From the NCBI RefSeq assembly GCF_025506335.1, contig NZ_JANZYO010000003.1, positions 434,001-498,000 of the forward strand: a DNA stretch of 64,000 bases, read 5' to 3'. Positions 1 through 64,000 of the stretch are shown here, in pieces. Position numbers and translations under genes: made by a program. The number at the start of each line of letters is the position of its first letter. Within the stretch, counting starts at the first letter, position 1. The DNA is from Mumia quercus (lineage in GTDB: Bacteria > Actinomycetota > Actinomycetes > Propionibacteriales > Nocardioidaceae). The notes below the pieces were generated by a model. The model was given only the letters and a program-made list of their open reading frames with translations. It made no database searches and had not been told where the DNA came from.

Positions 1-83
1 CAGCGGACGGGCCCGCAGGATTCCCGCCCGTACGTCCACCCTAGGCAGACGCCCGGTCCAGGCGCTGGGCGGCGAACCGGATT

Positions 84-159
84 GGGGTACCCGAGCCAAG
101 CTCATCCGACCCGACCGTGCACGGTCGGGTCAGTGGGGGTTCGTCGGGGTACCCGAGCC
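84..159. repeat. paired 14-bp direct repeat, possible operators
   Basis: The 14-mer GGGGTACCCGAGCC occurs at 84-97 and at 146-159. The start-to-start distance is 62 bp, close to six helical turns, so both copies would face the same side of the helix. Each contains the palindrome GGGTACCC, which is seen again at 720-727 over the -10 box of the next, related gene. Paired operator sites are an inference; the binding protein is unknown. Apart from this repeat and the palindrome between its copies, nothing coding is seen in 1-184. Confidence 0.45.
108..131. promoter_or_regulatory. 24-bp perfect palindrome
   Basis: Two 12-bp arms meet at a central TGCA with no spacer (core CCGACCGTGCACGGTCGG). It lies between the two 14-bp direct repeats and 54 bp upstream of the -10 box at 185. 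With no loop it suits a dimeric DNA-binding protein better than a terminator, although a cruciform or a terminator for a gene left of the window cannot be excluded. Confidence 0.5.
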
Positions 160-184
160 GATTTCCCAGACCTTGTGGCGGCGA

Positions 185-190
185 TAGGGT
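185..190 (+). promoter_or_regulatory. -10 box, leaderless start
   Basis: TAGGGT is followed by 6 nt and then ATG at 197. This is the spacing expected for a transcript that starts at or very near the start codon. No Shine-Dalgarno sequence precedes the ATG. Confidence 0.6.
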
Positions 191-196
191 CCAGCC

Positions 197-705
197 ATGT
201 CTCGTCGGGGCGATCGACGGCTCGCACGTGCGGGACGACCTAGACGTACGCGAGTCGAGGTCGCGATCCTCGCCCTCGTGACGTCGGGGACAGGGTTGAT
301 CGTCCTGGTGATGCTGCCGATCGGCTGGACGCGAGCGCATGATCGTGCCGTCCTGAGGAGACGCGCTGGTCGTTCGGCCTGCGGCGAGGCGGGCTGGTGC
401 TGAGCCACGGCGGGTTCATCGTCTTCGTCACCGGCGCGGCGTTGACGACGGTCTCGTCTGACCCTCCGCTCTGGCTGTGGATGCTCCACCTCGTCGGCGT
501 CGCCGTCTTCGTCGCCGGTGAGTTCGTCGAGGGCGGAGAGACCCGGGCGGAACGTGCGCAGGGCCGCTGGCGAGACCGGGAGCGATGGGCCTTCGAGCAG
601 CGGCGATGGGAGGCGGCTCGCGTTGCCGCGGCTGAGGCCGAGCTGGCTGCCGAGACTGCCCGTACGAGGGCCGCCCTCATCGCCGTGGAGAAGCTTCGGC
701 GGTGA
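197..705 (+). pseudogene. small membrane protein, apparent frameshift
   Basis: Two overlapping reading frames together look like one protein. The frame from ATG 197 gives a basic N-terminus and one hydrophobic segment ending in LPIGW, then degenerates into an Arg/Cys-rich run and stops at 403. A second frame, open from about 343 to 705, continues with two more hydrophobic segments and a charged, coiled-coil-like C-terminus rich in Ala, Glu and Arg. The intact neighbour at 732-1193 has the same basic N-terminus and LPIG segment and stays in one frame, which argues for a lost frame near 340-350 here. Alternatives are a sequencing error, or two translationally coupled genes (GTG 397 overlaps the stop at 401-403). 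The composite would be about 168 residues. Function is unknown. Confidence 0.5.
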
Positions 706-717
706 CTGTGCGTCCGG

Positions 718-723
718 TAGGGT
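718..723 (+). promoter_or_regulatory. -10 box overlapping GGGTACCC
   Basis: TAGGGT is followed by 8 nt and GTG 732. The palindrome GGGTACCC (720-727) overlaps the box and is shared with the repeats at 84 and 146, so one protein could control both related membrane genes. Confidence 0.5.
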
Positions 724-731
724 ACCCGCCC

Positions 732-1193
732 GTGGTCACGCGAGGCGCCCGCCGTTCGCTGGTGCGTCCGCCTCGACCGAGGTCCGCACCGACGAAGACT
801 GCCGCGTGGGCCTCGCTGCTGGTGAGCCTGGCCCTGGTGGTGGCCGCGCTGCTGCCGATCGGCGTGGTCGACGAGTACGACCTCGGGCTCCTCGCGGGCG
901 GACTGGCGCTGGTCGTCGTGTGGAGCGTCGTCGCGGGCTGGACGCTTCCCGCCCGTCCCGGTGAATCGTCCTCGGCTCACGCGGCGCGGCGTGCAGCGTT
1001 GTCCCTGAGCCTCGGCGGCAGCATGGCATTCGCCGTCGCCCTCTTCGGGATGATCACCCTGAAGGTTTCGGCGCTCCTCGCGGTGGGCGTCGTCGCGCTC
1101 TCCGCGCGGGTGGCCGGCCAGATGATGGAGGTGTACCTGACCCGGGGGGAGCGGCGCCTCCAGCGCCTGCGGGATGCCGAGTGGCGGGGCTGA
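732..1193 (+). CDS. small membrane protein, unknown function
   Basis: A 153-residue protein. After a basic N-terminal tail (about residues 1-20) there are two hydrophobic segments around 25-45 and 50-70, a short loop, two more around 95-135, and a charged C-terminus. GTG 732 was chosen because a -10 box lies 8 nt upstream; an in-frame codon at 702 overlaps the preceding gene. It resembles the frameshifted gene at 197-705, so the two are probably tandem duplicates. It converges on pheA with only 3 bp between stop codons. I do not recognise a named family, and no catalytic motif is visible. Confidence 0.6.
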   Translation: MVTRGARRSLVRPPRPRSAPTKTAAWASLLVSLALVVAALLPIGVVDEYDLGLLAGGLALVVVWSVVAGWTLPARPGESSSAHAARRAALSLSLGGSMAFAVALFGMITLKVSALLAVGVVALSARVAGQMMEVYLTRGERRLQRLRDAEWRG

Positions 1194-1196
1194 TCG

Positions 1197-2069
1197 TCAG
1201 GCGTCGGCGAAGCGGTGCGGGTGGGCGGGGTAGACGCCCATGATCTGCACGTCGGTCGAGAAGAACGCCAGCTCCTCCAGCGCACGCGCCAGCGGCGGGT
1301 CGTCCGGGTGGCCGTCGACCTCCACGAGGAACATCGTCGCGGCGAACGTGCCGCCGACCATGTAGCTCTCGAGCTTCGTCATGTTGATCCCGTTGGTGGC
1401 GAAGCCTCCGAGCGCCTTGTAGAGCGCCGCCGGGATGTTGCGGACGTGGAACACGAACGTCGTCACGGTCGGCCAGTCGCCCGGCGGCGGCACCTCCGGC
1501 TGACGCGAGAGTACGACGAACCGCGTCGTGTTGTGCTCCTCGTCCTCGACGGTGCTCGCCAGCGTCTCGAGCCCGTACGTCCGGGCGGCCAGCGGCGTCG
1601 CCAGCGCGGCCTTCGTCGGGTCGCCCCACTCCGCGACCTCGCGTGCTGCGCCGGCGGTGTCGCCGGCGATGACCGGGGTGAGCCCGTGCTCGCGGATGAT
1701 GCGCCGGCACTGGCCGAGGGCGTGGACGTGGCTGTGGACCTCGGTGATCTGGTCCAGCGTCGCCCCGGGGACGGCGAGCAGGTCGAAGTGGATCGGGAGG
1801 AAGTACTCGCCGACGATGTGCAGCCCGGACGTCGGCAGGAAGTGGTGGATGTCGGCGACGCGGCCGGCGAGCGTGTTGTCGATCGGGATCATCGCGAGCC
1901 CCGCGCTCCCGTCGGTCACCGCCGCGAACGCGTCCTCGAACGACGCGCACGCCATCGGCTCCCAGTCGGGGTACGCGTCGGCGCAGGCGATGTGCGAGTT
2001 GGCGCCGGGCTCGCCCTGGTAGGCGATGCGGCGGGGGAGGTCGAGGTCGAGGCTCACGGCGCCCATCAT
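1197..2069 (-). CDS. pheA: prephenate dehydratase
   Basis: Converts prephenate to phenylpyruvate in phenylalanine synthesis, in the cytoplasm. The 290-residue protein begins its catalytic domain with RIAYQGEPGANS, the usual prephenate dehydratase opening, and carries IPIDNTLAGRV and the NTTRFVVLSR segment with the catalytic Thr-Arg-Phe. A C-terminal ACT domain follows from about residue 195, with GINMTKLESY in place of the more common ESRP signature. Monofunctional PheA proteins are typically 280-310 residues. ATG 2069 or 2066 could be the start; no strong Shine-Dalgarno precedes either. Upstream lie a 22-bp tandem repeat and galK on the same strand, but the two genes have no obvious pathway link. 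Feedback inhibition by phenylalanine through the ACT domain is expected from the family. Confidence 0.93.
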   Translation of the reverse strand: MMGAVSLDLDLPRRIAYQGEPGANSHIACADAYPDWEPMACASFEDAFAAVTDGSAGLAMIPIDNTLAGRVADIHHFLPTSGLHIVGEYFLPIHFDLLAVPGATLDQITEVHSHVHALGQCRRIIREHGLTPVIAGDTAGAAREVAEWGDPTKAALATPLAARTYGLETLASTVEDEEHNTTRFVVLSRQPEVPPPGDWPTVTTFVFHVRNIPAALYKALGGFATNGINMTKLESYMVGGTFAATMFLVEVDGHPDDPPLARALEELAFFSTDVQIMGVYPAHPHRFADA

Positions 2070-2088
2070 CGCATCGCGACCGTACGCG

Positions 2089-2150
2089 CGGTCTCTCGCG
2101 AGGGGGCCCAGGGTCTCTCGCGAGGGGGCCCAGGGTCTCTCGCGAGGGTC
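2089..2150. repeat. 22-bp tandem repeat, about 2.8 copies
   Basis: The unit GGGTCTCTCGCGAGGGGGCC plus CA is perfect at 2111-2132, has one mismatch in the copy at 2089-2110, and is partial at 2133-2150 where it runs into the galK stop codon. Each unit holds the palindrome CTCGCGAG. It fills the whole galK-pheA gap and would be transcribed into the pheA leader. It could be a recognition site, a slippage-generated array, or a set of small RNA hairpins. Confidence 0.75.
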
Positions 2151-3267
2151 AGGAGAGGCGGGTCGCGCCGTCGGCGGGCGCGACCACGAACGTCCGCGGC
2201 GCCGTGAAGTCGACCCGCGCGAAGGCGGCGGCCACGGCCTCGCCCACGGCCTCGACACGATCGGCCTCGACGAGCGCGATCGCCGACCCGCCGAACCCGC
2301 CGCCGGTCATCCGGGCGCCGAGCGCGCCGTTCTCCATCGCGGTCTCCACGGTGAGGTCGAGCTCGGGCGCGCTCACCTCGTAGTCGTCGCGCAAGGACGC
2401 GTGCGACGCGGACATCAGCTGCCCGAACTGTGCCCAGTCGCGGGACGACAGCGCCCGCGCGGCAGACCGTACGCGCTGGGTCTCGGTGATGACGTGGCGC
2501 AGCCGCGCCTTGAGCACCGGGTCGTCGACCTTCAGCACCGCGTCCGGCGGCGCGCTCGCCAGCCGGTCGACGCCCAGCAGCTCGCCCAGCTCCTCGGTCT
2601 GCGCGCGCCGCACGCCGTACTCGCCGGTGGCCAGGCTGTGCTTCGCCTGCGTGTCGACGACGACCAGGGCGTAGCCGTCCTCGACCCAGTGCGCGGGCAC
2701 CGCGCGTACCGACGGTGGCGTCGGCGCGGTCTCGATCATGAGCGCGTGGCCCTTCTCGCCGCACAGCGACGCGAGCTGGTCCATCGACCCGGTCGGCGCG
2801 CCGACGTACTCGTTCTCGCCCCGCTGGCAGGTCAGCGCCAGCGTGATCGGGTCGATCTCCCAGCCCTCGGCGCCGGCGAGCGCGACGGCCACGCCGCACT
2901 CGAGCGCGGCCGAGCTCGACAAGCCAGCGCCGAGCGGGACGTCGGAGGAGACGACGAGGTCGGCACCGCCCGTACGGTGCCCGGACTGCGCCAGCGCCCA
3001 CACGGTCCCGGCGACGTAGCGGGCCCAGCCCTTGACGTCGCCCGGCGTCGTGTCGGCGCCGAACTCCACCGAGCGGTCCGAGATCCCCGACCAGACGCGC
3101 ACCCGCCCGTCGTCGCGCCTGCGGACCTTCACCGTGGTGCGCAGGTCGAGCGCGATCGGCATCACGGGGCCACCCACGTAGTCGAGGTGCTCACCGATGA
3201 GGTTGACGCGGCCAGGTGCGGCCCACGTGCCGATCTCGCCAGGGGCCAGGGGCTGCGGTGCCGTCAT
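2149..3267 (-). CDS. galK: galactokinase
   Basis: Phosphorylates galactose to galactose 1-phosphate using ATP (Leloir pathway, cytoplasm). The 372-residue protein has the galactokinase signature GRVNLIGEHLDY near the N-terminus, the GHMP ATP-binding loop PLGAGLSSSAALE, and the C-terminal GHMP motif GALGARMTGGGFGG. Family members are 350-400 residues. ATG 3267 was chosen because GAGGAT lies just upstream; it can be read either as a Shine-Dalgarno or as a -10 box 6 nt from the start. An in-frame ATG at 3285 is also possible. It is divergent from the CBS-domain membrane gene, with start codons about 40 bp apart. No galT or galE is visible nearby. Confidence 0.93.
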   Translation of the reverse strand: MTAPQPLAPGEIGTWAAPGRVNLIGEHLDYVGGPVMPIALDLRTTVKVRRRDDGRVRVWSGISDRSVEFGADTTPGDVKGWARYVAGTVWALAQSGHRTGGADLVVSSDVPLGAGLSSSAALECGVAVALAGAEGWEIDPITLALTCQRGENEYVGAPTGSMDQLASLCGEKGHALMIETAPTPPSVRAVPAHWVEDGYALVVVDTQAKHSLATGEYGVRRAQTEELGELLGVDRLASAPPDAVLKVDDPVLKARLRHVITETQRVRSAARALSSRDWAQFGQLMSASHASLRDDYEVSAPELDLTVETAMENGALGARMTGGGFGGSAIALVEADRVEAVGEAVAAAFARVDFTAPRTFVVAPADGATRLS

Positions 3268-3295
3268 GCGGCCATCCTCGCGCATGCCCTCTGGC

Positions 3296-3301
3296 TACGC
3301 T
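3296..3301 (+). promoter_or_regulatory. -10 box, leaderless start
   Basis: TACGCT is followed by 6 nt and GTG 3308. This decides the start of the CBS-domain gene: the GGAGGG just before the GTG is too close to act as a normal Shine-Dalgarno. Confidence 0.5.
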
Positions 3302-3307
3302 GGAGGG

Positions 3308-5642
<2,335 letters not shown>

Positions 5643-5670
5643 GCCTCGACCGGGACGTGCCTGCGGACGC

Positions 5671-5676
5671 TAGGGT
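5671..5676 (+). promoter_or_regulatory. -10 box, leaderless start
   Basis: TAGGGT is followed by 7 nt and ATG 5684. TCGACC at 5646-5651 might be a weak -35 box with a 19-bp spacer. Confidence 0.6.
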
Positions 5677-5683
5677 GGTCGCC

Positions 5684-6193
5684 ATGCCCACGATCGGCGT
5701 CGCTATTCCCGTTCCTGACCCTTGGGGCAGCGAGTTGCGCGAGCGCCGAGCCGAGTTCGGCGACCCGCAGGCGGTGCTCGTCCCCTCGCACGTGACGCTG
5801 CTGCCGCCGACCGAGGTCGCCGACCACGCCTTGGAGCAGATCTACGCCAAGCTCACGGTGGACGCGACGAACGTGGAGCCGTTCACGATGCGGCTGCGCG
5901 GCACCGGCACGTTCCGTCCGATCTCGCCGGTGGTGTTCGTCGCGGTGAGCGAGGGCATCTCCAGCACCGAGCAGCTCGCCAAGCACGTCCGCGACGGATT
6001 GCTGGAGGGGGAGCTGGAGTTCCCGTTCCACCCGCACGTCACCGTCGCCCACCGGCTGAGCGACGACGCGCTCGACCACGCGTACGAGGCGTTGGCCGAC
6101 TTCGAGTGCGAGTTCGAGGTGCAGGCGTTCGCGGTGTACCTGCACGATGACGAGGCAGGCTGGGTGCCGTTCCGGGAGTTCGAGCTCGGCTGA
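5684..6193 (+). CDS. 2H phosphoesterase / 2'-5' RNA ligase family
   Basis: A 169-residue protein with the two HxT motifs that define the 2H phosphoesterase superfamily: PSHVTLLPP near residue 30 and HPHVTVAHR near residue 115. Members hydrolyse 2',3'-cyclic phosphates or related bonds, but the natural substrate of this actinobacterial subgroup is not known to me. ATG 5684 is supported by a consensus -10 box 7 nt upstream; the longer reading to 5657 starts before that box. The next gene follows 34 bp later on the same strand and has its own Shine-Dalgarno. Confidence 0.82.
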   Translation: MPTIGVAIPVPDPWGSELRERRAEFGDPQAVLVPSHVTLLPPTEVADHALEQIYAKLTVDATNVEPFTMRLRGTGTFRPISPVVFVAVSEGISSTEQLAKHVRDGLLEGELEFPFHPHVTVAHRLSDDALDHAYEALADFECEFEVQAFAVYLHDDEAGWVPFREFELG

Positions 6194-6227
6194 CGGCCCT
6201 GCACGGGCCGAGACGGGGGAACGGCTG

Positions 6228-7310
6228 GTGGGAAGGCTCATCGCGCGGCTGAAGGCGTGGTTCGCAGGTGTACGGCGCCGGTGGCCGTTCGTCGACCACG
6301 TCGTCCGCACCGTGCAGCACTTCGGGCGGGTCCGGGGCAGCATCCTCTCCGGCGGCATCACGTACTTCGGCTTCTTGTCGGTCTTCCCGATCCTCGCGCT
6401 CGCGTTCTTCGTGGTGGGCTACGTCGCCGAGTACTTCCCCGGGGTGCAGGACGCCCTCGAGACGGCGATCAACCAGATCCTGCCCGGGATCGTGACCACG
6501 CAGGACCCGCCGCCCGCCGGCAAGATCTCGTTCGACCAGATCGCGGCCACCCGCAACATCGCCGGCGTCCTCGGCGCCCTGGGTGTGCTGTACACCGGTC
6601 TCGGGTTCGTCTCCAACCTGCGCACGTCGCTCGAGGGAGCCTTCGAGGTGCCGCCGCAGAGGTCGTACGGGTTCCTGCCGGGCAAGCTGCGCGACCTCGC
6701 CACGCTGGTGCTCGTGGGGCTGATCCTGCTGGTCACCGTCGGCATCTCGGGCGCCGTCACCCAGTACACAGGGGACCTGCTGCGCGCGATCGGAGTCGAC
6801 AGCACGCCGGTCGACCTCGCCGTGAAGGTCCTGAGCGTCGTCCTCGGCGTCGCCTCGGGTGCGCTGCTGTTCTTCGCCCTCTACAAGATCCTTCCGCACA
6901 CCGACGTGCCCGACCACGCGCTCTGGCGCGGCGCGATCGTGGCAGCCGTGGGCTTCGAGGTCGTCAAGCAGCTCGCGTCACTCATCCTGGGTGCGGCCGC
7001 CGGTGGTGCGCTCGCGTCGCTGGCGTTGTCGGTGACGCTGCTGGTCTGGATCTACTACTTCGCCCAGCTCACGATCTACGGCGCGTCGTGGGCCGTGACC
7101 GCTCCTGAGGCGCGGCGTCGCGGGGTCGAGGTGGTCCCGCACGTCGTCCCGGCCTTCGACGGCGTCGAGGCGGGAGGTGTGGCCCCGGTGGCGGCGCCCG
7201 CCGAGCGTCGCGAGGTGCTCGCTCCGTCTCGTACGTTGCTGGTAGCGGGGGCGCTCGCCGCCGCGGCGTGGGCCTGGGTACGGCACGACAAGGCGAGGAG
7301 CAGGCAGTGA
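6228..7310 (+). CDS. YihY/BrkB-family inner membrane protein
   Basis: A 360-residue polytopic membrane protein of the BrkB family, often mislabelled ribonuclease BN. A short basic N-terminus is followed by RGSILSGGITYFGFLSVFP, typical of the first helix, and five further hydrophobic segments to about residue 285. The cytoplasmic tail then ends in a last hydrophobic stretch (LLVAGALAAAAWAW). GTG 6228 is preceded by a GGGGA Shine-Dalgarno 8-9 nt away. Its stop overlaps the next start as GTGA, so it is probably translated together with the dehydratase. Molecular function in the family is unsettled. Confidence 0.85.
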   Translation: MGRLIARLKAWFAGVRRRWPFVDHVVRTVQHFGRVRGSILSGGITYFGFLSVFPILALAFFVVGYVAEYFPGVQDALETAINQILPGIVTTQDPPPAGKISFDQIAATRNIAGVLGALGVLYTGLGFVSNLRTSLEGAFEVPPQRSYGFLPGKLRDLATLVLVGLILLVTVGISGAVTQYTGDLLRAIGVDSTPVDLAVKVLSVVLGVASGALLFFALYKILPHTDVPDHALWRGAIVAAVGFEVVKQLASLILGAAAGGALASLALSVTLLVWIYYFAQLTIYGASWAVTAPEARRRGVEVVPHVVPAFDGVEAGGVAPVAAPAERREVLAPSRTLLVAGALAAAAWAWVRHDKARSRQ

Positions 7311-8266
7311 CGGTGGTGTTGCCCGAGCGCGAACAGATCGAGGAGACGTACGCGCGGCTGCGGTCGATGGTGCGCCGGACGCCGGTCGTCGAGATCGCCG
7401 GCGGGGACCTGGGAGTCGGTGGGCGCGTGCTGCTGAAGCTCGAGCTCCTCCAGCACACCGGCTCGTTCAAGGCCCGCGGCGCCCTCAACACCGTCCTCGG
7501 CATGCCGGAGGGGACGACGGGCGCCGTGGCGGCGTCGGGCGGCAACCACGGCGCGGCCGTGGCCTGGGCGTGCGGCATCGCGGGGATCGAGGCCGACGTC
7601 TTCGTCCCGGCGACGTCGCCGGTCGAGAAGGTGCGCCGGATCGAGCGGTACGGCGCGACGGCGCACGTGGTCGACGGGTACTACGCCAACGCGTACGAGG
7701 CGTCGCTGGAGTGGGCGCAGGGCCGCGCCGTCGTCCCCGTCCACGCCTACGACGCGGACGCGATCGTCGCGGGCGCGGCCGGGGTGGGGATCGAGATCGG
7801 CGACCAGGCCCCGTACGCCCGCCGGGTGCTGGTCCCGTGCGGTGGCGGCGGGCTGTACAGCGGCACGGCGCTCGCGCTGCGTGACCAGATGCCCGTGGTG
7901 CCGGTCGAGCCGGAGCGATGCCCGTCGCTGGCCGCGTCGCTGGAGGCCGGTGAGCGTGTCGACGTCGAGGTCTCGGGCGTGGCGGCGGACTCACTCGGCG
8001 CGGGGCGCGTGGGCGAGCGTGCCTTCGCCGTGGCGCGCGCGCTCGAGGCGGAGCCGCTGCTGGTGAGCGACGACCAGATCCTGGCTGCGCGGCGGCTGCT
8101 CTGGGAGGAGTGCCGGGTCCTCGCGGAGCCGGGCGGCGTGACCGCGCTGGCCGCGCTGGTGGCGGGCAAGGTCGACGTCCGTGACGGCGAGACCGTGGTC
8201 GTCGTGATCTCGGGGGCCAACCACCCGACGGTCCCGGAGGACGTCGTCGCGCCGGTGTCGGCCTGA
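7307..8266 (+). CDS. PLP-dependent threonine/serine dehydratase
   Basis: A 319-residue fold-type II PLP enzyme, expected to deaminate L-threonine or L-serine to a 2-oxo acid. The Schiff-base lysine is in HTGSFKARGA (about residue 53), SGGNHGAAVA binds the substrate carboxylate, and PCGGGGLYSG (about residue 182) is the glycine loop holding the PLP phosphate. There is no C-terminal ACT-like regulatory domain, so this is the short catabolic form, not full-length biosynthetic IlvA. GTG 7307 overlaps the previous stop by 4 nt and has GAGGAG upstream. A serine racemase-like activity is an alternative. It converges with the LysR gene, 5 bp apart. Confidence 0.85.
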   Translation: MTVVLPEREQIEETYARLRSMVRRTPVVEIAGGDLGVGGRVLLKLELLQHTGSFKARGALNTVLGMPEGTTGAVAASGGNHGAAVAWACGIAGIEADVFVPATSPVEKVRRIERYGATAHVVDGYYANAYEASLEWAQGRAVVPVHAYDADAIVAGAAGVGIEIGDQAPYARRVLVPCGGGGLYSGTALALRDQMPVVPVEPERCPSLAASLEAGERVDVEVSGVAADSLGAGRVGERAFAVARALEAEPLLVSDDQILAARRLLWEECRVLAEPGGVTALAALVAGKVDVRDGETVVVVISGANHPTVPEDVVAPVSA

Positions 8267-8271
8267 GAGCG

Positions 8272-9195
8272 TCAGCCGATGAGGTCCACGTCGCCCAGCT
8301 GGTCGGCGGCGAGGCCGTGCAGGTGCTCCACGAGCTGGTCCCGGAACGCCTGCGAGGCCAGGGGCATCGCGAGGGTCCGCCGGTGGGCGAGCGCGATGGT
8401 CCGGGTGAGCTCGGGCGAGACGATGGGCGTCGCTCGCAGGCCGGGCCGCGAGGCGAGCACCATGCTGGGCACGACGGCGTAGCCGAGCCCCGCCTCCACG
8501 AACCGCAGGACGGCGTTCATCTCGCCGCCCTCGATCGCCATCGTCGGCTCGAACCCGGCGTCGAGGCACGCGTTGGTCGTCGTGTCGCGCAGGTCGTAGC
8601 CCTCGCGGAACATGACGAGCGGCACGCCCTCGAGGTCACTGACGGTGACCGGTCCCGGACCGAGCCCCGGCCCGTCGGCGGGCCCCGCGACGACCAGGCG
8701 CTCGCGCAGCAGCGGCGTCGCCACCAGGTCGGGGTCGTCCCCCCGCAACGGCACGATGACGAGGGCCAGGTCGAGCGCGCCACGTCCCAGGTCACGGGTG
8801 AGCAGCCGTGAGCCGCCTTCGGTGACCTCGAGCTCGATGCCCGGGTACGCCGACCGGAACGCCACCATGGCGTCGGCCATCAGTCCGTCCCACATCGACG
8901 GCGTCGCGCCGACGCGTACGCGCCCGCGCTGGAGGCCGCTGACCTCGCGCACCGCCCGCTGCCCCTCGTCGACCTCGATGAGGATCTCCTGGGCGTGGGG
9001 GAGGAGCGCCTCGCCCGCGGGTGTCAGGCGGACGTCCCCGCGCTCGCGGGCGAACAGCGCCGTACCGAGGGAGTTCTCGAGCACGCGGATCTGCTTGGAC
9101 AGGGTGGGCTGGGAGACGCCGCACTCCTCGGCGGCCTGGGTGAAGTGCCGGGTCCGGGCCACGGCGACGAAGTATCCGAGCTGGTGGATCTGCAC
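8272..9195 (-). CDS. LysR-family transcriptional regulator
   Basis: A 307-residue LysR-type regulator. The N-terminal winged helix-turn-helix spans about residues 1-60, with TRHFTQAAEECGVSQPTLSK as recognition region. The effector-binding domain follows from about residue 90 (GRVRVGATPSMWDGLMADAM). GTG 9195 starts the canonical first helix (QIHQLGYFVAVART); the frame stays open further upstream, but that stretch lacks family similarity and overlaps sdhC. It is divergent from sdhCAB, with a LysR box in the gap, so control of itself and of succinate dehydrogenase is likely. The effector is unknown. GGAGGG sits unusually close to the start codon. Confidence 0.9.
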   Translation of the reverse strand: MQIHQLGYFVAVARTRHFTQAAEECGVSQPTLSKQIRVLENSLGTALFARERGDVRLTPAGEALLPHAQEILIEVDEGQRAVREVSGLQRGRVRVGATPSMWDGLMADAMVAFRSAYPGIELEVTEGGSRLLTRDLGRGALDLALVIVPLRGDDPDLVATPLLRERLVVAGPADGPGLGPGPVTVSDLEGVPLVMFREGYDLRDTTTNACLDAGFEPTMAIEGGEMNAVLRFVEAGLGYAVVPSMVLASRPGLRATPIVSPELTRTIALAHRRTLAMPLASQAFRDQLVEHLHGLAADQLGDVDLIG

Positions 9196-9208
9196 CCCTC
9201 CAGTGTTC

Positions 9209-9225
9209 CATAGCCATCGGCTATG
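9209..9225. promoter_or_regulatory. LysR-type operator (T-N11-A)
   Basis: CATAGCC-ATC-GGCTATG is a perfect 7-bp inverted repeat with a 3-bp spacer, and it holds the T-N11-A pattern of LysR binding sites (T 9211, A 9223). It lies 13 bp upstream of the lysR start codon and 58 bp upstream of the sdhC start, where autoregulation and control of sdhCAB would be expected. Confidence 0.7.
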
Positions 9226-9270
9226 AAAGTGAGCCTTAGTATGACTTGGCGCACTCGCCATCCTCCGGCC

Positions 9271-9276
9271 TATCGT
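9271..9276 (+). promoter_or_regulatory. -10 box, leaderless start of sdhC
   Basis: TATCGT is followed by 6 nt and GTG 9283, which makes GTG 9283 a better start than the in-frame ATG codons at 9298 or 9223. Confidence 0.55.
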
Positions 9277-9282
9277 GATCAG

Positions 9283-10002
9283 GTGGCGACAACCGAGATG
9301 ACCAAGCAGCGGGTGGGCGCACGGCGTTCCACCGTCGCGCTCAAAGCGCTCATGGCGGTCAGCGGCCTCCTCATGGTCGGCTACCTCCTGCTTCACATGT
9401 ACGGCAACCTCAAGGTCTTCAGCGGCCAGGTGAAGTTCGACGAGTACTCGCACCACCTCCGCACCCTGGGCGAGCCGATCCTTCCGTACGAGGGCGCGCT
9501 CTGGATCATCCGCGTGGTCCTGCTGGCCGCGATCATCGCGCACGTCTACTCGGCGGTGGTGCTGACGATCCGCGACCGCAAGGCGACGCGGGTGGGTTCG
9601 GGGCCGCGCTACAAGTCGAAGCAGAACAAGCGCGGCTTCCAGCGCACCTACGCGTCGTTCACCCTGCGCTGGGGCGGCGTCATCATCTTCCTGTTCATCA
9701 TCTTCCACCTGCTCAACCTGACGACGAACGACATCGCTCCCGGCGGCGCGTCGCCGAGCCCGTACGTGCGGGTGATGAACACGTTCAGCGAGTGGTACAT
9801 GGTGCTCGCGTACACGCTCGCGCTGCTCGCGGTCGGGTTCCACCTCCGGCACGGCGTGTGGGCCGCCGGCATGACCCTCGGCGCCAACACCAGCGTGAAG
9901 GCGCGCCGCAACCTCAACGTCCTCGCGTACGCCGTGGCCGGGATCATCACCCTCGGGTTCCTCGTGCCGCCGTTCGCCATCTTCTTCGGATGGGTGGGCT
10001 GA
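9283..10002 (+). CDS. sdhC: succinate dehydrogenase cytochrome b subunit
   Basis: The 239-residue membrane anchor of succinate dehydrogenase/fumarate reductase, of the b558 single-subunit type also found in Bacillus. Five hydrophobic segments are visible. Histidines suited to ligate two haems sit in or near them: H38 (LLLHMYG), H87 (IIAHVYS), H142 (IIFHLLN) and H187/H190 (GFHLRHG). No separate SdhD follows, which fits the one-anchor architecture. The gene ends 5 bp before sdhA in the same operon. GTG 9283 is favoured by a -10 box 6 nt upstream. A LysR-type operator lies just upstream. Confidence 0.92.
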
Positions 10003-10007
10003 ACCCC

Positions 10008-11983
<1,976 letters not shown>

Positions 11984-11987
<4 letters not shown>

Positions 11988-12730
11988 AGATCACCGTTCG
12001 TGTGTGGCGTCAGGCCAACCCGTCCGCCGAGGGCAAGATGGTCGCCTACGACCTCGACCACGTCTCGGAGCACATGTCGTTCCTCGAGATGCTCGACGTG
12101 CTCAACGAGCGCCTCACCCTCGAGGGCGAGGAGCCGATCGCGTTCGACAGCGACTGCCGCGAGGGCATCTGCGGCATGTGCGGCCTGGTGATCAACGGCC
12201 TCGCCCACGGTCCTGAGCGCACGACCACGTGCCAGCTGCACATGCGTTCGTTCAAGGACGGCGACGTCATCGACATCGAGCCCTGGCGCTCCTCGTCGTT
12301 CCCGGTCGTGAAGGACCTGGTCGTCGACCGCGGCGCGTTCGACCGCATCATCGCGGCCGGCGGCTACATCAGCGCCCCGACGGGTTCGGCCCCGGAGGCC
12401 AACAACCTGCCGGTCCCGAAGGCCGACGCCGACCACGCGTTCGAGGCGGCGACGTGCATCGGCTGCGGCGCCTGCGTGGCCGCGTGCCCCAACGGCTCCG
12501 CGATGCTCTTCACCGCGGCGAAGATCACCCACCTCGGTCTGCTCCCTCAGGGACAGCCGGAGCGGACCTCGCGGGTCATCGGCATGGTGGAGCAGCACGA
12601 CGCCGAGGGCTTCGGCAACTGCACCAACATCGGTGAGTGCACGGCGGCCTGCCCCAAGGGCATCCCGCTGGACACGATCTCGCGCCTCAACCGCGACCTG
12701 CTCGGCGCCCTCGCGAAGGGCAAGGCCTGA
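11984..12730 (+). CDS. sdhB: succinate dehydrogenase iron-sulfur subunit
   Basis: Passes electrons from SdhA to the membrane anchor. In the 248-residue protein, Cys58, 63, 66 and 83 ([10 protein letters not shown] and TTCQ) bind the [2Fe-2S] cluster. [12 protein letters not shown] (C158, 161, 164, 168) and [14 protein letters not shown] (C213, 219, 223) bind the [4Fe-4S] and [3Fe-4S] clusters. GTG 11984 overlaps the sdhA stop by 4 nt and has GGAG about 6 nt upstream. A strong terminator follows, so sdhCAB is a self-contained operon. Confidence 0.95.
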
Positions 12731-12741
12731 CGGTCTCCCGT

Positions 12742-12785
12742 ACGACGGCCCCGCGGCTGCCTCACGGCGGCTGCGGGGCCGTCGT
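12742..12785 (+). terminator. terminator after sdhB
   Basis: Perfect 13-bp arms, ACGACGGCCCCGC at 12742-12754 and its complement at 12773-12785, enclose an 18-nt loop 11 bp after the sdhB stop. The run after it is only weakly T-rich (CTCGT), as is usual in such GC-rich genomes. Confidence 0.75.
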
Positions 12786-12828
12786 CTCGTCCGGCATCGC
12801 CCGGGCCCGCCTGCCGAACGCCGGGCGT

Positions 12829-12834
12829 TAGCCT
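12829..12834 (+). promoter_or_regulatory. -10 box, leaderless start
   Basis: TAGCCT is followed by 6 nt and ATG 12841. Confidence 0.55.
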
Positions 12835-12840
12835 GGGGGC

Positions 12841-14022
12841 ATGCCCACCCCTGCAGACCTCGTCTCGGCTGTCGATGCGCTCGTTCCCGACCTGCTCGAC
12901 GTCCGACGCGACCTGCACGCCCACCCCGAGCTTTCCTGGCAGGAGCACCGCACCACCGAGGTCGTCGCCCGGTGGCTGGACAAGTTCGGCATCGAGTCGA
13001 AGCGGCTCGACCCGACCGGCCTGGTCGCCGACATCGGTGAGCACGACGGGATGATCGTGGCGCTGCGGGCAGACCTCGACGCGCTCCCGGTCGCCGACAA
13101 GACCTCGGACCCGTGGCGCTCGACCGTCCCGGGTGTGGCGCACGCGTGCGGGCACGACGTGCACACCGCCGCCCTGCTCGGGGCCGCCGGCGCGCTCGCC
13201 CGCTTCTCCCGCGACGGCGGTCTTCCGGTCCGCGTGCGGCTGGTGTTCCAGCCCGCGGAGGAGGTCATGCCCGGCGGCGCCCTCGCCGTCCTGGCCGCCG
13301 GCGCCCTGTCCGGGGTCTCGCGGACGTTCGCGCTGCACTGCGACCCGTCGCTCGACGTCGGCCTCGTCGGGCTGCGCGAGGGTTCGATCACCGGCGCGGC
13401 CGACCGGGTCCGTATCCAGCTGACCGGCCGCGGCGGGCACACGTCGCGCCCGCACCTGACCCAGGACCTCACCTTCGCCCTGGCGACGCTGTGCACCCAG
13501 CTGCCGGCCGCGCTCTCGCGACGTCTCGACCCGCGCGCCGGTGCGAGCCTGGTCTGGGGCAGCATCAACGCCGGCAGCGCACCCAACGTCATCCCCGCGA
13601 CCGGCGAGGCCACCGGGACCCTGCGCATGCTCGACGCGACCGCTTGGCACGAGGCCGAGCACCTCGTACGGGCGCTGGTGCGCGAGATCGTCTCCCCGTA
13701 CGGGGTCGACGCCGAGGTCACCTACACGCAGGGGGTGCCGCCGGTGGTCAACGACGTCGAGTCGACCGAGATCCTGCGCGACGCGGCCGCGGTGGCGCTG
13801 GGCCCGAGCGCGGTGACGACGACGAGCCAGAGCCTCGGGGGAGAGGACTTCGCGTGGTTCGTGGAGTCGGTCCCCGGATCGATGGGCCGCCTCGGGACAC
13901 GCACGCCCGGCGGCCCCACGTACGACCTCCACCAGGGCAACCTGCGCGTCGACGAGCGGGCGGTCGCGATCGGTGCGAAGGTGCTCGCGATGGCGGCGCT
14001 GGCCAGCGCGGCGGTCGTCTGA
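12841..14022 (+). CDS. M20-family amidohydrolase
   Basis: A 393-residue metal-dependent amidohydrolase of the M20D type (hippurate hydrolase, IAA-amino-acid hydrolase, AmiA/AmiB-like). It opens with LLDVRRDLHAHPELSWQEH. The metal-binding residues lie in LRADLDALPV and VAHACGHDVHTAAL (about residue 100), in VFQPAEEVMPGG, and late in SLGGEDFAWF. The lid/dimerisation domain is at about 185-295. The substrate is not readable from sequence. In M. tuberculosis two such genes (amiA1, amiB1) sit beside deoD and lpdA, so linkage to this nucleoside region is conserved. Confidence 0.85.
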   Translation: MPTPADLVSAVDALVPDLLDVRRDLHAHPELSWQEHRTTEVVARWLDKFGIESKRLDPTGLVADIGEHDGMIVALRADLDALPVADKTSDPWRSTVPGVAHACGHDVHTAALLGAAGALARFSRDGGLPVRVRLVFQPAEEVMPGGALAVLAAGALSGVSRTFALHCDPSLDVGLVGLREGSITGAADRVRIQLTGRGGHTSRPHLTQDLTFALATLCTQLPAALSRRLDPRAGASLVWGSINAGSAPNVIPATGEATGTLRMLDATAWHEAEHLVRALVREIVSPYGVDAEVTYTQGVPPVVNDVESTEILRDAAAVALGPSAVTTTSQSLGGEDFAWFVESVPGSMGRLGTRTPGGPTYDLHQGNLRVDERAVAIGAKVLAMAALASAAVV

Positions 14023-14176
14023 CAGAGTGCCCGGAGGCCGCGACTACGGCAACCTTCGACAGCGTCCAGGCGGCGCGCCTGTGGGCAATCACCTGGCTCC
14101 GCCCCGGCTGGAGGCAAAGGTCGCCCACCAGGGTAACAAGTGAGTATCGGGTCTCCTTACGGCGAGGGGTTCGCCC

Positions 14177-14232
14177 TTGTGTCAAGGGGCGGCGGGGTTA
14201 TGGTTCGAAAATCCTCCGGGGCTGGCCCGGAG
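14177..14232 (+). promoter_or_regulatory. candidate promoter and leader hairpin
   Basis: In the 242-bp gap before the BMP lipoprotein gene, TTGTGT (14177-14182) and TATGGT (14199-14204) are separated by 16 bp, as expected for a housekeeping promoter. A small hairpin, CTCCGGG/CCCGGAG at 14214-14232, would lie at the very 5' end of the transcript. No known riboswitch core was recognised in the gap. Confidence 0.4.
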
Positions 14233-14264
14233 TGAGGAAACAAACTCGTGACTGAGGAGTCCTC

Positions 14265-15344
14265 TTGCGTCGAATGGGCAAGATCACCGCGCTGGCCGCG
14301 GTGGCCGTGCTGGCTCTGGCCGGCTGCGGCAGCGACGATGACAACGGCGACGACAAGAACGCCGGCAGCAGCAACACGCTGGACTGCGGCGTCGCCGATG
14401 GTGACGGCCCGAAGGTCGGCATCGCTTACGACGTGGGCGGACAGGGCGACAAGTCGTTCAACGACGCCGCCGCTGTCGGTGTGAAGAAGGCCGTCGACGA
14501 GCTCGGTGCGCAGTGCACCGAGGCCGAGGCGCAGGACGGCGAGGCCGAGTCGGCCCGCGAGGACCGCCTCCGTCAGCTCGCCGACGGTGGGCACAACCCG
14601 ATCGTCGCGGTCGGATTCCTCTACAGCGAGGCCGTCAACAAGGTCGCTCCGGACTACCCGGAGATCAACTTCGACGTCGTCGACGGCTTCGACCCCGACG
14701 ACCAGCCGAACGAGAACGTCGCCTACCTCACCTTCGCCGAGGAGCAGGGCTCCTTCCTCGTCGGTGCTGCGGCCGCGCTGAAGTCGAAGTCCGGCAACGT
14801 CGGCTTCGTCGGTGGCGTGAACTCCGACCTCATCAAGAAGTTCGAGGCCGGCTACACCGCGGGCGCCAAGGCCGTGAAGTCGGACATCGAGGTCCAGGTC
14901 AAGTACATCGAGGAGTCGGACGCGAGCGGCTTCAACGACCCGGCCGGCGGCAAGGCTGCGGCGACCGGCATGTTCGACCAGGGTGCTGACGTGGTCTACC
15001 ACGCGTCGGGCGGCTCGGGTGCGGGCGTGTTCCAGGCCGCGGTCGAGGCCGGCGACGGCATGTGGGCCATCGGCGTCGACTCCGACCAGTGGCAGACCGC
15101 CTCGGAGTCGGAGAAGCCGCACATCCTGACCTCGATGCTCAAGCGCGTCGACGTCGCGGCCTTCGACGCGATCAGCGCCGTGGCCGAGGGTTCGCCGCTG
15201 TCGGGCTACCAGACGTACGATCTGGCCAAGGACGGCGTCGGCTACGCCACCTCCGGCGGCTTCGTCGACGACATCATCGGCGACCTCGACGGCTACGCCG
15301 ATCAGATCAAGAGCGGCGAGATCAAGGTTCCGACCGCGCCGTGA
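14265..15344 (+). CDS. BMP-family nucleoside-binding lipoprotein
   Basis: The 359-residue extracytoplasmic substrate-binding lipoprotein of a nucleoside-type ABC importer (BmpA/PnrA family). The signal peptide ends in the lipobox LALAGC (Cys at about residue 20), followed by an acidic Asp/Asn/Gly linker. The mature part opens with VGIAYDVGGQGDKSFND, typical of the BMP family and including the conserved Asp that contacts the nucleoside, and contains the ligand-contact region SDQW late in the chain. TTG 14265 is used because GAGGAG lies 5 nt upstream; ATG 14274 is the alternative. The genes downstream (ATPase, two permeases, cdd, deoA) argue that the cargo is a nucleoside. Confidence 0.9.
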   Translation: MRRMGKITALAAVAVLALAGCGSDDDNGDDKNAGSSNTLDCGVADGDGPKVGIAYDVGGQGDKSFNDAAAVGVKKAVDELGAQCTEAEAQDGEAESAREDRLRQLADGGHNPIVAVGFLYSEAVNKVAPDYPEINFDVVDGFDPDDQPNENVAYLTFAEEQGSFLVGAAAALKSKSGNVGFVGGVNSDLIKKFEAGYTAGAKAVKSDIEVQVKYIEESDASGFNDPAGGKAAATGMFDQGADVVYHASGGSGAGVFQAAVEAGDGMWAIGVDSDQWQTASESEKPHILTSMLKRVDVAAFDAISAVAEGSPLSGYQTYDLAKDGVGYATSGGFVDDIIGDLDGYADQIKSGEIKVPTAP

Positions 15345-15390
15345 TCGCCTCGGAGGGCTCGCTGAGCAGCCCTCCACGGTGGTCGAGATG

Positions 15391-15421
15391 GGCCCGGGGT
15401 GGCGTGCTGCCGCCCCGGGCC
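15391..15421 (+). terminator. intra-operon hairpin, partial terminator
   Basis: Arms GGCCCGGGGTGGC and GCCGCCCCGGGCC pair over 13 bp with one G-U and a 5-nt loop, between the lipoprotein stop and the ATPase start. No T-run follows. Such hairpins commonly make the binding protein more abundant than the transporter by partial termination or 3'-end protection. Confidence 0.65.
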
Positions 15422-15454
15422 TGTGCCGCTTGACCGGTACTCAGAAGGAGCACG

Positions 15455-16956
<1,502 letters not shown>

Positions 16957-16960
<4 letters not shown>

Positions 16961-18051
16961 ACCGCCTGCGCAACGCCGGCGTGGCGATCGCTGCGCCACT
17001 CCTCGCGATCGCCTTCTCGCTCGCCGTCACGAGCATCGTCATCGAGATCTCCGGCGGCTCGGCCGGGGACTTCATCGGGATCATCTTCTCGTGGCCGGCC
17101 GACCGCATCCTGGTCAACATCGCGAACCAGACGTCGCTGATCTACCTGTCCGCGCTCGCGGCCGCGGTCGGCTTCCGGATGAACCTCTTCAACATCGGCG
17201 TCGAGGGTCAGTACCGCATGGCGGCCTACGCGGGCGCGCTGTTCGCCGGCGCTGCGCTGCTGCCGGGCGCCCTCAACGTCATCGGCTCGTTGCTCGTCGC
17301 GGTCGCCGCCGGCGCCGCGTGGGCCGGCATCGCCGGACTCCTCAAGGTCACGCGCGGCGTCAGCGAGGTCATCTCGACGATCATGCTGAACGCGATCGCC
17401 GTGACGATCACGGGCTACCTGCTCAGCACGTACGGGTTCAAGGCCGGCGACTCGCGCCGCACCACGGTGATCCCCGAGTCCAGCCAGGTCCCCGGCTGGC
17501 AGCCGTTCGACAAGTCGGCCGGCGAGGTCTGGACACTGGGCCTGCTGGCGGTCATCGCCGGTGTCGCGTTCTGGCTGGTGCTCAACAAGACCCGCTTCGG
17601 CTTCGACCTCCGCACGACGGGTCAGTCGGAGACCGCCGCCGTGGCGAGCGGCGTGAACACCAAGAAGATGACGCTGCTGACGCTGCTCATCTCCGGCGGC
17701 ATCGCCGGCCTGATCTGGATGCCGTCGCTGTTCGGCAGCGCCCACTACTACGGCACCACCTTCCAGGTCGGTCTCGGCTTCACCGGCATCGCGGTCGCCC
17801 TGCTCGGACGCAACCGAGCGCTGCCGATCGCGTTCGCCGCGCTGCTGTTCGCCTTCCTCAACGAGCAGTCGAACCGCCTCACGATCGAGGCCGGCATCTC
17901 CGTCGAGGTCATCCAGATCACCCAGGGCATCATCGTCCTCGCGGTCGTCATCGCCTACGAGCTCGTACGCCGCTACCGGCTGCGCGCCGAGGAGAAGCAG
18001 GTGGCCGAGGCGCCCCGTCCCGACGCGACCCCCGAGGAGGTCTCGGCATGA
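16957..18051 (+). CDS. nucleoside ABC transporter permease 1
   Basis: A 364-residue permease of the BPD_transp_2 family (RbsC/LivH/NupP-like), with about ten hydrophobic segments and the conserved stretch FRMNLFNIGVEGQYRMAA at about 70-87. It forms the membrane channel together with the next permease. It overlaps both the ATPase stop and the next start by 4 nt (ATGA), and AGGAGGA precedes the start. The last 20 residues are a charged cytoplasmic tail. Confidence 0.9.
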
Positions 18052-19307
18052 GCACCCTCGCCACCGAGACGGCACCCCCGCCGCCGCCGACTCCGTCCGC
18101 GTCGCTCGGACGCTCGTACCGCTGGCTCCTGGTCACGGTCGGCTTCATCGCGATCGTGTCCTCCGTCCGCGTCATCAGCGGTGCCAACGAGATCGACTCG
18201 GTCGGCACCATCCAGGCGGCGCTGATCGCGACCTGCCCGATCCTGCTCGCCGCTCTCGGTGGCGTGTGGGCCGAGCGGGCGGGCATCGTCAACATCGGCC
18301 TCGAGGGCCAGATGATCCTCGGCACCTGGGGCGCGGCCTACTTCACGTACTTCTACGGCCCGTGGGTCGGTCTGATCGGCGCGGCGCTCCTCGGCGCCGT
18401 CGGCGGCATCCTGCACGCGATCGCGACGGTCACCTTCGGCGTCGACCACATCGTCTCCGGTGTGGCGCTCAACATCATCGGCGCCGGCGCGGTCGCGTTC
18501 CTGGCGGAGGCCTACTTCCGCGACCTCGACGGCGGCGGCATCAAGCAGCTCACCGGGCTGCCGACGCCACCGCGGGTCGAGGTCCCGTGGCTCGGGGACG
18601 CCGCCGCGGAGCTGGCCGGCAAGCACTGGTTCGTGATCTCCGACGTCGCGGCCGTGGTCGCGGCGCTGACGCGCAACATGTCGATCATGGTCTACCTCGT
18701 CGCGGCCCTGGTCGTGTTCACCTCGTGGGTGCTCTGGAAGACGACCTTCGGTCTGCGGCTGCGCTCGTGCGGCGAGAACCCGCAGGCGGCGGAGACGCTG
18801 GGCGTCAACGTCTACCTCTTCAAGTACATCGCCGTGATCATCTCGGGCGTCTTCGCCGGCCTCGGCGGCTACATGCTCGTCCTGGTCTCCTCCAGCGGCT
18901 TCGTCACGGGCCAGACCGGCGGCCGCGGCTACATCGGCCTGGCCGCGATGATCTTCGGCAACTGGCGACCGTTCGGTGCGGCCGGTGCGGCGACGATGTT
19001 CGGCTACACCGACGCGATGCAGCTGCGCAACGCCGCAGCGGTGCACGCGCTGCTGCTGCTCGTCGCGCTCCTGCTGTTCGTCTTCGCCTTCCTGCGGATG
19101 CGCAAGGGCGACCGCAAGAACGGGATCCTGTTCGCGGTGCTGGGCGTGGCGTTCCTCGTCTGGTACCTGCTCAGCGACGAGGTCCCGCGCGAGTTCGCCG
19201 GCATGACCCCGTACGTCGCGACGCTCCTGGCACTCGCGCTCGCCACCCAACGGCTACGGATGCCCGCGGCCGACGGCAAGCCGTACCGCAAGGGACAAGC
19301 CGGATGA
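18048..19307 (+). CDS. nucleoside ABC transporter permease 2
   Basis: The 419-residue second permease of the importer. A Pro-rich cytoplasmic N-terminus (TAPPPPPTPSASLG) precedes the first helix. The conserved segment ERAGIVNIGLEGQMILG lies at about 75-91. Compared with typical NupQ-like permeases of about 310-330 residues, it has a Pro-rich N-terminus and extra hydrophobic segments after residue 330. It overlaps the previous and following genes by 4 nt, so cdd is translated with the importer. Confidence 0.9.
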   Translation: MSTLATETAPPPPPTPSASLGRSYRWLLVTVGFIAIVSSVRVISGANEIDSVGTIQAALIATCPILLAALGGVWAERAGIVNIGLEGQMILGTWGAAYFTYFYGPWVGLIGAALLGAVGGILHAIATVTFGVDHIVSGVALNIIGAGAVAFLAEAYFRDLDGGGIKQLTGLPTPPRVEVPWLGDAAAELAGKHWFVISDVAAVVAALTRNMSIMVYLVAALVVFTSWVLWKTTFGLRLRSCGENPQAAETLGVNVYLFKYIAVIISGVFAGLGGYMLVLVSSSGFVTGQTGGRGYIGLAAMIFGNWRPFGAAGAATMFGYTDAMQLRNAAAVHALLLLVALLLFVFAFLRMRKGDRKNGILFAVLGVAFLVWYLLSDEVPREFAGMTPYVATLLALALATQRLRMPAADGKPYRKGQAG

Positions 19308-19702
19308 CCGACGTCGACTGGGATCGCCTGCACGACGCCGCGGTCGAGGTCATGCGCCGCGCCTACGCGCCGTACTCGCACTATCCCGTGGGTGCTGCTG
19401 GGTTGACCGACGACGGCCGCCTCGTCGTGGGCTGCAACGTCGAGAACGCCGCGTACGGCGTCGGTCTGTGCGCGGAGTGCGGCATGGTGTCGTCGCTGCA
19501 CGCCACGGGCGGGGGCCGGCTCGTCGCCGTCGCGTGCGTCGACGGCTCGGAGGAGCCGGTGATGCCCTGCGGGCGCTGCCGCCAGCTGCTCTGGGAGAAC
19601 GGCGGTCCGACGATGCTCCTGCGCACCCCGCGAGGTGTCGTGCCGATGACCGAGGTGCTGCCCGACGCGTTCGACGACGGCGACCTCGGAGCACGGTCCT
19701 GA
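19304..19702 (+). CDS. cdd: cytidine deaminase
   Basis: Deaminates cytidine and deoxycytidine to uridine and deoxyuridine (cytoplasm, zinc enzyme). The 132-residue protein has the tetrameric-type zinc site: C56-A57-E58 in GLCAECGMVS, with E58 as proton shuttle, and C89 and C92 in PCGRCRQ. The substrate loop YSHYPVGAA and VGCNVENAAYG are conserved. ATG 19304 overlaps the permease stop by 4 nt, coupling uptake to the first catabolic step. Confidence 0.95.
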   Translation: MTDVDWDRLHDAAVEVMRRAYAPYSHYPVGAAGLTDDGRLVVGCNVENAAYGVGLCAECGMVSSLHATGGGRLVAVACVDGSEEPVMPCGRCRQLLWENGGPTMLLRTPRGVVPMTEVLPDAFDDGDLGARS

Positions 19703-19725
19703 GGCTCGCGGGCGATGATGATGCC

Positions 19726-20937
19726 GTGAAGACCGACGTCGACCTGAACGATCCTGCCTTCGTCGCCGACCCGTACCCGGTGCTCGCCGAGCTGCGCGCC
19801 GCCGGCCCCGTGCTGTGGCACGAGCCGAGCGGCCGCTGGCTGGCGACGACGCACGACGCGGTGAGCCAGACCCTGCGCAACCGCAGGCTCGGGCGGATCT
19901 GGACCGACTGGGAGCCGGTCGACGAGATGGAGCCGTTCAACGCGCTCCACCGCAACCAGATGATGGAGAACGAGCCGCCCGCCCACACCCGGTTGCGACG
20001 CCTCGTCGCCGGTGCGTTCGGGCGCGGCCACGTCGAGCGGATGCGCCCGCGCGTGGAGGAGCTGACGGCACGCCTGCTCGACGGGCTGTCCGGCACGGTC
20101 GACATCCTGGGCGACTACGCCGAGCCGCTGCCTGTGTACGTGATCTGCGACCTGCTCGGTGTCCCCGGAGACGACCACGCCCAGCTGCGGACGTGGTCGC
20201 AGGGCATCGTCCACATGTACGAGCAGGGAGTGGGTGAGGAGACCAAGCGCGAGGCCATCGCCGCCAGCGTGGCGTTCAGCGAGTACGTCGCCGCGCTGGT
20301 CGCGGAGCGCAAGGCGCAGATGGCCCGCGGCATCCGGGGCGACGACCTGCTCACCGACCTGATCGCCGAGCGGGACCCCGAGTCCGGCGGCGCCGCACGC
20401 CTGAGCGAGGACGAGCTGGTGGCGACGGTCGTGCTGCTGCTCAACGCCGGGCACGAGGCCTCGGTGAACGTCTTCGGCAACGGCGTGCACGCGCTGCTGT
20501 CCCACCCGGCGCAGCGCGACCGCGTGCTGTCCGGCGAGGTCTCGGTCGCGACCGCGCTCGAGGAGCTCATCCGCTACGACGCGCCGCTGCAGCTGTTCGA
20601 GCGCACGGCGACCGAGGACGTGGACGTCGCCGGCACGACCGTCCGCGCCGGCCAGAAGGTCGCGTGCCTGATGGGCTCGGCCAACCGGGACGCCGCGGTC
20701 TTCGCCGACGCGGACGCGTTCGACGTGTCGCGCGACCCCAACCCCCACGTCGGGTTCGGGATGGGGCTGCACTTCTGCCTGGGCGCACCGCTGGCGCGCA
20801 TGGAGCTCGAGATCTCGCTCAGCCGGCTTCTCGAGCGTTTCCCGCGCCTGGAGCTCACCGGTGTCGCGCCGCGACGCCCCACGTGGGTCCTGCGCGGGTT
20901 CGAAGGTGTCGAGATCGATCTTGGGGAGGCCGCATGA
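19726..20937 (+). CDS. cytochrome P450 in the nucleoside operon
   Basis: A 403-residue bacterial class I P450. The I-helix oxygen-binding motif reads NAGHEAS (usual form AGxET), ExxR appears as EELIRY, and the haem loop as GFGMGLHFCLG with Cys351 as axial ligand. GTG 19726 was chosen; GATGAT 6 nt upstream could be a -10 box. It starts 23 bp after cdd and its stop overlaps deoA by 4 nt, so it is translated with nucleoside catabolism genes. No ferredoxin or ferredoxin reductase is visible beside it. The substrate is unknown; a modified nucleoside or an imported purine/pyrimidine derivative is a guess from context only. Confidence 0.92.
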   Translation: MKTDVDLNDPAFVADPYPVLAELRAAGPVLWHEPSGRWLATTHDAVSQTLRNRRLGRIWTDWEPVDEMEPFNALHRNQMMENEPPAHTRLRRLVAGAFGRGHVERMRPRVEELTARLLDGLSGTVDILGDYAEPLPVYVICDLLGVPGDDHAQLRTWSQGIVHMYEQGVGEETKREAIAASVAFSEYVAALVAERKAQMARGIRGDDLLTDLIAERDPESGGAARLSEDELVATVVLLLNAGHEASVNVFGNGVHALLSHPAQRDRVLSGEVSVATALEELIRYDAPLQLFERTATEDVDVAGTTVRAGQKVACLMGSANRDAAVFADADAFDVSRDPNPHVGFGMGLHFCLGAPLARMELEISLSRLLERFPRLELTGVAPRRPTWVLRGFEGVEIDLGEAA

Positions 20938-22223
20938 CCATCGGCAGGCACGACGCCGTCGAGGTGATCGCGGTGAAGCGGGACGGGAACGTCCTGACGG
21001 ACTCGCAGATCGACTGGGTCGTCGACGGGTTCACGTCGGGCGAGGTCGCCGACGTGCAGATGGCGTCGCTGGCGATGGCGATCGTCCTCAACGGCATGGA
21101 GTTCGGCGAGATCGCACGCTGGACGGACGCGATGATCCGCAGCGGGGAGCGGATGGACTTCTCCGGGCTGTCGTGGCCGACGGCCGACAAGCACTCGACG
21201 GGAGGGGTCGGCGACAAGATCACGCTGCCGCTCGCACCGCTGGTCGCCGCGTGCGGCGTCGCGGTGCCCCAGCTGTCGGGCCGTGGGCTCGGGCACACCG
21301 GCGGGACGCTGGACAAGCTCGAGTCGATCCCCGGCTGGCGTGCCGACCTCACGAACGACGAGATGATGCGCCAGCTCGAGGACGTGGGTGCGGTCATCTG
21401 CGCCGCGGGCGCGGGTCTGGCCCCGGCGGACAAGAAGCTCTACGCGCTGCGCGACGTGACCGGGACGGTCGAGTCGATCCCGCTGATCGCGAGCTCGATC
21501 ATGAGCAAGAAGATCGCCGAGGGCACGGGGGCGCTCGTGCTCGACGTGAAGGTCGGGTCCGGTGCCTTCATGAAGGACCTCGACGCGGCACGCGAGCTCG
21601 CTCGTACGATGGTCGCCCTCGGCAAGGACGCCGGTGTCGACACCCGCGCGCTCGTCACCGACATGTCGACCCCTCTCGGGATGACCGCCGGCAACGCGCT
21701 CGAGGTCGCGGAGTCCGTCGAGGTGCTCGCAGGCGGGGGACCGGCCGACGTCGTCGAGCTGACCGTGGCGCTCGCGCGCGAGATGCTCTCGGCCGCGGGC
21801 CGCGAGGACGTCGACCCTGCGGACGTGCTCGCCTCCGGGCGTGCGATGGACGTGTGGCGTCGCATGATCGCCGCGCAGGGCGGCGACCCCGACGCCGAGC
21901 TGCCGCACGCCTCCGACATCCAGGTCGTCGCCGCCGACCGTGACGGCTACGTCGGCCGGGTCGACGCGATGGCGGTCGGGCTCGCCGCGTGGCGCCTCGG
22001 AGCCGGTCGCTCGCGCCCGGGGGAGTCGGTGCAGGCCGGTGCCGGCGTCGAGCTGCACGTACGCCCGGGTGACCGCGTCCGTACGGGCCAGCCGCTGATG
22101 ACGCTGCACACCGACGAGCCCGCGCGCTTCTCGCGCGCGCTGGCGGCGCTGGAGGGCGGTTACGACGTCGTGGACACCGCACCGGCTCCGCGGACGAACC
22201 CGGTGCTCGAGCGCATCGCCTAG
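20934..22223 (+). CDS. deoA: thymidine phosphorylase
   Basis: Phosphorolyses thymidine or deoxyuridine to the base and deoxyribose 1-phosphate. The 429-residue protein has KHSTGGVGDK (phosphate site, about residue 85) and SGRGLGHTGGTLDKLE at about 110-125, both diagnostic of the thymidine/pyrimidine-nucleoside phosphorylase family. Its C-terminal pyrimidine phosphorylase domain includes VRPGDRVRTGQPL. ATG 20934 overlaps the P450 stop by 4 nt. A short gap then leads to add, which has its own promoter. Confidence 0.95.
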   Translation: MTIGRHDAVEVIAVKRDGNVLTDSQIDWVVDGFTSGEVADVQMASLAMAIVLNGMEFGEIARWTDAMIRSGERMDFSGLSWPTADKHSTGGVGDKITLPLAPLVAACGVAVPQLSGRGLGHTGGTLDKLESIPGWRADLTNDEMMRQLEDVGAVICAAGAGLAPADKKLYALRDVTGTVESIPLIASSIMSKKIAEGTGALVLDVKVGSGAFMKDLDAARELARTMVALGKDAGVDTRALVTDMSTPLGMTAGNALEVAESVEVLAGGGPADVVELTVALAREMLSAAGREDVDPADVLASGRAMDVWRRMIAAQGGDPDAELPHASDIQVVAADRDGYVGRVDAMAVGLAAWRLGAGRSRPGESVQAGAGVELHVRPGDRVRTGQPLMTLHTDEPARFSRALAALEGGYDVVDTAPAPRTNPVLERIA

Positions 22224-22259
22224 AGGTCGGTGCCCGGATCGCGGGCGGGGGTGCGCAGA

Positions 22260-22265
22260 TAGGCT
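22260..22265 (+). promoter_or_regulatory. -10 box, leaderless start of add
   Basis: TAGGCT is followed by 6 nt and ATG 22272; there is no Shine-Dalgarno. Confidence 0.6.
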
Positions 22266-22271
22266 GGTCCG

Positions 22272-23339
22272 ATGGTCAGCCCAGAGCAGATTGCGCGCGT
22301 CCCGAAGGTCCTCCTGCACGATCACCTGGACGGCGGTCTGCGGCCCGAGACGGTTGCGGACATCGCCGAGCGCACGGGCCACGAGCTGCCGGTCGCCGAC
22401 CCGGCCGACCTGGGGGACTGGTTCGCGTCGGCCGCGACCTCGGGCAGCCTGGTTCGCTACCTGGAGACGTTCGCGCACACCGTCGGCGTCATGCAGACCA
22501 CCGAGGACCTGGTCCGCGTCGCGCGCGAGTGCGTCGAGGACCTCGCCGACGACGGTGTCCTCTACGCCGAGGTCCGCTGGGCTCCCGAGCAGCACCTTCG
22601 CGACGGACTCACGCTCACCGGTGCCGTCGACGCCGTCCGTGAGGGCTTCGCCCAGGGCACGGCAGAGGCGGCCAGGCGGGGACGGACGATCCACGCGCGC
22701 CAGATCCTCACGGCGATGCGGCACCAGGCGCGCTCGCTGGAGATCGCCGAGCTCGCCGTCGCCTACCGCGACCGGGGAGTCGTCGGCTTCGACATCGCCG
22801 GGGCCGAGGCGGGCTACCCGCCCACCCGGCACCTCGACGCGTTCGAGTACCTCCATCGCGAGAACGCGCACTTCACGATCCACGCGGGCGAGGCGTTCGG
22901 TCTCCCGTCCATCTGGCAGGCGATCCAGTGGTGCGGCACCGACCGGCTCGGCCACGGTGTGCGCATCATCGACGACATCGACCTCAGCGACCCCGACGAG
23001 CCGCGCCTCGGTCGGCTCGCCGCGTACGTGCGCGACAAGCGCATCCCGCTCGAGCTGTGCCCGTCGTCGAACGTCCAGACGGGAGCGGCCCCCTCGATCG
23101 CCGAGCACCCCATCGGCACGCTTGCCTCGCTCGGCTTCCGCGTCACCGTCAACACCGACAACCGGCTGATGAGCCAGACGTCCATGACGCGCGAGATGAC
23201 GCTGCTCGTCGAGGCGTTCGACTACGACCTCGACGACCTCCGGTGGTTCACCGTGAACGCGATGAAGAGCGCGTTCCTCCCCTTCGACCAGCGCCTCGCG
23301 CTCATTCAAGATGCGATCAAGCCGGGCTATGCTATATAG
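22272..23339 (+). CDS. add: adenosine deaminase
   Basis: Deaminates adenosine and deoxyadenosine to inosine and deoxyinosine, a zinc enzyme of the amidohydrolase superfamily. The 355-residue protein has the metal motif [12 protein letters not shown] (HxH), [10 protein letters not shown] with the catalytic Glu, [18 protein letters not shown], and VTVNTDNRL, where the family usually has NTDDP. The last motif is a modest deviation, but its metal/catalytic Asp is present. The start is fixed by the leaderless promoter. The stop codon lies inside a terminator hairpin. Confidence 0.93.
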
Positions 23340-23342
23340 CCC
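23324..23342 (+). terminator. terminator overlapping the add stop
   Basis: GGGCTAT-GCTAT-ATAGCCC forms a 7-bp stem with a 5-nt loop and is followed by CCTTTCT. The add stop codon (23337-23339) is inside the downstream arm. Confidence 0.55.
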
Positions 23343-23407
23343 CTTTCTGGACTCTGCTACCTTGTGCGCAGCCGCGTGTGAAACATGCCACGAAGTAGGG
23401 AGAATCC

Positions 23408-25018
23408 ATGGGTGGGCGTCACACCTTGGCGAAGGAGAACGAAGCCGGCCGCAAGTGGCAGTACGGAATCGGTCTCGTCGTCGTCGCCACGATCCTGACG
23501 GGGGTCTTCGTCCTCAGGGACCCGGACACCCCGGCCGTTGCGTCATGCTCGACGACGCACGACGTCTCGGTCGCCGCAGCACCTGAGATCGCGCCGGTCA
23601 TCGAGGCCGCGGTCGAGCGCGTCGGAGACGACGCGTGCGCGGCGTACACGGTCGAGGCACAGGCCCCCGCGCTCGTGGCACAGTCCCTCGCGATCGGTGA
23701 GGGCACGCCGGACCTGTGGATCCCGGACTCCTCGCTGTGGCTCGCCCGCGTCACCGCCCAGCAGCCGGAGGGAGCCGCGGGCCCTGAGGTCGTCACGAAG
23801 TCGGTCGCGACCTCTCCCGTGGTCCTCGCGCTCCCCAAGGACGGACCCGGACGGCCCGACACGTGGCTCCAGGCGATGACCGACCCCAAGTTCACCAACG
23901 GTGACGCGCTGGCGACGACGCCGGCGACGGTGCCGCTGCTGGCCGCCCAGGCCGAGGCCGCGAAGGGCCTGACCAGCGCGGAGACCGTCGGCGCGACTCT
24001 CGTGACCCTCGCCCAGCGGCAGTCCGTCGCGGCGCCGAAGACCAACCCCGCCGAGCTCCTCGCCGAGGTCGCGAAGTCGGGTGGCAGCACCGTCGTGAGC
24101 GAGCAGGTCTTCCAGGCCGTGCCGGGCAGCGCCGAGTTCGTCGCCGTCGTGCCCAAGACCGGCAGCCTCGTGCTCGACTACCCGCTCGCCACCGCCTCCG
24201 ACAACCCGGGCAACGAGCGCGCCGCGAAGGCGCTCGCCGCCGCTCTCGGATCGGCCGCCGGTGTCGAGACGTTGAGCGAGGCGGGCTTCCGCACGCCGTC
24301 CGGAGACCCGCTGCCCGAGGGCAAGGGCGTCGGCCAGTTCACCCCGATCGCGCTCGACAACCCGCAGCTCGTGGCGCAGACCCTGCGCAAGTGGTCGGTC
24401 ATCGCACTCCCGGCCCAGACCGTCGCGGTGATCGACGTGTCGGGCTCGATGGAGGCCCAGGCCGGCGACTCGACCCGCATGGGGCTCACGATCGAGGCCG
24501 CGCTCACCGGGCTCTCGCTCATGCCCGACTCCTGGGCCGTGGGCTCGTGGGCCTTCTCGCACAAGCTGGACGGCGAGCAGGACTGGAAGAAGCTCGCCCC
24601 GATCCGCAAGCTCGGCTCCGTCAACGGCGGCGTCAAGCACCGCGACGTGGTCGTCCAGAAGACCCGCGAGATGGCGACGCTCGTCGGCGGCGGCACCGGT
24701 CTCTACGACACGGTGCTCGCGGCGTGGCGGACCGTCCAGGCGCAGTACGACCCGAAGGCGATCAACTCGGTCATCATCCTCACCGACGGCAAGAACGAGG
24801 ACTCCGACAGCCTGTCGCTGTCCGAGCTCCTTGCCACGATCCAGCGCGAGCGTGACCCGGCACGTCCGGTGATGGTCGTCGCGATCGGTATCACCGAGGA
24901 CGCCGACGAGGACGCGCTCAACAAGATTGCCAAGGCCACGGGGGGCCAGGCCTATATCGCTCGGGAGGCTTCAGAGATCCCGAAGGTGTTCGTCAACGCC
25001 CTCGAGTCTCGAGGGTGA
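23408..25018 (+). CDS. substrate-binding and VWA-domain protein 1
   Basis: A 536-residue membrane-anchored protein. One N-terminal transmembrane segment (about 20-37) is followed by an extracellular periplasmic-binding-like domain (about 50-335, with DLWIPDSSLWLARV), then a von Willebrand factor A domain (about 340-536). The metal-ion-dependent adhesion site is intact: DVSGS, a downstream Thr, and Asp in IILTDGKNED. AGGGAG precedes ATG 23408. This two-domain arrangement is common in actinobacteria, but no partner or ligand is known to me. It is the first of two tandem copies, about 90 bp from the next. Confidence 0.85.
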   Translation: MGGRHTLAKENEAGRKWQYGIGLVVVATILTGVFVLRDPDTPAVASCSTTHDVSVAAAPEIAPVIEAAVERVGDDACAAYTVEAQAPALVAQSLAIGEGTPDLWIPDSSLWLARVTAQQPEGAAGPEVVTKSVATSPVVLALPKDGPGRPDTWLQAMTDPKFTNGDALATTPATVPLLAAQAEAAKGLTSAETVGATLVTLAQRQSVAAPKTNPAELLAEVAKSGGSTVVSEQVFQAVPGSAEFVAVVPKTGSLVLDYPLATASDNPGNERAAKALAAALGSAAGVETLSEAGFRTPSGDPLPEGKGVGQFTPIALDNPQLVAQTLRKWSVIALPAQTVAVIDVSGSMEAQAGDSTRMGLTIEAALTGLSLMPDSWAVGSWAFSHKLDGEQDWKKLAPIRKLGSVNGGVKHRDVVVQKTREMATLVGGGTGLYDTVLAAWRTVQAQYDPKAINSVIILTDGKNEDSDSLSLSELLATIQRERDPARPVMVVAIGITEDADEDALNKIAKATGGQAYIAREASEIPKVFVNALESRG

Positions 25019-25039
25019 TCCACTCCGCTCGCTCCGTGT

Positions 25040-25067
25040 CGCGCCGCCCTTTCGCAGGGGCGGCGCG
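25040..25067 (+). terminator. hairpin between the VWA paralogs
   Basis: CGCGCCGCCC and its complement form a 10-bp stem with an 8-nt loop (TTTCGCAG), 21 bp after the first VWA stop. Confidence 0.6.
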
Positions 25068-25109
25068 GCGCTGTCAGCGTGGCGCCTAGCTCTCGGCAGG
25101 AGCTCCACC

Positions 25110-26726
25110 ATGGGAGGACGTCATGCGGGCGACAAGGACGCCGCCCGCTTAGGACCGACCACGTACGCGGTCGGATTCGCGGTGGTCGTCGCTCTGCTCG
25201 TCGGGCTGCTGGCGCTGCGCGACGACGACGGCTCTGCGGAGGCGCAGTGCGGCACGTCCGAGCCGGTCACGGTCGCTGTCGCGCCCGAGCTCGCGCCTCT
25301 GGTCGAGTCGGCGACCGACCGGGCGGCCACCGCCCGGTGCGTGACCTTCGAGATTCTCGCCGAGCCACCGGCCCTCACGTCGCAGGCAGTCGCGCTCGAC
25401 GACGGCGCGCCTGACCTCTGGATCCCGGACTCGGCCGTCTGGCTCACCCGGGTCGCGGGGCAGCTGGTGGAGGGTGTCGAGGCTCCGCGCACCCTCGTCC
25501 GCTCCGTCGCGACCTCGCCGGTCGTGCTCGCCTGGCCCAAGAACGGCGGTGAGCCGCCTGCGAAGTGGCTCCAGGTGCTCACCAACCCGAGGTTCACCAT
25601 CGGCGACCCCTTGTCGACGGCCACCGCGACCGCGCCCCTGCTGGCCGCGCACGCCGAGGCCGGCAGCAGCCTGACGCCCGCGGTCTTCGACACCGTCAGC
25701 AGGGCGCAGGTGACGCTGGCGCAGCGCCAGTCCGCCAGCACGGCGTCGGCCGACCCCGCGGCGCTGCTCGTGGAGACCGCGAAGACCGGCGGGAGCACCG
25801 TCGTGAGCGAGCAGGTCTTCAACGCGTCCCCGGCCGCCGACTCCTTCGTGCCGGTCCTGCCGGGCGACGGCAGCTTCGCGCTGGGCTATCCGCTGGCGCT
25901 GGTCTCCGACGACGAGGGGCACGAGAAGGCGGCGACCGCGCTGGCCGACGCCCTGACCTCTGCGGACGGGGTCGCCGCCCTGGAGAAGGCCGGCTTCCGT
26001 CGCCCCTCCGGCGAGCCTCTCAGCAAGGGCGGCGCGATCGGCCGCTTCGCCTCGATGACGATCGAGGATCCGGCGGTCATCGGCGACACGCTGCGGCGCT
26101 GGTCGTTGATCGCGCTGCCGGCGCAGGCGCTCGCGGTCATCGACGTCTCCGAGCCGATGGGGGAGCGCGCAGGCGGCTCGACGCGTATGAAGCTCACGAT
26201 GGAGGCGGCGATGACCGGGCTCGGGCTCATGCCCGACTCGTGGTCCCTCGGCATGTGGGCCTTCGCGCGCAAGGTCGACGGCAAGAAGGACTGGAAGGAG
26301 CTCGTCCCCATCCGTCCGCTGTCCACCAGCACCGGAGGCGTGAACCAGCGCGAGCTGGTGATCCGTCAGACGAAGTCCCTCAACAAGCGCGTCGAGGGCC
26401 GCACGGGCCTCTACGACACGACGCTCGCCGCGTTCCGCGAGGTCCAGGCACGGTACGACCCGAAGGCCGTCAACTCGGTCATCCTCGTCACCGGCGGGCG
26501 TAACGACGACCCGGGCAGCATCTCGCGCGGGGAGCTCGTCGAGACGCTCAAGCGTGAGCGAGACCCCGCACGGCCGGTCGTGATCATCGCGCTGGGGATC
26601 ACCGAGGACGCCGACGCGTTCTCCCTGCAGGAGATCGCGAAGGCCACCGGCGGCCAGGTGTACCTCGCCCGTCAGCCCAGCGAGATCGCGAACGTGTTCA
26701 TCAACGCCCTGCGCTCGCGTCACTGA
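25110..26726 (+). CDS. substrate-binding and VWA-domain protein 2, degenerate MIDAS
   Basis: A 538-residue tandem paralog of the previous gene with the same order: transmembrane anchor, binding-protein-like domain with DLWIPDSAVWLTRV, and VWA domain. The metal site is damaged. The DxSxS motif reads DVSEPM, losing the second Ser, and the later Asp is Gly (ILVTGGRNDD). It therefore probably cannot bind Mg2+ in the usual way and may be a non-adhesive partner of the first copy. AGGAG precedes ATG 25110. The 3' end overlaps the convergent kinase-like gene by 26 bp. Confidence 0.83.
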   Translation: MGGRHAGDKDAARLGPTTYAVGFAVVVALLVGLLALRDDDGSAEAQCGTSEPVTVAVAPELAPLVESATDRAATARCVTFEILAEPPALTSQAVALDDGAPDLWIPDSAVWLTRVAGQLVEGVEAPRTLVRSVATSPVVLAWPKNGGEPPAKWLQVLTNPRFTIGDPLSTATATAPLLAAHAEAGSSLTPAVFDTVSRAQVTLAQRQSASTASADPAALLVETAKTGGSTVVSEQVFNASPAADSFVPVLPGDGSFALGYPLALVSDDEGHEKAATALADALTSADGVAALEKAGFRRPSGEPLSKGGAIGRFASMTIEDPAVIGDTLRRWSLIALPAQALAVIDVSEPMGERAGGSTRMKLTMEAAMTGLGLMPDSWSLGMWAFARKVDGKKDWKELVPIRPLSTSTGGVNQRELVIRQTKSLNKRVEGRTGLYDTTLAAFREVQARYDPKAVNSVILVTGGRNDDPGSISRGELVETLKRERDPARPVVIIALGITEDADAFSLQEIAKATGGQVYLARQPSEIANVFINALRSRH

Positions 26727-27324
26727 CGCGGGCGCGGGCGGCGATGCGCCGCTCAGCCTGGCGGGGCGTGACGGGTCGGCACCCGTGACGCTCCGCCAGG
26801 GCCACGACGGCAGGCTCCTCACGCATCAGGTGCCAGCCACGGCGCAGCAGCACGGGCAGCGACTTCCGCTTCTCGCGCAGGTCGCGGGCCAGCCGCAGGA
26901 CGAACGTGACAAGCCGGTGGTGGCGTACGCACATCGCGTCGGCGAGCAGCCCGCGACGCTCCAGCTCCGCAACCACCACGTGCGCGAAGAGACCTTCGGC
27001 GACGACGGTCGCGGCGTCGGCGAGGACGAGGGTGTGCGCGCCCGTACGCCGGCTCAGCGCGATGTCGTAGACGGGGACCTCGACGGTGCCGACGGTGCAG
27101 AGGACCTCCAAGGCGTCGCACGCCGCCACGACGTCCCACGATCGCTCGTCGTCCCAGTCGACGACCTCGGTGTCGCCGAAGGTGATGGTCGGCAACCCGG
27201 GGTCGCCCGCCTCGCGGTAGAAGTCGTCCAGCCGTACGACGGGCAGGCCGCTGCGCGCGGCGACCCGCGACTTGCCCGAGCCCGACGGTCCGGACAGGAC
27301 GACCACTCCGACGCGGCCGCTCAC
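26701..27324 (-). CDS. uridine-kinase-like P-loop protein
   Basis: A 207-residue P-loop NTPase resembling uridine kinase: Walker A GPSGSGKSRV at about 10-19, LDDFYREAGDPGLP (the uridine kinase DDFY motif), and VVDWDDERSWD matching the region that binds nucleoside in the family. GTG 27324 overlaps the preceding aldehyde dehydrogenase stop. As the last gene of the deoC operon, a role in nucleoside salvage is plausible, but the protein is shorter than Udk and the substrate is not certain. Its 3' end overlaps the convergent VWA gene. Confidence 0.75.
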   Translation of the reverse strand: MSGRVGVVVLSGPSGSGKSRVAARSGLPVVRLDDFYREAGDPGLPTITFGDTEVVDWDDERSWDVVAACDALEVLCTVGTVEVPVYDIALSRRTGAHTLVLADAATVVAEGLFAHVVVAELERRGLLADAMCVRHHRLVTFVLRLARDLREKRKSLPVLLRRGWHLMREEPAVVALAERHGCRPVTPRQAERRIAARARVSDASAGR

Positions 27325-28181
27325 ACGCCCACGGGGTGCCAGACGGTCTTCGTCTCGAGGAAGGCCGTCATGCGGGCGATCGACGGCTCTGCCGTCCAGT
27401 CGGGGGCGCTCGGGCGCAGGACGCGCTTGAGGTTCACCGCGGCCTCGGCCTCGAGCGTGGTGGCGAGGTCGGCGTCGGTCACGCCGGTCAGGTCGAGCGC
27501 GTTGACGTCCAGGTGGGCCGCGAGCCACGGCCCGAGCTCGGCGACGTCACCGGTGAGGACGTTGACGACACCGCCCGGGACGTCGGAGGTCGCGAGGACC
27601 TCGGAGAGCGTGACGGCGGCGAGCGGACGCTCGTAGGAGGTGACGACCACCGCGGTGTTGCCCGACACGATCACCGGGGCGAGCACCGACACGAGGCCCA
27701 GGAGGCTGTCGTCGGCGGGTGCGGCGACCGCGACCACCCCGGTCGGCTCCGGCGAGGAGAGGTTGAAGAACGGGCCGGCGACCTGGTTGGCGTTGCCGGT
27801 GACCTGCGCCAGCTTGTCGGCCCACCCGGCGTACCAGACCCACCGGTCGATCGCGGCGTCGACGACCTTGGCGGCCTGCGCCTTGGTGAGCCCCTCGGCG
27901 GCGACGACGTCGGCGGTGAACTGCTCGTGACGCCCCTCGATCATCTCCGCGACGCGGTAGAGGATCTGGCCGCGGTTGTACGGGGTGCGCCCCGCCCACC
28001 CGCCGAACGCCTTGCGGGCGGCGACGACGGCGTCGCGCGCGTCCTTGCGCGAGGCCTTGGCGGCGTTGGCGAGGAAGCGGCCCTTGGTGTCGCTCACCTC
28101 GTACGTGTGGCCCGACTCGGAGCGGGGGAACGCCCCGCCGATGTAGAGCTTGTAGGTCTTGCGCACGTCGAGCCGGCTCAT
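27321..28181 (-). CDS. truncated, non-catalytic aldehyde dehydrogenase
   Basis: A 286-residue protein matching only the first part of the aldehyde dehydrogenase fold. The N-terminal strand YKLYIGGAFPRSESGHTYEV, the Rossmann region (VSGNTAVVVTSYERP) and VPGGVVNVLTGD are recognisable. The ELGGK segment with the general-base Glu and the whole region with the catalytic Cys are missing, and the chain ends after a short unrelated tail. It overlaps the full-length enzyme by 4 nt. The tandem arrangement resembles the fused two-domain ALDH16 enzymes, whose second domain is non-catalytic, so a structural or dimerising subunit is more likely than a broken gene; no frame damage is visible. Confidence 0.8.
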   Translation of the reverse strand: MSRLDVRKTYKLYIGGAFPRSESGHTYEVSDTKGRFLANAAKASRKDARDAVVAARKAFGGWAGRTPYNRGQILYRVAEMIEGRHEQFTADVVAAEGLTKAQAAKVVDAAIDRWVWYAGWADKLAQVTGNANQVAGPFFNLSSPEPTGVVAVAAPADDSLLGLVSVLAPVIVSGNTAVVVTSYERPLAAVTLSEVLATSDVPGGVVNVLTGDVAELGPWLAAHLDVNALDLTGVTDADLATTLEAEAAVNLKRVLRPSAPDWTAEPSIARMTAFLETKTVWHPVGV

Positions 28182-29659
28182 GCGGTCTCGCCCTCCTGCA
28201 GGTCCGAGCTGGTGAGGTAGGCGGCGAGGCCCTGACGGCCACCCTCGCGGCCGTAGCCCGACTCCTTGTAGCCGCCGAACGGCGAGGCGGGGTCGAACTT
28301 GTTGAAGGTGTTGGCCCAGACCACGCCGGCGCGCAGTCGGTCGGCGATGGCGAGGATGCGCGACCCCTTTTCGGTCCACACGCCGGCCGACAGTCCGTAC
28401 GGGGTGTTGTTGGCCTTGGCGACCGCCTCGTCCGGCGTGCGGAACGTGAGCACGGAGAGCACGGGGCCGAAGATCTCCTCGCGGGCGATCCGGTGCGCCT
28501 GGGTGACGCCGGTGAAGACCGTCGGCGCGTACCAGTAGCCCGAGGACGGCAGCTCGCACGGCGGCGACCACCGCTCGGCGCCCTCCTCGTCGCCGGTGCT
28601 CGCCAGCGCGGTGATGCGGTCGAGCTGCTCGCGCGAGTTGATCGCACCGATGTCGGTGTTCTTGTCGAGCGGGTCGCCGACGCGCAGCGTGGTCATGCGG
28701 CGCTTGAGGCGCTCCATGACCTCGTCGTACACGTTCTCCTGCACCAGCAGCCGCGAGCCTGCGCAGCACACGTGGCCCTGGTTGAAGAAGATCCCGGAGA
28801 CGATGCCCTCGACCGCCTGGTCCATCGGGGCGTCCTCGAACACGATGTTGGCGGCCTTGCCGCCGAGCTCGAGGGTCAGCCGCTTGTCGGTGCCGGCGAC
28901 GGCGCGCGCGATCTGGCGGCCGACGTCGGTCGACCCCGTGAACGCGACCTTGTCGACGTCGGGGTGCGACACGAGTGTCTGCCCGGTGGCGCCGGCACCG
29001 GTGACGATGTTGACGACGCCCGGCGGGAGGTCGGCCTGCTGGCAGATCTCGGCGAACAGCAGCGCCGTCAGCGGCGTCGTCTCGGCGGGCTTGAGGACGA
29101 CGGTGTTGCCGGCGGCGAGCGCGGGAGCGATCTTCCAGGCGAGCATGAGCAGCGGGAAGTTCCACGGGATCACCTGGGCCGCGACACCGAGCGGGCGCGG
29201 CGTGGCGCCCAGGCCCGCGTACGCGAGCTTGTCCGCCCAGCCGGCGTAGTAGAAGAACCACTGCGAGACGAGCGGGATGTCGACGTCGCGCGACTCCTTG
29301 ATCGGCTTGCCGTTGTCGAGCGACTCCAGCACGGCGAGCTCGCGGCTGCGCTCGGCGAGGATGCGGGCGATGCGGTAGAGGTACTTCGCGCGCTCGCGGC
29401 CCGGCATCCGCGACCAGGTGCAGAAGGCCCGGCGGGCGGCGGCGACCGCGGCGTCGACGTCGGCGTCGGTCGCCTCGGTGACCTCGGCGAGCACCTCCTC
29501 GGTCGCCGGGTTGACGGTCTTGAACGTCCTGCCGTCGGCGCCCTCGGTGAAGGCGCCGTCGATGAAGAGCCCGTACGAGGGCTGGAGGTCGACGATCGAG
29601 CGCGACTCGGGCGCGGGCGCGTAGTCGAGCGGGGTGGGGGGTACGGCGTGGTCGGCCAT
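28178..29659 (-). CDS. aldehyde dehydrogenase
   Basis: A 493-residue NAD(P)-dependent aldehyde dehydrogenase. The substrate tunnel motif VIPWNFPLLM, the cofactor motif FTGSTDVGR, the general base in LELGGK, and the catalytic cysteine in NQGHVCCAGSR are all present. DeoC, 10 bp upstream, releases acetaldehyde, so oxidation of acetaldehyde to acetate is the simplest role. The stop overlaps the truncated second ALDH as ATGA, suggesting the two are made together and may form a complex. Confidence 0.92.
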   Translation of the reverse strand: MADHAVPPTPLDYAPAPESRSIVDLQPSYGLFIDGAFTEGADGRTFKTVNPATEEVLAEVTEATDADVDAAVAAARRAFCTWSRMPGRERAKYLYRIARILAERSRELAVLESLDNGKPIKESRDVDIPLVSQWFFYYAGWADKLAYAGLGATPRPLGVAAQVIPWNFPLLMLAWKIAPALAAGNTVVLKPAETTPLTALLFAEICQQADLPPGVVNIVTGAGATGQTLVSHPDVDKVAFTGSTDVGRQIARAVAGTDKRLTLELGGKAANIVFEDAPMDQAVEGIVSGIFFNQGHVCCAGSRLLVQENVYDEVMERLKRRMTTLRVGDPLDKNTDIGAINSREQLDRITALASTGDEEGAERWSPPCELPSSGYWYAPTVFTGVTQAHRIAREEIFGPVLSVLTFRTPDEAVAKANNTPYGLSAGVWTEKGSRILAIADRLRAGVVWANTFNKFDPASPFGGYKESGYGREGGRQGLAAYLTSSDLQEGETA

Positions 29660-29669
29660 GTCGCTGCCT

Positions 29670-30620
29670 TCAGTCGATCGTCACGTAGTCGGGGCCGGCG
29701 TAGCGGCCGGTCTCGAGCTTCTGGCGCTGCATGAGCAGGTCGTTGAGCAGGCTCGATGCCCCGAAGCGGAACCACGTCGGGGTCATCCAGTCGACGCCGG
29801 CGGTCTCGTTGACCGTGACGAGGTACTTGATGGCGTCCTTGGTGGTGCGGATGCCGCCGGCGGGCTTGACGCCCACCTGCACGCCGAAGGTGTCGCGGAA
29901 GTCACGCACTGCCTCCAGCATGAGCAGCGTCACCGGCAGCGTCGCCGCGGGCGCGACCTTGCCGGTGCTGGTCTTGATGAAGTCGGCGCCGGCCAGCATC
30001 GCCAGCCAGGAGGCGCGACGGACGTTGTCGTACGTCGCGAGCTCGCCGGTCTCGAGGATCACCTTGAGGTGGGCGCGGGTGCCGTCGCGGCGCTCGCAGG
30101 CGGCGCGGACGGCGACGATCTCCTCGTAGACCTTGAGGAGGTCGCCGGCGAGGAAGGCGCCACGGTCGATGACCATGTCGATCTCGCTCGCGCCCGCGGC
30201 TACGGCGTTCTCGGTGTCGGCGATCTTGATCGGGAGGGCGGCGCGGCCGGACGGGAAGGCGGTGGCGACGCTCGCCACGCCGACCGGGGCGTCGCCGAGC
30301 GCCTCACGGGCGGTGGCGACGAGGTCGGGGTAGACGCACACGGCGGCGACCTGCGGGCAGGTCGCGTCGGACGGGTCGGGTCGCAGCGCCTTCGCGGCGA
30401 GCGAGCGGACCTTGCCGGGGGTGTCTGCCCCCTCCAGCGTCGTCAGGTCGACCATCGAGATCGCGAGGTCGATCGCCGTGCGTTTGGCGTCCTTCTTGAT
30501 GGATCGGGTCGCGAGAGCGGCGGCGCGCGCCTCCAGCCCGACCTGGTCGACCCCTGAGAGGTCGCCCAGCACGGTCCGGACGTCGGCGGCGCTGCCGAGC
30601 ACGGTCGGTGTCGTGGTCAC
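29670..30620 (-). CDS. deoC: deoxyribose-phosphate aldolase
   Basis: Cleaves 2-deoxyribose 5-phosphate to glyceraldehyde 3-phosphate and acetaldehyde, the last step of deoxynucleoside catabolism. The 316-residue protein is of the long form. The Schiff-base lysine is in ADFIKTSTGK, the second catalytic lysine in VGVKPAGGIRT, and the conserved Asp in EIDMVIDRGAF. GTG 30620 is fixed by a -10 box 6 nt upstream. It heads an operon with two aldehyde dehydrogenase genes and a uridine-kinase-like gene. Confidence 0.95.
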   Translation of the reverse strand: MTTTPTVLGSAADVRTVLGDLSGVDQVGLEARAAALATRSIKKDAKRTAIDLAISMVDLTTLEGADTPGKVRSLAAKALRPDPSDATCPQVAAVCVYPDLVATAREALGDAPVGVASVATAFPSGRAALPIKIADTENAVAAGASEIDMVIDRGAFLAGDLLKVYEEIVAVRAACERRDGTRAHLKVILETGELATYDNVRRASWLAMLAGADFIKTSTGKVAPAATLPVTLLMLEAVRDFRDTFGVQVGVKPAGGIRTTKDAIKYLVTVNETAGVDWMTPTWFRFGASSLLNDLLMQRQKLETGRYAGPDYVTID

Positions 30621-30626
30621 TTGGAC

Positions 30627-30632
30627 AGTCTA
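30627..30632 (-). promoter_or_regulatory. -10 box, leaderless start of deoC
   Basis: On the minus strand TAGACT is followed by 6 nt and GTG 30620. Confidence 0.6.
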
Positions 30633-30680
30633 GTTTGGGGGGACTGGGCGGCGTACCCGTCCTGCAGGCATGCTGGGGCC

Positions 30681-31517
30681 ATGAGTGACACAAACGGACC
30701 CGTGGTGGTCGGCATCGATGGATCGGACGACGCGACACGTGCGCTGAGGTGGGCCAGCGCGTACGCGGTGGCGACCGGCTCGGCGGTGAGGGCGGTGGCC
30801 GTGCTGGGTCGCGACCTGGCCGGCTCCGACGCCGCAGAGGAGGTCGAGACGACGCTGGTCCAGGAGGCCCAGTCCGTGCTGGCGGAGTCGGGGGCGACGA
30901 CGTACGAGGTCGAGACCCGCGTCGGCAAGGCGTCCGAGGAGCTCATCGGTCTGTCGTCGGAGGCGTCCGTCGTCGTCCTGGGCAGCCAGGGGCACGGGGC
31001 GATCCAGGGCCTGGTGGTCGGCTCGGTCAGCCAGCACGTCGCTCGCCACGCCGCGTGCCCGGTGGTCGTCGTCCGCGAGCCCGCACGCGCCGCGGCGACC
31101 CAGGTGGTCGTCGGGACCGACGGTTCGGACGAGGCCGCCCCCGCGCTGGAGTGGGCCTTCGCGTACGCGGCGGCGACCGGCGCGGAGCTGACCGCGATCT
31201 ACGGCTTCCAGACCTCCGCCTCGAGCCCCGCGGTGCTCTCGGGCTACATCCCGACCAACGTGGGCGACGAGATCGCCGTGGCCGAGGGGATGCTGGCAGA
31301 GGCGGTGGCGCCGCTGTCTGCACGCTATCCCGGGGTGGCCGTGCGGCAGGAGGCGATCACCGTGCCCGCCTCCGTCGCCCTGACGGACGCGTCGGACGCG
31401 GCGGCGCTGGTCGTGGTGGGTTCGCGGGGTAGGGGAGCGTTCGAGGGCATGCTGCTCGGTTCGGTGAGCCAGAGCCTGCTGCACCGCGCCCGGTGCAGCG
31501 TGGCCGTCGTCCGCTGA
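30681..31517 (+). CDS. tandem universal stress protein
   Basis: A 278-residue protein with two UspA domains (about 1-140 and 145-278). Each ends in the ATP-binding pattern G-x2-G-x9-G-S: GSQGHGAIQGLVVGSVSQ and GSRGRGAFEGMLLGSVSQ. Each starts with the acidic ATP-contact site (VVGIDGSDDA and VVGTDGSDEA). Tandem-domain USPs are common in actinobacteria and are often induced by hypoxia or dormancy signals. ATG 30681 was chosen; CATGCT lies 6 nt upstream as a weak -10. It is divergent from deoC. Confidence 0.9.
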   Translation: MSDTNGPVVVGIDGSDDATRALRWASAYAVATGSAVRAVAVLGRDLAGSDAAEEVETTLVQEAQSVLAESGATTYEVETRVGKASEELIGLSSEASVVVLGSQGHGAIQGLVVGSVSQHVARHAACPVVVVREPARAAATQVVVGTDGSDEAAPALEWAFAYAAATGAELTAIYGFQTSASSPAVLSGYIPTNVGDEIAVAEGMLAEAVAPLSARYPGVAVRQEAITVPASVALTDASDAAALVVVGSRGRGAFEGMLLGSVSQSLLHRARCSVAVVR

Positions 31518-31621
31518 CGGTCTCCAGGGACCACATTCTGATCGCGCTTTGTACTATTTGTCCGAATTGGGCAGGTATGTCACTCTCGGTCTAGGAGTAC
31601 GGCCCTTCAGTGGCCATGCGT

Positions 31622-31716
31622 AGCGTCCCCCGCACCCCCGGGCGGGCGTGGACGCTGGGATGACGAGCATCCGCTCCTGTGCGTCCGGTGGCGGCGGTGT
31701 CCGCCGCCGCTGCCGG
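31622..31716 (+). promoter_or_regulatory. structured leader upstream of the GH25 gene
   Basis: The 329-bp gap 31518-31846 holds no gene. Two strong RNA hairpins are visible. One has outer arms AGCGTCC/GGACGCT (31622-31628/31650-31656) with CCCGC/GCGGG inside. The other has GGCGGCGG-TGT-CCGCCGCC at 31690-31708, extended to 31716. Upstream, 31540-31600 is AT-richer and may hold the promoter, but no convincing -35/-10 pair was found. Actinobacterial cell-wall lysin genes often carry c-di-AMP riboswitches; I could not recognise the conserved ydaO core here. Confidence 0.4.
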
Positions 31717-31846
31717 ATGCCGTACGTGCGACCCCCGGCGCGTCAACGGCAGTCCTGTGAAGGACGCCCTGCCCGAGCCTTGTGCTCGGTCGGTCCTGCC
31801 TGCTCCGGTCCGGTCGCGAACGACCTACCGGTACAGGAGCAGCATC

Positions 31847-32932
31847 GTGAACACCCCCTTCAGCAACCCCTTCCGCCATCCCCGACGAGTCCGCCGCGCC
31901 GGCGCGACCGTCCTCGCCGTGGGTGCCTCCCTCGTAGGCGCCACCCTCGCCACCTCGGCTCCCGCCTCCGCCGCCCAGACGCCCGCGACGGCGTCGACGG
32001 CCCAGGTCGACACCCAGGTCGAGGCCGTGCGGTCGGCCGACAAGCCCGGCGGCCGCCTCGCCCGCGGCGTCGACGTCTCGGGTCACCAGCACCCGAAGGG
32101 CCGTGCGATCAACTTCGGCAAGATCCGCAAGGCCGGCTACACGTACGCCTTCATCAAGGCGACCGAGGGCCGCGGCTTCGTCAACGAGTACGTCAAGACC
32201 GACGGGCGCGCGAGCGAGCGTGCCGGGCTCGCCACCGGCTTCTACCACTTCGCCCGGCCCGGCACCCCGGCCGTCCCGCAGGCGCGCCACTTCGTCAACC
32301 AGGTCCGTCGCACCGGTGTCCACAAGCCGATGCTCGTCCTCGACCTCGAGGCGAACGACGGTCGCGGCCCCGTGTACATGCGGGCGTGGACCAAGCAGTG
32401 GCTCCGGACCGTCGAGCGCATGACCGGCACCCGCCCCATCCTCTACACCGGGCCGGGCTTCTGGAAGGGGTCGGTCGCGGACGATGCGGCCTTCGCCAAG
32501 TACCCGCTGTGGGTCGCCCACTACGGGACCAGCCGTCCGACCGTCCCGGGCCCGTGGCGCGGCTACACGATCTGGCAGCACACCAGCACCAAGCGCGTCC
32601 CTGGGATCCCCGGTCGCGCCGATGCGAACGTCGGCTCTCGCTCGCTCGCCGAGCGTCTGGCGCCGCCGAAGTCGCACCTCGGGCAGTCCGCCAAGGCCGC
32701 CGCGGCCAAGCGCGCGGAGGCGACGACGAGCCGTTCGGGCGAGCGTCCGGCGGCCGGCGGGACCAGCAAGTCCTCGGCCAAGGACCCCAACGCGACCGAC
32801 GCGGAGATCAAGGACGCCCCGAAGGACGAGCGGCACGCCAAGGCGCCGCTGTCGGGCGCGCTGCTCGACGCGATCACCGCGCACTCCAAGTCCGGCAAGA
32901 AGCTGAGCGGTGTCCCCGGCCTGACCCGCTGA
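31847..32932 (+). CDS. secreted GH25 lysozyme-like muramidase
   Basis: A 361-residue secreted protein. A long basic N-terminus and hydrophobic core (VLAVGASLVGATLATSAP) end in ASAAQ, a good signal peptidase I site near residue 47. The GH25 domain spans about 70-265: ARGVDVSGHQHP carries the catalytic Asp, and YAFIKATEG, GFYHFARP, LVLDLEAND (catalytic Glu region) and IWQHTST follow. It would cut the glycan strands of peptidoglycan. After the domain comes a Lys/Ala/Ser-rich tail of about 90 residues with no anchor. GTG 31847 has AGGAG 7 nt upstream. A structured leader precedes it and a strong terminator follows. Confidence 0.9.
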   Translation: MNTPFSNPFRHPRRVRRAGATVLAVGASLVGATLATSAPASAAQTPATASTAQVDTQVEAVRSADKPGGRLARGVDVSGHQHPKGRAINFGKIRKAGYTYAFIKATEGRGFVNEYVKTDGRASERAGLATGFYHFARPGTPAVPQARHFVNQVRRTGVHKPMLVLDLEANDGRGPVYMRAWTKQWLRTVERMTGTRPILYTGPGFWKGSVADDAAFAKYPLWVAHYGTSRPTVPGPWRGYTIWQHTSTKRVPGIPGRADANVGSRSLAERLAPPKSHLGQSAKAAAAKRAEATTSRSGERPAAGGTSKSSAKDPNATDAEIKDAPKDERHAKAPLSGALLDAITAHSKSGKKLSGVPGLTR

Positions 32933-32953
32933 GCTCACCCACCCTACGGACGC

Positions 32954-32989
32954 AGCCGCGCCGTGCCTCGAAGGAGGCGCGGCGCGGCT
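32954..32989 (+). terminator. strong terminator after the GH25 gene
   Basis: A 16-bp stem with one G-U pair and a GAAG tetraloop (arms 32954-32969 and 32974-32989) is followed by TGTCTGTCT. The -35 box of padR begins in its last bases. Confidence 0.85.
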
Positions 32990-33030
32990 TGTCTGTCTAT
33001 CCTGCGTGTAATACTCTGAGCCGAGTACTC
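32989..33030 (+). promoter_or_regulatory. padR promoter with overlapping operator
   Basis: TTGTCT (32989-32994) and TACTCT (33012-33017) are separated by 17 bp, a good -35/-10 pair. The inverted repeat TACTC-N6-GAGTA (33012-33016/33023-33027) overlaps the -10 box, and GAGTACTC (33023-33030) is itself palindromic. A PadR-family repressor bound here would block its own promoter. The Shine-Dalgarno GGAGGAA follows. Confidence 0.6.
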
Positions 33031-33046
33031 GACATCGGAGGAAGTC

Positions 33047-33721
33047 ATGGCCGTACGACGCCCGGCGAACGCTCTCGCGCTCGCGGTGCTCAGCCTGCTG
33101 GCCGAGCGGCCGATGCACCCCTACGAGATGTCGAGCACGCTGCGGGAGCGGCACAAGGAGGAGAGCATCCGCCTCAACTACGGGTCGCTCTACTCCGTCG
33201 TCGAGTCGCTGGAGAAGAAGGGCCTCATCGCCGCTCGCGAGACCGTGCGCGAGGGGAGGCGTCCCGAGCGGACCGTGTACGAGATCACGTCGGACGGCGA
33301 GGTCGTGATGACCGACTGGCTCAGCGAGCTCCTCAGCGAGCCGAGCCCGCAGTACACCGACTTCGAGGCTGCCCTCTCGCTCATGGCGACGCTCCCGCCC
33401 GAGGACGTGCTGCGTCTGCTCGAGCGTCGGCTGACCGAGCTCGCTTTGCAGGCGCGGACGCACGAGGCGATCCGCGCCGCCGTGCCCGAGGGGTTCCCGC
33501 GCCTGTTCGTCGTCGAGAGCGACTACCAGCAGGCGCTGCGCGACGCCGAGACAGCCTTCGTCAGCGGGCTGGTCGGCGAGCTGCGCGACGGCACCTTCGG
33601 TGGACTGGCCGTGTGGCGGCGGATTCACGAGCTGCGCGACGAAGGGCTCGCTCCCGATGCGCTGGAGCGGGTGCTGCGGGACGAGTTCCCCGAGCTCGAG
33701 GCGATGATGCCCAGCTCGTGA
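33047..33721 (+). CDS. PadR-family transcriptional regulator
   Basis: A 224-residue PadR-family protein. The winged helix-turn-helix occupies about residues 10-85 (ALAVLSLLAERPMHPYEMS, then NYGSLYSVVESLEKKGLI and a wing ending TVYEITSDGEVV). A C-terminal helical dimerisation domain follows (Vir_C type). Such regulators usually repress a neighbouring multidrug exporter and are released by its substrates, which fits the ABC transporter genes directly downstream. GGAGGAA lies 3 nt before ATG 33047. Confidence 0.9.
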   Translation: MAVRRPANALALAVLSLLAERPMHPYEMSSTLRERHKEESIRLNYGSLYSVVESLEKKGLIAARETVREGRRPERTVYEITSDGEVVMTDWLSELLSEPSPQYTDFEAALSLMATLPPEDVLRLLERRLTELALQARTHEAIRAAVPEGFPRLFVVESDYQQALRDAETAFVSGLVGELRDGTFGGLAVWRRIHELRDEGLAPDALERVLRDEFPELEAMMPSS

Positions 33722-33767
33722 CGCGACCCCGTGCGGCCGCACCAGCGGACCGTACGGAACACAAGAG

Positions 33768-33801
33768 CGGTCCCCGACCGACTGCCATCGGCCGGGGACC
33801 G
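33768..33801 (+). terminator. hairpin after padR
   Basis: CGGTCCCCG (33768-33776) pairs with CGGGGACCG (33793-33801) over 9 bp, with additional CCGA/TCGG pairing inside. No T-run follows, so it may also be part of the exporter leader. Confidence 0.5.
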
Positions 33802-33809
33802 TGACCACC

Positions 33810-33887
33810 GAGTCCGGCGCGTGCGCCTCGCCCGACGGCTGCACCTCAAGGCTACGGCACGCGCACCGGACTCCTCACCGGAAGGAG
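33810..33887 (+). promoter_or_regulatory. candidate translational switch in the exporter leader
   Basis: Two exclusive pairings are visible. GAGTCCGG (33810-33817) plus GCGTGC (33819-33824) can pair with GCACGC (33857-33862) and CCGGACTC (33866-33873). Alternatively CTCCT (33871-33875) can pair with the Shine-Dalgarno AGGAG (33883-33887) and hide it. The first stem uses bases of the anti-Shine-Dalgarno, so forming it frees the ribosome site. A frame from GTG 33801 runs through this region in frame with the ABC gene, so ribosome-mediated control is possible. Ligand and mechanism are unknown. Confidence 0.5.
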
Positions 33888-33893
33888 ACCGCC

Positions 33894-34877
33894 GTGCCAC
33901 GCACGACGCGGTCGGGCCCGGCGATCACGGTCGCCGGCCTGACCAAGACCTACCGCACCCGCGACCGTGAGGTCCGGGCGCTCGACGGCATCGACCTGGA
34001 GGTCGAGGCCGGGACGGTGATGGGACTGCTCGGCCCCAACGGGGCCGGGAAGTCGACGACCGTCAAGATCCTCACGACCCTCGCGCGGGCCGACTCCGGT
34101 ACGGCGACGGTCGCGGGCCACGACGTCGCACGCGAGGCCGCCGCGGTGAGACGCGCGATCGGCTACGTGTCCCAGAAGCCGGGCTTCGACCCGATCGGGA
34201 CCGGGAAGGAGAACCTTGTCCTCGCCGGGCGGGTCTACGGGATGCCGGCGCGCGGGGCCCGTGCCCGCGCGGACGAGCTGCTCGAGCGGTTCGGGCTGAC
34301 CGAGGCCGGGCGCCGCCTGGCCCGGACCTGGTCCGGCGGGATGCAGCGCAAGCTCGACGTCGCGATGAGCCTCATGCACCGGCCACAGGTGCTGTTCCTC
34401 GACGAGCCCACGACCGGGCTCGACCCGCAGGCGCGCGCCGACATGTGGGCGGAGATCGAGCGCCTGGCGGCAGACGGCCTCACGGTGCTGCTCACGACGC
34501 ACTACCTGGAGGAGGCCGACCACCTCGCACAGCAGCTGGTGATCGTCGACCAGGGCCGCGTCGTCGTCTCGGGGACGCCGGACGGCCTCAAGCGCAGCCT
34601 GTCCGGCGACGCGATCAGTGTCTCTCTCGCCGAGCGGGACGACCTCCCGCGTGCCTACGGCGCCCTCGCCGGTCTCGACGGCGTCACCGAGCTCGCTCGT
34701 GACCTCGACACGCTGCGGGCTCGTGTCGACGACGGTGCTCTCGCTCTCCCTCGGGTGATGGGCACCCTCGACGCGGCCGGCGTCCGGCTGGCGGCGGTGA
34801 CGGTGTCGCGCCCGTCGCTCGACGACGTCTACCTGCGGTACGCCGGGCGGACGTTCGCGGCGGAGGTGGCCGCATGA
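33894..34877 (+). CDS. drug-type ABC exporter ATPase
   Basis: A 327-residue ATP-binding subunit of the DrrA/CcmA type. Walker A GPNGAGKST (about 45-53), signature TWSGGMQRKLD (a variant of LSGGQ), Walker B VLFLDEPTTGLD and switch histidine LLTTHYLEEAD are present. A DrrA-like C-terminal region (about 230-327) contains SRPSLDDVYLRYAG. GTG 33894 is preceded by AAGGAGA; an in-frame GTG at 33801 would add 31 residues of non-family sequence. The PadR gene upstream and the permease overlapping by 4 nt make this a regulated exporter. The substrate is unknown. Confidence 0.9.
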   Translation: MPRTTRSGPAITVAGLTKTYRTRDREVRALDGIDLEVEAGTVMGLLGPNGAGKSTTVKILTTLARADSGTATVAGHDVAREAAAVRRAIGYVSQKPGFDPIGTGKENLVLAGRVYGMPARGARARADELLERFGLTEAGRRLARTWSGGMQRKLDVAMSLMHRPQVLFLDEPTTGLDPQARADMWAEIERLAADGLTVLLTTHYLEEADHLAQQLVIVDQGRVVVSGTPDGLKRSLSGDAISVSLAERDDLPRAYGALAGLDGVTELARDLDTLRARVDDGALALPRVMGTLDAAGVRLAAVTVSRPSLDDVYLRYAGRTFAAEVAA

Positions 34878-35650
34878 CCACCGTGATCACCCACACGCGG
34901 CTGCTCACCGGTCGGTCGCTGCGCACCCTCGGGCGCCAGCCGGCCTATCTGGCGTTGACGCTGATCCAGCCGCTCGTGTGGCTCCTGCTGTTCGGGGAGC
35001 TGTTCCGCAACGTCGTGGAGCTGCCCGGGTTCGGCGGCAGCTCGTACCTCACCTATCTCACGCCCGGTGTCGTCGTGATGACCGCGATGTTCTCGGCCGG
35101 GTGGGCGGGGACGGGGTTCATCGTCGCGATGGACCGCGGCGTCATGGACCGTGACCTCAGCTCGCCGGTCAGCCGTACGGCCCTGATCGCGAGCTCGCTC
35201 GCCTCGCAGTCGGTGACGATCGCGGTGCAGGCCCTCATCGTCATGGTGGTCGGCGTCGTGGCCGGTGCCCGCTTCGACGGCGGCGTCGCCGGGTGGGTCG
35301 TGGTCGTCGTCGCGGCCGTGCTGCTCGGGGCGGTGTTCGCGGCGCTGTCGGACGCGGTGGCGCTGCTCGTCCGCCAGCAGGAGGCGCTGATCGGCATCTC
35401 GCAGTTCCTCACGCTTCCCCTGACGTTCTTGTCGTCGGTGATGCTCCCGTCCGCGCTGATGCCAGGATGGGTCGCGGAGGCGGCTCGGTTCAATCCCGTC
35501 GACTGGGCGGCTGTCGCCTCTCGGGAAGCACTGTCGGCGAGCCCGGACTGGAGCGTCGTCGCGGAGCGTCTCGGTCTGCTCCTCGCCCTCGGCCTCGTGC
35601 TGGCGTGGCTGGCGACACGGGCCTTCCGGGCGTACCAGCGTTCGGTGTGA
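34874..35650 (+). CDS. ABC-2 type exporter permease
   Basis: A 258-residue ABC-2 permease (DrrB-like) with six hydrophobic segments. Its first cytoplasmic helix region reads GRSLRTLGRQPAYLALTLIQ, and the ABC-2 signature region is around LTLPLTFLSSVMLPSALMPGW cut before GWVAEAARFNP. It pairs with the preceding ATPase, which it overlaps by 4 nt (ATGA). It ends 3 bp from the convergent phosphodiesterase gene, with no room for a terminator. Confidence 0.9.
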   Translation: MTTVITHTRLLTGRSLRTLGRQPAYLALTLIQPLVWLLLFGELFRNVVELPGFGGSSYLTYLTPGVVVMTAMFSAGWAGTGFIVAMDRGVMDRDLSSPVSRTALIASSLASQSVTIAVQALIVMVVGVVAGARFDGGVAGWVVVVVAAVLLGAVFAALSDAVALLVRQQEALIGISQFLTLPLTFLSSVMLPSALMPGWVAEAARFNPVDWAAVASREALSASPDWSVVAERLGLLLALGLVLAWLATRAFRAYQRSV

Positions 35651-35653
35651 GCG

Positions 35654-37681
35654 TCAGCTGAGCTGGTCGCGCCACCCTCGAAGGACCTGGTGCACGGCGT
35701 CGGCGCCGAGGAGGTCGTCGGGTGGTGGGGTGAGGTCGGCCGGTGCGAGCAGCACAGCGCGGTCCTGCCAGCCCCCGAGCCCGCCGTGGCTGCCCACGAG
35801 TTCTTCGAACGCGTGCACGGTCCCGGTGGCGGGGTCGCACGCGCTCACGACGTAGAGGTCCGGCGCTTCGGCCCGCTCCGAGGTCGGGAGGATCCGCTCG
35901 CGCGCCCCCTCGCCGTACGCGGCGAGGGGGTCGACGTCGCCGACGACCTTCCCGGTCCGCAGCGCGAGGATGCCGTCGTCGCCGATGGCGACGGGCCCCT
36001 CGTCCTGGGTCATCGCGATCACGCACCCGATCGCCGGGTCGTTGACCAGTCCGGGGACCAGGCGCGGCCACCGCTCGTCGATCTCCTTGAGCAGCAGGCG
36101 GCGGTCCGTACGGGCGTGCACCAGGCCGAGGTTGCCCGACGCGAGGACGATGAGGTCGCTCGCCGGCTCCTGCCCCCGTACGCTCTCGGGCGCCTCGCCG
36201 GCGCCCGCGCTCGCGCTGCCGGTACGGCGGTCGATCCGCTCAGCCGCCCGCCGCGCCGTCACCGACCCCGTCCCCGCCATCTCTTCGGCGAGGGCGCGCA
36301 GCCGTGCGTAGTCCTCGTTGCTCGCCTGGACGGCCTCCACCGAGCCCGAGGTGAGGTCGGCGACCAGGTCGGCGAGCGTGGCACCGTGCACCTGCAGGAA
36401 CGTCGCGCCCTGCGACTGGCCGTGGTCGCTGACGACCGCGATGCGGTAGCGCCGTCGCGCGTGCGAGGCGACCGTCTCCAGCGTCGCGAGCACGCCGTCG
36501 AGCGCCTCGAGCGCGGCCAGCGACTCGCGGCGGAAGACGCCTGCGTGGTGCGCGACCTCGTCGTAGTCGACGTAGTCCACGTAGACGATCGGCGTCCCGC
36601 GGAGCATCTCCTGCGCGACCACCGCCGTCGACAGGTCGCGGACCACACCGTTCGACCCGGCGCGCAGGAACGCGAACGTCCAGTCGCGCTTCACCCGCGG
36701 CCGGACGTCGCGGCGGACCTGGCGCAGCGCCTGCACGCGTTCGCGCACCACCTCGCCGATCGTCCGGAAAAGGCTGCGGGCGAGCCCGTCGGGCCGCAGG
36801 ACGAACCACGCCACCGCCTCGCGGGTGATCGTGGTGCCGCGGCCGCTGCGCAGGCGCGACATCACCATCGCCGTACGGTCGGCGCCACCGCTGAAGAGGT
36901 TGGAGACCGAGACGCCGCCGTCGGCGAGCAGCCCCGGCCCGGGCGCGCGCTGCTCGATCACTGCCGCGTCCGCAGGATGGTTGGCCGTCAGCACCCGACC
37001 GAGCTCTCGGTCGTACCACCGGAACGCCGGCACCCGTTCGGAGGTCCCGTGGAGGATCCCCAGCTGGCTCGCCGGGGTCGTGCACGGCGTGGTGGGTCGC
37101 CACTCGTGCAGGGTGTGGGTGCCTTCGCGCAACCAGCGCTCGAGCGTGGGCATGTTGCCGGCGGCGAGGGCCCAGGTCAGGACGGGGTAGGCGACACCGT
37201 CGAGCTGGACGACCAGCAGGCCGTCGGAGGCGGGGCCGTCGTCGCGCCGACCCGCCCGGTGGCCGCGGCGTGCGAGCGCCACGGCGAAGCCCTCGTCCGT
37301 CCCCGCGGTCGCCAGCCACGCGAGCAGCGACCCGACGAACGCCGCCAGCCACGCGGCCACCAGCGGCGCCCACCAGCTCTCGACCACGATCCCGGGCACC
37401 ACCGCGAGCGCGACGGCGACGACCAAGCCTTGGCCGGCGACGGCGAGCGCGATCACCGCCACCCACCCGATCCGCGCCGCGACAGCGACCAGCAGCGGGT
37501 GCAGGACAAGTCCGACGAGCCCGATGACCGCCGCCGCCACGGCCGGTGCCCACCACGTGCGGAACGCGAGCTCGTCGAGGACCAGCCCGACGATCACGAG
37601 CGTGAGCGTCGCACCCAGCCACGCCAGGAGCAGCCTCCCCACGTCGCCGAGTCGCAAGCGGCGCCGGGGGGAGGTGGTCAT
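35654..37681 (-). CDS. holin-like / alkaline-phosphatase-superfamily fusion
   Basis: A 675-residue protein. The N-terminal membrane domain (about 10-125) has four hydrophobic segments like the phage holin 4_2/DUF families. It is followed by a type I phosphodiesterase/alkaline phosphatase-superfamily domain (about 150-675). Metal and nucleophile motifs are readable: VVQLDGVAYPVL, RPTTPCTTPASQ (nucleophile Thr region), YVDYDEVAHHAG and AVVSDHGQSQG. An insertion of about 50 residues rich in Ala, Arg and Glu precedes the last strands. The active site could lie on either side of the membrane. The substrate is unknown; polyprenyl or glycerol phosphates are possible. It is the last gene after the purine phosphorylase, SDR and mutase genes, 7 bp from the mutase stop. 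Confidence 0.8.
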   Translation of the reverse strand: MTTSPRRRLRLGDVGRLLLAWLGATLTLVIVGLVLDELAFRTWWAPAVAAAVIGLVGLVLHPLLVAVAARIGWVAVIALAVAGQGLVVAVALAVVPGIVVESWWAPLVAAWLAAFVGSLLAWLATAGTDEGFAVALARRGHRAGRRDDGPASDGLLVVQLDGVAYPVLTWALAAGNMPTLERWLREGTHTLHEWRPTTPCTTPASQLGILHGTSERVPAFRWYDRELGRVLTANHPADAAVIEQRAPGPGLLADGGVSVSNLFSGGADRTAMVMSRLRSGRGTTITREAVAWFVLRPDGLARSLFRTIGEVVRERVQALRQVRRDVRPRVKRDWTFAFLRAGSNGVVRDLSTAVVAQEMLRGTPIVYVDYVDYDEVAHHAGVFRRESLAALEALDGVLATLETVASHARRRYRIAVVSDHGQSQGATFLQVHGATLADLVADLTSGSVEAVQASNEDYARLRALAEEMAGTGSVTARRAAERIDRRTGSASAGAGEAPESVRGQEPASDLIVLASGNLGLVHARTDRRLLLKEIDERWPRLVPGLVNDPAIGCVIAMTQDEGPVAIGDDGILALRTGKVVGDVDPLAAYGEGARERILPTSERAEAPDLYVVSACDPATGTVHAFEELVGSHGGLGGWQDRAVLLAPADLTPPPDDLLGADAVHQVLRGWRDQLS

Positions 37682-37688
37682 CGCCGTC

Positions 37689-39317
37689 TCAGAGCCCCAG
37701 GGCGACGGCCAGGTCGGTGCGGATCGCGTCGAGCCTCGCGGCAGCCGCGATCCGCGCTGCGTCGACGCCGTCGTCGGTGGGGACCACGACCTCGAGGTAG
37801 CACTTGAGCTTGGGCTCGGTCCCCGACGGGCGTACGACGACGCGACCGCCCTCGGCGAGCACCAGCCGCAGGCCGTCGGTCGGGGGGAGCGTCGCGCTCC
37901 CGGTGGCGAGGTCGTCGACGCGCGCGACGGCGTACCCGCCGAGCACCGTCGGCGGCGTCGTGCGCAGGCGCGCCATCGCCGCGGCGATCAGCGACAGGTC
38001 CTCGACCCGTACGGAGAGCTGGTCGGTCGCGTGCAGACCGAACCGTGCGGCGATCTCGTCGAGACGGTCGCGCAGCGTCCGTCCCTCGGCGCGCAGCTCG
38101 GCCGCGAGCTCGAGCACCCGAACCGCTGCGGAGATGCCGTCCTTGTCGCGGGCGATGTCGGGAGCAGCCGCGTAGCCCAGCGCCTCCTCGTACCCGTAGG
38201 CCAGGCCGGGCACCCGTCCGATCCACTTGAAGCCCGTCAGCGTCTCCGCGTACGGCTGCCCGTACGCCTCCGCGAGCCGCCCGAGGAGCGAGGACGACAC
38301 GATCGTCGTCGCGTACGTGCCGGTCGTGCCGCGCCGCAGCAGGAAGTCCGCCAGCAGGACGCCGACCTCGTCGCCGGAGAGCTGGTGCCAACCGGAGGCG
38401 GTGGGCACCGCGACCGCGCAGCGGTCGGCGTCGGGGTCGTTCGCGATCGCCAGGTCCGCGCCGACCCGGTCAGCGAGCGCGAGCAGCAGGTCCGTGGCGC
38501 CCGGCTCCTCGGGGTTGGGGAACGCGACCGTCGGGAAGTCGGGGTCGGGCTGCGCCTGCTCCTCGACCACGTGCAGCGCAGCGAAGCCCGCAGTACGGAC
38601 GACGTCGGCCGTCGTCGCGAGGCCGACACCGTGCAGGGGCGTGTACGCGGCGACGAGGTCGCGTGGCCCCGGAGCGGGCAGCGCCGCGACGGCCGCGACG
38701 TAGGCGGCGCGGACCTCGTCGGAGAGCACCTCGTACGAGGTGTCGCGGGGGAGCGCGTCGACCGGTCCGACCGCGGCGATCGCGTCGGCGATGTCGACGT
38801 CGGCGGGCGGCACGATCTGGCTGCCGTCCCCGAGGTAGACCTTGTATCCGTTGTCCTGCGGAGGGTTGTGCGAAGCCGTCACCATCACGCCCGCCGACGC
38901 GCCGAGGTGCTGGATCGCGAAGGCGAGCACGGGCGTCGGCAACGGCTCGGGCAGCAGCAGCGCGCGGACGCCCGCGGCCTGCGCGATCTCGCAGGTGTCG
39001 CGCGCGAAGACCGCGGAGTTGTGCCGGGCGTCGTAGCCCACCACGAGGGTCGGGGACCCGCCCGCGTGCTCACGCAGGTAGGCCGACAGCCCTGCAGCCG
39101 CCTGCGCCACCACGACCCGGTTCATCCGGGTCGGTCCGGCGCCGAGCGGGCCACGCAGACCGGCGGTGCCGAAGACGAGGCGCCCTGCGAAGCGTGCGGC
39201 GAGCGCGGTCTCGTCTCCGGAGTCGAGCAGCGCCCGCAGCTCGTCACGCGTCTGCGGGTCGGGGTCCTGCGCGATCCACGCCTCGGCGAGGTTCTGGGTG
39301 CTCGGGGGCGTCGTCAT
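37689..39317 (-). CDS. pmmB: phosphohexomutase / likely phosphopentomutase
   Basis: A 542-residue alpha-D-phosphohexomutase with the phosphoserine loop VTASHNPPQDNGYK, metal loop NDPDADRC, sugar loop YEEALGY and phosphate loop RPSGTEPKLK. The EEA(L/I)GY sugar loop and length of about 540 resemble the PGM2 branch, which includes phosphopentomutases, more than the GEESGH loop of classical phosphoglucomutase. The gene follows purine nucleoside phosphorylase in one operon, and no deoB is seen, so conversion of (deoxy)ribose 1-phosphate to 5-phosphate is likely. M. tuberculosis pmmB sits beside deoD in the same way. It overlaps the SDR stop by 4 nt. Confidence 0.88.
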   Translation of the reverse strand: MTTPPSTQNLAEAWIAQDPDPQTRDELRALLDSGDETALAARFAGRLVFGTAGLRGPLGAGPTRMNRVVVAQAAAGLSAYLREHAGGSPTLVVGYDARHNSAVFARDTCEIAQAAGVRALLLPEPLPTPVLAFAIQHLGASAGVMVTASHNPPQDNGYKVYLGDGSQIVPPADVDIADAIAAVGPVDALPRDTSYEVLSDEVRAAYVAAVAALPAPGPRDLVAAYTPLHGVGLATTADVVRTAGFAALHVVEEQAQPDPDFPTVAFPNPEEPGATDLLLALADRVGADLAIANDPDADRCAVAVPTASGWHQLSGDEVGVLLADFLLRRGTTGTYATTIVSSSLLGRLAEAYGQPYAETLTGFKWIGRVPGLAYGYEEALGYAAAPDIARDKDGISAAVRVLELAAELRAEGRTLRDRLDEIAARFGLHATDQLSVRVEDLSLIAAAMARLRTTPPTVLGGYAVARVDDLATGSATLPPTDGLRLVLAEGGRVVVRPSGTEPKLKCYLEVVVPTDDGVDAARIAAAARLDAIRTDLAVALGL

Positions 39318-40102
39318 GGCAGCGGCTTCTCCAACGGCATCACGGCGTACGGGCCACCGACCCGATCGCCCTCGGCCTCGTCCTCGTCACGGTGGGGGAT
39401 CGTCGACGCGTACGTCTCGGCGTCGTCCTGCGGGTCGTAGCCGAGGCGGCGCCCGGGCTCCAGGTCCCACCACGCGCGCGTGTTCGCCGAGATGCCGTAG
39501 ACCGCGCTGAAGCCGGGGGCGTCGGTCGTGAGCGCCGCCGCCACCAGCCGCACCGCGTCGTCCGGCGAGAGCCACGTCGAGAGCGCGCGACGGGTCGTCG
39601 GTTCCTCGAGGAACGAGCCGATCCGCATCGCGACCGCCGTGATCTCGAACCTGTCGGCGTAGAGGCTCATCAACGCCTCGGCGGTCACCTTGGCGACGCC
39701 GTAGAAGGTGTCGGGACGCGGCCGCACGTCGACGCCGACCTGCTCGCCGCGCGGCGTCATCCCGACGGCGTGGTTGCTGCTGGCGTACACGAGACGACCG
39801 ACGCCGCTCCTGACCATCGCGTCGAGGAGGGCTGCGGTGGTGTGGGCGTGCGACGACAACGCCTCGGGCAACGACGACTCCGACGGCCGGCCCGCGAGGT
39901 GGACGACCGCGTCGACGCCCGCGACGGCCTGGTCGGCGAGGTCGACGACGTCGCCGACGAGCACGTCGGCGCCCAGCACGCCCGCGAGCTCGTCGTCGGG
40001 CTCGACCAGGTCGAGGCCGCGGACCTCGTGGCCGAGCGCGGTGAGCCCAGGGGCGACCGTACGGCCGATCGCCCCCGAGACCCCGGTGACGAGGACGCGC
40101 AT
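39314..40102 (-). CDS. uronate-dehydrogenase-like SDR
   Basis: A 262-residue extended short-chain dehydrogenase. It has the Rossmann motif VTGVSGAIGRTV, YASSNHAVG with the catalytic Ser, and YGVAK with the catalytic Tyr-Lys pair. The C-terminal stretch SANTRAWWDLEPGRRLGY closely resembles bacterial uronate dehydrogenases, which oxidise uronic acids to lactones with NAD+. In an operon between purine nucleoside phosphorylase and a pentomutase, oxidation of a freed sugar is an alternative. ATG 40102 overlaps the phosphorylase stop by 1 nt (TGATG). Confidence 0.82.
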   Translation of the reverse strand: MRVLVTGVSGAIGRTVAPGLTALGHEVRGLDLVEPDDELAGVLGADVLVGDVVDLADQAVAGVDAVVHLAGRPSESSLPEALSSHAHTTAALLDAMVRSGVGRLVYASSNHAVGMTPRGEQVGVDVRPRPDTFYGVAKVTAEALMSLYADRFEITAVAMRIGSFLEEPTTRRALSTWLSPDDAVRLVAAALTTDAPGFSAVYGISANTRAWWDLEPGRRLGYDPQDDAETYASTIPHRDEDEAEGDRVGGPYAVMPLEKPLP

Positions 40103-40926
40103 CAGATCCGGCCCACGACCGAGGCGAGGAGGTGGCCCATCGTCTGCGCCGAGGCCGCACCTGCCGCGAGGACCTCCTCGTGGTTCAGCGGCTCGCCGGT
40201 GACTCCGGCGGCGAGGTTCGTCACGAGCGAGATGCCGAGGATCTCCAGGCCGGCGGCGCGGGCCGCGATCGCCTCGAGCACGGTCGACATGCCGACGAGG
40301 TCGCCGCCGATGGTGCGGATCATCCCGATCTCGGCGGGCGTCTCGTAGTGCGGGCCGGGGACCTGGACGTACACGCCCTGGGCCAGCGTCGGGTCGACGT
40401 CGAGGCAGAGCGCCCGCAGCCGGCCGGCGTAGAGGTCGGTCAGGTCCACGAACTGGGGGCCGTGCAGCGGGGAGGTCGCCGTCAGGTTGATGTGGTCGCT
40501 GATGAGGACCGGCGTTCCCGGGACCCACTCGCTGCGCAGGCCGCCGGAGGCATTGGTCAGGACGACGGCCCGGCACCCCGCGGCGGCCGCCGTGCGGACG
40601 CCGTGCGCGACGGCGTCGACACCGTGGCCCTCGTACAGGTGGGTGCGACCGAGGAACACGAGCACACGGGTGTCACCGACGCGGACGGAGCGGACGGTCC
40701 CTCCGTGCCCGGCGACCGCCGGCGCGACGAAGCCCGGGAGCTCGGTCGTCGGGAACTCGTGCTCGGGCTCGCCGAGGACGTCGGCGGCCGGCTTCCAGCC
40801 GGAGCCCATCACGAGGGCGACGTCGTGGTCGCCGCCGGTGCGCTCGCGCAGCACCTTCGCGGCGGCGGTGGCCATCTCCTCCGGCGAGCGGGGGCGGTCA
40901 AGGGGAATCATGTGTTCGGAACTCAC
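40102..40926 (-). CDS. punA: purine nucleoside phosphorylase
   Basis: Phosphorolyses inosine and guanosine (and deoxy forms) to the base and sugar 1-phosphate. The 274-residue trimeric-type enzyme has VMGSGWKP (phosphate loop), [12 protein letters not shown], the base-binding region TNASGG and [15 protein letters not shown], and [13 protein letters not shown]. It is the homologue of M. tuberculosis Rv3307 (deoD/punA). GTG 40926 is chosen because TAGTGT lies exactly 6 nt upstream; ATG 40911, with GAGGTGAG in front, is the alternative. It heads a four-gene minus-strand operon and is divergent from the TetR gene. Confidence 0.94.
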
Positions 40927-40932
40927 CTCGGC

Positions 40933-40938
40933 ACACTA
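40933..40938 (-). promoter_or_regulatory. -10 box, leaderless start of punA
   Basis: On the minus strand TAGTGT is followed by 6 nt and GTG 40926. Confidence 0.55.
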
Positions 40939-40961
40939 ACCCAGGCGATCCTCAGGCCCGG

Positions 40962-40967
40962 TAGATT
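40962..40967 (+). promoter_or_regulatory. -10 box, leaderless start of the TetR gene
   Basis: TAGATT is followed by 6 nt and GTG 40974. The -10 boxes of the two divergent genes are only about 25 bp apart, so one bound TetR dimer could block both. Confidence 0.6.
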
Positions 40968-40973
40968 GGCGGG

Positions 40974-41573
40974 GTGCCCAAGATCATCGGCGAGAACCTG
41001 GCCGCCCACCGCTTCGAGACGCGTCGCCGCGTGCTCGACGCGTTCGGCGAGCTGCTGACCGAGCGCGGGTACGACGCGGTGCGGCTCGCCGACGTCGCCA
41101 CTCGCGCGGGGATCGGGCGGACGGCGATCTACAACCACTTCGCCGACAAGGAGGGGATCCTCCTCGCCTGTGCGATGGACGAGACCCAGCAGTACGCCGA
41201 CGCCATCCGTGGCGCTCTCGACGAGGCCAAGGGCCCTGTCGAGAAGCTGCGCACGTACGTCCGGATGCACGTCGCGCTCTCGCGCGAGATGCACATGGGG
41301 CTCGGCCCGCAGCTCTACTCGGTGCTCTCGCGCGACGCGCTGCTCCACATGCGCGAGCACGTCCTCGTCGTCGAGGACCTGCTGCGCGGCGTCCTCGCCG
41401 ACGGCATGGAGCAGGGGGCGTTCGTCGTGGACGACCTGCGCGCGACCACCGCGCTCGTCCTCGCCTGCCTGCAGGGCCGTCAGGTGACGCACGGGGAGGG
41501 GCCGGAGCGTGACTCCGCCGTCGCCGTCACCGAGCGCTTCGTCCTCCGTGCCGTCGGCGCGCGCGACATCTGA
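40974..41573 (+). CDS. TetR-family regulator
   Basis: A 199-residue TetR-family protein. The helix-turn-helix lies at about 12-60 (LLTERGYDAVRLADVATRAG and IGRTAIYNHFADKEGIL), followed by a helical ligand domain with a SACE_7040-like C-terminus. It is divergent from the punA operon, with interlocked leaderless promoters, so control of purine salvage or of itself is plausible. The ligand is unknown. A very strong terminator shared with the haem operon follows. Confidence 0.9.
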   Translation: MPKIIGENLAAHRFETRRRVLDAFGELLTERGYDAVRLADVATRAGIGRTAIYNHFADKEGILLACAMDETQQYADAIRGALDEAKGPVEKLRTYVRMHVALSREMHMGLGPQLYSVLSRDALLHMREHVLVVEDLLRGVLADGMEQGAFVVDDLRATTALVLACLQGRQVTHGEGPERDSAVAVTERFVLRAVGARDI

Positions 41574-41589
41574 CGTACGACCAGACAGA

Positions 41590-41636
41590 AGGACCCGACG
41601 TTCCACCCCGGATTCAGGGGCGGAACGTCGGGTCCT
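41590..41636. terminator. bidirectional terminator, TetR gene and haem operon
   Basis: Perfect 15-bp arms AGGACCCGACGTTCC/GGAACGTCGGGTCCT (41590-41604/41622-41636), with further CCCC/GGGG pairing across one mismatch, lie between convergent genes. A short T/A-rich flank occurs on the haem-operon side (TTCTGT on the minus strand). Confidence 0.85.
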
Positions 41637-41656
41637 GATGTCGGGACGTACGTCCG

Positions 41657-43573
41657 CTACTTCGTGACCTTCAGCTTCACGGTCTTCTTCGAGGCCGTGT
41701 GCGTGCTGGTCGCGGCGAACGTCGCCGTCAGCTTGTAGGTGCCCTTCTTCTTCAGCTTGGGCAGCTTGACGACGACCTTGCCGTTCTTGACGGTCCCGCG
41801 GACGGTCTTCTTGAGGCCCTTGCCCTTGACCACGAGCGTGACCTTGCCGGTCGCCTTCGGGGTGCCCGAGACGGTGACCGTGGCCTTGCCGGCCTTCTTG
41901 CGCGTCGGCTTCTTGTTGACCTTCACCGCCGTCTTCGTGGCGACCTTGGCGATCGACAGCGTACGGACGGCGGAGGCGGACGACTTCACGACCGGCGTGC
42001 TGCTCGAGACGAAGCGTGCCGAGAGGCGGTGCGTGCCGACCGTCAGGTTCTTCGGGAGCGCGAACGACACCTTGCCGGTACCGACGGGACGGGTCGCGAG
42101 GACCCGGGTGCCGTCGAGCAGCTGGACCGAGCCCGTGAGCGCCTTCGTCGCCGAGACGGTCGCCGTGGCGGTGCCCGTGCGGCCGTACGTGAGCGTGGTC
42201 GGCGCGCTCAGCGTGGTGGTCGAGGCGACCACGGGGAAGAAGCTCAGCGGGGTGAACGTCTCGTACAGCGCCTGCGTCGCTCCGCCACCGGCGTAGGTGT
42301 AGATGCCCAGGTTCGCGAGCTTGCCCTCAGCGGCGTCGATGTCGGCCTTCGAGACCGTGAAGGAGGTGGTGAAGGTGCCGTCGGGCTTCAGCTCGATCGC
42401 TCCGCTGCGGGCCCCGCCGATCGTGGCCATGTCCTCGGCGAGGACCGCCCAGTTCTGCGTGATCGCCTTGCGCGCGCTCGAGGGCGCACCCTCGCTCGGC
42501 CTCCACGTGTCCGCGACGGTGCCGAGGATCACGTACGCGCCGGTCGGCTTGCCTGCCAGCGGCGGACGGGTCCCGGTCGCCAGCGACGGGTCGAAGCCGC
42601 TGCCCTTCACCGTGACGGTGTGCGTGCCCGTGTCGGGGATCGCCGTGCTGCTCACCGTGACCTTGGCAGGAGCCGGGAACGACACGCTCACCGGGAGCGG
42701 CTTCTTGTTGCGGTCGACCGCGCTGCCGGTCGAGTACCAGTACGGGGCCTGGCCGGTCGGCTCGACGAACGAGACGAACGACGACGGCCACGAGCCCCAG
42801 CCTGCGGTGGTGCGGTCCTGCGGGGTGCCCGTGCTCTCGTACTCCACGCCCTCGAACGCAGGTGTGGCGGTGATGCCCTGAGGGGTGACGTCGACGCCCG
42901 TGAAGGTCGCGAGCGTGACCTCCTTGCTCTCGAGGTCGGTCCACTCGGTCATGTCGTCCTGGCTGGTGCCGAAGCCGTCGAGGGTGGCCGTCAGGGTGCC
43001 GACACCGCCGTTGACTGTCAGCGTCGGGTCCGAGACGTAGAAGAACGTCATGCCCGAGTAGCCGAGGACGGTGAAGTCGCCGTCCCAGCTGAGGGTGGCG
43101 TCGTCCGTCGCAGCGTCGGCGGTGCCGGTGCCACGCTTGATGGTGACGCGGTGCTCGCTGAAGACGTCGCTGGTCGGCGGCGAGATCGACGCTCCCGTCG
43201 GGCTCGTCTTGAGGCCCGCCCAGGTGGCGGTCGCGTAGCCGCCGCTCGCGGTCTTCTTCTGGATCTCGACGTTGCCGTCCGTGGCGCTCCAGTTCGCGGC
43301 GACGCCGTTGCTCCACGTGGTCGCCGACGTGAGGGTGTTGCCGCCGGCACCGGGGTCCGCGATCTTCCCGGCCGAGAGGAAGTTGGCGGTGCCCGGCGCG
43401 TAGCCCGAGTTGTTGGCCTCGTTGCTCAGGCCCCAGGCGAACACCGCTCCGGTGACAGGTGTCGGTGCTGCCTGTGCCGGGCCGGCCGCAAGGACCAGGG
43501 AACCGGCCGCGAGGGCCGTCGCGGCGGTGCCGGCGACGAGGCGCCTGAACCGTCGGGGGAGGGGGGTGGACAT
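41657..43573 (-). CDS. secreted HtaA-domain haem protein with Ig-like repeats
   Basis: A 638-residue secreted protein. The signal peptide ends near residue 31 (AAGPAQA-AP). One HtaA domain follows (about 35-245; FAWGLSNEANNSGYAPG and a YSGMTFFYVSDPTLTV strand). Next is a domain of about 150 residues (about 310-450) that resembles the 363-residue protein of the same operon (TGAYVILGTVADTWRPS). Then come Big_3-type Ig-like repeats (about 455-640) ending in a very Lys-rich tail. No C-terminal membrane anchor is present, unlike its neighbour. HtaA domains bind haem. ATG 43573 has GAAGGGAAG upstream. It is the last gene of the haem operon, 62 bp after the previous one. Confidence 0.85.
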   Translation of the reverse strand: MSTPLPRRFRRLVAGTAATALAAGSLVLAAGPAQAAPTPVTGAVFAWGLSNEANNSGYAPGTANFLSAGKIADPGAGGNTLTSATTWSNGVAANWSATDGNVEIQKKTASGGYATATWAGLKTSPTGASISPPTSDVFSEHRVTIKRGTGTADAATDDATLSWDGDFTVLGYSGMTFFYVSDPTLTVNGGVGTLTATLDGFGTSQDDMTEWTDLESKEVTLATFTGVDVTPQGITATPAFEGVEYESTGTPQDRTTAGWGSWPSSFVSFVEPTGQAPYWYSTGSAVDRNKKPLPVSVSFPAPAKVTVSSTAIPDTGTHTVTVKGSGFDPSLATGTRPPLAGKPTGAYVILGTVADTWRPSEGAPSSARKAITQNWAVLAEDMATIGGARSGAIELKPDGTFTTSFTVSKADIDAAEGKLANLGIYTYAGGGATQALYETFTPLSFFPVVASTTTLSAPTTLTYGRTGTATATVSATKALTGSVQLLDGTRVLATRPVGTGKVSFALPKNLTVGTHRLSARFVSSSTPVVKSSASAVRTLSIAKVATKTAVKVNKKPTRKKAGKATVTVSGTPKATGKVTLVVKGKGLKKTVRGTVKNGKVVVKLPKLKKKGTYKLTATFAATSTHTASKKTVKLKVTK

Positions 43574-43635
43574 GGTGGTGCTTCCCTTCGGTGTTCTTCC
43601 GAGACTGAAGCGCTCGGAGTGGGGGCGGGGGAGTG

Positions 43636-45756
43636 TCATGAGGGTCGGCGTGTCAGGACGCGCGAGCCGACGGTGACGAGCAGGGCGGCGAGCAGGAGCC
43701 CCCCGCCGGCCCACCACGGCCAGGTCGCCGACGACGCGCCAAGGGGCTGGGCCACGGGCCGGATGCCCTCGGTGGTGCCGACCGGGACGGTGGCACCGAG
43801 GGTCGTACGAGCGCCGGTGGCCGTCGGCGGGAGCACCGCGCTCGACGGCGCGAGCAGCGGTCCTCCGCTCATGGGCAGCGAGCCGGTCGAGCCGGTGGAC
43901 GGCGAGCCGGGACCTCCACCGGCCTCCCCGTCGCCCTTCGGTGCCTTGACCGGCTTGTCCGCGTCGTAGCTGAAGGCGATCGGCAGCGCCGCCTTGAACC
44001 GGTCGGTGGACGCGCCGCTGGTGTACCAGTACGCGGCGGTGCCGACCCGCTCCTGGAACCGGACGAACGAGGTGGGGAACGCTCCCCAGCCGCTGTCCGT
44101 ACGGTTCTGCGCGGCGGCCGCGGCAGGAGCGTCGTACCGGACCCCGGCGAAGCGAGGTGTGACCGTGAACCCGCGGGCGCCGGACAGGCTCGTCACGGAC
44201 GCGTCGGCGAGGCGGGCCCGCGTCGGCGGCAGCGCCTGCCAGAGCGAGGTGTCGTCGCGGTCGGAGGCGTACCCGCCGAGCGTCCCGTCGAGGCGGGCGA
44301 CGCCGTTGCGCACGGTGAGGACGGGATCGCTCACCGTGAAGTACGACAGGCCGCTGTAGAGCACCACGCTGAAGGTGCCCTTCCACCGGATCGTCGCCTT
44401 CTTCTTCTTCGGGTCCACGGTGCCGCTGCCGCCGTCGATGACGACCGAGTGGCCGCTGAGCAGCCCGTTGGTGGGGGAGCCGAGCGGCTGCCCGCCGGGC
44501 GTCGTACGCAGGCCGTCCCAGGTCGCCAGGCGGGATCCGCCGTTCGTGGTCTGCTTCTCGATCCGGACGTTGCCGGCGCGCGCCTTCCACTCGCCCTCGG
44601 CGAACGAGTGACCGCCACGACCGGGGTTCGGCACGGTGCCTGCGGAGAAGAAGTTGAACGTCCCCGGCGCGAAGGCCGAGTTGCTCATTTCGCTGTTCAG
44701 GCCCCAGCGCAGCTGCGCGTCGGAGACCCGGAAGGCCTTCGTGGCCTTGTCGCCCGACGTCGGCGCTGTCGGGGACGGCGAACCGTTCGGGGTCGGCGTG
44801 CTCGGACGCGGTGTCTGCGGCTCGGGCTCGGTCGGGACGCCGGGGTCCGCGGGATCGGTGTCGAGGACGTCGCCGAGCTCCCACGCGAAGTGGACCGGGA
44901 GGGGGCGCTTGTTGGCGTCGACGGCGCCGCCGGAGGAGTACCAGTATGAGCCGGCTCCGGCCGCCGTGACCCACTCGACGAACGAGGTCGGCCACGAGCC
45001 CCAGCCGGGCTTCGTGGCGTTCTGGTCGGCCGCGCCGTTGCGGACACCCTCGTACGCCGGCGTCACCGTCGCGCCGTCCGCGCCGAGGTCGACCTTCGGC
45101 AGCGTCGCCAGGGTGACCTTCTTCGCCGCCATCGGCTTCCACACTGAGTGGTCCTCGAGGCTCGAGCCGAAACCGCTGAGGGTCGCCGACAGCACACCGC
45201 TGCCGTCTCGCCCGACGGTGAGGGTGGGATCCGCGACGTGGAAGTACGACATGCCCGAGTAGAAGACGACGGTGAAGGAGCCCCGCCACGAGAGCGAGGC
45301 GCGCCCCGTGTCCGGGTCCACCCACCCCGTGCCGTCGGACAGCACGATCCGGTGGTCGGTGAAGGTGCCGCTGGTCGGCGAGGGGATGGGGCCGCCGCTC
45401 GCGGAGGTCGTGAGCCCGCTCCAGGTCGCCGGAGCGTACGAGCCCGAGGCGTCCTTCTTCTCCAGCGTCACGTTGCCGGACGAGGCGCTCCATCCAGCCG
45501 GCTTGCCGTTCCCCCAGGACTCGGCGGACGTCAGTGTCTGTCCGCCCTCGCCGGGGTTGGCGATCCGTCCGGCGGACAGGAAGTTGAAGGAGCCGGGGGC
45601 GTACGCCCGGTTGTTGACCTCGTTCGACAGTCCCCAGCGCAAGGTCGCGCCGGAGACCGCGCGGGCGGTGGTTTCGTCCTCCGCCGAGGCGGGTGCGAAA
45701 GGCACGATCACGGCGACGAGCGCGGCAGCGGCGAGAACGGCGAGGCGGCGCATCAT
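43636..45756 (-). CDS. membrane-anchored protein with two HtaA domains
   Basis: A 706-residue surface haem-binding protein. The signal peptide (about 1-26) ends in APASA-ED. HtaA domain 1 spans about 35-250 (LRWGLSNEVNNRAYAPG) and HtaA domain 2 about 330-550 (LRWGLNSEMSNSAFAPG), joined by a Pro/Thr/Ser linker of about 50 residues. A Gly/Pro/Ser stalk, one transmembrane helix (WWAGGGLLLAALLVTVGS) and a basic tail follow. This is the layout of corynebacterial HtaA, which takes haem at the surface and hands it to HmuT. LPMSGG in the stalk is not a sortase LPXTG motif. The start overlaps the previous stop by 4 nt. Confidence 0.9.
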   Translation of the reverse strand: MMRRLAVLAAAALVAVIVPFAPASAEDETTARAVSGATLRWGLSNEVNNRAYAPGSFNFLSAGRIANPGEGGQTLTSAESWGNGKPAGWSASSGNVTLEKKDASGSYAPATWSGLTTSASGGPIPSPTSGTFTDHRIVLSDGTGWVDPDTGRASLSWRGSFTVVFYSGMSYFHVADPTLTVGRDGSGVLSATLSGFGSSLEDHSVWKPMAAKKVTLATLPKVDLGADGATVTPAYEGVRNGAADQNATKPGWGSWPTSFVEWVTAAGAGSYWYSSGGAVDANKRPLPVHFAWELGDVLDTDPADPGVPTEPEPQTPRPSTPTPNGSPSPTAPTSGDKATKAFRVSDAQLRWGLNSEMSNSAFAPGTFNFFSAGTVPNPGRGGHSFAEGEWKARAGNVRIEKQTTNGGSRLATWDGLRTTPGGQPLGSPTNGLLSGHSVVIDGGSGTVDPKKKKATIRWKGTFSVVLYSGLSYFTVSDPVLTVRNGVARLDGTLGGYASDRDDTSLWQALPPTRARLADASVTSLSGARGFTVTPRFAGVRYDAPAAAAAQNRTDSGWGAFPTSFVRFQERVGTAAYWYTSGASTDRFKAALPIAFSYDADKPVKAPKGDGEAGGGPGSPSTGSTGSLPMSGGPLLAPSSAVLPPTATGARTTLGATVPVGTTEGIRPVAQPLGASSATWPWWAGGGLLLAALLVTVGSRVLTRRPS

Positions 45757-46844
45757 CGCGGGGCCCTTCCTGAGTGGCGGGCGCGACGTACCCGCGCGGC
45801 CGCGGTGAGCACGGCTGCGAGCAGCAGCAGCGCAGCGAACCCGAGGAACACCCACGCGGTCGGAGGCGGTGCCTCGTCGGAGGACTCGGCCGCCGTCGCG
45901 TCGACGACCGGCGTCGCCGCGGCGATCGGGAAGGCGACCTCCGGTGCGGCGCCGCTCGCGGCGCCGGTCAGGCGCAGGACGTGCGTGCCGGGCTCGATGG
46001 TCGCCGGCAGCTGGAGGACGCCGGCGACCTCGCCGGACTGGCCCGCGGCGAGCGGACCCACGGCGGCGACACCGTCGTCGAGGGTCGCGACCACCTGCTC
46101 GCCGGGCTGGAAGCGCGCTCCGGTGAACGTCAGGACTCGGCCGACCACCGCCGTCGCGCGGTCCACGGCGACCGTGGCCTTCCCCTTGACCGCGGGGGCG
46201 GTCGGCGTCGCTGCGGCGGCCTTGGGTGCGGCCTCGGCCTGGCTCTTCGTGCTGCCGGCCGACGATGCGGTGAAGCGCACCGGGGTGAACGTCTCGTTCG
46301 GCGGGCTCTTGATGCCGTGGGCGCCGATCGTGATGACCCCGCACGTGGCCTTGGTGCAGTCCACCTCGACGGACCGGCCCGAGCGGTCCATCGCGGAGAA
46401 GCGGGCGCCGGGCACGCTGAGCGTCGTCGTGAAGGCGCCGGACTCGCTCATCGTGCCGTTCGCCGACGACTCCGTCTGGGCGCCGGGGAAGGCGAGGAAC
46501 CGCTGGTGGCCCTCGTTGTCCGCCGACTCCGCGTCGGGCACGTAGCGGTAGTCGTCACCGGTCCTGCCGCCCTGCGACGGCTTCCAGGACCCGCCGTCGG
46601 GGTCCGAGACCCAGCCGAACGCGACGTAGATCCCGCCGGCGCCACCCTTGACCGCCTGGAACCCGCGCCCCTTGACCGTCAACGTGGTCGGCCGGTCGAT
46701 CGCCACCGTCGCCTTGCCGTCGCCGTTGGTGACGGTGACGCGGGCGGCGGCGGTCGCGGGCGACGGCGCACCGAGCACCAGCGTCGCACCGAGGACGGCG
46801 AGCGCGGCGGTGCTGGCGGCACCACGCCGGAGCAGGGGGTTCAT
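45753..46844 (-). CDS. membrane-anchored haem-operon protein, unknown domain
   Basis: A 363-residue exported protein. The signal peptide (about 1-33) ends in PSPATA-AA. A domain (about 35-190) shares GGIYVAFGWVSD and W-x-PS-x-G with the middle of the 638-residue HtaA protein and contains two cysteines (DCTKATCG) that could form a disulfide. An Ala-rich linker, an Ig/FN3-like segment (about 210-300), one transmembrane helix (AWVFLGFAALLLLAAVLTAA) and a basic tail follow. It lacks an HtaA domain. Position between hmuV and the HtaA genes implies a role in haem capture or transfer. AGGAGG precedes the start, which overlaps the hmuV stop by 4 nt. Confidence 0.8.
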   Translation of the reverse strand: MNPLLRRGAASTAALAVLGATLVLGAPSPATAAARVTVTNGDGKATVAIDRPTTLTVKGRGFQAVKGGAGGIYVAFGWVSDPDGGSWKPSQGGRTGDDYRYVPDAESADNEGHQRFLAFPGAQTESSANGTMSESGAFTTTLSVPGARFSAMDRSGRSVEVDCTKATCGVITIGAHGIKSPPNETFTPVRFTASSAGSTKSQAEAAPKAAAATPTAPAVKGKATVAVDRATAVVGRVLTFTGARFQPGEQVVATLDDGVAAVGPLAAGQSGEVAGVLQLPATIEPGTHVLRLTGAASGAAPEVAFPIAAATPVVDATAAESSDEAPPPTAWVFLGFAALLLLAAVLTAAARVRRARHSGRAPR

Positions 46845-47641
46845 CGGACGACCTCCTCGACGGGAGTGCGCAGCGGGGAGACGATCAGGTCGCCCGTGCG
46901 CGGGTGGGTGAAGACGTCCACCGGGTGGCCGTACACGTCGGTCAGCAGCTCCGGGCGCAGGACCTCGGCCGGCGTGCCGTCGGCGCGGACCTGGCCGCCC
47001 GCGAGGACGCAGATGCGGTTGGCGTACGCGGCCGCGAGCGACAGGTCGTGGAGGACGGCGACGACGGCGTGGCCCTCGCGGGCGAGCCTGCGCGCCTCGG
47101 TGAGAAGTGCCTCCTGGTGGGCGATGTCCAGCGCGGCCGTCGGCTCGTCGAGGAGGACGATCGGCGCCTCCTGGGCCATGACGCGGGCGAACGACGTACG
47201 CCCCTTCTCGCCACCCGACAGCGTCGGGAACTTGCGCTCCGCCAGCCGCGTGACGTCCGTACGCCGCATCGCGTCGGCGATCACGGCCTCGTCCGAGTCG
47301 GACTCGTCGCGACCGTGCCACGGGGCGCGGCCCATCGCGACTACCTCGGCGACGGTGAAGGGGAACGACAGCCGGTGCTCTTGGAGGAGCACGGAGCGCC
47401 GCCGCGACAGCTCACCCGCACGGCGGGTGGCGATCGGCTCGCCGTCGATGAGGGCCTTGCCGGACGTCAGCGCGACGTCACCGGCGAGCACGCCCAGGAG
47501 GGTGGACTTGCCGGCGCCGTTCGGGCCGACCAGCACGAGGAGCTCGGCCGGACGTACGTCGAGGTCGACCTCGCGCAGGATCGTCGCCGACCCGTACGAG
47601 ACCGTGCCGCCGAGGACCTGCAGGGTGGCTCGCGCGGTCAT
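46841..47641 (-). CDS. hmuV: haem ABC transporter ATPase
   Basis: The 266-residue ATPase of the FecCD-type haem importer. Walker A GPNGAGKST (about 39-47), Q-loop LLQEHRLSFPF, signature LSGGEKGR, Walker B IVLLDEPTAALD and HDLSLAAAYA fit HmuV/FepC proteins of 255-275 residues. It works with HmuU (membrane) and HmuT (binding lipoprotein), encoded upstream in the same operon. 4-nt overlaps on both sides. Confidence 0.93.
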   Translation of the reverse strand: MTARATLQVLGGTVSYGSATILREVDLDVRPAELLVLVGPNGAGKSTLLGVLAGDVALTSGKALIDGEPIATRRAGELSRRRSVLLQEHRLSFPFTVAEVVAMGRAPWHGRDESDSDEAVIADAMRRTDVTRLAERKFPTLSGGEKGRTSFARVMAQEAPIVLLDEPTAALDIAHQEALLTEARRLAREGHAVVAVLHDLSLAAAYANRICVLAGGQVRADGTPAEVLRPELLTDVYGHPVDVFTHPRTGDLIVSPLRTPVEEVVR

Positions 47642-48708
47642 GCCCAGCCACCTGCCGTCCGGCGGGTACGACGCAGCAGCCAGAAGAACATCGGGCCTCC
47701 GATCAGCGAGGTCAGCATGCCGATCGGCATCTCGGCGTACGGGACCGCCGTACGCGCGACGAGGTCGGCGGCGAGCAGCAGCACGGCGCCGCCGAGGACG
47801 CTGGCGGGGAGGAGGAGCTTGTGCCCCGGGCCCACGACCATGCGCATGAGGTGCGGGACGACCAGGCCGACGAAGGCGATGATCCCGCAGAAGGCGACCG
47901 CGGCTGCGGTGAGCAGGGCCACCAGGGTGATCGCCCCGATCCGCAGCCGCTCGACGTCGACGCCGAGGTGGCGGGCCGCGCGGTCGCCGAGGGAGAGAAG
48001 GTCGAGCTTGCGGCTGAGGAGGAACGCGCCGGTGATGCCGACGACGGCGAGCGGGGCGACGACGCCCACGTAGTCCCACCGCGTGCCGTTGAGGCTGCCG
48101 AGCTGCCAGAACACGATCTCCTCGCGCGCCTGCGTGTCGGCGAGGAACATCATCAGCGCGAGCAGCGCGCCCGTGACGGCGTTGACGGCGATGCCCGTGA
48201 GGACCAGGGTGACGACCTCCGTACGACCGTCGGAGCGCGCGAGCAGGTACACCGCCACGGTCGTGACGAGGCCACCGACGAAGGCGAGGGCGGGCACCGT
48301 CCACGTACCGAGGGCGGTGAAGCCGAAGACCATCGCGACGGCGGCCGCGACCGCGGCGCCCGACGAGACGCCGATGACGCCCGGCTCGGCGAGCGGGTTG
48401 CCGAAGACGCCCTGCATGAGCGCGCCGGCGGCCGACAGGGTCGCGCCGACGAGGATCGCCATCGCGACGCGCGGGAACCGGATGCTCCACAGCGCGGCGT
48501 CGCCCTGCGGGTGGGTGGGCATCGGGCCCGCGTCGATCCCGAGGCGGTGGAGGAACGACCCGAGCACCTCGGACGGGGGGATCGCGAGCTGGCCCGTGCC
48601 CGCGGAGACGACGGCGAGCACGACGAGTGCGACGGAGAGTCCGGCGAAGAGGACGACCGTCGCGCTGAGGCGGAACCGCGCCGAGACCGTGGGGTCGACC
48701 ACCGTCAT
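47638..48708 (-). CDS. hmuU: haem ABC transporter permease
   Basis: A 356-residue FecCD-family permease with about ten hydrophobic segments. Family stretches include RFPRVAMAILVGATLSAAG, NPLAEPGVIGVSSGAA, and FVGLVVPHLMRMVVGPGH, the loop that contacts the ATPase. It imports haem handed over by HmuT. It overlaps hmuT and hmuV by 4 nt each. Confidence 0.93.
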   Translation of the reverse strand: MTVVDPTVSARFRLSATVVLFAGLSVALVVLAVVSAGTGQLAIPPSEVLGSFLHRLGIDAGPMPTHPQGDAALWSIRFPRVAMAILVGATLSAAGALMQGVFGNPLAEPGVIGVSSGAAVAAAVAMVFGFTALGTWTVPALAFVGGLVTTVAVYLLARSDGRTEVVTLVLTGIAVNAVTGALLALMMFLADTQAREEIVFWQLGSLNGTRWDYVGVVAPLAVVGITGAFLLSRKLDLLSLGDRAARHLGVDVERLRIGAITLVALLTAAAVAFCGIIAFVGLVVPHLMRMVVGPGHKLLLPASVLGGAVLLLAADLVARTAVPYAEMPIGMLTSLIGGPMFFWLLRRTRRTAGGWA

Positions 48709-49805
48709 CGCAACGACTCCGGGGCGTACATCGCGACGGCGAGCGCGTTGATCACGTCGGCGCTGCGCGGCCCGAAGCTGAGGATCTGGCTGTCGGGCAT
48801 CGTGATGAAGCGGCGGTTCTTGCCGGCGGGGGTGTTGGCCAGCGACGGGTAGCGCTCGAGGAGGCCGTCGACGCCACCGGCCGACTCCAGGCCTTTGGTC
48901 ATCATGATGATCGTGTCCGGCTGCGCGGCGACCAGGCCCTCGTCGTTGAGGGGCTTCATGCCCTTCCAGCCGATCTCGGCGGAGACGTCGTACGCGCCGG
49001 TCGCCTCGATCAGGGAGTCGGCGCCGGAGTCCTCGCCGAACATGTAGTAGACGCCGCTCTGGCCGCGTACGTACAGGAAGACCGTCCGGAGCTTGTCCTG
49101 CACGGTGCCGGGCGCCTTCTCGGCGACGACGGCGCGGGCGGCGGCGACCTCGTCGGCCGTGCGCTGCGCCAGCGCGTCGCCTGCGTCGGGGACGCCGAGG
49201 GCGGTCGCCACCTGCTCGACGATCGTGTCGATGTTGTCGAGGTCGCGCCTGCTGTCGACGACCACCACAGGGATGCCCGCGTCGCGGACCTGCTCGATCA
49301 CGTCCCACGGGCCGAGCGAGGTGTCGGTGAGGATGAGGTCGGGGGAGAGGTCGAGGATCGCCTCGCCGTTGAGCTCGTGGCCGTTGTCGGTGACGAGCGG
49401 GAGGTCCTTCGCCTGGGTGAACTGCGTCGAGATGTCGCGACCGACGAGCGTGTCGCCGAGGCCGAGCTCGTACACGACCTGGGTCAGCGTCCCGTACTGG
49501 TCCAGCGCGAGGATGCGGTCGGCCGTCTTGACGGTGACCCGCGTGCCCTGGCTGTCCTTCACCGTGACGGGGAGCTTCTGCTCGGGGTCGGTGGTCACCG
49601 GCTCCGGCTCGTCGGCGCCGAGGTCGACGTTGATCTCGCCGGAGAGCTCTTTCGGCTTCGAGGAGACCTCGACGTCGGCGAGGGACGGGATCTCGGTGAA
49701 GGCCGTGGGCACGTCCCCGCTCGCCTCGCCTCCTCCGGTGCCGCAACCGGACAGGAGCGCGCCGGCGCACAGCAGCGCGACGGAGGGGAGAAGACGGCGA
49801 CGCAC
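48705..49805 (-). CDS. hmuT: haem-binding lipoprotein
   Basis: A 366-residue substrate-binding lipoprotein (class III, FecB/BtuF-like). The signal peptide ends in the lipobox ALLSGC (Cys about residue 21). An N-terminal extension of about 80 residues rich in Pro, Asp and Glu precedes the binding domain (RILALDQYGTLTQVVYELGL, LSPDLILTDTSLG). GTG 49805 has GGAG 9-10 nt upstream; no better ATG exists. It is the first gene of a six-gene minus-strand operon, transcribed from a region with DtxR/IdeR-like boxes. Confidence 0.92.
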   Translation of the reverse strand: MRRRLLPSVALLCAGALLSGCGTGGGEASGDVPTAFTEIPSLADVEVSSKPKELSGEINVDLGADEPEPVTTDPEQKLPVTVKDSQGTRVTVKTADRILALDQYGTLTQVVYELGLGDTLVGRDISTQFTQAKDLPLVTDNGHELNGEAILDLSPDLILTDTSLGPWDVIEQVRDAGIPVVVVDSRRDLDNIDTIVEQVATALGVPDAGDALAQRTADEVAAARAVVAEKAPGTVQDKLRTVFLYVRGQSGVYYMFGEDSGADSLIEATGAYDVSAEIGWKGMKPLNDEGLVAAQPDTIIMMTKGLESAGGVDGLLERYPSLANTPAGKNRRFITMPDSQILSFGPRSADVINALAVAMYAPESLR

Positions 49806-49842
49806 GGGGGCACTCCGATCTGACCTGGAGGCTGCCTCTGAC

Positions 49843-49892
49843 TGAGGCTTACCTAACCTCGATGGAACCTAGCATAGGTAAGCCTTGCCTCG
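49843..49892. promoter_or_regulatory. two DtxR/IdeR-like iron boxes
   Basis: Box B, 49874-49892, has the core AGGTAAGCCTTGCCT, 12 of 15 matches to the DtxR core AGGTTAGCCTAACCT. Box A, 49843-49861 (TGAGGCTTACCTAACCTCG), is weaker, with one good half-site (CGAGGTTAG read on the minus strand). Both lie in the hmuT-haem oxygenase divergent gap, so iron-loaded DtxR/IdeR would repress haem uptake and perhaps haem degradation. The regulator gene is not in this window. Confidence 0.65.
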
Positions 49893-49921
49893 CCCGGAAC
49901 TCCGGGGTTAAAGTGACGCAT

Positions 49922-49940
49922 CGTCAGGTTCGTGCTGACG
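49922..49940. promoter_or_regulatory. inverted repeat upstream of haem oxygenase
   Basis: CGTCAG-GTTCGTG-CTGACG, 6-bp arms with a 7-nt spacer, lies 85 bp before the haem oxygenase start. It differs from the iron boxes and may bind a haem-responsive regulator, but this is a guess. Confidence 0.4.
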
Positions 49941-50024
49941 CGATGTCCGATTGATTCTGACGGTGTGTCATATTGTGGGGGACCGCTGACTGCCGTATCC
50001 CGAAACGCCGCTGGAGGCCCTCCC

Positions 50025-50675
50025 ATGACCGTGACCGCCGCCCCGGAGACCGTCACGCAGGACGCGCTCTCGACCCTCATGCGCGACGGTTCGCGCGCCG
50101 AGCACACCTCCGCCGAGAGCTCGACGTTCATGACCGAGCTGCTCGAGGGCCGCTCCTCGGTCGAGACGTACACGGTGTTCCTGCGCCAGCTCGCCGCGGT
50201 CTACGACGCGCTGGAGTCGGTGGGCCGCGAGCTCGCCTCCGACCCCGTCGCGTCCGCCGTCGTCGACGAGGCCGTGATGCGCGGCGAGGCCATCGACACC
50301 GACATGCGCTTCCTCGCCGGAGAGGAGTGGCGCGACCTGCCCGTCGGCCCCGCGGCGGTCGCGTACGTCGCGCGCATCCACGAGACGCGTGACGACGCCG
50401 AGCGCTACCTGGCCCACCACTACACGCGCTACCTCGGCGACCTGTCGGGCGGTCAGGCGATCGGACGCATCCTTGCGCGCGAGTACGGCCTGACCGAGGG
50501 CGGTACCGCGTTCTACGAGTTCCCGGCGGTGCCCAAGCCCAAGCTCTACAAGGATGCCTACCGCGCCGGGCTCGACGCGCTGCCGCTCGACGCCGACGCC
50601 AAGCAGCGGGTCGTCGCCGAGGTCAAGGTCGCGTTCGCGCTCAACGAGGCGCTGTTCGCGGAGATGTCTGCCTGA
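50025..50675 (+). CDS. hmuO: haem oxygenase
   Basis: Opens haem to biliverdin, CO and Fe2+, releasing iron from imported haem. The 216-residue protein is of the classical HmuO/HO-1 fold. The proximal haem ligand is H27 in SRAEHTSAESSTFM, and the distal-helix motif YTRYLGDLSGGQAIGR carries the glycines that contact haem. ATG 50025 has GGAGG 8 nt upstream; the longer reading to 49932 would include the operator region. It is divergent from hmuTUV, with shared iron boxes, and is followed by a strong terminator. Confidence 0.95.
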   Translation: MTVTAAPETVTQDALSTLMRDGSRAEHTSAESSTFMTELLEGRSSVETYTVFLRQLAAVYDALESVGRELASDPVASAVVDEAVMRGEAIDTDMRFLAGEEWRDLPVGPAAVAYVARIHETRDDAERYLAHHYTRYLGDLSGGQAIGRILAREYGLTEGGTAFYEFPAVPKPKLYKDAYRAGLDALPLDADAKQRVVAEVKVAFALNEALFAEMSA

Positions 50676-50693
50676 CCCTGCGCCGGACCCGGG

Positions 50694-50723
50694 CCCCCGC
50701 TGTGGCGTACGCGACAGCGGGGG
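50694..50723 (+). terminator. terminator after haem oxygenase
   Basis: CCCCCGCTGT and ACAGCGGGGG form a perfect 10-bp stem with a 10-nt loop, 18 bp after the stop. Confidence 0.8.
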
Positions 50724-50766
50724 TCGTCCGTACCCAGCCGTGACGTGCCCGGCGACGCGGGTGCGA

Positions 50767-50772
50767 GACAAT
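50767..50772 (+). promoter_or_regulatory. -10 box, leaderless start of lpdA
   Basis: GACAAT is followed by 6 nt and GTG 50779, the first codon of the FAD-binding strand NRVVIVGGGPGG. Confidence 0.4.
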
Positions 50773-50778
50773 GACCAC

Positions 50779-52152
50779 GTGAATCGTGTGGTGATCGTCG
50801 GTGGTGGACCTGGTGGGTACGAGGCTGCGCTGGTCGCGGCACAGCTCGGGGCGGAGGTCACCGTCGTCGAGCGCGACGGCCTCGGCGGCTCGACCGTGCT
50901 CACCGACTGCGTCCCCAGCAAGACGCTCATCGCCACGTCCGACCTCATGACCGACGTCTCGGGCTCCACCGAGCTCGGGATCCGCGCGACCTCCCCGTCG
51001 CACGTGGACCTGCGGCAGGTGAACCAGCGCGTGAAGCGCCTCGCGCTCGCCCAGTCCGACGACATCCGGCGACGCGTCGAGCGGGAGAACATCCAGGTCA
51101 TCTCCGGCACCGCCCACCTCGACGGGCCCGAGACGGTCGTCGTCGAGCGCGCCGACGGGGGCACCGAGGAGATGCACTCGCAGATCGTCCTGCTCGCGAC
51201 CGGGGCGCACCCTCGCGTGGTGGACTCTGCCGTCCCGGACGGTGAGCGGATCCTCACGTGGGAGCAGGTCTACGAGCTCGAGGAGCTGCCGGAGCACCTC
51301 GTCGTCGTCGGCTCCGGCGTGACGGGCGCGGAGTTCGCGGGCGCGTACAAGGCGCTCGGGTGCGAGGTCACGCTGGTCTCCAGCCGCGACCGAGTCCTTC
51401 CTGGCGAGGACCCGGACGCCGCCGTCGTCCTCGAGGAGGTCTTCACCCGACGCGGCATGAACGTCCTGTCGCGCTCGCGCATGGAGTCGGTCGAGCGCAA
51501 GGGCGACCGGGTCCTGGTGCGCCTCACCGACGGGCGGGAGGTCGAGGGGTCGCACTGCCTGCTCGCGCTGGGGTCCATCCCGAACAGCGCCAACCTCGGC
51601 CTGGAGTCGGCCGGCGTGAACGTCGACGAAGGCGGATTCATCCAGGTCGACCGGGTCTCGCGAACGTCGGCACGCGGCGTGTACGCCGCCGGTGACTGCA
51701 CGGGCGTGCTGATGCTCGCGTCGGTCGCGGCGATGCAGGGCCGGATCGCGATGGCCCACGCACTCGGCGACGCCGTGCACCCGCTGCGTCTGCGGACGGT
51801 CGTGAGCAACGTCTTCACGGCGCCGGAGATCGCGACCGTCGGCGTGACCCAGAAGGAGGTCGACGCCGGCGAGGTCGACGCAGAGTCGGTGACGCTGCGG
51901 CTGTCCGGCAACCCGCGGGCCAAGATGCAGGGCGTACGCGACGGGTTCGTCAAGCTCTTCTGCCGTCCGGGAGGCGGAGCCGTGATCGGTGGCGTCGTCG
52001 TCGCGCCGCGGGCCTCCGAGCTCATCCACTCGGTCTCGCTCGCCGTCTCGACGGGACTGACGACCGACCAGGTCGCCAACGCGTTTACGGTCTACCCGTC
52101 GGTGAGCGGCTCCGTCGCGGAGGCCGCGCGCCGCCTCCACCAGCCCCGCTGA
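50779..52152 (+). CDS. lpdA: NAD(P)H-quinone dehydrogenase, LpdA type
   Basis: A 457-residue flavoprotein disulfide reductase-family enzyme. The FAD loop is VGGGPGGYEAAL, the NAD(P) loop VVVGSGVTGAEFAG and the second FAD motif GVYAAGDCTG. The usual CxxxxC redox pair is incomplete: the active-site helix reads GGSTVLTDCVPSKT, with only one cysteine. This matches M. tuberculosis LpdA (Rv3303c), which is not a lipoamide dehydrogenase but reduces quinones. It lies near punA and pmmB as in M. tuberculosis. The stop is 4 bp from a 75-bp palindrome. Confidence 0.9.
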   Translation: MNRVVIVGGGPGGYEAALVAAQLGAEVTVVERDGLGGSTVLTDCVPSKTLIATSDLMTDVSGSTELGIRATSPSHVDLRQVNQRVKRLALAQSDDIRRRVERENIQVISGTAHLDGPETVVVERADGGTEEMHSQIVLLATGAHPRVVDSAVPDGERILTWEQVYELEELPEHLVVVGSGVTGAEFAGAYKALGCEVTLVSSRDRVLPGEDPDAAVVLEEVFTRRGMNVLSRSRMESVERKGDRVLVRLTDGREVEGSHCLLALGSIPNSANLGLESAGVNVDEGGFIQVDRVSRTSARGVYAAGDCTGVLMLASVAAMQGRIAMAHALGDAVHPLRLRTVVSNVFTAPEIATVGVTQKEVDAGEVDAESVTLRLSGNPRAKMQGVRDGFVKLFCRPGGGAVIGGVVVAPRASELIHSVSLAVSTGLTTDQVANAFTVYPSVSGSVAEAARRLHQPR

Positions 52153-52156
52153 CCAT

Positions 52157-52231
52157 CCCGTCCCCGATTTGGGCACTTCCCCACCCGTTTCGGGCCGAGA
52201 TCGGTGGCGAACTGCCCAGATCGGGGACGGG
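52157..52231. repeat. 75-bp palindromic element A
   Basis: A 29-bp arm (52157-52185, core CCCCGATTTGGGCACTTCC), a 17-nt centre (52186-52202), and a 29-bp inverted arm (52203-52231) that matches at 26 of 29 positions. It begins 4 bp after the lpdA stop and ends 4 bp before the stop of the DUF559 gene. It would form a large stem and could terminate transcription both ways. Arms and centre length are the same as in element B. Confidence 0.9.
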
Positions 52232-52235
52232 GCGT

Positions 52236-53144
52236 TCACGCGAACCAGCGGGTCCACATGGCGTTGACGTGCGGGCGCGGGCCGTCGTACCCGTTGTCCC
52301 GCAGGGCCTGGTAGACCCGCCAGACGATCGCCCTCTTGTTCGGCAGGTCGTCCTCGAGCACCACGATGACCGTCCACCCGAGGCGCTCGAGCGCTTCGCG
52401 CCTCGTACGGTCGCGGGCGCGCTGCTTCTTCGACCGCTCGTGCCACGCCCCGTCGTACTCGACGATCACGCGGTGCTTCCAGTAGACGAGGTCGCACCGC
52501 GCCACGAAGCGGCCGTCGGCGTCGAGGATCTCGCGGTTCGTGTCGGGTTCGGGCAGCCGGGCGAAGACCAGCGCGAGGCGTACGAGGGTCTCCATCGGTG
52601 ACTCGGCCCGCTCCCGGACGTACGCGAAGGCGCGTCGGGCTCGGACGACGCCGTCGATGTGGCACTGGTCGAGGTAGGCGCCCAGCTGGTCGAGCGAGGT
52701 GTGGCCGTGGTGCACGAGGTGGTCGGCGGCCTGGACGAGCTCGACGAGGGTGAGGCGCAGCGCCGCGCAGTCGACGTACGTCCGGTCAGGCCCTGTGCAG
52801 GGGATGCGCTCGCGCACGTACGTCCGCAAGCGACCACGCCGTCGGTGGAGACGGATCTGGCTGCGCCGGACACGGGAGTCCGTGTTGGTCGAGAAGTGGA
52901 GCGGGAGCACCGAGCGCAGCTCGAGGCCCCACAGCTGGAGGGCGGTGAGGTGGCTCGCGAGGGTGTCGGCGGGGAGCAGCAGGAGGGCAGCGCGAATCCA
53001 GACCGTGAGCGTGCACTCGGTGCCGGCGACGACGTAGACGCCACGGAAAAGGCGGATGAACCGGCGTCCCTCGAGCTGTCGCGCGGAAACACCCGCCGAG
53101 GCGGCGTGAGCGGGGGTGAACGGTCCGTCGGGGAGGTTCTTCAC
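52236..53144 (-). CDS. AbiEi-like / DUF559 (Vsr-like) nuclease fusion
   Basis: A 302-residue protein. The N-terminal 45 residues (FTPAHAASAGVSARQLEGRR, FIRLFRGVYVVAG) resemble the winged-helix domain of AbiEi-type antitoxins. The middle is poorly conserved and Leu/His/Arg-rich. The C-terminal third (about 181-270) is a DUF559/Vsr-like PD-(D/E)XK domain: E181, D218 in ARCDLVYW, E229 and D231 in VIVEYDGAWH, H235, and RDRTRREALERLGWTVIVV. Candidate catalytic residues appear intact. GTG 53144 is the best start. No toxin partner or methylase is adjacent. The gene is bracketed by two related 75-bp palindromes; substrate and role are unknown. Confidence 0.8.
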   Translation of the reverse strand: MKNLPDGPFTPAHAASAGVSARQLEGRRFIRLFRGVYVVAGTECTLTVWIRAALLLLPADTLASHLTALQLWGLELRSVLPLHFSTNTDSRVRRSQIRLHRRRGRLRTYVRERIPCTGPDRTYVDCAALRLTLVELVQAADHLVHHGHTSLDQLGAYLDQCHIDGVVRARRAFAYVRERAESPMETLVRLALVFARLPEPDTNREILDADGRFVARCDLVYWKHRVIVEYDGAWHERSKKQRARDRTRREALERLGWTVIVVLEDDLPNKRAIVWRVYQALRDNGYDGPRPHVNAMWTRWFA

Positions 53145-53193
53145 GCACGCAGCGTGTGTCCGCCGCAGCGCTGGTCGGCGCCCTCGTCCACAG

Positions 53194-53268
53194 CCCCTCC
53201 CCGATTCGGGCGCTTCTCCACCGAATCCGCGGACAGAACGGTGGGGAAGTGCCCAAACCGGGGACGGG
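53194..53268. repeat. 75-bp palindromic element B
   Basis: A 29-bp arm (53194-53222), a 17-nt centre (53223-53239), and a 29-bp inverted arm (53240-53268). The right arm, read on the minus strand, is nearly identical to the left arm of element A (CCCGTCCCCG, then TTTGGGCACTTCCCCACC). It ends 4 bp before the pyc stop codon and begins 49 bp upstream of the DUF559 start. The region 53145-53193 may hold that gene's promoter; none was recognised. Confidence 0.9.
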
Positions 53269-53272
53269 AAGG

Positions 53273-56200
53273 TCAGCCGAGGACGAGGAGGAGGTCGCCG
53301 CCCTCGGACTGGCGCGGGCCGTCGATGACGAGGCGCTGCACGGTGCCACCGTTCGGCGAGGTGATCGACGCCTCCATCTTCATCGCCTCGATCGTCGCCA
53401 CCTGCTGGCCCGGCTCCACGACGTCTCCGACGGCGACCGTCGGCGTGACGACACCGTCGAACGGCACCGCGACCTGCAGCGGGTCGCCGACGTCGGCCTT
53501 CTCGGCGCTCACGACGTCGCTGGCCACCGAACGGTCGCGGACGGTGACCGGCCGCAGCTGTCCGTTCAGCGTGCACAGCACGTTGCGCAGCCCGCGCGCG
53601 TCGGCCTCGCTGATCGCCTCCAGCCCCAGGATGAGCGTCTTGCCCTCCTCCAGCGAGACCTCGACGTCACCGCCGGAGCGCAGCCCGTACCAGTACGCCT
53701 CGGTCGGCAGCACCGACAGGTCGCCGTACTCGCCGCGCGCGTGCTCGAAGTCGCGCGTCGGCCCCGGGAACAGCAGCCGGTTGAGCGTCGGCCGCGGGTC
53801 TGCCTCCAGCCCCGCGCGGTCCTCGGCGCTGAGCGCGGTCTCGCCGATCTTGACCGTACGGCCCTCCAGCGCGCGGGTCCGGAACGGCTCGGGCCATCCA
53901 CCGGGCGGGTCGCCCAGCTCACCGGCGAGGAAGCCGATCACGGAGTCCGGGATGTCGTACGCCTGCGGGTTCGCCGCGAACTCCGCAGGGTCGGCCCCCA
54001 CCGCGACCAGGTGCAGGGCGAGGTCGCCGACGACCTTCGACGACGGCGTGACCTTGACGATGTCGCCGAGGATGTCGTTCGCGGCGGCGTACATGTCCTC
54101 GATCTGCTCGAAGCGGTCGCCGAGACCCAGTGCGATGGCCTGCTGCCGCAGGTTGGACAGCTGGCCGCCCGGGATCTCGTGCCGGTAGACGCGACCTGTC
54201 GGTGACGGCAGCCCGGCCTCGAACGGCGCGTAGAGCTTGCGGACGGCCTCCCAGTACGGCTCGAGGTCGTTGACGGCCTGCAAGGACAGACCGGTCGTCC
54301 GCTCGGTGTGGTCGGTGCTCGCGACCAGCGCCGACATCGGCGGCTGCGACGTCGTGCCGGACAGCGACGCGGAGGCGGTGTCGACGGCGTCCACGCCTGC
54401 GTCGATCGCGGCGAGCAGCGTCGCCAGCTGGCCGCCGGCGGTGTCGTGGGTGTGGAGGTGGACGGGAAGGTCGAAGCGCTCGCGCAGCGCCGTGACCAGT
54501 CGCGCGGCTGCGGGGGCGCGCAAGAGGCCCGCCATGTCCTTGATCGCCAGCACGTGCGCACCGGCGTCGACGATCCGCTCGGCGAGCCGCAGGTAGTAGT
54601 CGAGCGTGTAGATCGGCTCGTCCGGGTTCATGAGGTCCCCGGTGTAGCAGAGAGCGACCTCCGCGACGGCCGTGCCGGTCGCGCGCACGGCCTCGATCGC
54701 CGGCCGCATCTGCTCGACGTCGTTGAGCGCGTCGAAGATGCGGAAGACGTCGATGCCGGTCTCGGCCGCCTCGGCGACGAAGGCGTCGGTGACCTCGGTG
54801 GGGTACGGGGTGTAGCCGACCGTGTTGCGGCCCCGCAGCAGCATCTGGAGGCACACGTTCGGGATCGCGGCCCGCAGGTCGGAGAGCCGCTTCCACGGGT
54901 CCTCCTTGAGGAAGCGGAGCGCGACGTCGTACGTCGCCCCGCCCCAGGCCTCGATCGACCACAGCTCGGGAGTGGTCCGCGCGACGACGGGCGCCGCCGC
55001 GAGGAGGTCGTACGTCCGCACCCGCGTCGCGAGCAGCGACTGGTGGGCGTCACGGAACGTCGTGTCGGTGACCGCGACCTGCGTCTGCTCGCGCAGCGCA
55101 CGGGCGAACGCCTCCGGCCCGACCTCGAGCAGCTGCTGGCGCGACCCGGCCGGCGCCGCCGCCCCGAGGTCGACCTTCGGCAGCTTCTCGCGGGGGTCGA
55201 TGACCTCCGGCGACGAGCCGTTCGGGCGGTTGACGGTGACGTCGGCGAGGTACGCCAGGAGCTTCGTGCCGCGGTCGGCCGACGGGGCGCCCTCGGTCAG
55301 CTCGGGGTGCCGGTCGATGAACGACGTGGTGACCCCGCCCGCGACGAACTCGTCGTTGTCCAGCACCGCCTGCAGGAAGCTCAGGTTGGTCGTGACACCA
55401 CGGATGCGGAACTCCGCGATCGCGCGCCGGGCCCGCTCGACGGCCGACTCGAAGTCGCGGCCCCGGCAGGTGAGCTTGGTGAGCAGCGAGTCGAAGTACG
55501 CGCCGATCTCGGCGCCGGCGTACGTCGTGCCGCCGTCGAGACGGACCCCGGCACCGCCGGGGGAGCGGTACGTGGTGATGCGGCCGGTGTCCGGGCGGAA
55601 GCCGTTGGCCGGGTCCTCGGTCGTGATCCGGCACTGCATCGCGGCCCCGCGTACGGTGATGGCGTCCTGGCGCAGCCCGAGGTCGGCCAGCGTCTCGCCC
55701 GATGCGATGCGCAGCTGCGCCTGCACCAGGTCGACGTCGGTCACCTCCTCGGTGACGGTGTGCTCGACCTGGATGCGCGGGTTCATCTCGATGAAGACGT
55801 AGTTGCCCTGCGGGTCGAGCAGGAACTCGACCGTGCCCGCGCAGGTGTAGCCGATCGACCGGGCGAAGGCGACCGCGTCGGCGCACATCCGTTCGCGGAT
55901 CTCGGGGTCGAGCCGGGGAGCCGGGGCGATCTCGACGACCTTCTGGTGGCGGCGCTGCACCGAGCAGTCGCGCTCGTACAGGTGCACGACGTCCCCGGTC
56001 GCGTCGGCGAGGATCTGCACCTCGATGTGACGCGGGTCGACCACGGCCTGCTCGATGAAGCACGTCGGGTCGCCGAACGCGCCCTCCGCCTCGCGCATCG
56101 CGGTCTCGACCGCGTCGCGCAGCTGCGCGGGCTCGTCGACGCGCCGCATGCCGCGACCACCGCCGCCGGCGACGGCTTTGACGAACAGCGGGTAGGGGAG

Positions 56201-56650
56201 GGCCCCGGCGGCGGCGACGAGCTCGTCGGCGTCCCGGCTCGGCGGCACCGACGCCAGCACCGGGACGCCGGCGGCGCGGGCCGCCTCGATCGCGCGCGCC
56301 TTGTTGCCCGTCAGGCGCAAGACCTCTTCGGACGGCCCGACGAAGGTGATGCCCGCATCCGCGCACGCGCTCGCGAGGGCCGGGTTCTCGGAGAGGAACC
56401 CGTAGCCGGGATAGACGGCGTCAGCCCCTGCGCGTACGGCGGTGGCGACGATCTCCTCAGGGTCGAGGTAGGCGCGGACGGGGTGGCCGACCTCGCCGAT
56501 CTGGTAGGCCTCGTCGGCCTTCAGACGGTGCTCGGAGCCGCGGTCCTCGTACGGGAACACGGCGACGGTACGGGCTCCGAGCTCGTAGGCGGCACGGAAC
56601 GCACGGATCGCGATCTCGCCGCGGTTGGCGACGACGACCTTGCGGAACAT
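53273..56650 (-). CDS. pyc: pyruvate carboxylase
   Basis: Carboxylates pyruvate to oxaloacetate (anaplerosis), biotin- and ATP-dependent. The 1,125-residue protein has the full domain order: biotin carboxylase (about 1-450; VANRGEIAIRAFRA, KAVAGGGGRGMR, EMNPRIQVEHTVTE), carboxyltransferase (about 530-800; DTTFRDAHQSLLATR, DALNDVEQM, IKDMAGLL, HLHTHDT), tetramerisation domain, and biotin carrier with the EAMKME motif (biotin on K of about 1091). The start has GGAG about 9 nt upstream. It converges on lpdA across the DUF559 unit. Confidence 0.96.
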   Translation of the reverse strand: MFRKVVVANRGEIAIRAFRAAYELGARTVAVFPYEDRGSEHRLKADEAYQIGEVGHPVRAYLDPEEIVATAVRAGADAVYPGYGFLSENPALASACADAGITFVGPSEEVLRLTGNKARAIEAARAAGVPVLASVPPSRDADELVAAAGALPYPLFVKAVAGGGGRGMRRVDEPAQLRDAVETAMREAEGAFGDPTCFIEQAVVDPRHIEVQILADATGDVVHLYERDCSVQRRHQKVVEIAPAPRLDPEIRERMCADAVAFARSIGYTCAGTVEFLLDPQGNYVFIEMNPRIQVEHTVTEEVTDVDLVQAQLRIASGETLADLGLRQDAITVRGAAMQCRITTEDPANGFRPDTGRITTYRSPGGAGVRLDGGTTYAGAEIGAYFDSLLTKLTCRGRDFESAVERARRAIAEFRIRGVTTNLSFLQAVLDNDEFVAGGVTTSFIDRHPELTEGAPSADRGTKLLAYLADVTVNRPNGSSPEVIDPREKLPKVDLGAAAPAGSRQQLLEVGPEAFARALREQTQVAVTDTTFRDAHQSLLATRVRTYDLLAAAPVVARTTPELWSIEAWGGATYDVALRFLKEDPWKRLSDLRAAIPNVCLQMLLRGRNTVGYTPYPTEVTDAFVAEAAETGIDVFRIFDALNDVEQMRPAIEAVRATGTAVAEVALCYTGDLMNPDEPIYTLDYYLRLAERIVDAGAHVLAIKDMAGLLRAPAAARLVTALRERFDLPVHLHTHDTAGGQLATLLAAIDAGVDAVDTASASLSGTTSQPPMSALVASTDHTERTTGLSLQAVNDLEPYWEAVRKLYAPFEAGLPSPTGRVYRHEIPGGQLSNLRQQAIALGLGDRFEQIEDMYAAANDILGDIVKVTPSSKVVGDLALHLVAVGADPAEFAANPQAYDIPDSVIGFLAGELGDPPGGWPEPFRTRALEGRTVKIGETALSAEDRAGLEADPRPTLNRLLFPGPTRDFEHARGEYGDLSVLPTEAYWYGLRSGGDVEVSLEEGKTLILGLEAISEADARGLRNVLCTLNGQLRPVTVRDRSVASDVVSAEKADVGDPLQVAVPFDGVVTPTVAVGDVVEPGQQVATIEAMKMEASITSPNGGTVQRLVIDGPRQSEGGDLLLVLG

Positions 56651-56715
56651 GGGGGAACTCCGATCGGGAGCGCGTCAGGTCCGGTCGTTCCGCCACGTCG
56701 GTGGATCGACCGGAA

Positions 56716-57126
56716 TTACCGTAACGGGTGCTGTCCCGGCTTCGCCGCGAAGACCGGCAGTTGGGAATCCAGGAGCAGCTGCTGGGCGACGCTCCCCATG
56801 ATCAGCTTGCCGACCGGTGACCGGTGGCGGATCCCGATGACGAGCAGGTCGGCACCCTCCTCCTCCGCCGTCTGGAGCACCAGGTCGGCGACGCCGGGGC
56901 CGACGGGCTGGCGGACCTTGTGGCCGCGGAGGCCCTCCGAGCCGAGCCGGCGCTGGAGCTGCTCGAGGTCGTACCCGGAGACGACGTCGTGGTCCTCGTG
57001 GAAGCGCGCGTCCTTGGCGACGTTGATCACGACGAGACGCGTGTCACGATCGCGGGCCCACGCGATCGCGTGCTCGAGGGCGACCTCGCCGAACTCGTCA
57101 GGGGTGTAGGCGACAGCGATCGTCAT
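56716..57126 (-). CDS. single-domain universal stress protein
   Basis: A 136-residue UspA-family protein. The ATP-binding end is a variant, GIRHRSPVGKLIMGSVAQQL, keeping the G-x9-GS part, and the first strand is MTIAVAYTPDEFGEVAL. ATG 57126 is preferred (CATCGT 7 nt upstream as a weak -10); GTG 57135 is also in frame. It lies between the three-gene membrane family and pyc, with gaps of about 50 and 65 bp, and no clear terminator was seen on either side. Confidence 0.85.
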   Translation of the reverse strand: MTIAVAYTPDEFGEVALEHAIAWARDRDTRLVVINVAKDARFHEDHDVVSGYDLEQLQRRLGSEGLRGHKVRQPVGPGVADLVLQTAEEEGADLLVIGIRHRSPVGKLIMGSVAQQLLLDSQLPVFAAKPGQHPLR

Positions 57127-57175
57127 GGGCAGCACGATGGCACACCGCCGGTGTCACGTCGCGACGGCTCGCGGG

Positions 57176-58378
57176 TCAGCGGCGGGTGCGGTGCAGCTGC
57201 GTGACGAGATCCGGGTCCAGCGCGCCGTATCCCGTCGACGCCCACGGCTCGACACCGGAGTCGAAGTAGTGGACAGGCTTGCCGCCGCGGACGACGTCGA
57301 GGATGTCGGGGCGTCGTTTCGCCTTCAGGTCGCGGCGGCACTGCGCGCAGAGCGGCACCACGACCTTCCCGCGCTCGGTGGCCAGCGGGGTCGAGCCCGC
57401 AGCCGTGCCGTGGAGCGGGTTCAGGTAGCACGGACGAGCCGGCTCGTACGGCTTGCCGGCCGCCGCGGCCGCGAGCGCGGCCCCGCCACGCTCGACGAGG
57501 ACCAGGGCCCCGACGACGTCCAGGACGTCGGGCTGGCGGGACTCACCACGTACGCGCTTGGCGGCGTCGTAGTGGTCGAGCGCCGTCTGCCAGGCGGCCG
57601 TGTCACCCGCGAGCTCCGTCTCGTCGATGAGCTCGCCGAGCGCGAGCAGCTCACGGTCCGCCCGGGCGATCAGCGCGCTGTCGTGGGCGTCCCGCACGCG
57701 TTCGACGACCGATGCGGGCAGCGTGAACGCCTTGCGGTCGCTCGCGGCGTCACCCCGCTCCTTCCTGAAGGCCCGCCACGCGAGCGCGAGAGCCGTGGCG
57801 AGGAGGACGGCGCCGACCACCCACGGCAACGCCCCACCCGCGCCGTCGTCGTCGGCGTACGACGAGGGCTGCTGCGAGCCCGTCGACGTCTCGCGCTTCT
57901 CGAGCGTCTTCTCGTAGACCGCCCACGCCTTGTCGTAGCGCTCCTGGGTCGTGCCGTCGGCGATCATCTCCGTCGCCGCCACGACCTGTGCTCCGAGGTC
58001 GTCCGGCTCCTCGATCTCGGCGGCGAAGCTCGCCTGGTAGACCGGGTCGCGGTCCTCGGTCCTGACATCCCACGAGGCGCCGTCGAGCTTGTTGCGGTCC
58101 CACCGGACGTCGGTCGCGAGGTAGATCCCCGGCTCGGGACGGTGGTCGTGGAGCGTCGCCACGAGGTCGGAGGGCTCTCCGGTGAACTCGTCGTCCGGGT
58201 GCAGCGGGTAGACGACCACGTACACAGGGGCCTCGGAGCGCGCGATGTTGGCCTTCGCCTCGGCCAGCTGGGGCGCCGTGACCTCACCCTTCATCGACGG
58301 GTGGACGTAGACGTGCTCGTTCTCCAGTGCCGCCCAGATCGCGTCGAGGTCTGCGGCTCCGGGTGCCGTGCCGGTCAT
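57176..58378 (-). CDS. membrane protein with zinc-ribbon-like tail (family member 3)
   Basis: A 400-residue protein I do not recognise. The N-terminal module (about 10-175) starts HVYVHPSMKGEVTAPQLAEA and reads EAPVYVVVYPL, very like the modules in the two upstream genes. There is no signal peptide. A transmembrane helix (ALPWVVGAVLLATALALAW) lies at about 188-207. The C-terminal part has a helical segment and then ARPCYLNPLHG, VVVPLCAQCRRDL and ASTGYGALDPD, a probable zinc site from two CxxC-like or C-x-H elements. It overlaps the 231-residue gene by 4 nt. Secretion or cell-envelope function is likely but unproven. Confidence 0.7.
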   Translation of the reverse strand: MTGTAPGAADLDAIWAALENEHVYVHPSMKGEVTAPQLAEAKANIARSEAPVYVVVYPLHPDDEFTGEPSDLVATLHDHRPEPGIYLATDVRWDRNKLDGASWDVRTEDRDPVYQASFAAEIEEPDDLGAQVVAATEMIADGTTQERYDKAWAVYEKTLEKRETSTGSQQPSSYADDDGAGGALPWVVGAVLLATALALAWRAFRKERGDAASDRKAFTLPASVVERVRDAHDSALIARADRELLALGELIDETELAGDTAAWQTALDHYDAAKRVRGESRQPDVLDVVGALVLVERGGAALAAAAAGKPYEPARPCYLNPLHGTAAGSTPLATERGKVVVPLCAQCRRDLKAKRRPDILDVVRGGKPVHYFDSGVEPWASTGYGALDPDLVTQLHRTRR

Positions 58379-59070
58379 GTCGTCCTCCCGACGAAGAAGT
58401 CGCGCCAGCGGCCGGGAGGGAGGAACGGTGCCCCCGCGAGCGCGCGGAAGATTCCCAGCACGAGCATGAGCGCCGGGTAGCCGACGAGCACCATCAGCAG
58501 ACCGGCCGTCACGCCGCCGCCGACGCCTCCCCAGTAGTCGAACGGCTGCTGGTCGGGGTCCGACGGGTCGATGCGCTCGACCTCGTTGTCCGCCCTGTCG
58601 ATGAAGCGCAGAAGAGCCTGGTCCTCCTTGCCGGCCATCTCGGGGGAGAGGTAGCCCCTCAGGCCCTCGCTCGGTCTCGAGTAGCCCGTCCTCGGGTCCC
58701 CGTCCCACGCGAGGAACACTCCCTCGGCGTCGACACCCTCGGCGAGCTGGGCCAGCAGGTGGTGCGTCCCGTCGTAACCGGCCTCGAGGTGGCTCCCCAC
58801 CAACGCCACGAACACGTGCGGGTCGGAGGAGGCGGCCGCCTCCTCGACCTGGGCGATCTGCTCAGCGGTGAGCAGCGACGCCATCTCAGGACCGACGTAG
58901 ACGTGCTCACCGGCCTCGAAGGTCTCGATGATCGTACGCGCGCGGTCGCCAGGCTCACCTGCCGTCGTCGCCTTCGCCGGGTCGATCTCGGCGGCGCCCA
59001 CGGCGAGGACGGCGGCCACCACCGCCAGCACCGCGACGACGAGCGCGCCGAGGGCGCGTACGCGCCTCAT
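58375..59070 (-). CDS. membrane protein, shared VYV module (family member 2)
   Basis: A 231-residue protein of unknown function. An N-terminal signal anchor (VVAVLAVVAAVLAVGAAE) is followed by the shared module (about 40-150; EHVYVGPEMASLLTAEQIAQ, DPHVFVALVG) and a second transmembrane segment (AGLLMVLVGYPALMLVLGIF) at about 195-215. It ends in a short basic tail and lacks the zinc-ribbon-like end of its neighbours. ATG 59070 overlaps the previous stop by 4 nt, and GCGAGGCA lies upstream. Confidence 0.7.
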   Translation of the reverse strand: MRRVRALGALVVAVLAVVAAVLAVGAAEIDPAKATTAGEPGDRARTIIETFEAGEHVYVGPEMASLLTAEQIAQVEEAAASSDPHVFVALVGSHLEAGYDGTHHLLAQLAEGVDAEGVFLAWDGDPRTGYSRPSEGLRGYLSPEMAGKEDQALLRFIDRADNEVERIDPSDPDQQPFDYWGGVGGGVTAGLLMVLVGYPALMLVLGIFRALAGAPFLPPGRWRDFFVGRTT

Positions 59071-60416
59071 TGCCTCGCCCCCGCCCTCGCGGCGAGGACG
59101 GTGCTCCACAGCGTGTCGTCGAGCGCGCCGTACCCCGTCCGCGCCCACAGACTGCGCTCCTCGTAGTACGGACGCGGCCTCCGCTGGGCCGGATGGGCGA
59201 ACACGAGTGCGTCCGGTGCCTTGCCTGCCTTGATGGAAGCGGCGCACTGGGCGCAGGCCGGGACGACGACGGCACGTCGGCCGACGACCTCGGCCCGGCC
59301 GGTCGCGCGCCCGTGGAGCGGGTGGGAGAAGCACGGGCGGGGGTCGTCACCCTCGAGGACGGCGCGCCCGGCGCGGGCGAGGACCAGTGCGCCCACCGCG
59401 TCGCGCAGCTGCGCGCCGTAGCGGCGGTCGCCCGGCTCGGCGCGGCTGACCAGGTCGCGGAGCACGACCTCGGCTGCTTCCTTGTAGCCGACGGCGGTGT
59501 CCGCGTCCGGCCCTGCCGGTGCCTTGGCGAGGTCGCGCGACAACCGCGTCGCCTCCTTCTCCGCCCGGGAGACGAGGTCGGAGAGGTCGAGGTCTGTCGG
59601 CGTCCAAGGAGCCGGAGCTCGCGCGGGCCCGCGACGCCTCGGCGCGGTCAGCCACAGCAGCAGCCGGAGACCGACGAGGAGGACGCCGGCACCGACGACG
59701 GTGGCGACAACAGCCCGCTTGCCCGACGTGGTCGGCTCACGGTCGTCGTCGAGCATCGAGTACGGCTCGACGGACACGTTCCCTGGGAGGCGGGCGATCT
59801 CGACCGCGCGCTCCGGCTCCATCGCGAACGGCTCGCCGGCGGCCGCGATCTCCGCGGCGATCTGCGCCTCGGCCGGAGTCGTCACGCGGAGCCGGCCTGG
59901 CTCGAAGTGGTCGTTGGTCTGGCGCACCGCCTCGACGGCCTCCGACTTCGCCAGCGAGACGGAGACCGGTTCGGGGACGCCCCAGCCCTCGACCTCGAGG
60001 ATCGACCGGGTCACCCTGACGACGAAGTACCCGTCTCCGAGCCGGTTGTGAAGCTTCCGGGCGAGGTCTCGGGCAGGGAACTTGTCGGCGAGCCCGCCGG
60101 GGTCGGCGACCAGCGCGACGTAGACCGGGTGCGCGGACCCTGCGATTGCGTCGCGGATCCGCTGCTCCGCGCCCGCGGCGTCACCGTTGCCGAGGACCTG
60201 CTGGACGAGGACAGGATCCTCACGCAGCGCCTCAGCGATCTGGTCGACCGTCGACGCCGGTTCGTGCGCTGCCGACGCGGGCGCGTCAGCCAGCGCGGGG
60301 GAGGAGCCGAGCGCGACGGCACCGAGCACGACGGCACCGAGCGTCAGCACGGCGGCCGCCAGGGCCCTCAGAGCAGCGTCTCGTCCGGCGCGTCGCCGCG
60401 CCGTCTCCCCCCGCAC
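59067..60416 (-). CDS. membrane protein with zinc-ribbon-like tail (family member 1)
   Basis: A 449-residue protein of unknown function. The signal peptide (about 1-44) ends near ALADA. The extracytoplasmic module (about 45-230) has HPVYVALVADPGG, matching the shared VYV module. A transmembrane helix (VVATVVGAGVLLVGLRLLLW) lies at about 235-255. The cytoplasmic C-terminus has RPCFSHPLHGRA, VVVPACAQCAAS and ARTGYGALDD, a probable zinc site shared with the 400-residue protein. GTG 60416 begins 7 bp after the carboxylase stop; AAGGA about 11 nt upstream is the only Shine-Dalgarno-like site. Confidence 0.7.
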   Translation of the reverse strand: MRGETARRRAGRDAALRALAAAVLTLGAVVLGAVALGSSPALADAPASAAHEPASTVDQIAEALREDPVLVQQVLGNGDAAGAEQRIRDAIAGSAHPVYVALVADPGGLADKFPARDLARKLHNRLGDGYFVVRVTRSILEVEGWGVPEPVSVSLAKSEAVEAVRQTNDHFEPGRLRVTTPAEAQIAAEIAAAGEPFAMEPERAVEIARLPGNVSVEPYSMLDDDREPTTSGKRAVVATVVGAGVLLVGLRLLLWLTAPRRRGPARAPAPWTPTDLDLSDLVSRAEKEATRLSRDLAKAPAGPDADTAVGYKEAAEVVLRDLVSRAEPGDRRYGAQLRDAVGALVLARAGRAVLEGDDPRPCFSHPLHGRATGRAEVVGRRAVVVPACAQCAASIKAGKAPDALVFAHPAQRRPRPYYEERSLWARTGYGALDDTLWSTVLAARAGARQ

Positions 60417-60423
60417 GGGGACG

Positions 60424-62211
60424 TCAGTCCTTGATCTCGACCACGACAGCCCCGGCGGAGATGGTCTCGCCGGCGACCGCCACGAGGCCGGCGATCGTGC
60501 CGGCCTTGTGGGCGTTGAGCGGCTGCTCCATCTTCATCGCCTCCAGGACCACGACGAGGTCTCCCTCGGCGACGACCTGGCCCTCGGCGACGGCGACCTT
60601 CACGATGGTGCCCTGCATCGGCGAGACCAACGCGTCGCCGCCCGCGGCTGCGCCGGCCTTCTTGCCCGCGGTGCGCTTGGGCTTCTTCGCGCCGGCACCG
60701 GCTGCCGCGGCTCCCGCGACGGCACCGAGCCCGGCAGGGAGGACGACCTCGAGCCGCTTGCCGCCGACCTCGACCACCACGGACTCGCGCTCCGCGGCCT
60801 CGGGCGCCTCGGCGGCCCCGCCGGCGTACGGCTCGATGGTGTTGTCGAAGTCGGTCTCGATCCAGCTCGTGTAGACGTCGAACGAGCCGTTCGAGGCGTT
60901 GTACGCCGGGTCGTCGAGGACGCGGCGGTGGAACGGGATGACGGTCGGCATGCCGTCGACGGCGAACTCGTCGAGGGCACGGCGGGAACGCTCGATCGCC
61001 TGCTCGCGGCTGTTGCCCGTGACGATGAGCTTCGCGATGAGCGAGTCGAAAGAGCCCGGGATCGTCTCGCCCTCCACGTAGCCCGAGTCGACGCGGACGC
61101 CGGGTCCGGCCGGCGGGTCCCACGTGGTGAGCGTCCCCGGCGCGGGCAGGAAGTTGCGGCCGGCGTCCTCGGCGTTGATCCGGAACTCGATCGAGTGGCC
61201 GCGGATCTCCGGGTCGTCGTAGCCGAGCTCCTCACCGGCGGCGATGCGGAACATCTCGCGTACGAGGTCGAGACCGGTGACCTCCTCGGAGACCGGGTGC
61301 TCGACCTGGAGCCGGGTGTTGACCTCGAGGAAAGAGATCGTGCCGTCTCGGGCCACGAGGAACTCGCAGGTTCCCGCGCCCACGTAGCCGGCCTCGCGCA
61401 GGATCGCCTTGGACGAGGTGTAGAGGCGGTCGATCTGCTCGTCGGTCAGGAACGGCGCGGGCGCCTCCTCGACGAGCTTCTGGTGGCGGCGCTGCAGCGA
61501 GCAGTCGCGGGTCGAGACCACCACGACGTTGCCGTGCGCATCGGCCAGGCACTGGGTCTCGACGTGGCGCGGCTGGTCGAGGAACTTCTCGACCAGGCAC
61601 TCGCCACGCCCGAAGGCGGTGACGGCCTCGCGGACGGCGGAGTCGTACTGCTCCGGGATCTCTTCAAGGGTGCGGGCGACCTTCAGGCCGCGACCGCCGC
61701 CGCCGAAGACGGCCTTGATCGCGACCGGGAGGCCGTGCTCCTTGGCGAAGGCGACGATCTCGTCGGCGTCGGTGACCGGGTCCTTCGTCCCCGGGGCGAG
61801 AGGGGCGTTGGCCCGCTCGGCGATGTGCTTGGCCTTGGCCTTGTCACCGAGGGCCTCGATCGCGTGCGGCGGAGGACCGATCCAGATGAGCCCGGCGTCG
61901 ATCACGGCCTGGGCGAAGTCGGCGTTCTCGGCGAGGAACCCGTACCCGGGGTGGACGCTGTCGGCGCCGGAGCGCTGCGCGGCGTCGAGGATCTTCTCGA
62001 TCGAGAGGTACGTGTCGGCCGGGGTGGCGCCGCCCAGGGCGTAGGCCTCGTCCGCGAGCCGGACGAACAGGGCGTCGCGGTCGGCGTCGGCGTAGACCGC
62101 GACGCTGCCGATCCCGGCGTCCTTGCACGCACGGATGACGCGGACCGCGATCTCGCCGCGATTGGCGATGAGGACCTTGGTCAGCGGACGGATGCCCTGG
62201 CTGTTCGTCAC
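60424..62211 (-). CDS. acyl-CoA carboxylase alpha chain (biotin carboxylase + BCCP)
   Basis: A 595-residue biotin carboxylase/biotin carrier fusion, the alpha chain of actinobacterial acetyl/propionyl-CoA carboxylases (AccA3/PccA-like). The ATP-grasp biotin carboxylase (about 12-460) has [29 protein letters not shown] and [16 protein letters not shown] Lys/Ala-rich linker and the BCCP domain follow, with biotin on K560 in EAMKME. The partner beta chain is not in this window. GTG 62211 has GAGGAG 5 nt upstream. The gene heads a four-gene minus-strand unit with three unknown membrane proteins. Confidence 0.93.
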
Positions 62212-62294
62212 GGATGCTCCTCGGGTACCTGGGGGCTGCGTTGCCGAGTCTAGGGCGAGGCCCTCTCGCCTCCGGCAGGAGTCCATCCCCCGGC

Positions 62295-62300
62295 TAGGGT
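62295..62300 (+). promoter_or_regulatory. -10 box, leaderless start of the HTH gene
   Basis: TAGGGT is followed by 7 nt and ATG 62308. Confidence 0.6.
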
Positions 62301-62307
62301 GCGGAGC

Positions 62308-62766
62308 ATGAGCGGACCCGACGTGGAGGCCAACCAGCGCGCGCAGGCAGCGTTGTACGGAGAGCCGCTCGGCGTCATCGTCCGGCGCTGCGCGGACGTC
62401 CTCGGGCTCACGCAGGCCAGGGTCGCGGCGACGCTCGGCATCTCCGCGCCGATGCTCTCCCAGCTGGCCAACGGGCACCGCGTCAAGATCGGCAACCCGG
62501 CCGTCGTCTCCCGGCTCCAGGCGATGTACGCCGCGGCCCAGGCGGTGGCGTCCGGGGAGACGACCCGAGAGGACGCGATCGCCGGCCTTGCGTCGCAGGG
62601 GGGCGCCGCGGTCGTCACCTCGTGGACGAAGGCCGACGCGAGCGCCGTGCGGGCCCTGTTCCGGGCGGAGGGGACCGCCGCCGAGTACGAGGACGCGGCG
62701 GCGCTCGTCGCAGACGCGCACCCGCAGATCGCGGCGCTGCTGCGCAGGTACGGCGCCGATGGGTGA
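62308..62766 (+). CDS. XRE-like helix-turn-helix protein
   Basis: A 152-residue protein. A Cro/C1-type helix-turn-helix lies at about 25-70 ([33 protein letters not shown]). A C-terminal segment of about 70 residues of unknown function, rich in Ala, ends in RRYGADG. It overlaps the Ser/Thr kinase gene by 8 nt, so the two are translated together and may form a signalling pair with the HTH protein as substrate or effector. It is divergent from the carboxylase gene. Confidence 0.85.
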
Positions 62767-63793
62767 GGTGTTCGCGGGCCGGTACGAGCTCCTGGAGCCG
62801 ATCGGGTCCGGCGGCATGGGCACGGTGTGGCTCGTCCACGACAGGCGCGACGACGAGATCCGCGCGGCCAAGCTCGTCCGCCAGGTCGACGCGGCGCTGC
62901 TGCTGCGGTTCATCCGCGAGCTGAGCACCCGCGTCGAGCACCCGCACACGGTGGTCCCGAGGGGCTGGGCCGGAGAGGACGACACCGTCCTCTTCACCAT
63001 GGACGTCGTACGCGGCGGCTCCGTCCACCACCTTCTCGAGGACTTCGGCGCCCTTCCTCCGGCGTGGGCCGCCTGCCTCCTGGACCAGCTGCTCGATGCG
63101 CTGGAGGCCGTGCACGAGGCGGGCATCGTGCACCGCGACGTCAAGCCCGCCAACCTGCTGCTCGAGCCGACCGGTCGCGGCCGGCCGTACCTGCGGCTCA
63201 GCGACTTCGGTGTGGCGGTGCCGATGCACGAGCCCCGGATGACCGCACCGGCGGTCGTCCTCGGGACGCGCGGCTACCGCGCGCCGGAGACGGCGTTCGG
63301 CGTCGACCCGCTCCCTGTCCAGGACCTCTACGGCGCCGGTGTCGTCCTGGCCGAGATGCTCACCGGTGAGCGACCCCCGGACGGGCGTGCGCTGCCGGCC
63401 GTGGCGCCGCCCGGTGTCGATCGGCGGTTGTGGGACGTCGCGCGGAGCATGGCCAACCCCGATCCTGCGCTCCGGCCGGCGACGGCGGCGCAGGCCCGCA
63501 AGATGCTTCACGAGACCGGCCTCGTTCCGCCGAGCACCTTCGTGCCAGACGACGGCGGGGCACAGGTCGAGGTCTTCGAGCACGTACGGGCCGACGGGGT
63601 CGGAGTACCCTCTCCCCGGCCGACGCCGGAGCTCACTCCCTCGCTCCGCCCCCCGGCGACGCCGTCGCCGGTGGCCCCGGCGGGTCCCGGCACGCCCGCC
63701 CGGCGGCCGGCGCCGCTGGCCGTCCTCGGCCTGCTGAGCGTCGGTGCCGGGGGAGTCGTCATCGTGGTGGCGCTCCTGATGCTGCTCGGCTGA
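62759..63793 (+). CDS. membrane-anchored Ser/Thr protein kinase
   Basis: A 344-residue Hanks-type kinase with glycine loop [10 protein letters not shown] (residues 15-24), K38 in RAAKLV, catalytic loop [18 protein letters not shown], and activation-segment end YRAPE. The catalytic domain ends near 255, slightly shorter than usual. A Pro-rich juxtamembrane linker leads to one transmembrane helix at the extreme C-terminus ([20 protein letters not shown]) followed by only two residues, so there is no extracellular sensor. ATG 62759 overlaps the HTH gene by 8 nt. Confidence 0.9.
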
Positions 63794-63799
63794 GCAGCC

Positions 63800-64000
63800 T
63801 CACCAGCCGCCGCCCGGGTGGTCGCCCGGGCCGTGCTGCGATCCCCGCTGCGGGCCCTGCTGCCCGCCGTACGGCGGGTAAGCCTGCTGCCCCGGCGGCA
63901 CGTAGCCGCCGTACGGGGGAGCCTGTGTGCGGGCTCGAGCGGCGTGCCGGCGGGCGATCAGCACCGCTGTCACCCCACCGACGACGAGGAACGTCCCGAG
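63800..64000 (-). CDS. 3' end of a membrane protein with a Pro/Tyr/Gly-rich tail (partial)
   Basis: The minus strand is open from the window edge to a TGA at 63800-63802, showing the last 66 residues. These are the end of a hydrophobic segment (GTFLVVGGVTAVLIARRH), a basic stretch, and a low-complexity tail with repeated PPYGG and GQQ motifs (QAPPYGGYVPPGQQ) ending in PGGGW. It converges on the kinase gene with 6 bp between stops. Such tails are common in actinobacterial membrane proteins of unknown function. Confidence 0.65.
   Translation of the reverse strand, partial: LGTFLVVGGVTAVLIARRHAARARTQAPPYGGYVPPGQQAYPPYGGQQGPQRGSQHGPGDHPGGGW

Follow-up and report, generated by a model that had tools for sequence, protein, structure and literature searches.

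A putative two-gene form of bacterial ALDH16 encoded behind deoC in Mumia quercus

Why would an aldehyde dehydrogenase (ALDH) gene be followed by a second, shorter ALDH-like gene, and why would both of them stand behind a gene for deoxyribose-phosphate aldolase? This question is raised by a locus of Mumia quercus within the window, i.e., the stretch of 64,000 nucleotides that was analysed here (contig NZ_JANZYO010000003.1, positions 434,001 to 498,000) and to which the coordinates below refer. The original prediction, made from the sequence, was that the pair may be the two-gene equivalent of ALDH16, dedicated to the acetaldehyde of DeoC. Our analysis of homology, protein anatomy and gene context supports the view that the pair is ALDH16 by origin and a two-gene system by build.

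The gene pair, its neighbours and its fused relatives

The locus contains the following features:

28178..29659, minus strand: long ALDH gene for the catalytic subunit (493 aa, ATG start), with catalytic and NAD-contact residues kept
27321..28181, minus strand: short ALDH-like gene for the non-catalytic subunit (286 aa, ATG start)
28178..28181, minus strand: overlap of the long stop and the short start (ATGA, 4 nt), read from the sequence
29670..30620, minus strand: deoC, deoxyribose-phosphate aldolase, assigned by TIGR00126 and as a conserved neighbour
26701..27324, minus strand: small kinase-like gene, whose GTG start, ahead of the P-loop, was picked by eye

The long and short genes together make up exactly the span 27321-29659, and the order of transcription on the minus strand is deoC, long ALDH, short ALDH-like gene and kinase-like gene. 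The overlap of the two ALDH genes by 4 nt, which had been predicted, was confirmed, as was the placing of deoC just upstream of the pair, where 10 nt separate it from the long gene. The DeoC of the window scored 160.7 bits with the NCBIfam equivalog model TIGR00126, above its cut-off of 117.3 bits. The short gene and the kinase-like gene also overlap by 4 nt (GTGA in the window sequence); the kinase-like protein matched Pfam AAA_33 below the cut-off and the NCBIfam uridine kinase models far below theirs. No NCBIfam model at cut-off was found for the long or the short protein among the best 25 listed. On the plus strand nearby, Pfam matches identify pyrimidine-nucleoside-phosphorylase-like and adenosine-deaminase genes, a proximity that fits nucleoside breakdown.

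The distribution of the pair was surveyed in an even draw of 296 genomes from the phylum of the window. A close short homologue occurs in 71 genomes, with 51-100% identity, and the next short match has 38% identity, one 98-residue fragment aside; a long homologue at E 1e-180 or better was found in 69 genomes. Both genes are present in 68 genomes, the short alone in three, the long alone in one and neither in 224, and three of the four single-gene cases (G267, G287 and G135) are, by their coordinates, cut by a contig end. The long and short matches lie on one contig and strand in 65 of the 68 genomes, with 64 within 250 nt and a distance of 1.4 kb in one genome. In none of the 68 did the two genes have open frames of equal length, so none looks fused.

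Gene context was compared across 121 loci, drawn from 40 of the 71 survey genomes, one Nonomuraea record and 80 named genomes; 79 of the latter are Actinomycetota and the other is L086, giving 120 actinomycete loci in all. The nearest named relative of the window's proteins is Aeromicrobium flavum (78% identity for the short and 84% for the long protein). The genes are split in every one of the 121 loci, with varied junction lengths. On the same strand, deoC lies upstream within 1 kb in 115 split loci and at 1.8 and 2.5 kb in two; the remaining four have none in the stretch, and three of these sit at a contig end. An overlap of the two ALDH genes, amounting to 1, 4, 8 or 11 nt, was found in 93 loci. 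The short start, which was chosen by rule and is approximate, precedes the final base of the long stop by 7 nt in 44 of these, by 3 nt in 30 and by 10 nt in 3, and falls on that base in 16. In 13 loci the short start lies at least 50 nt past the long stop, and these, together with the genome at 1.4 kb, indicate that the overlap is not universal. Because two genes recur in 121 loci with varied junctions, the pair is neither a chance arrangement nor a sequencing frameshift.

Relatives with both halves in one gene were found on plasmids. Of the 155 plasmid records with a match, seven proteobacterial ones were read, i.e., those of Sinorhizobium meliloti, Caballeronia, Agrobacterium, Roseicitreum, Shinella and two Paracoccus species. 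All seven hold a fused gene, encoding 776-798 aa, and the end of deoC lies 3-25 nt ahead of it. In the linker of the fused proteins, Ala, Pro and further small or charged residues are abundant. At the S. meliloti locus, a DeoR-type regulator lies upstream, and a set of transporter genes follows at some distance; at the five other annotated loci, sugar-transporter genes and ribokinase, aldose-epimerase or FGGY-kinase annotations adjoin, neighbours from which we infer deoxyribose use. Among viral contigs, 55 stretches matched the patterns and none of them encoded a relative by tblastn.

Both forms occur in the genome group around L086 (bacterium isolate B_DOR_08), where 20 matches at E 1e-55 were found in 61 genomes. 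These comprise 13 fused and 7 split loci, with L188 being the L086 locus again. An upstream deoC on the same strand lies within ~2.3 kb in 9 of the 13 fused and all 7 split loci, and the other 4 fused loci have no deoC in the 13 kb stretch. Identity of DeoC to that of the window is 61-67% at the split loci and 44-48% at the fused loci, which indicates that whole cassettes differ between them. When the N halves were placed in a tree (L188 left out), the fused loci of this group fell with the proteobacterial ones (100/97) and the split loci with the actinomycete ones (100/98). None of the 60 other genomes of the group is among the 296 own-phylum genomes, and this suggests that the group belongs to a different phylum from that of the window. 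One fusion or one fission, in addition to transfer or deep inheritance, would explain the distribution.

Reciprocal losses and the relation to ALDH16

Residues were compared in 117 long and 117 short proteins, i.e., those of the window and of 116 of the 121 split loci, five loci with a long gene below 470 aa being left out. The Asn of PWNFP, the Lys of LKPAE, the Glu of ELGGK, the Cys of VCC and the second Glu, in EEIFGP, are kept in all 117 long proteins, including that of the window. The original prediction had called this ALDH complete, which holds for its catalytic residues and fails for the C-terminal strand motif, which is missing. Ordinary ALDHs finish with a strand of the oligomerisation domain. 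A motif for this strand, drawn up after the aligned tails had been viewed and thus fitted to what had been seen, was found in 12 of 13 ordinary ALDHs, in none of the 117 long proteins and in none of the seven fused N halves, and it stands at the end of 103 of the 117 short proteins and of all seven fused C halves. Among the 14 short proteins missed by the motif, all 10 that were listed still have a T-V/A/T-W-H run at the end. A first expression for the strand was badly made and was replaced; it had matched 0/117 long, 82/117 short, 2/13 ordinary and 0/7 fused C sequences.

The short protein had been described as having neither the ELGGK glutamate nor the catalytic cysteine. Our alignment agrees, and both are absent because the catalytic domain itself is missing: the short protein of the window matches only profile positions 10-232 of 461 in Pfam Aldedh, and none of the 117 short proteins has a residue in the column of the catalytic Cys. 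The position of the NAD-contact Lys is occupied by Val, Ile or Leu in 112 of these; in the coenzyme motif, 77 have Ala instead of the second Gly and 114 keep the first. The short protein is thus an ALDH that is devoid of the catalytic domain and has probably lost normal NAD binding as well. In an AlphaFold model of the short protein of the window (pLDDT 92.8), residues 275-283 form the last strand. Superposed on ordinary ALDHs, this model spans nearly their whole length with ~265-276 aligned positions of ~470-500 residues, which indicates that a large middle part is omitted, and in structural alignment with ALDH16 it covers only residues 497-766. The loss is therefore reciprocal, each of the two proteins being without what the other keeps.

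Several residues are common to the split short proteins and the fused C halves and rare elsewhere, including Thr9, Lys11, Arg20, Arg45, Lys46, Arg49, Gln72 and Glu79, and these are candidate surface contact residues. Arg45, Lys46 and Arg49 are present in all 117 short proteins and all seven fused C halves, and in no more than a quarter of the 13 ordinary ALDHs. The long proteins and the fused N halves carry a distinctive residue set of their own.

In searches against the PDB, the long protein matched best to residues 11-476 of a bacterial ALDH16 (E 5.7e-173; best ordinary ALDH 9.4e-129) and the short protein to that chain's residues 500-766 (E 1.3e-52; best ordinary ALDH 9.5e-30). The three top PDB entries in a fold search with the short model were ALDH16 (TM 0.89-0.90 over 286-287 columns), and ordinary ALDHs gave TM 0.76-0.81 over 250-266 columns among the best 50 matches listed. 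In the VIA-align Z-scores of the same model ALDH16 was tied with ordinary ALDHs, so membership is decided by sequence scores and trees and not by the fold alone.

A tree of the shared region was built from 71 domain sequences, including 22 short, 22 long, 7 fused N and 7 fused C sequences. In this tree, in which the bootstrap had not settled, the split short proteins and the fused C halves form one clade (100/100) and each a clade of its own (98/97 and 100/99, respectively), and the long proteins group with the fused N halves (94/95). The latter grouping received 100/98 in a tree of full-length N halves with 13 other ALDHs. A wider N-half tree divides cleanly into fused (100/97) and split (100/98) sequences, and the C-half tree requires one change between split and fused. 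Since split and fused sequences come out as sister clades, the trees do not tell which form is ancestral. E. coli AldB is the nearest outgroup used to the long half in two N-half trees (97/88 and 99/92), on long branches. The crystallised ALDH16 sequence is absent from the tree rows and is tied to the clades by the search scores.

The idea of a two-gene equivalent of ALDH16 is thus supported by the PDB matches of both proteins and by their clades with the fused halves; the short protein groups with the fused ALDH16-type C halves and not with unrelated ALDH fragments. The locus encodes an ALDH16 N-terminal domain with catalytic residues, as do all 117 long genes, and a second ALDH-like domain without a catalytic domain, the model of which falls on ALDH16 residues 497-766, and both halves share their descent with those of ALDH16, as indicated by the clades with fused relatives. 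One polypeptide holding both domains was found neither in the window nor at any of the 121 loci of its kind. As two genes and not one polypeptide, the pair is a two-gene variant and not ALDH16 in the strict sense.

A proposed heteromer and its alternatives

We consider it probable that the locus encodes a split bacterial ALDH16 of two genes, in which the long and short proteins would form a heteromer with the short as second protomer and oxidise the acetaldehyde of DeoC. As an ancestral step, one ALDH would have been duplicated. One copy, now the long protein, would have kept the NAD and catalytic domains and lost the C-terminal oligomerisation strand; in the other, now the short protein, the catalytic domain would have disappeared along with the NAD-contact Lys and the coenzyme motif's second Gly, leaving a Rossmann-type domain with flap and C-terminal strand. 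In the classical ALDH dimer, each protomer gives the flap and the last strand to its partner. Based on the reciprocal losses, the short protein probably docks on the long one at the position of the second protomer of this dimer and gives it the strand that it lacks. As the active enzyme we envisage a (long·short)2 heterotetramer similar to the classical ALDH tetramer, and the contact that would lie inside one chain in fused ALDH16 would lie between unlike chains in the split form. Translation of the two genes is probably coupled via their overlap. DeoC would convert deoxyribose 5-phosphate to acetaldehyde, which the long·short enzyme would then probably oxidise to acetate with NAD; acetaldehyde is the probable substrate judging from gene context and, weakly, from the proximity of AldB in the trees.

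In Streptomyces echinatus (L136), a single stop is all that separates the long and short genes, which share one frame. An AlphaFold prediction of this joined pair, with the dividing stop read as Gly and a sound but shallow alignment of 13 rows, was poor (pLDDT 67.8, pTM 0.43) and carries no information on docking. Distance matrices were calculated from 111 of the 121 loci, the other 10 having a long gene below 470 aa or a deoC that was missing, short or more than 1 kb off. The long-short correlation was 0.93, and the partial correlation with deoC held constant was 0.72, a value reached by 0 of 999 shuffles. The corresponding values were 0.47 for long and deoC (short constant) and 0.19 for short and deoC (long constant), the former indicating that such correlations stem in part from shared history. 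These values agree with a partnership of the long and short proteins, short of proof, as operon-linked genes share history.

The homology with ALDH16 could also be reconciled with a long enzyme that is active alone and a short protein that is a free accessory, e.g., a regulator, or a scaffold between DeoC and the dehydrogenase that passes on acetaldehyde; aldolase-dehydrogenase complexes with direct aldehyde hand-over exist. Two overlapping genes in one operon, the catalytic residues retained by the long protein and the long-DeoC correlation that persists with the short protein held constant would all suit such an arrangement. However, the long protein is without the end strand that nearly all of the ordinary ALDHs have, the partial correlation between short and DeoC is low, and the fused relatives carry both halves on a single chain, so that we regard a free accessory as quite unlikely. 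A split ALDH16 acting on another aldehyde, with deoC merely a frequent neighbour, would accommodate the four fused loci of the L086 group that have no deoC in 13 kb. Against it stand the closeness of deoC, found no more than 1 kb ahead of the genes in 115 of 121 split loci and immediately ahead of them in the seven plasmid loci read, the ribokinase-annotated and sugar-uptake genes at several fused plasmid loci, and E. coli AldB as nearest outgroup used, albeit on long branches; AldB acts on acetaldehyde. We therefore consider a different substrate unlikely.

Loss of the catalytic domain and of the NAD-contact Lys is also what a decaying, functionless ALDH duplicate would display, but the alignment of 38 short proteins, 50-77% identical to that of the window, retains 49 invariant columns, the long and short genes occur together in 68 of the 72 genomes having either, and the architecture of the short protein is maintained as a domain of fused ALDH16; decay is exceedingly improbable. 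It is just as hard to believe that a frameshift or assembly error divided a truly fused gene. The 4 nt overlap of two frames might suggest one, yet all 121 loci are split, with many junction lengths, and the linker of the seven fused proteins was not seen in the split junctions listed. The recurrence in 121 loci refutes such an error for the group. The preferred reading, a long·short heteromer, leads to a more tentative idea, possible but rather doubtful in our view: the split, deoC-linked heteromer may be the state from which ALDH16 arose, as a tandem duplicate whose two subunits shared out the parts of a single ALDH, the catalytic domain going to one and the dimerisation strand to the other, and which was later fused once. 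If so, an acetaldehyde dehydrogenase of DNA-sugar breakdown would be the ancestor of fused ALDH16, the human pseudoenzyme among them.

Significance and comparison with known systems

We know of no clear role for the extra domain of ALDH16, and the separated halves make the purpose of the non-catalytic half testable, as in a natural two-gene ALDH16 the extra domain can be omitted, restored or mutated without cutting the protein. In different bacterial groups deoC adjoins the split as well as the fused form, and this neighbourhood provides a specific pathway for bacterial ALDH16, leading from deoxyribose 5-phosphate through acetaldehyde to acetate. The reciprocal losses would also offer a clear example of an interface between like chains that one lineage turned into an interface of two gene products and another moved inside a single chain. 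Neither a two-gene ALDH16 nor its link with deoC was the subject of any title or abstract among the literature listed, in which few subscription journals are covered. In PMC3293853, SCO4914 is named deoxyribose-phosphate aldolase and SCO4913 is listed among genes resembling the arginine pathway.

Classical ALDHs, represented by E. coli AldB, share the ALDH fold and the catalytic residues with the long protein and differ, according to the alignment, in having a C-terminal strand of their own; we know of no companion subunit for AldB. Bacterial ALDH16 (PDB 6MVR, 6MVS and 6MVU, which we take to be the Loktanella enzyme) resembles the pair in placing a non-catalytic half behind a catalytic ALDH half, but unites them in one chain of 767 residues, in contrast to the two chains here. 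Bacterial members of ALDH16 carry out NAD-dependent aldehyde oxidation. Vertebrate ALDH16A1 has the same two-part ALDH16 architecture. It is described as a pseudoenzyme without the catalytic Cys (PMC8160307, PMC10650815), whereas the long protein has this residue; the human form is likewise called a pseudoenzyme, and a variant of it is linked to gout (PMC8160307, PMC10650815). The Loktanella ALDH16 is also treated in a review, which states that in ALDH16 intrachain contacts mimic interchain ones and that two chains mimic a tetramer (PMC8160307). The fused plasmid ALDHs occupy the same slot directly after deoC and are homologous to the pair in both halves, but they are encoded by a single gene, for 776-798 aa, in which a linker joins what the window encodes as two proteins.

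Fused and split genes in one genome group

Within a single genome group, represented by the ALDH16-type loci L172-L191, both fused and split forms were found. The type of deoC, the deoxyribose-phosphate aldolase gene, differs between the fused and the split loci of this group. For four of the fused genes (L172, L174, L180 and L181), no recognisable deoC was detected within the 13 kb examined; these genes may act on another substrate, or they may have a deoC so divergent that the query used missed it. Among the 296 genomes drawn from the phylum, the long and short homology matches at G028:C494:11501-15207 are separated by 1.4 kb and are not adjacent.

Genes near the split pair

On the plus strand of the window, two similar genes lie in tandem, the likeness of the second being judged by eye from the ORF list.

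23408-25018, plus strand, first tandem gene: solute-binding-like part and von Willebrand A domain (Pfam)
about 25110-26726, plus strand, second tandem gene: from the ORF list, start guessed

Beside the short ALDH gene lies a further gene.

26701-27324, minus strand, gene for a small P-loop kinase-like protein: GTGA overlap with the short ALDH gene

Its product scores far under the uridine kinase cut-offs, and a gene resembling it is located downstream, on the same strand, at several of the compared loci (e.g., L063, L072 and L073).
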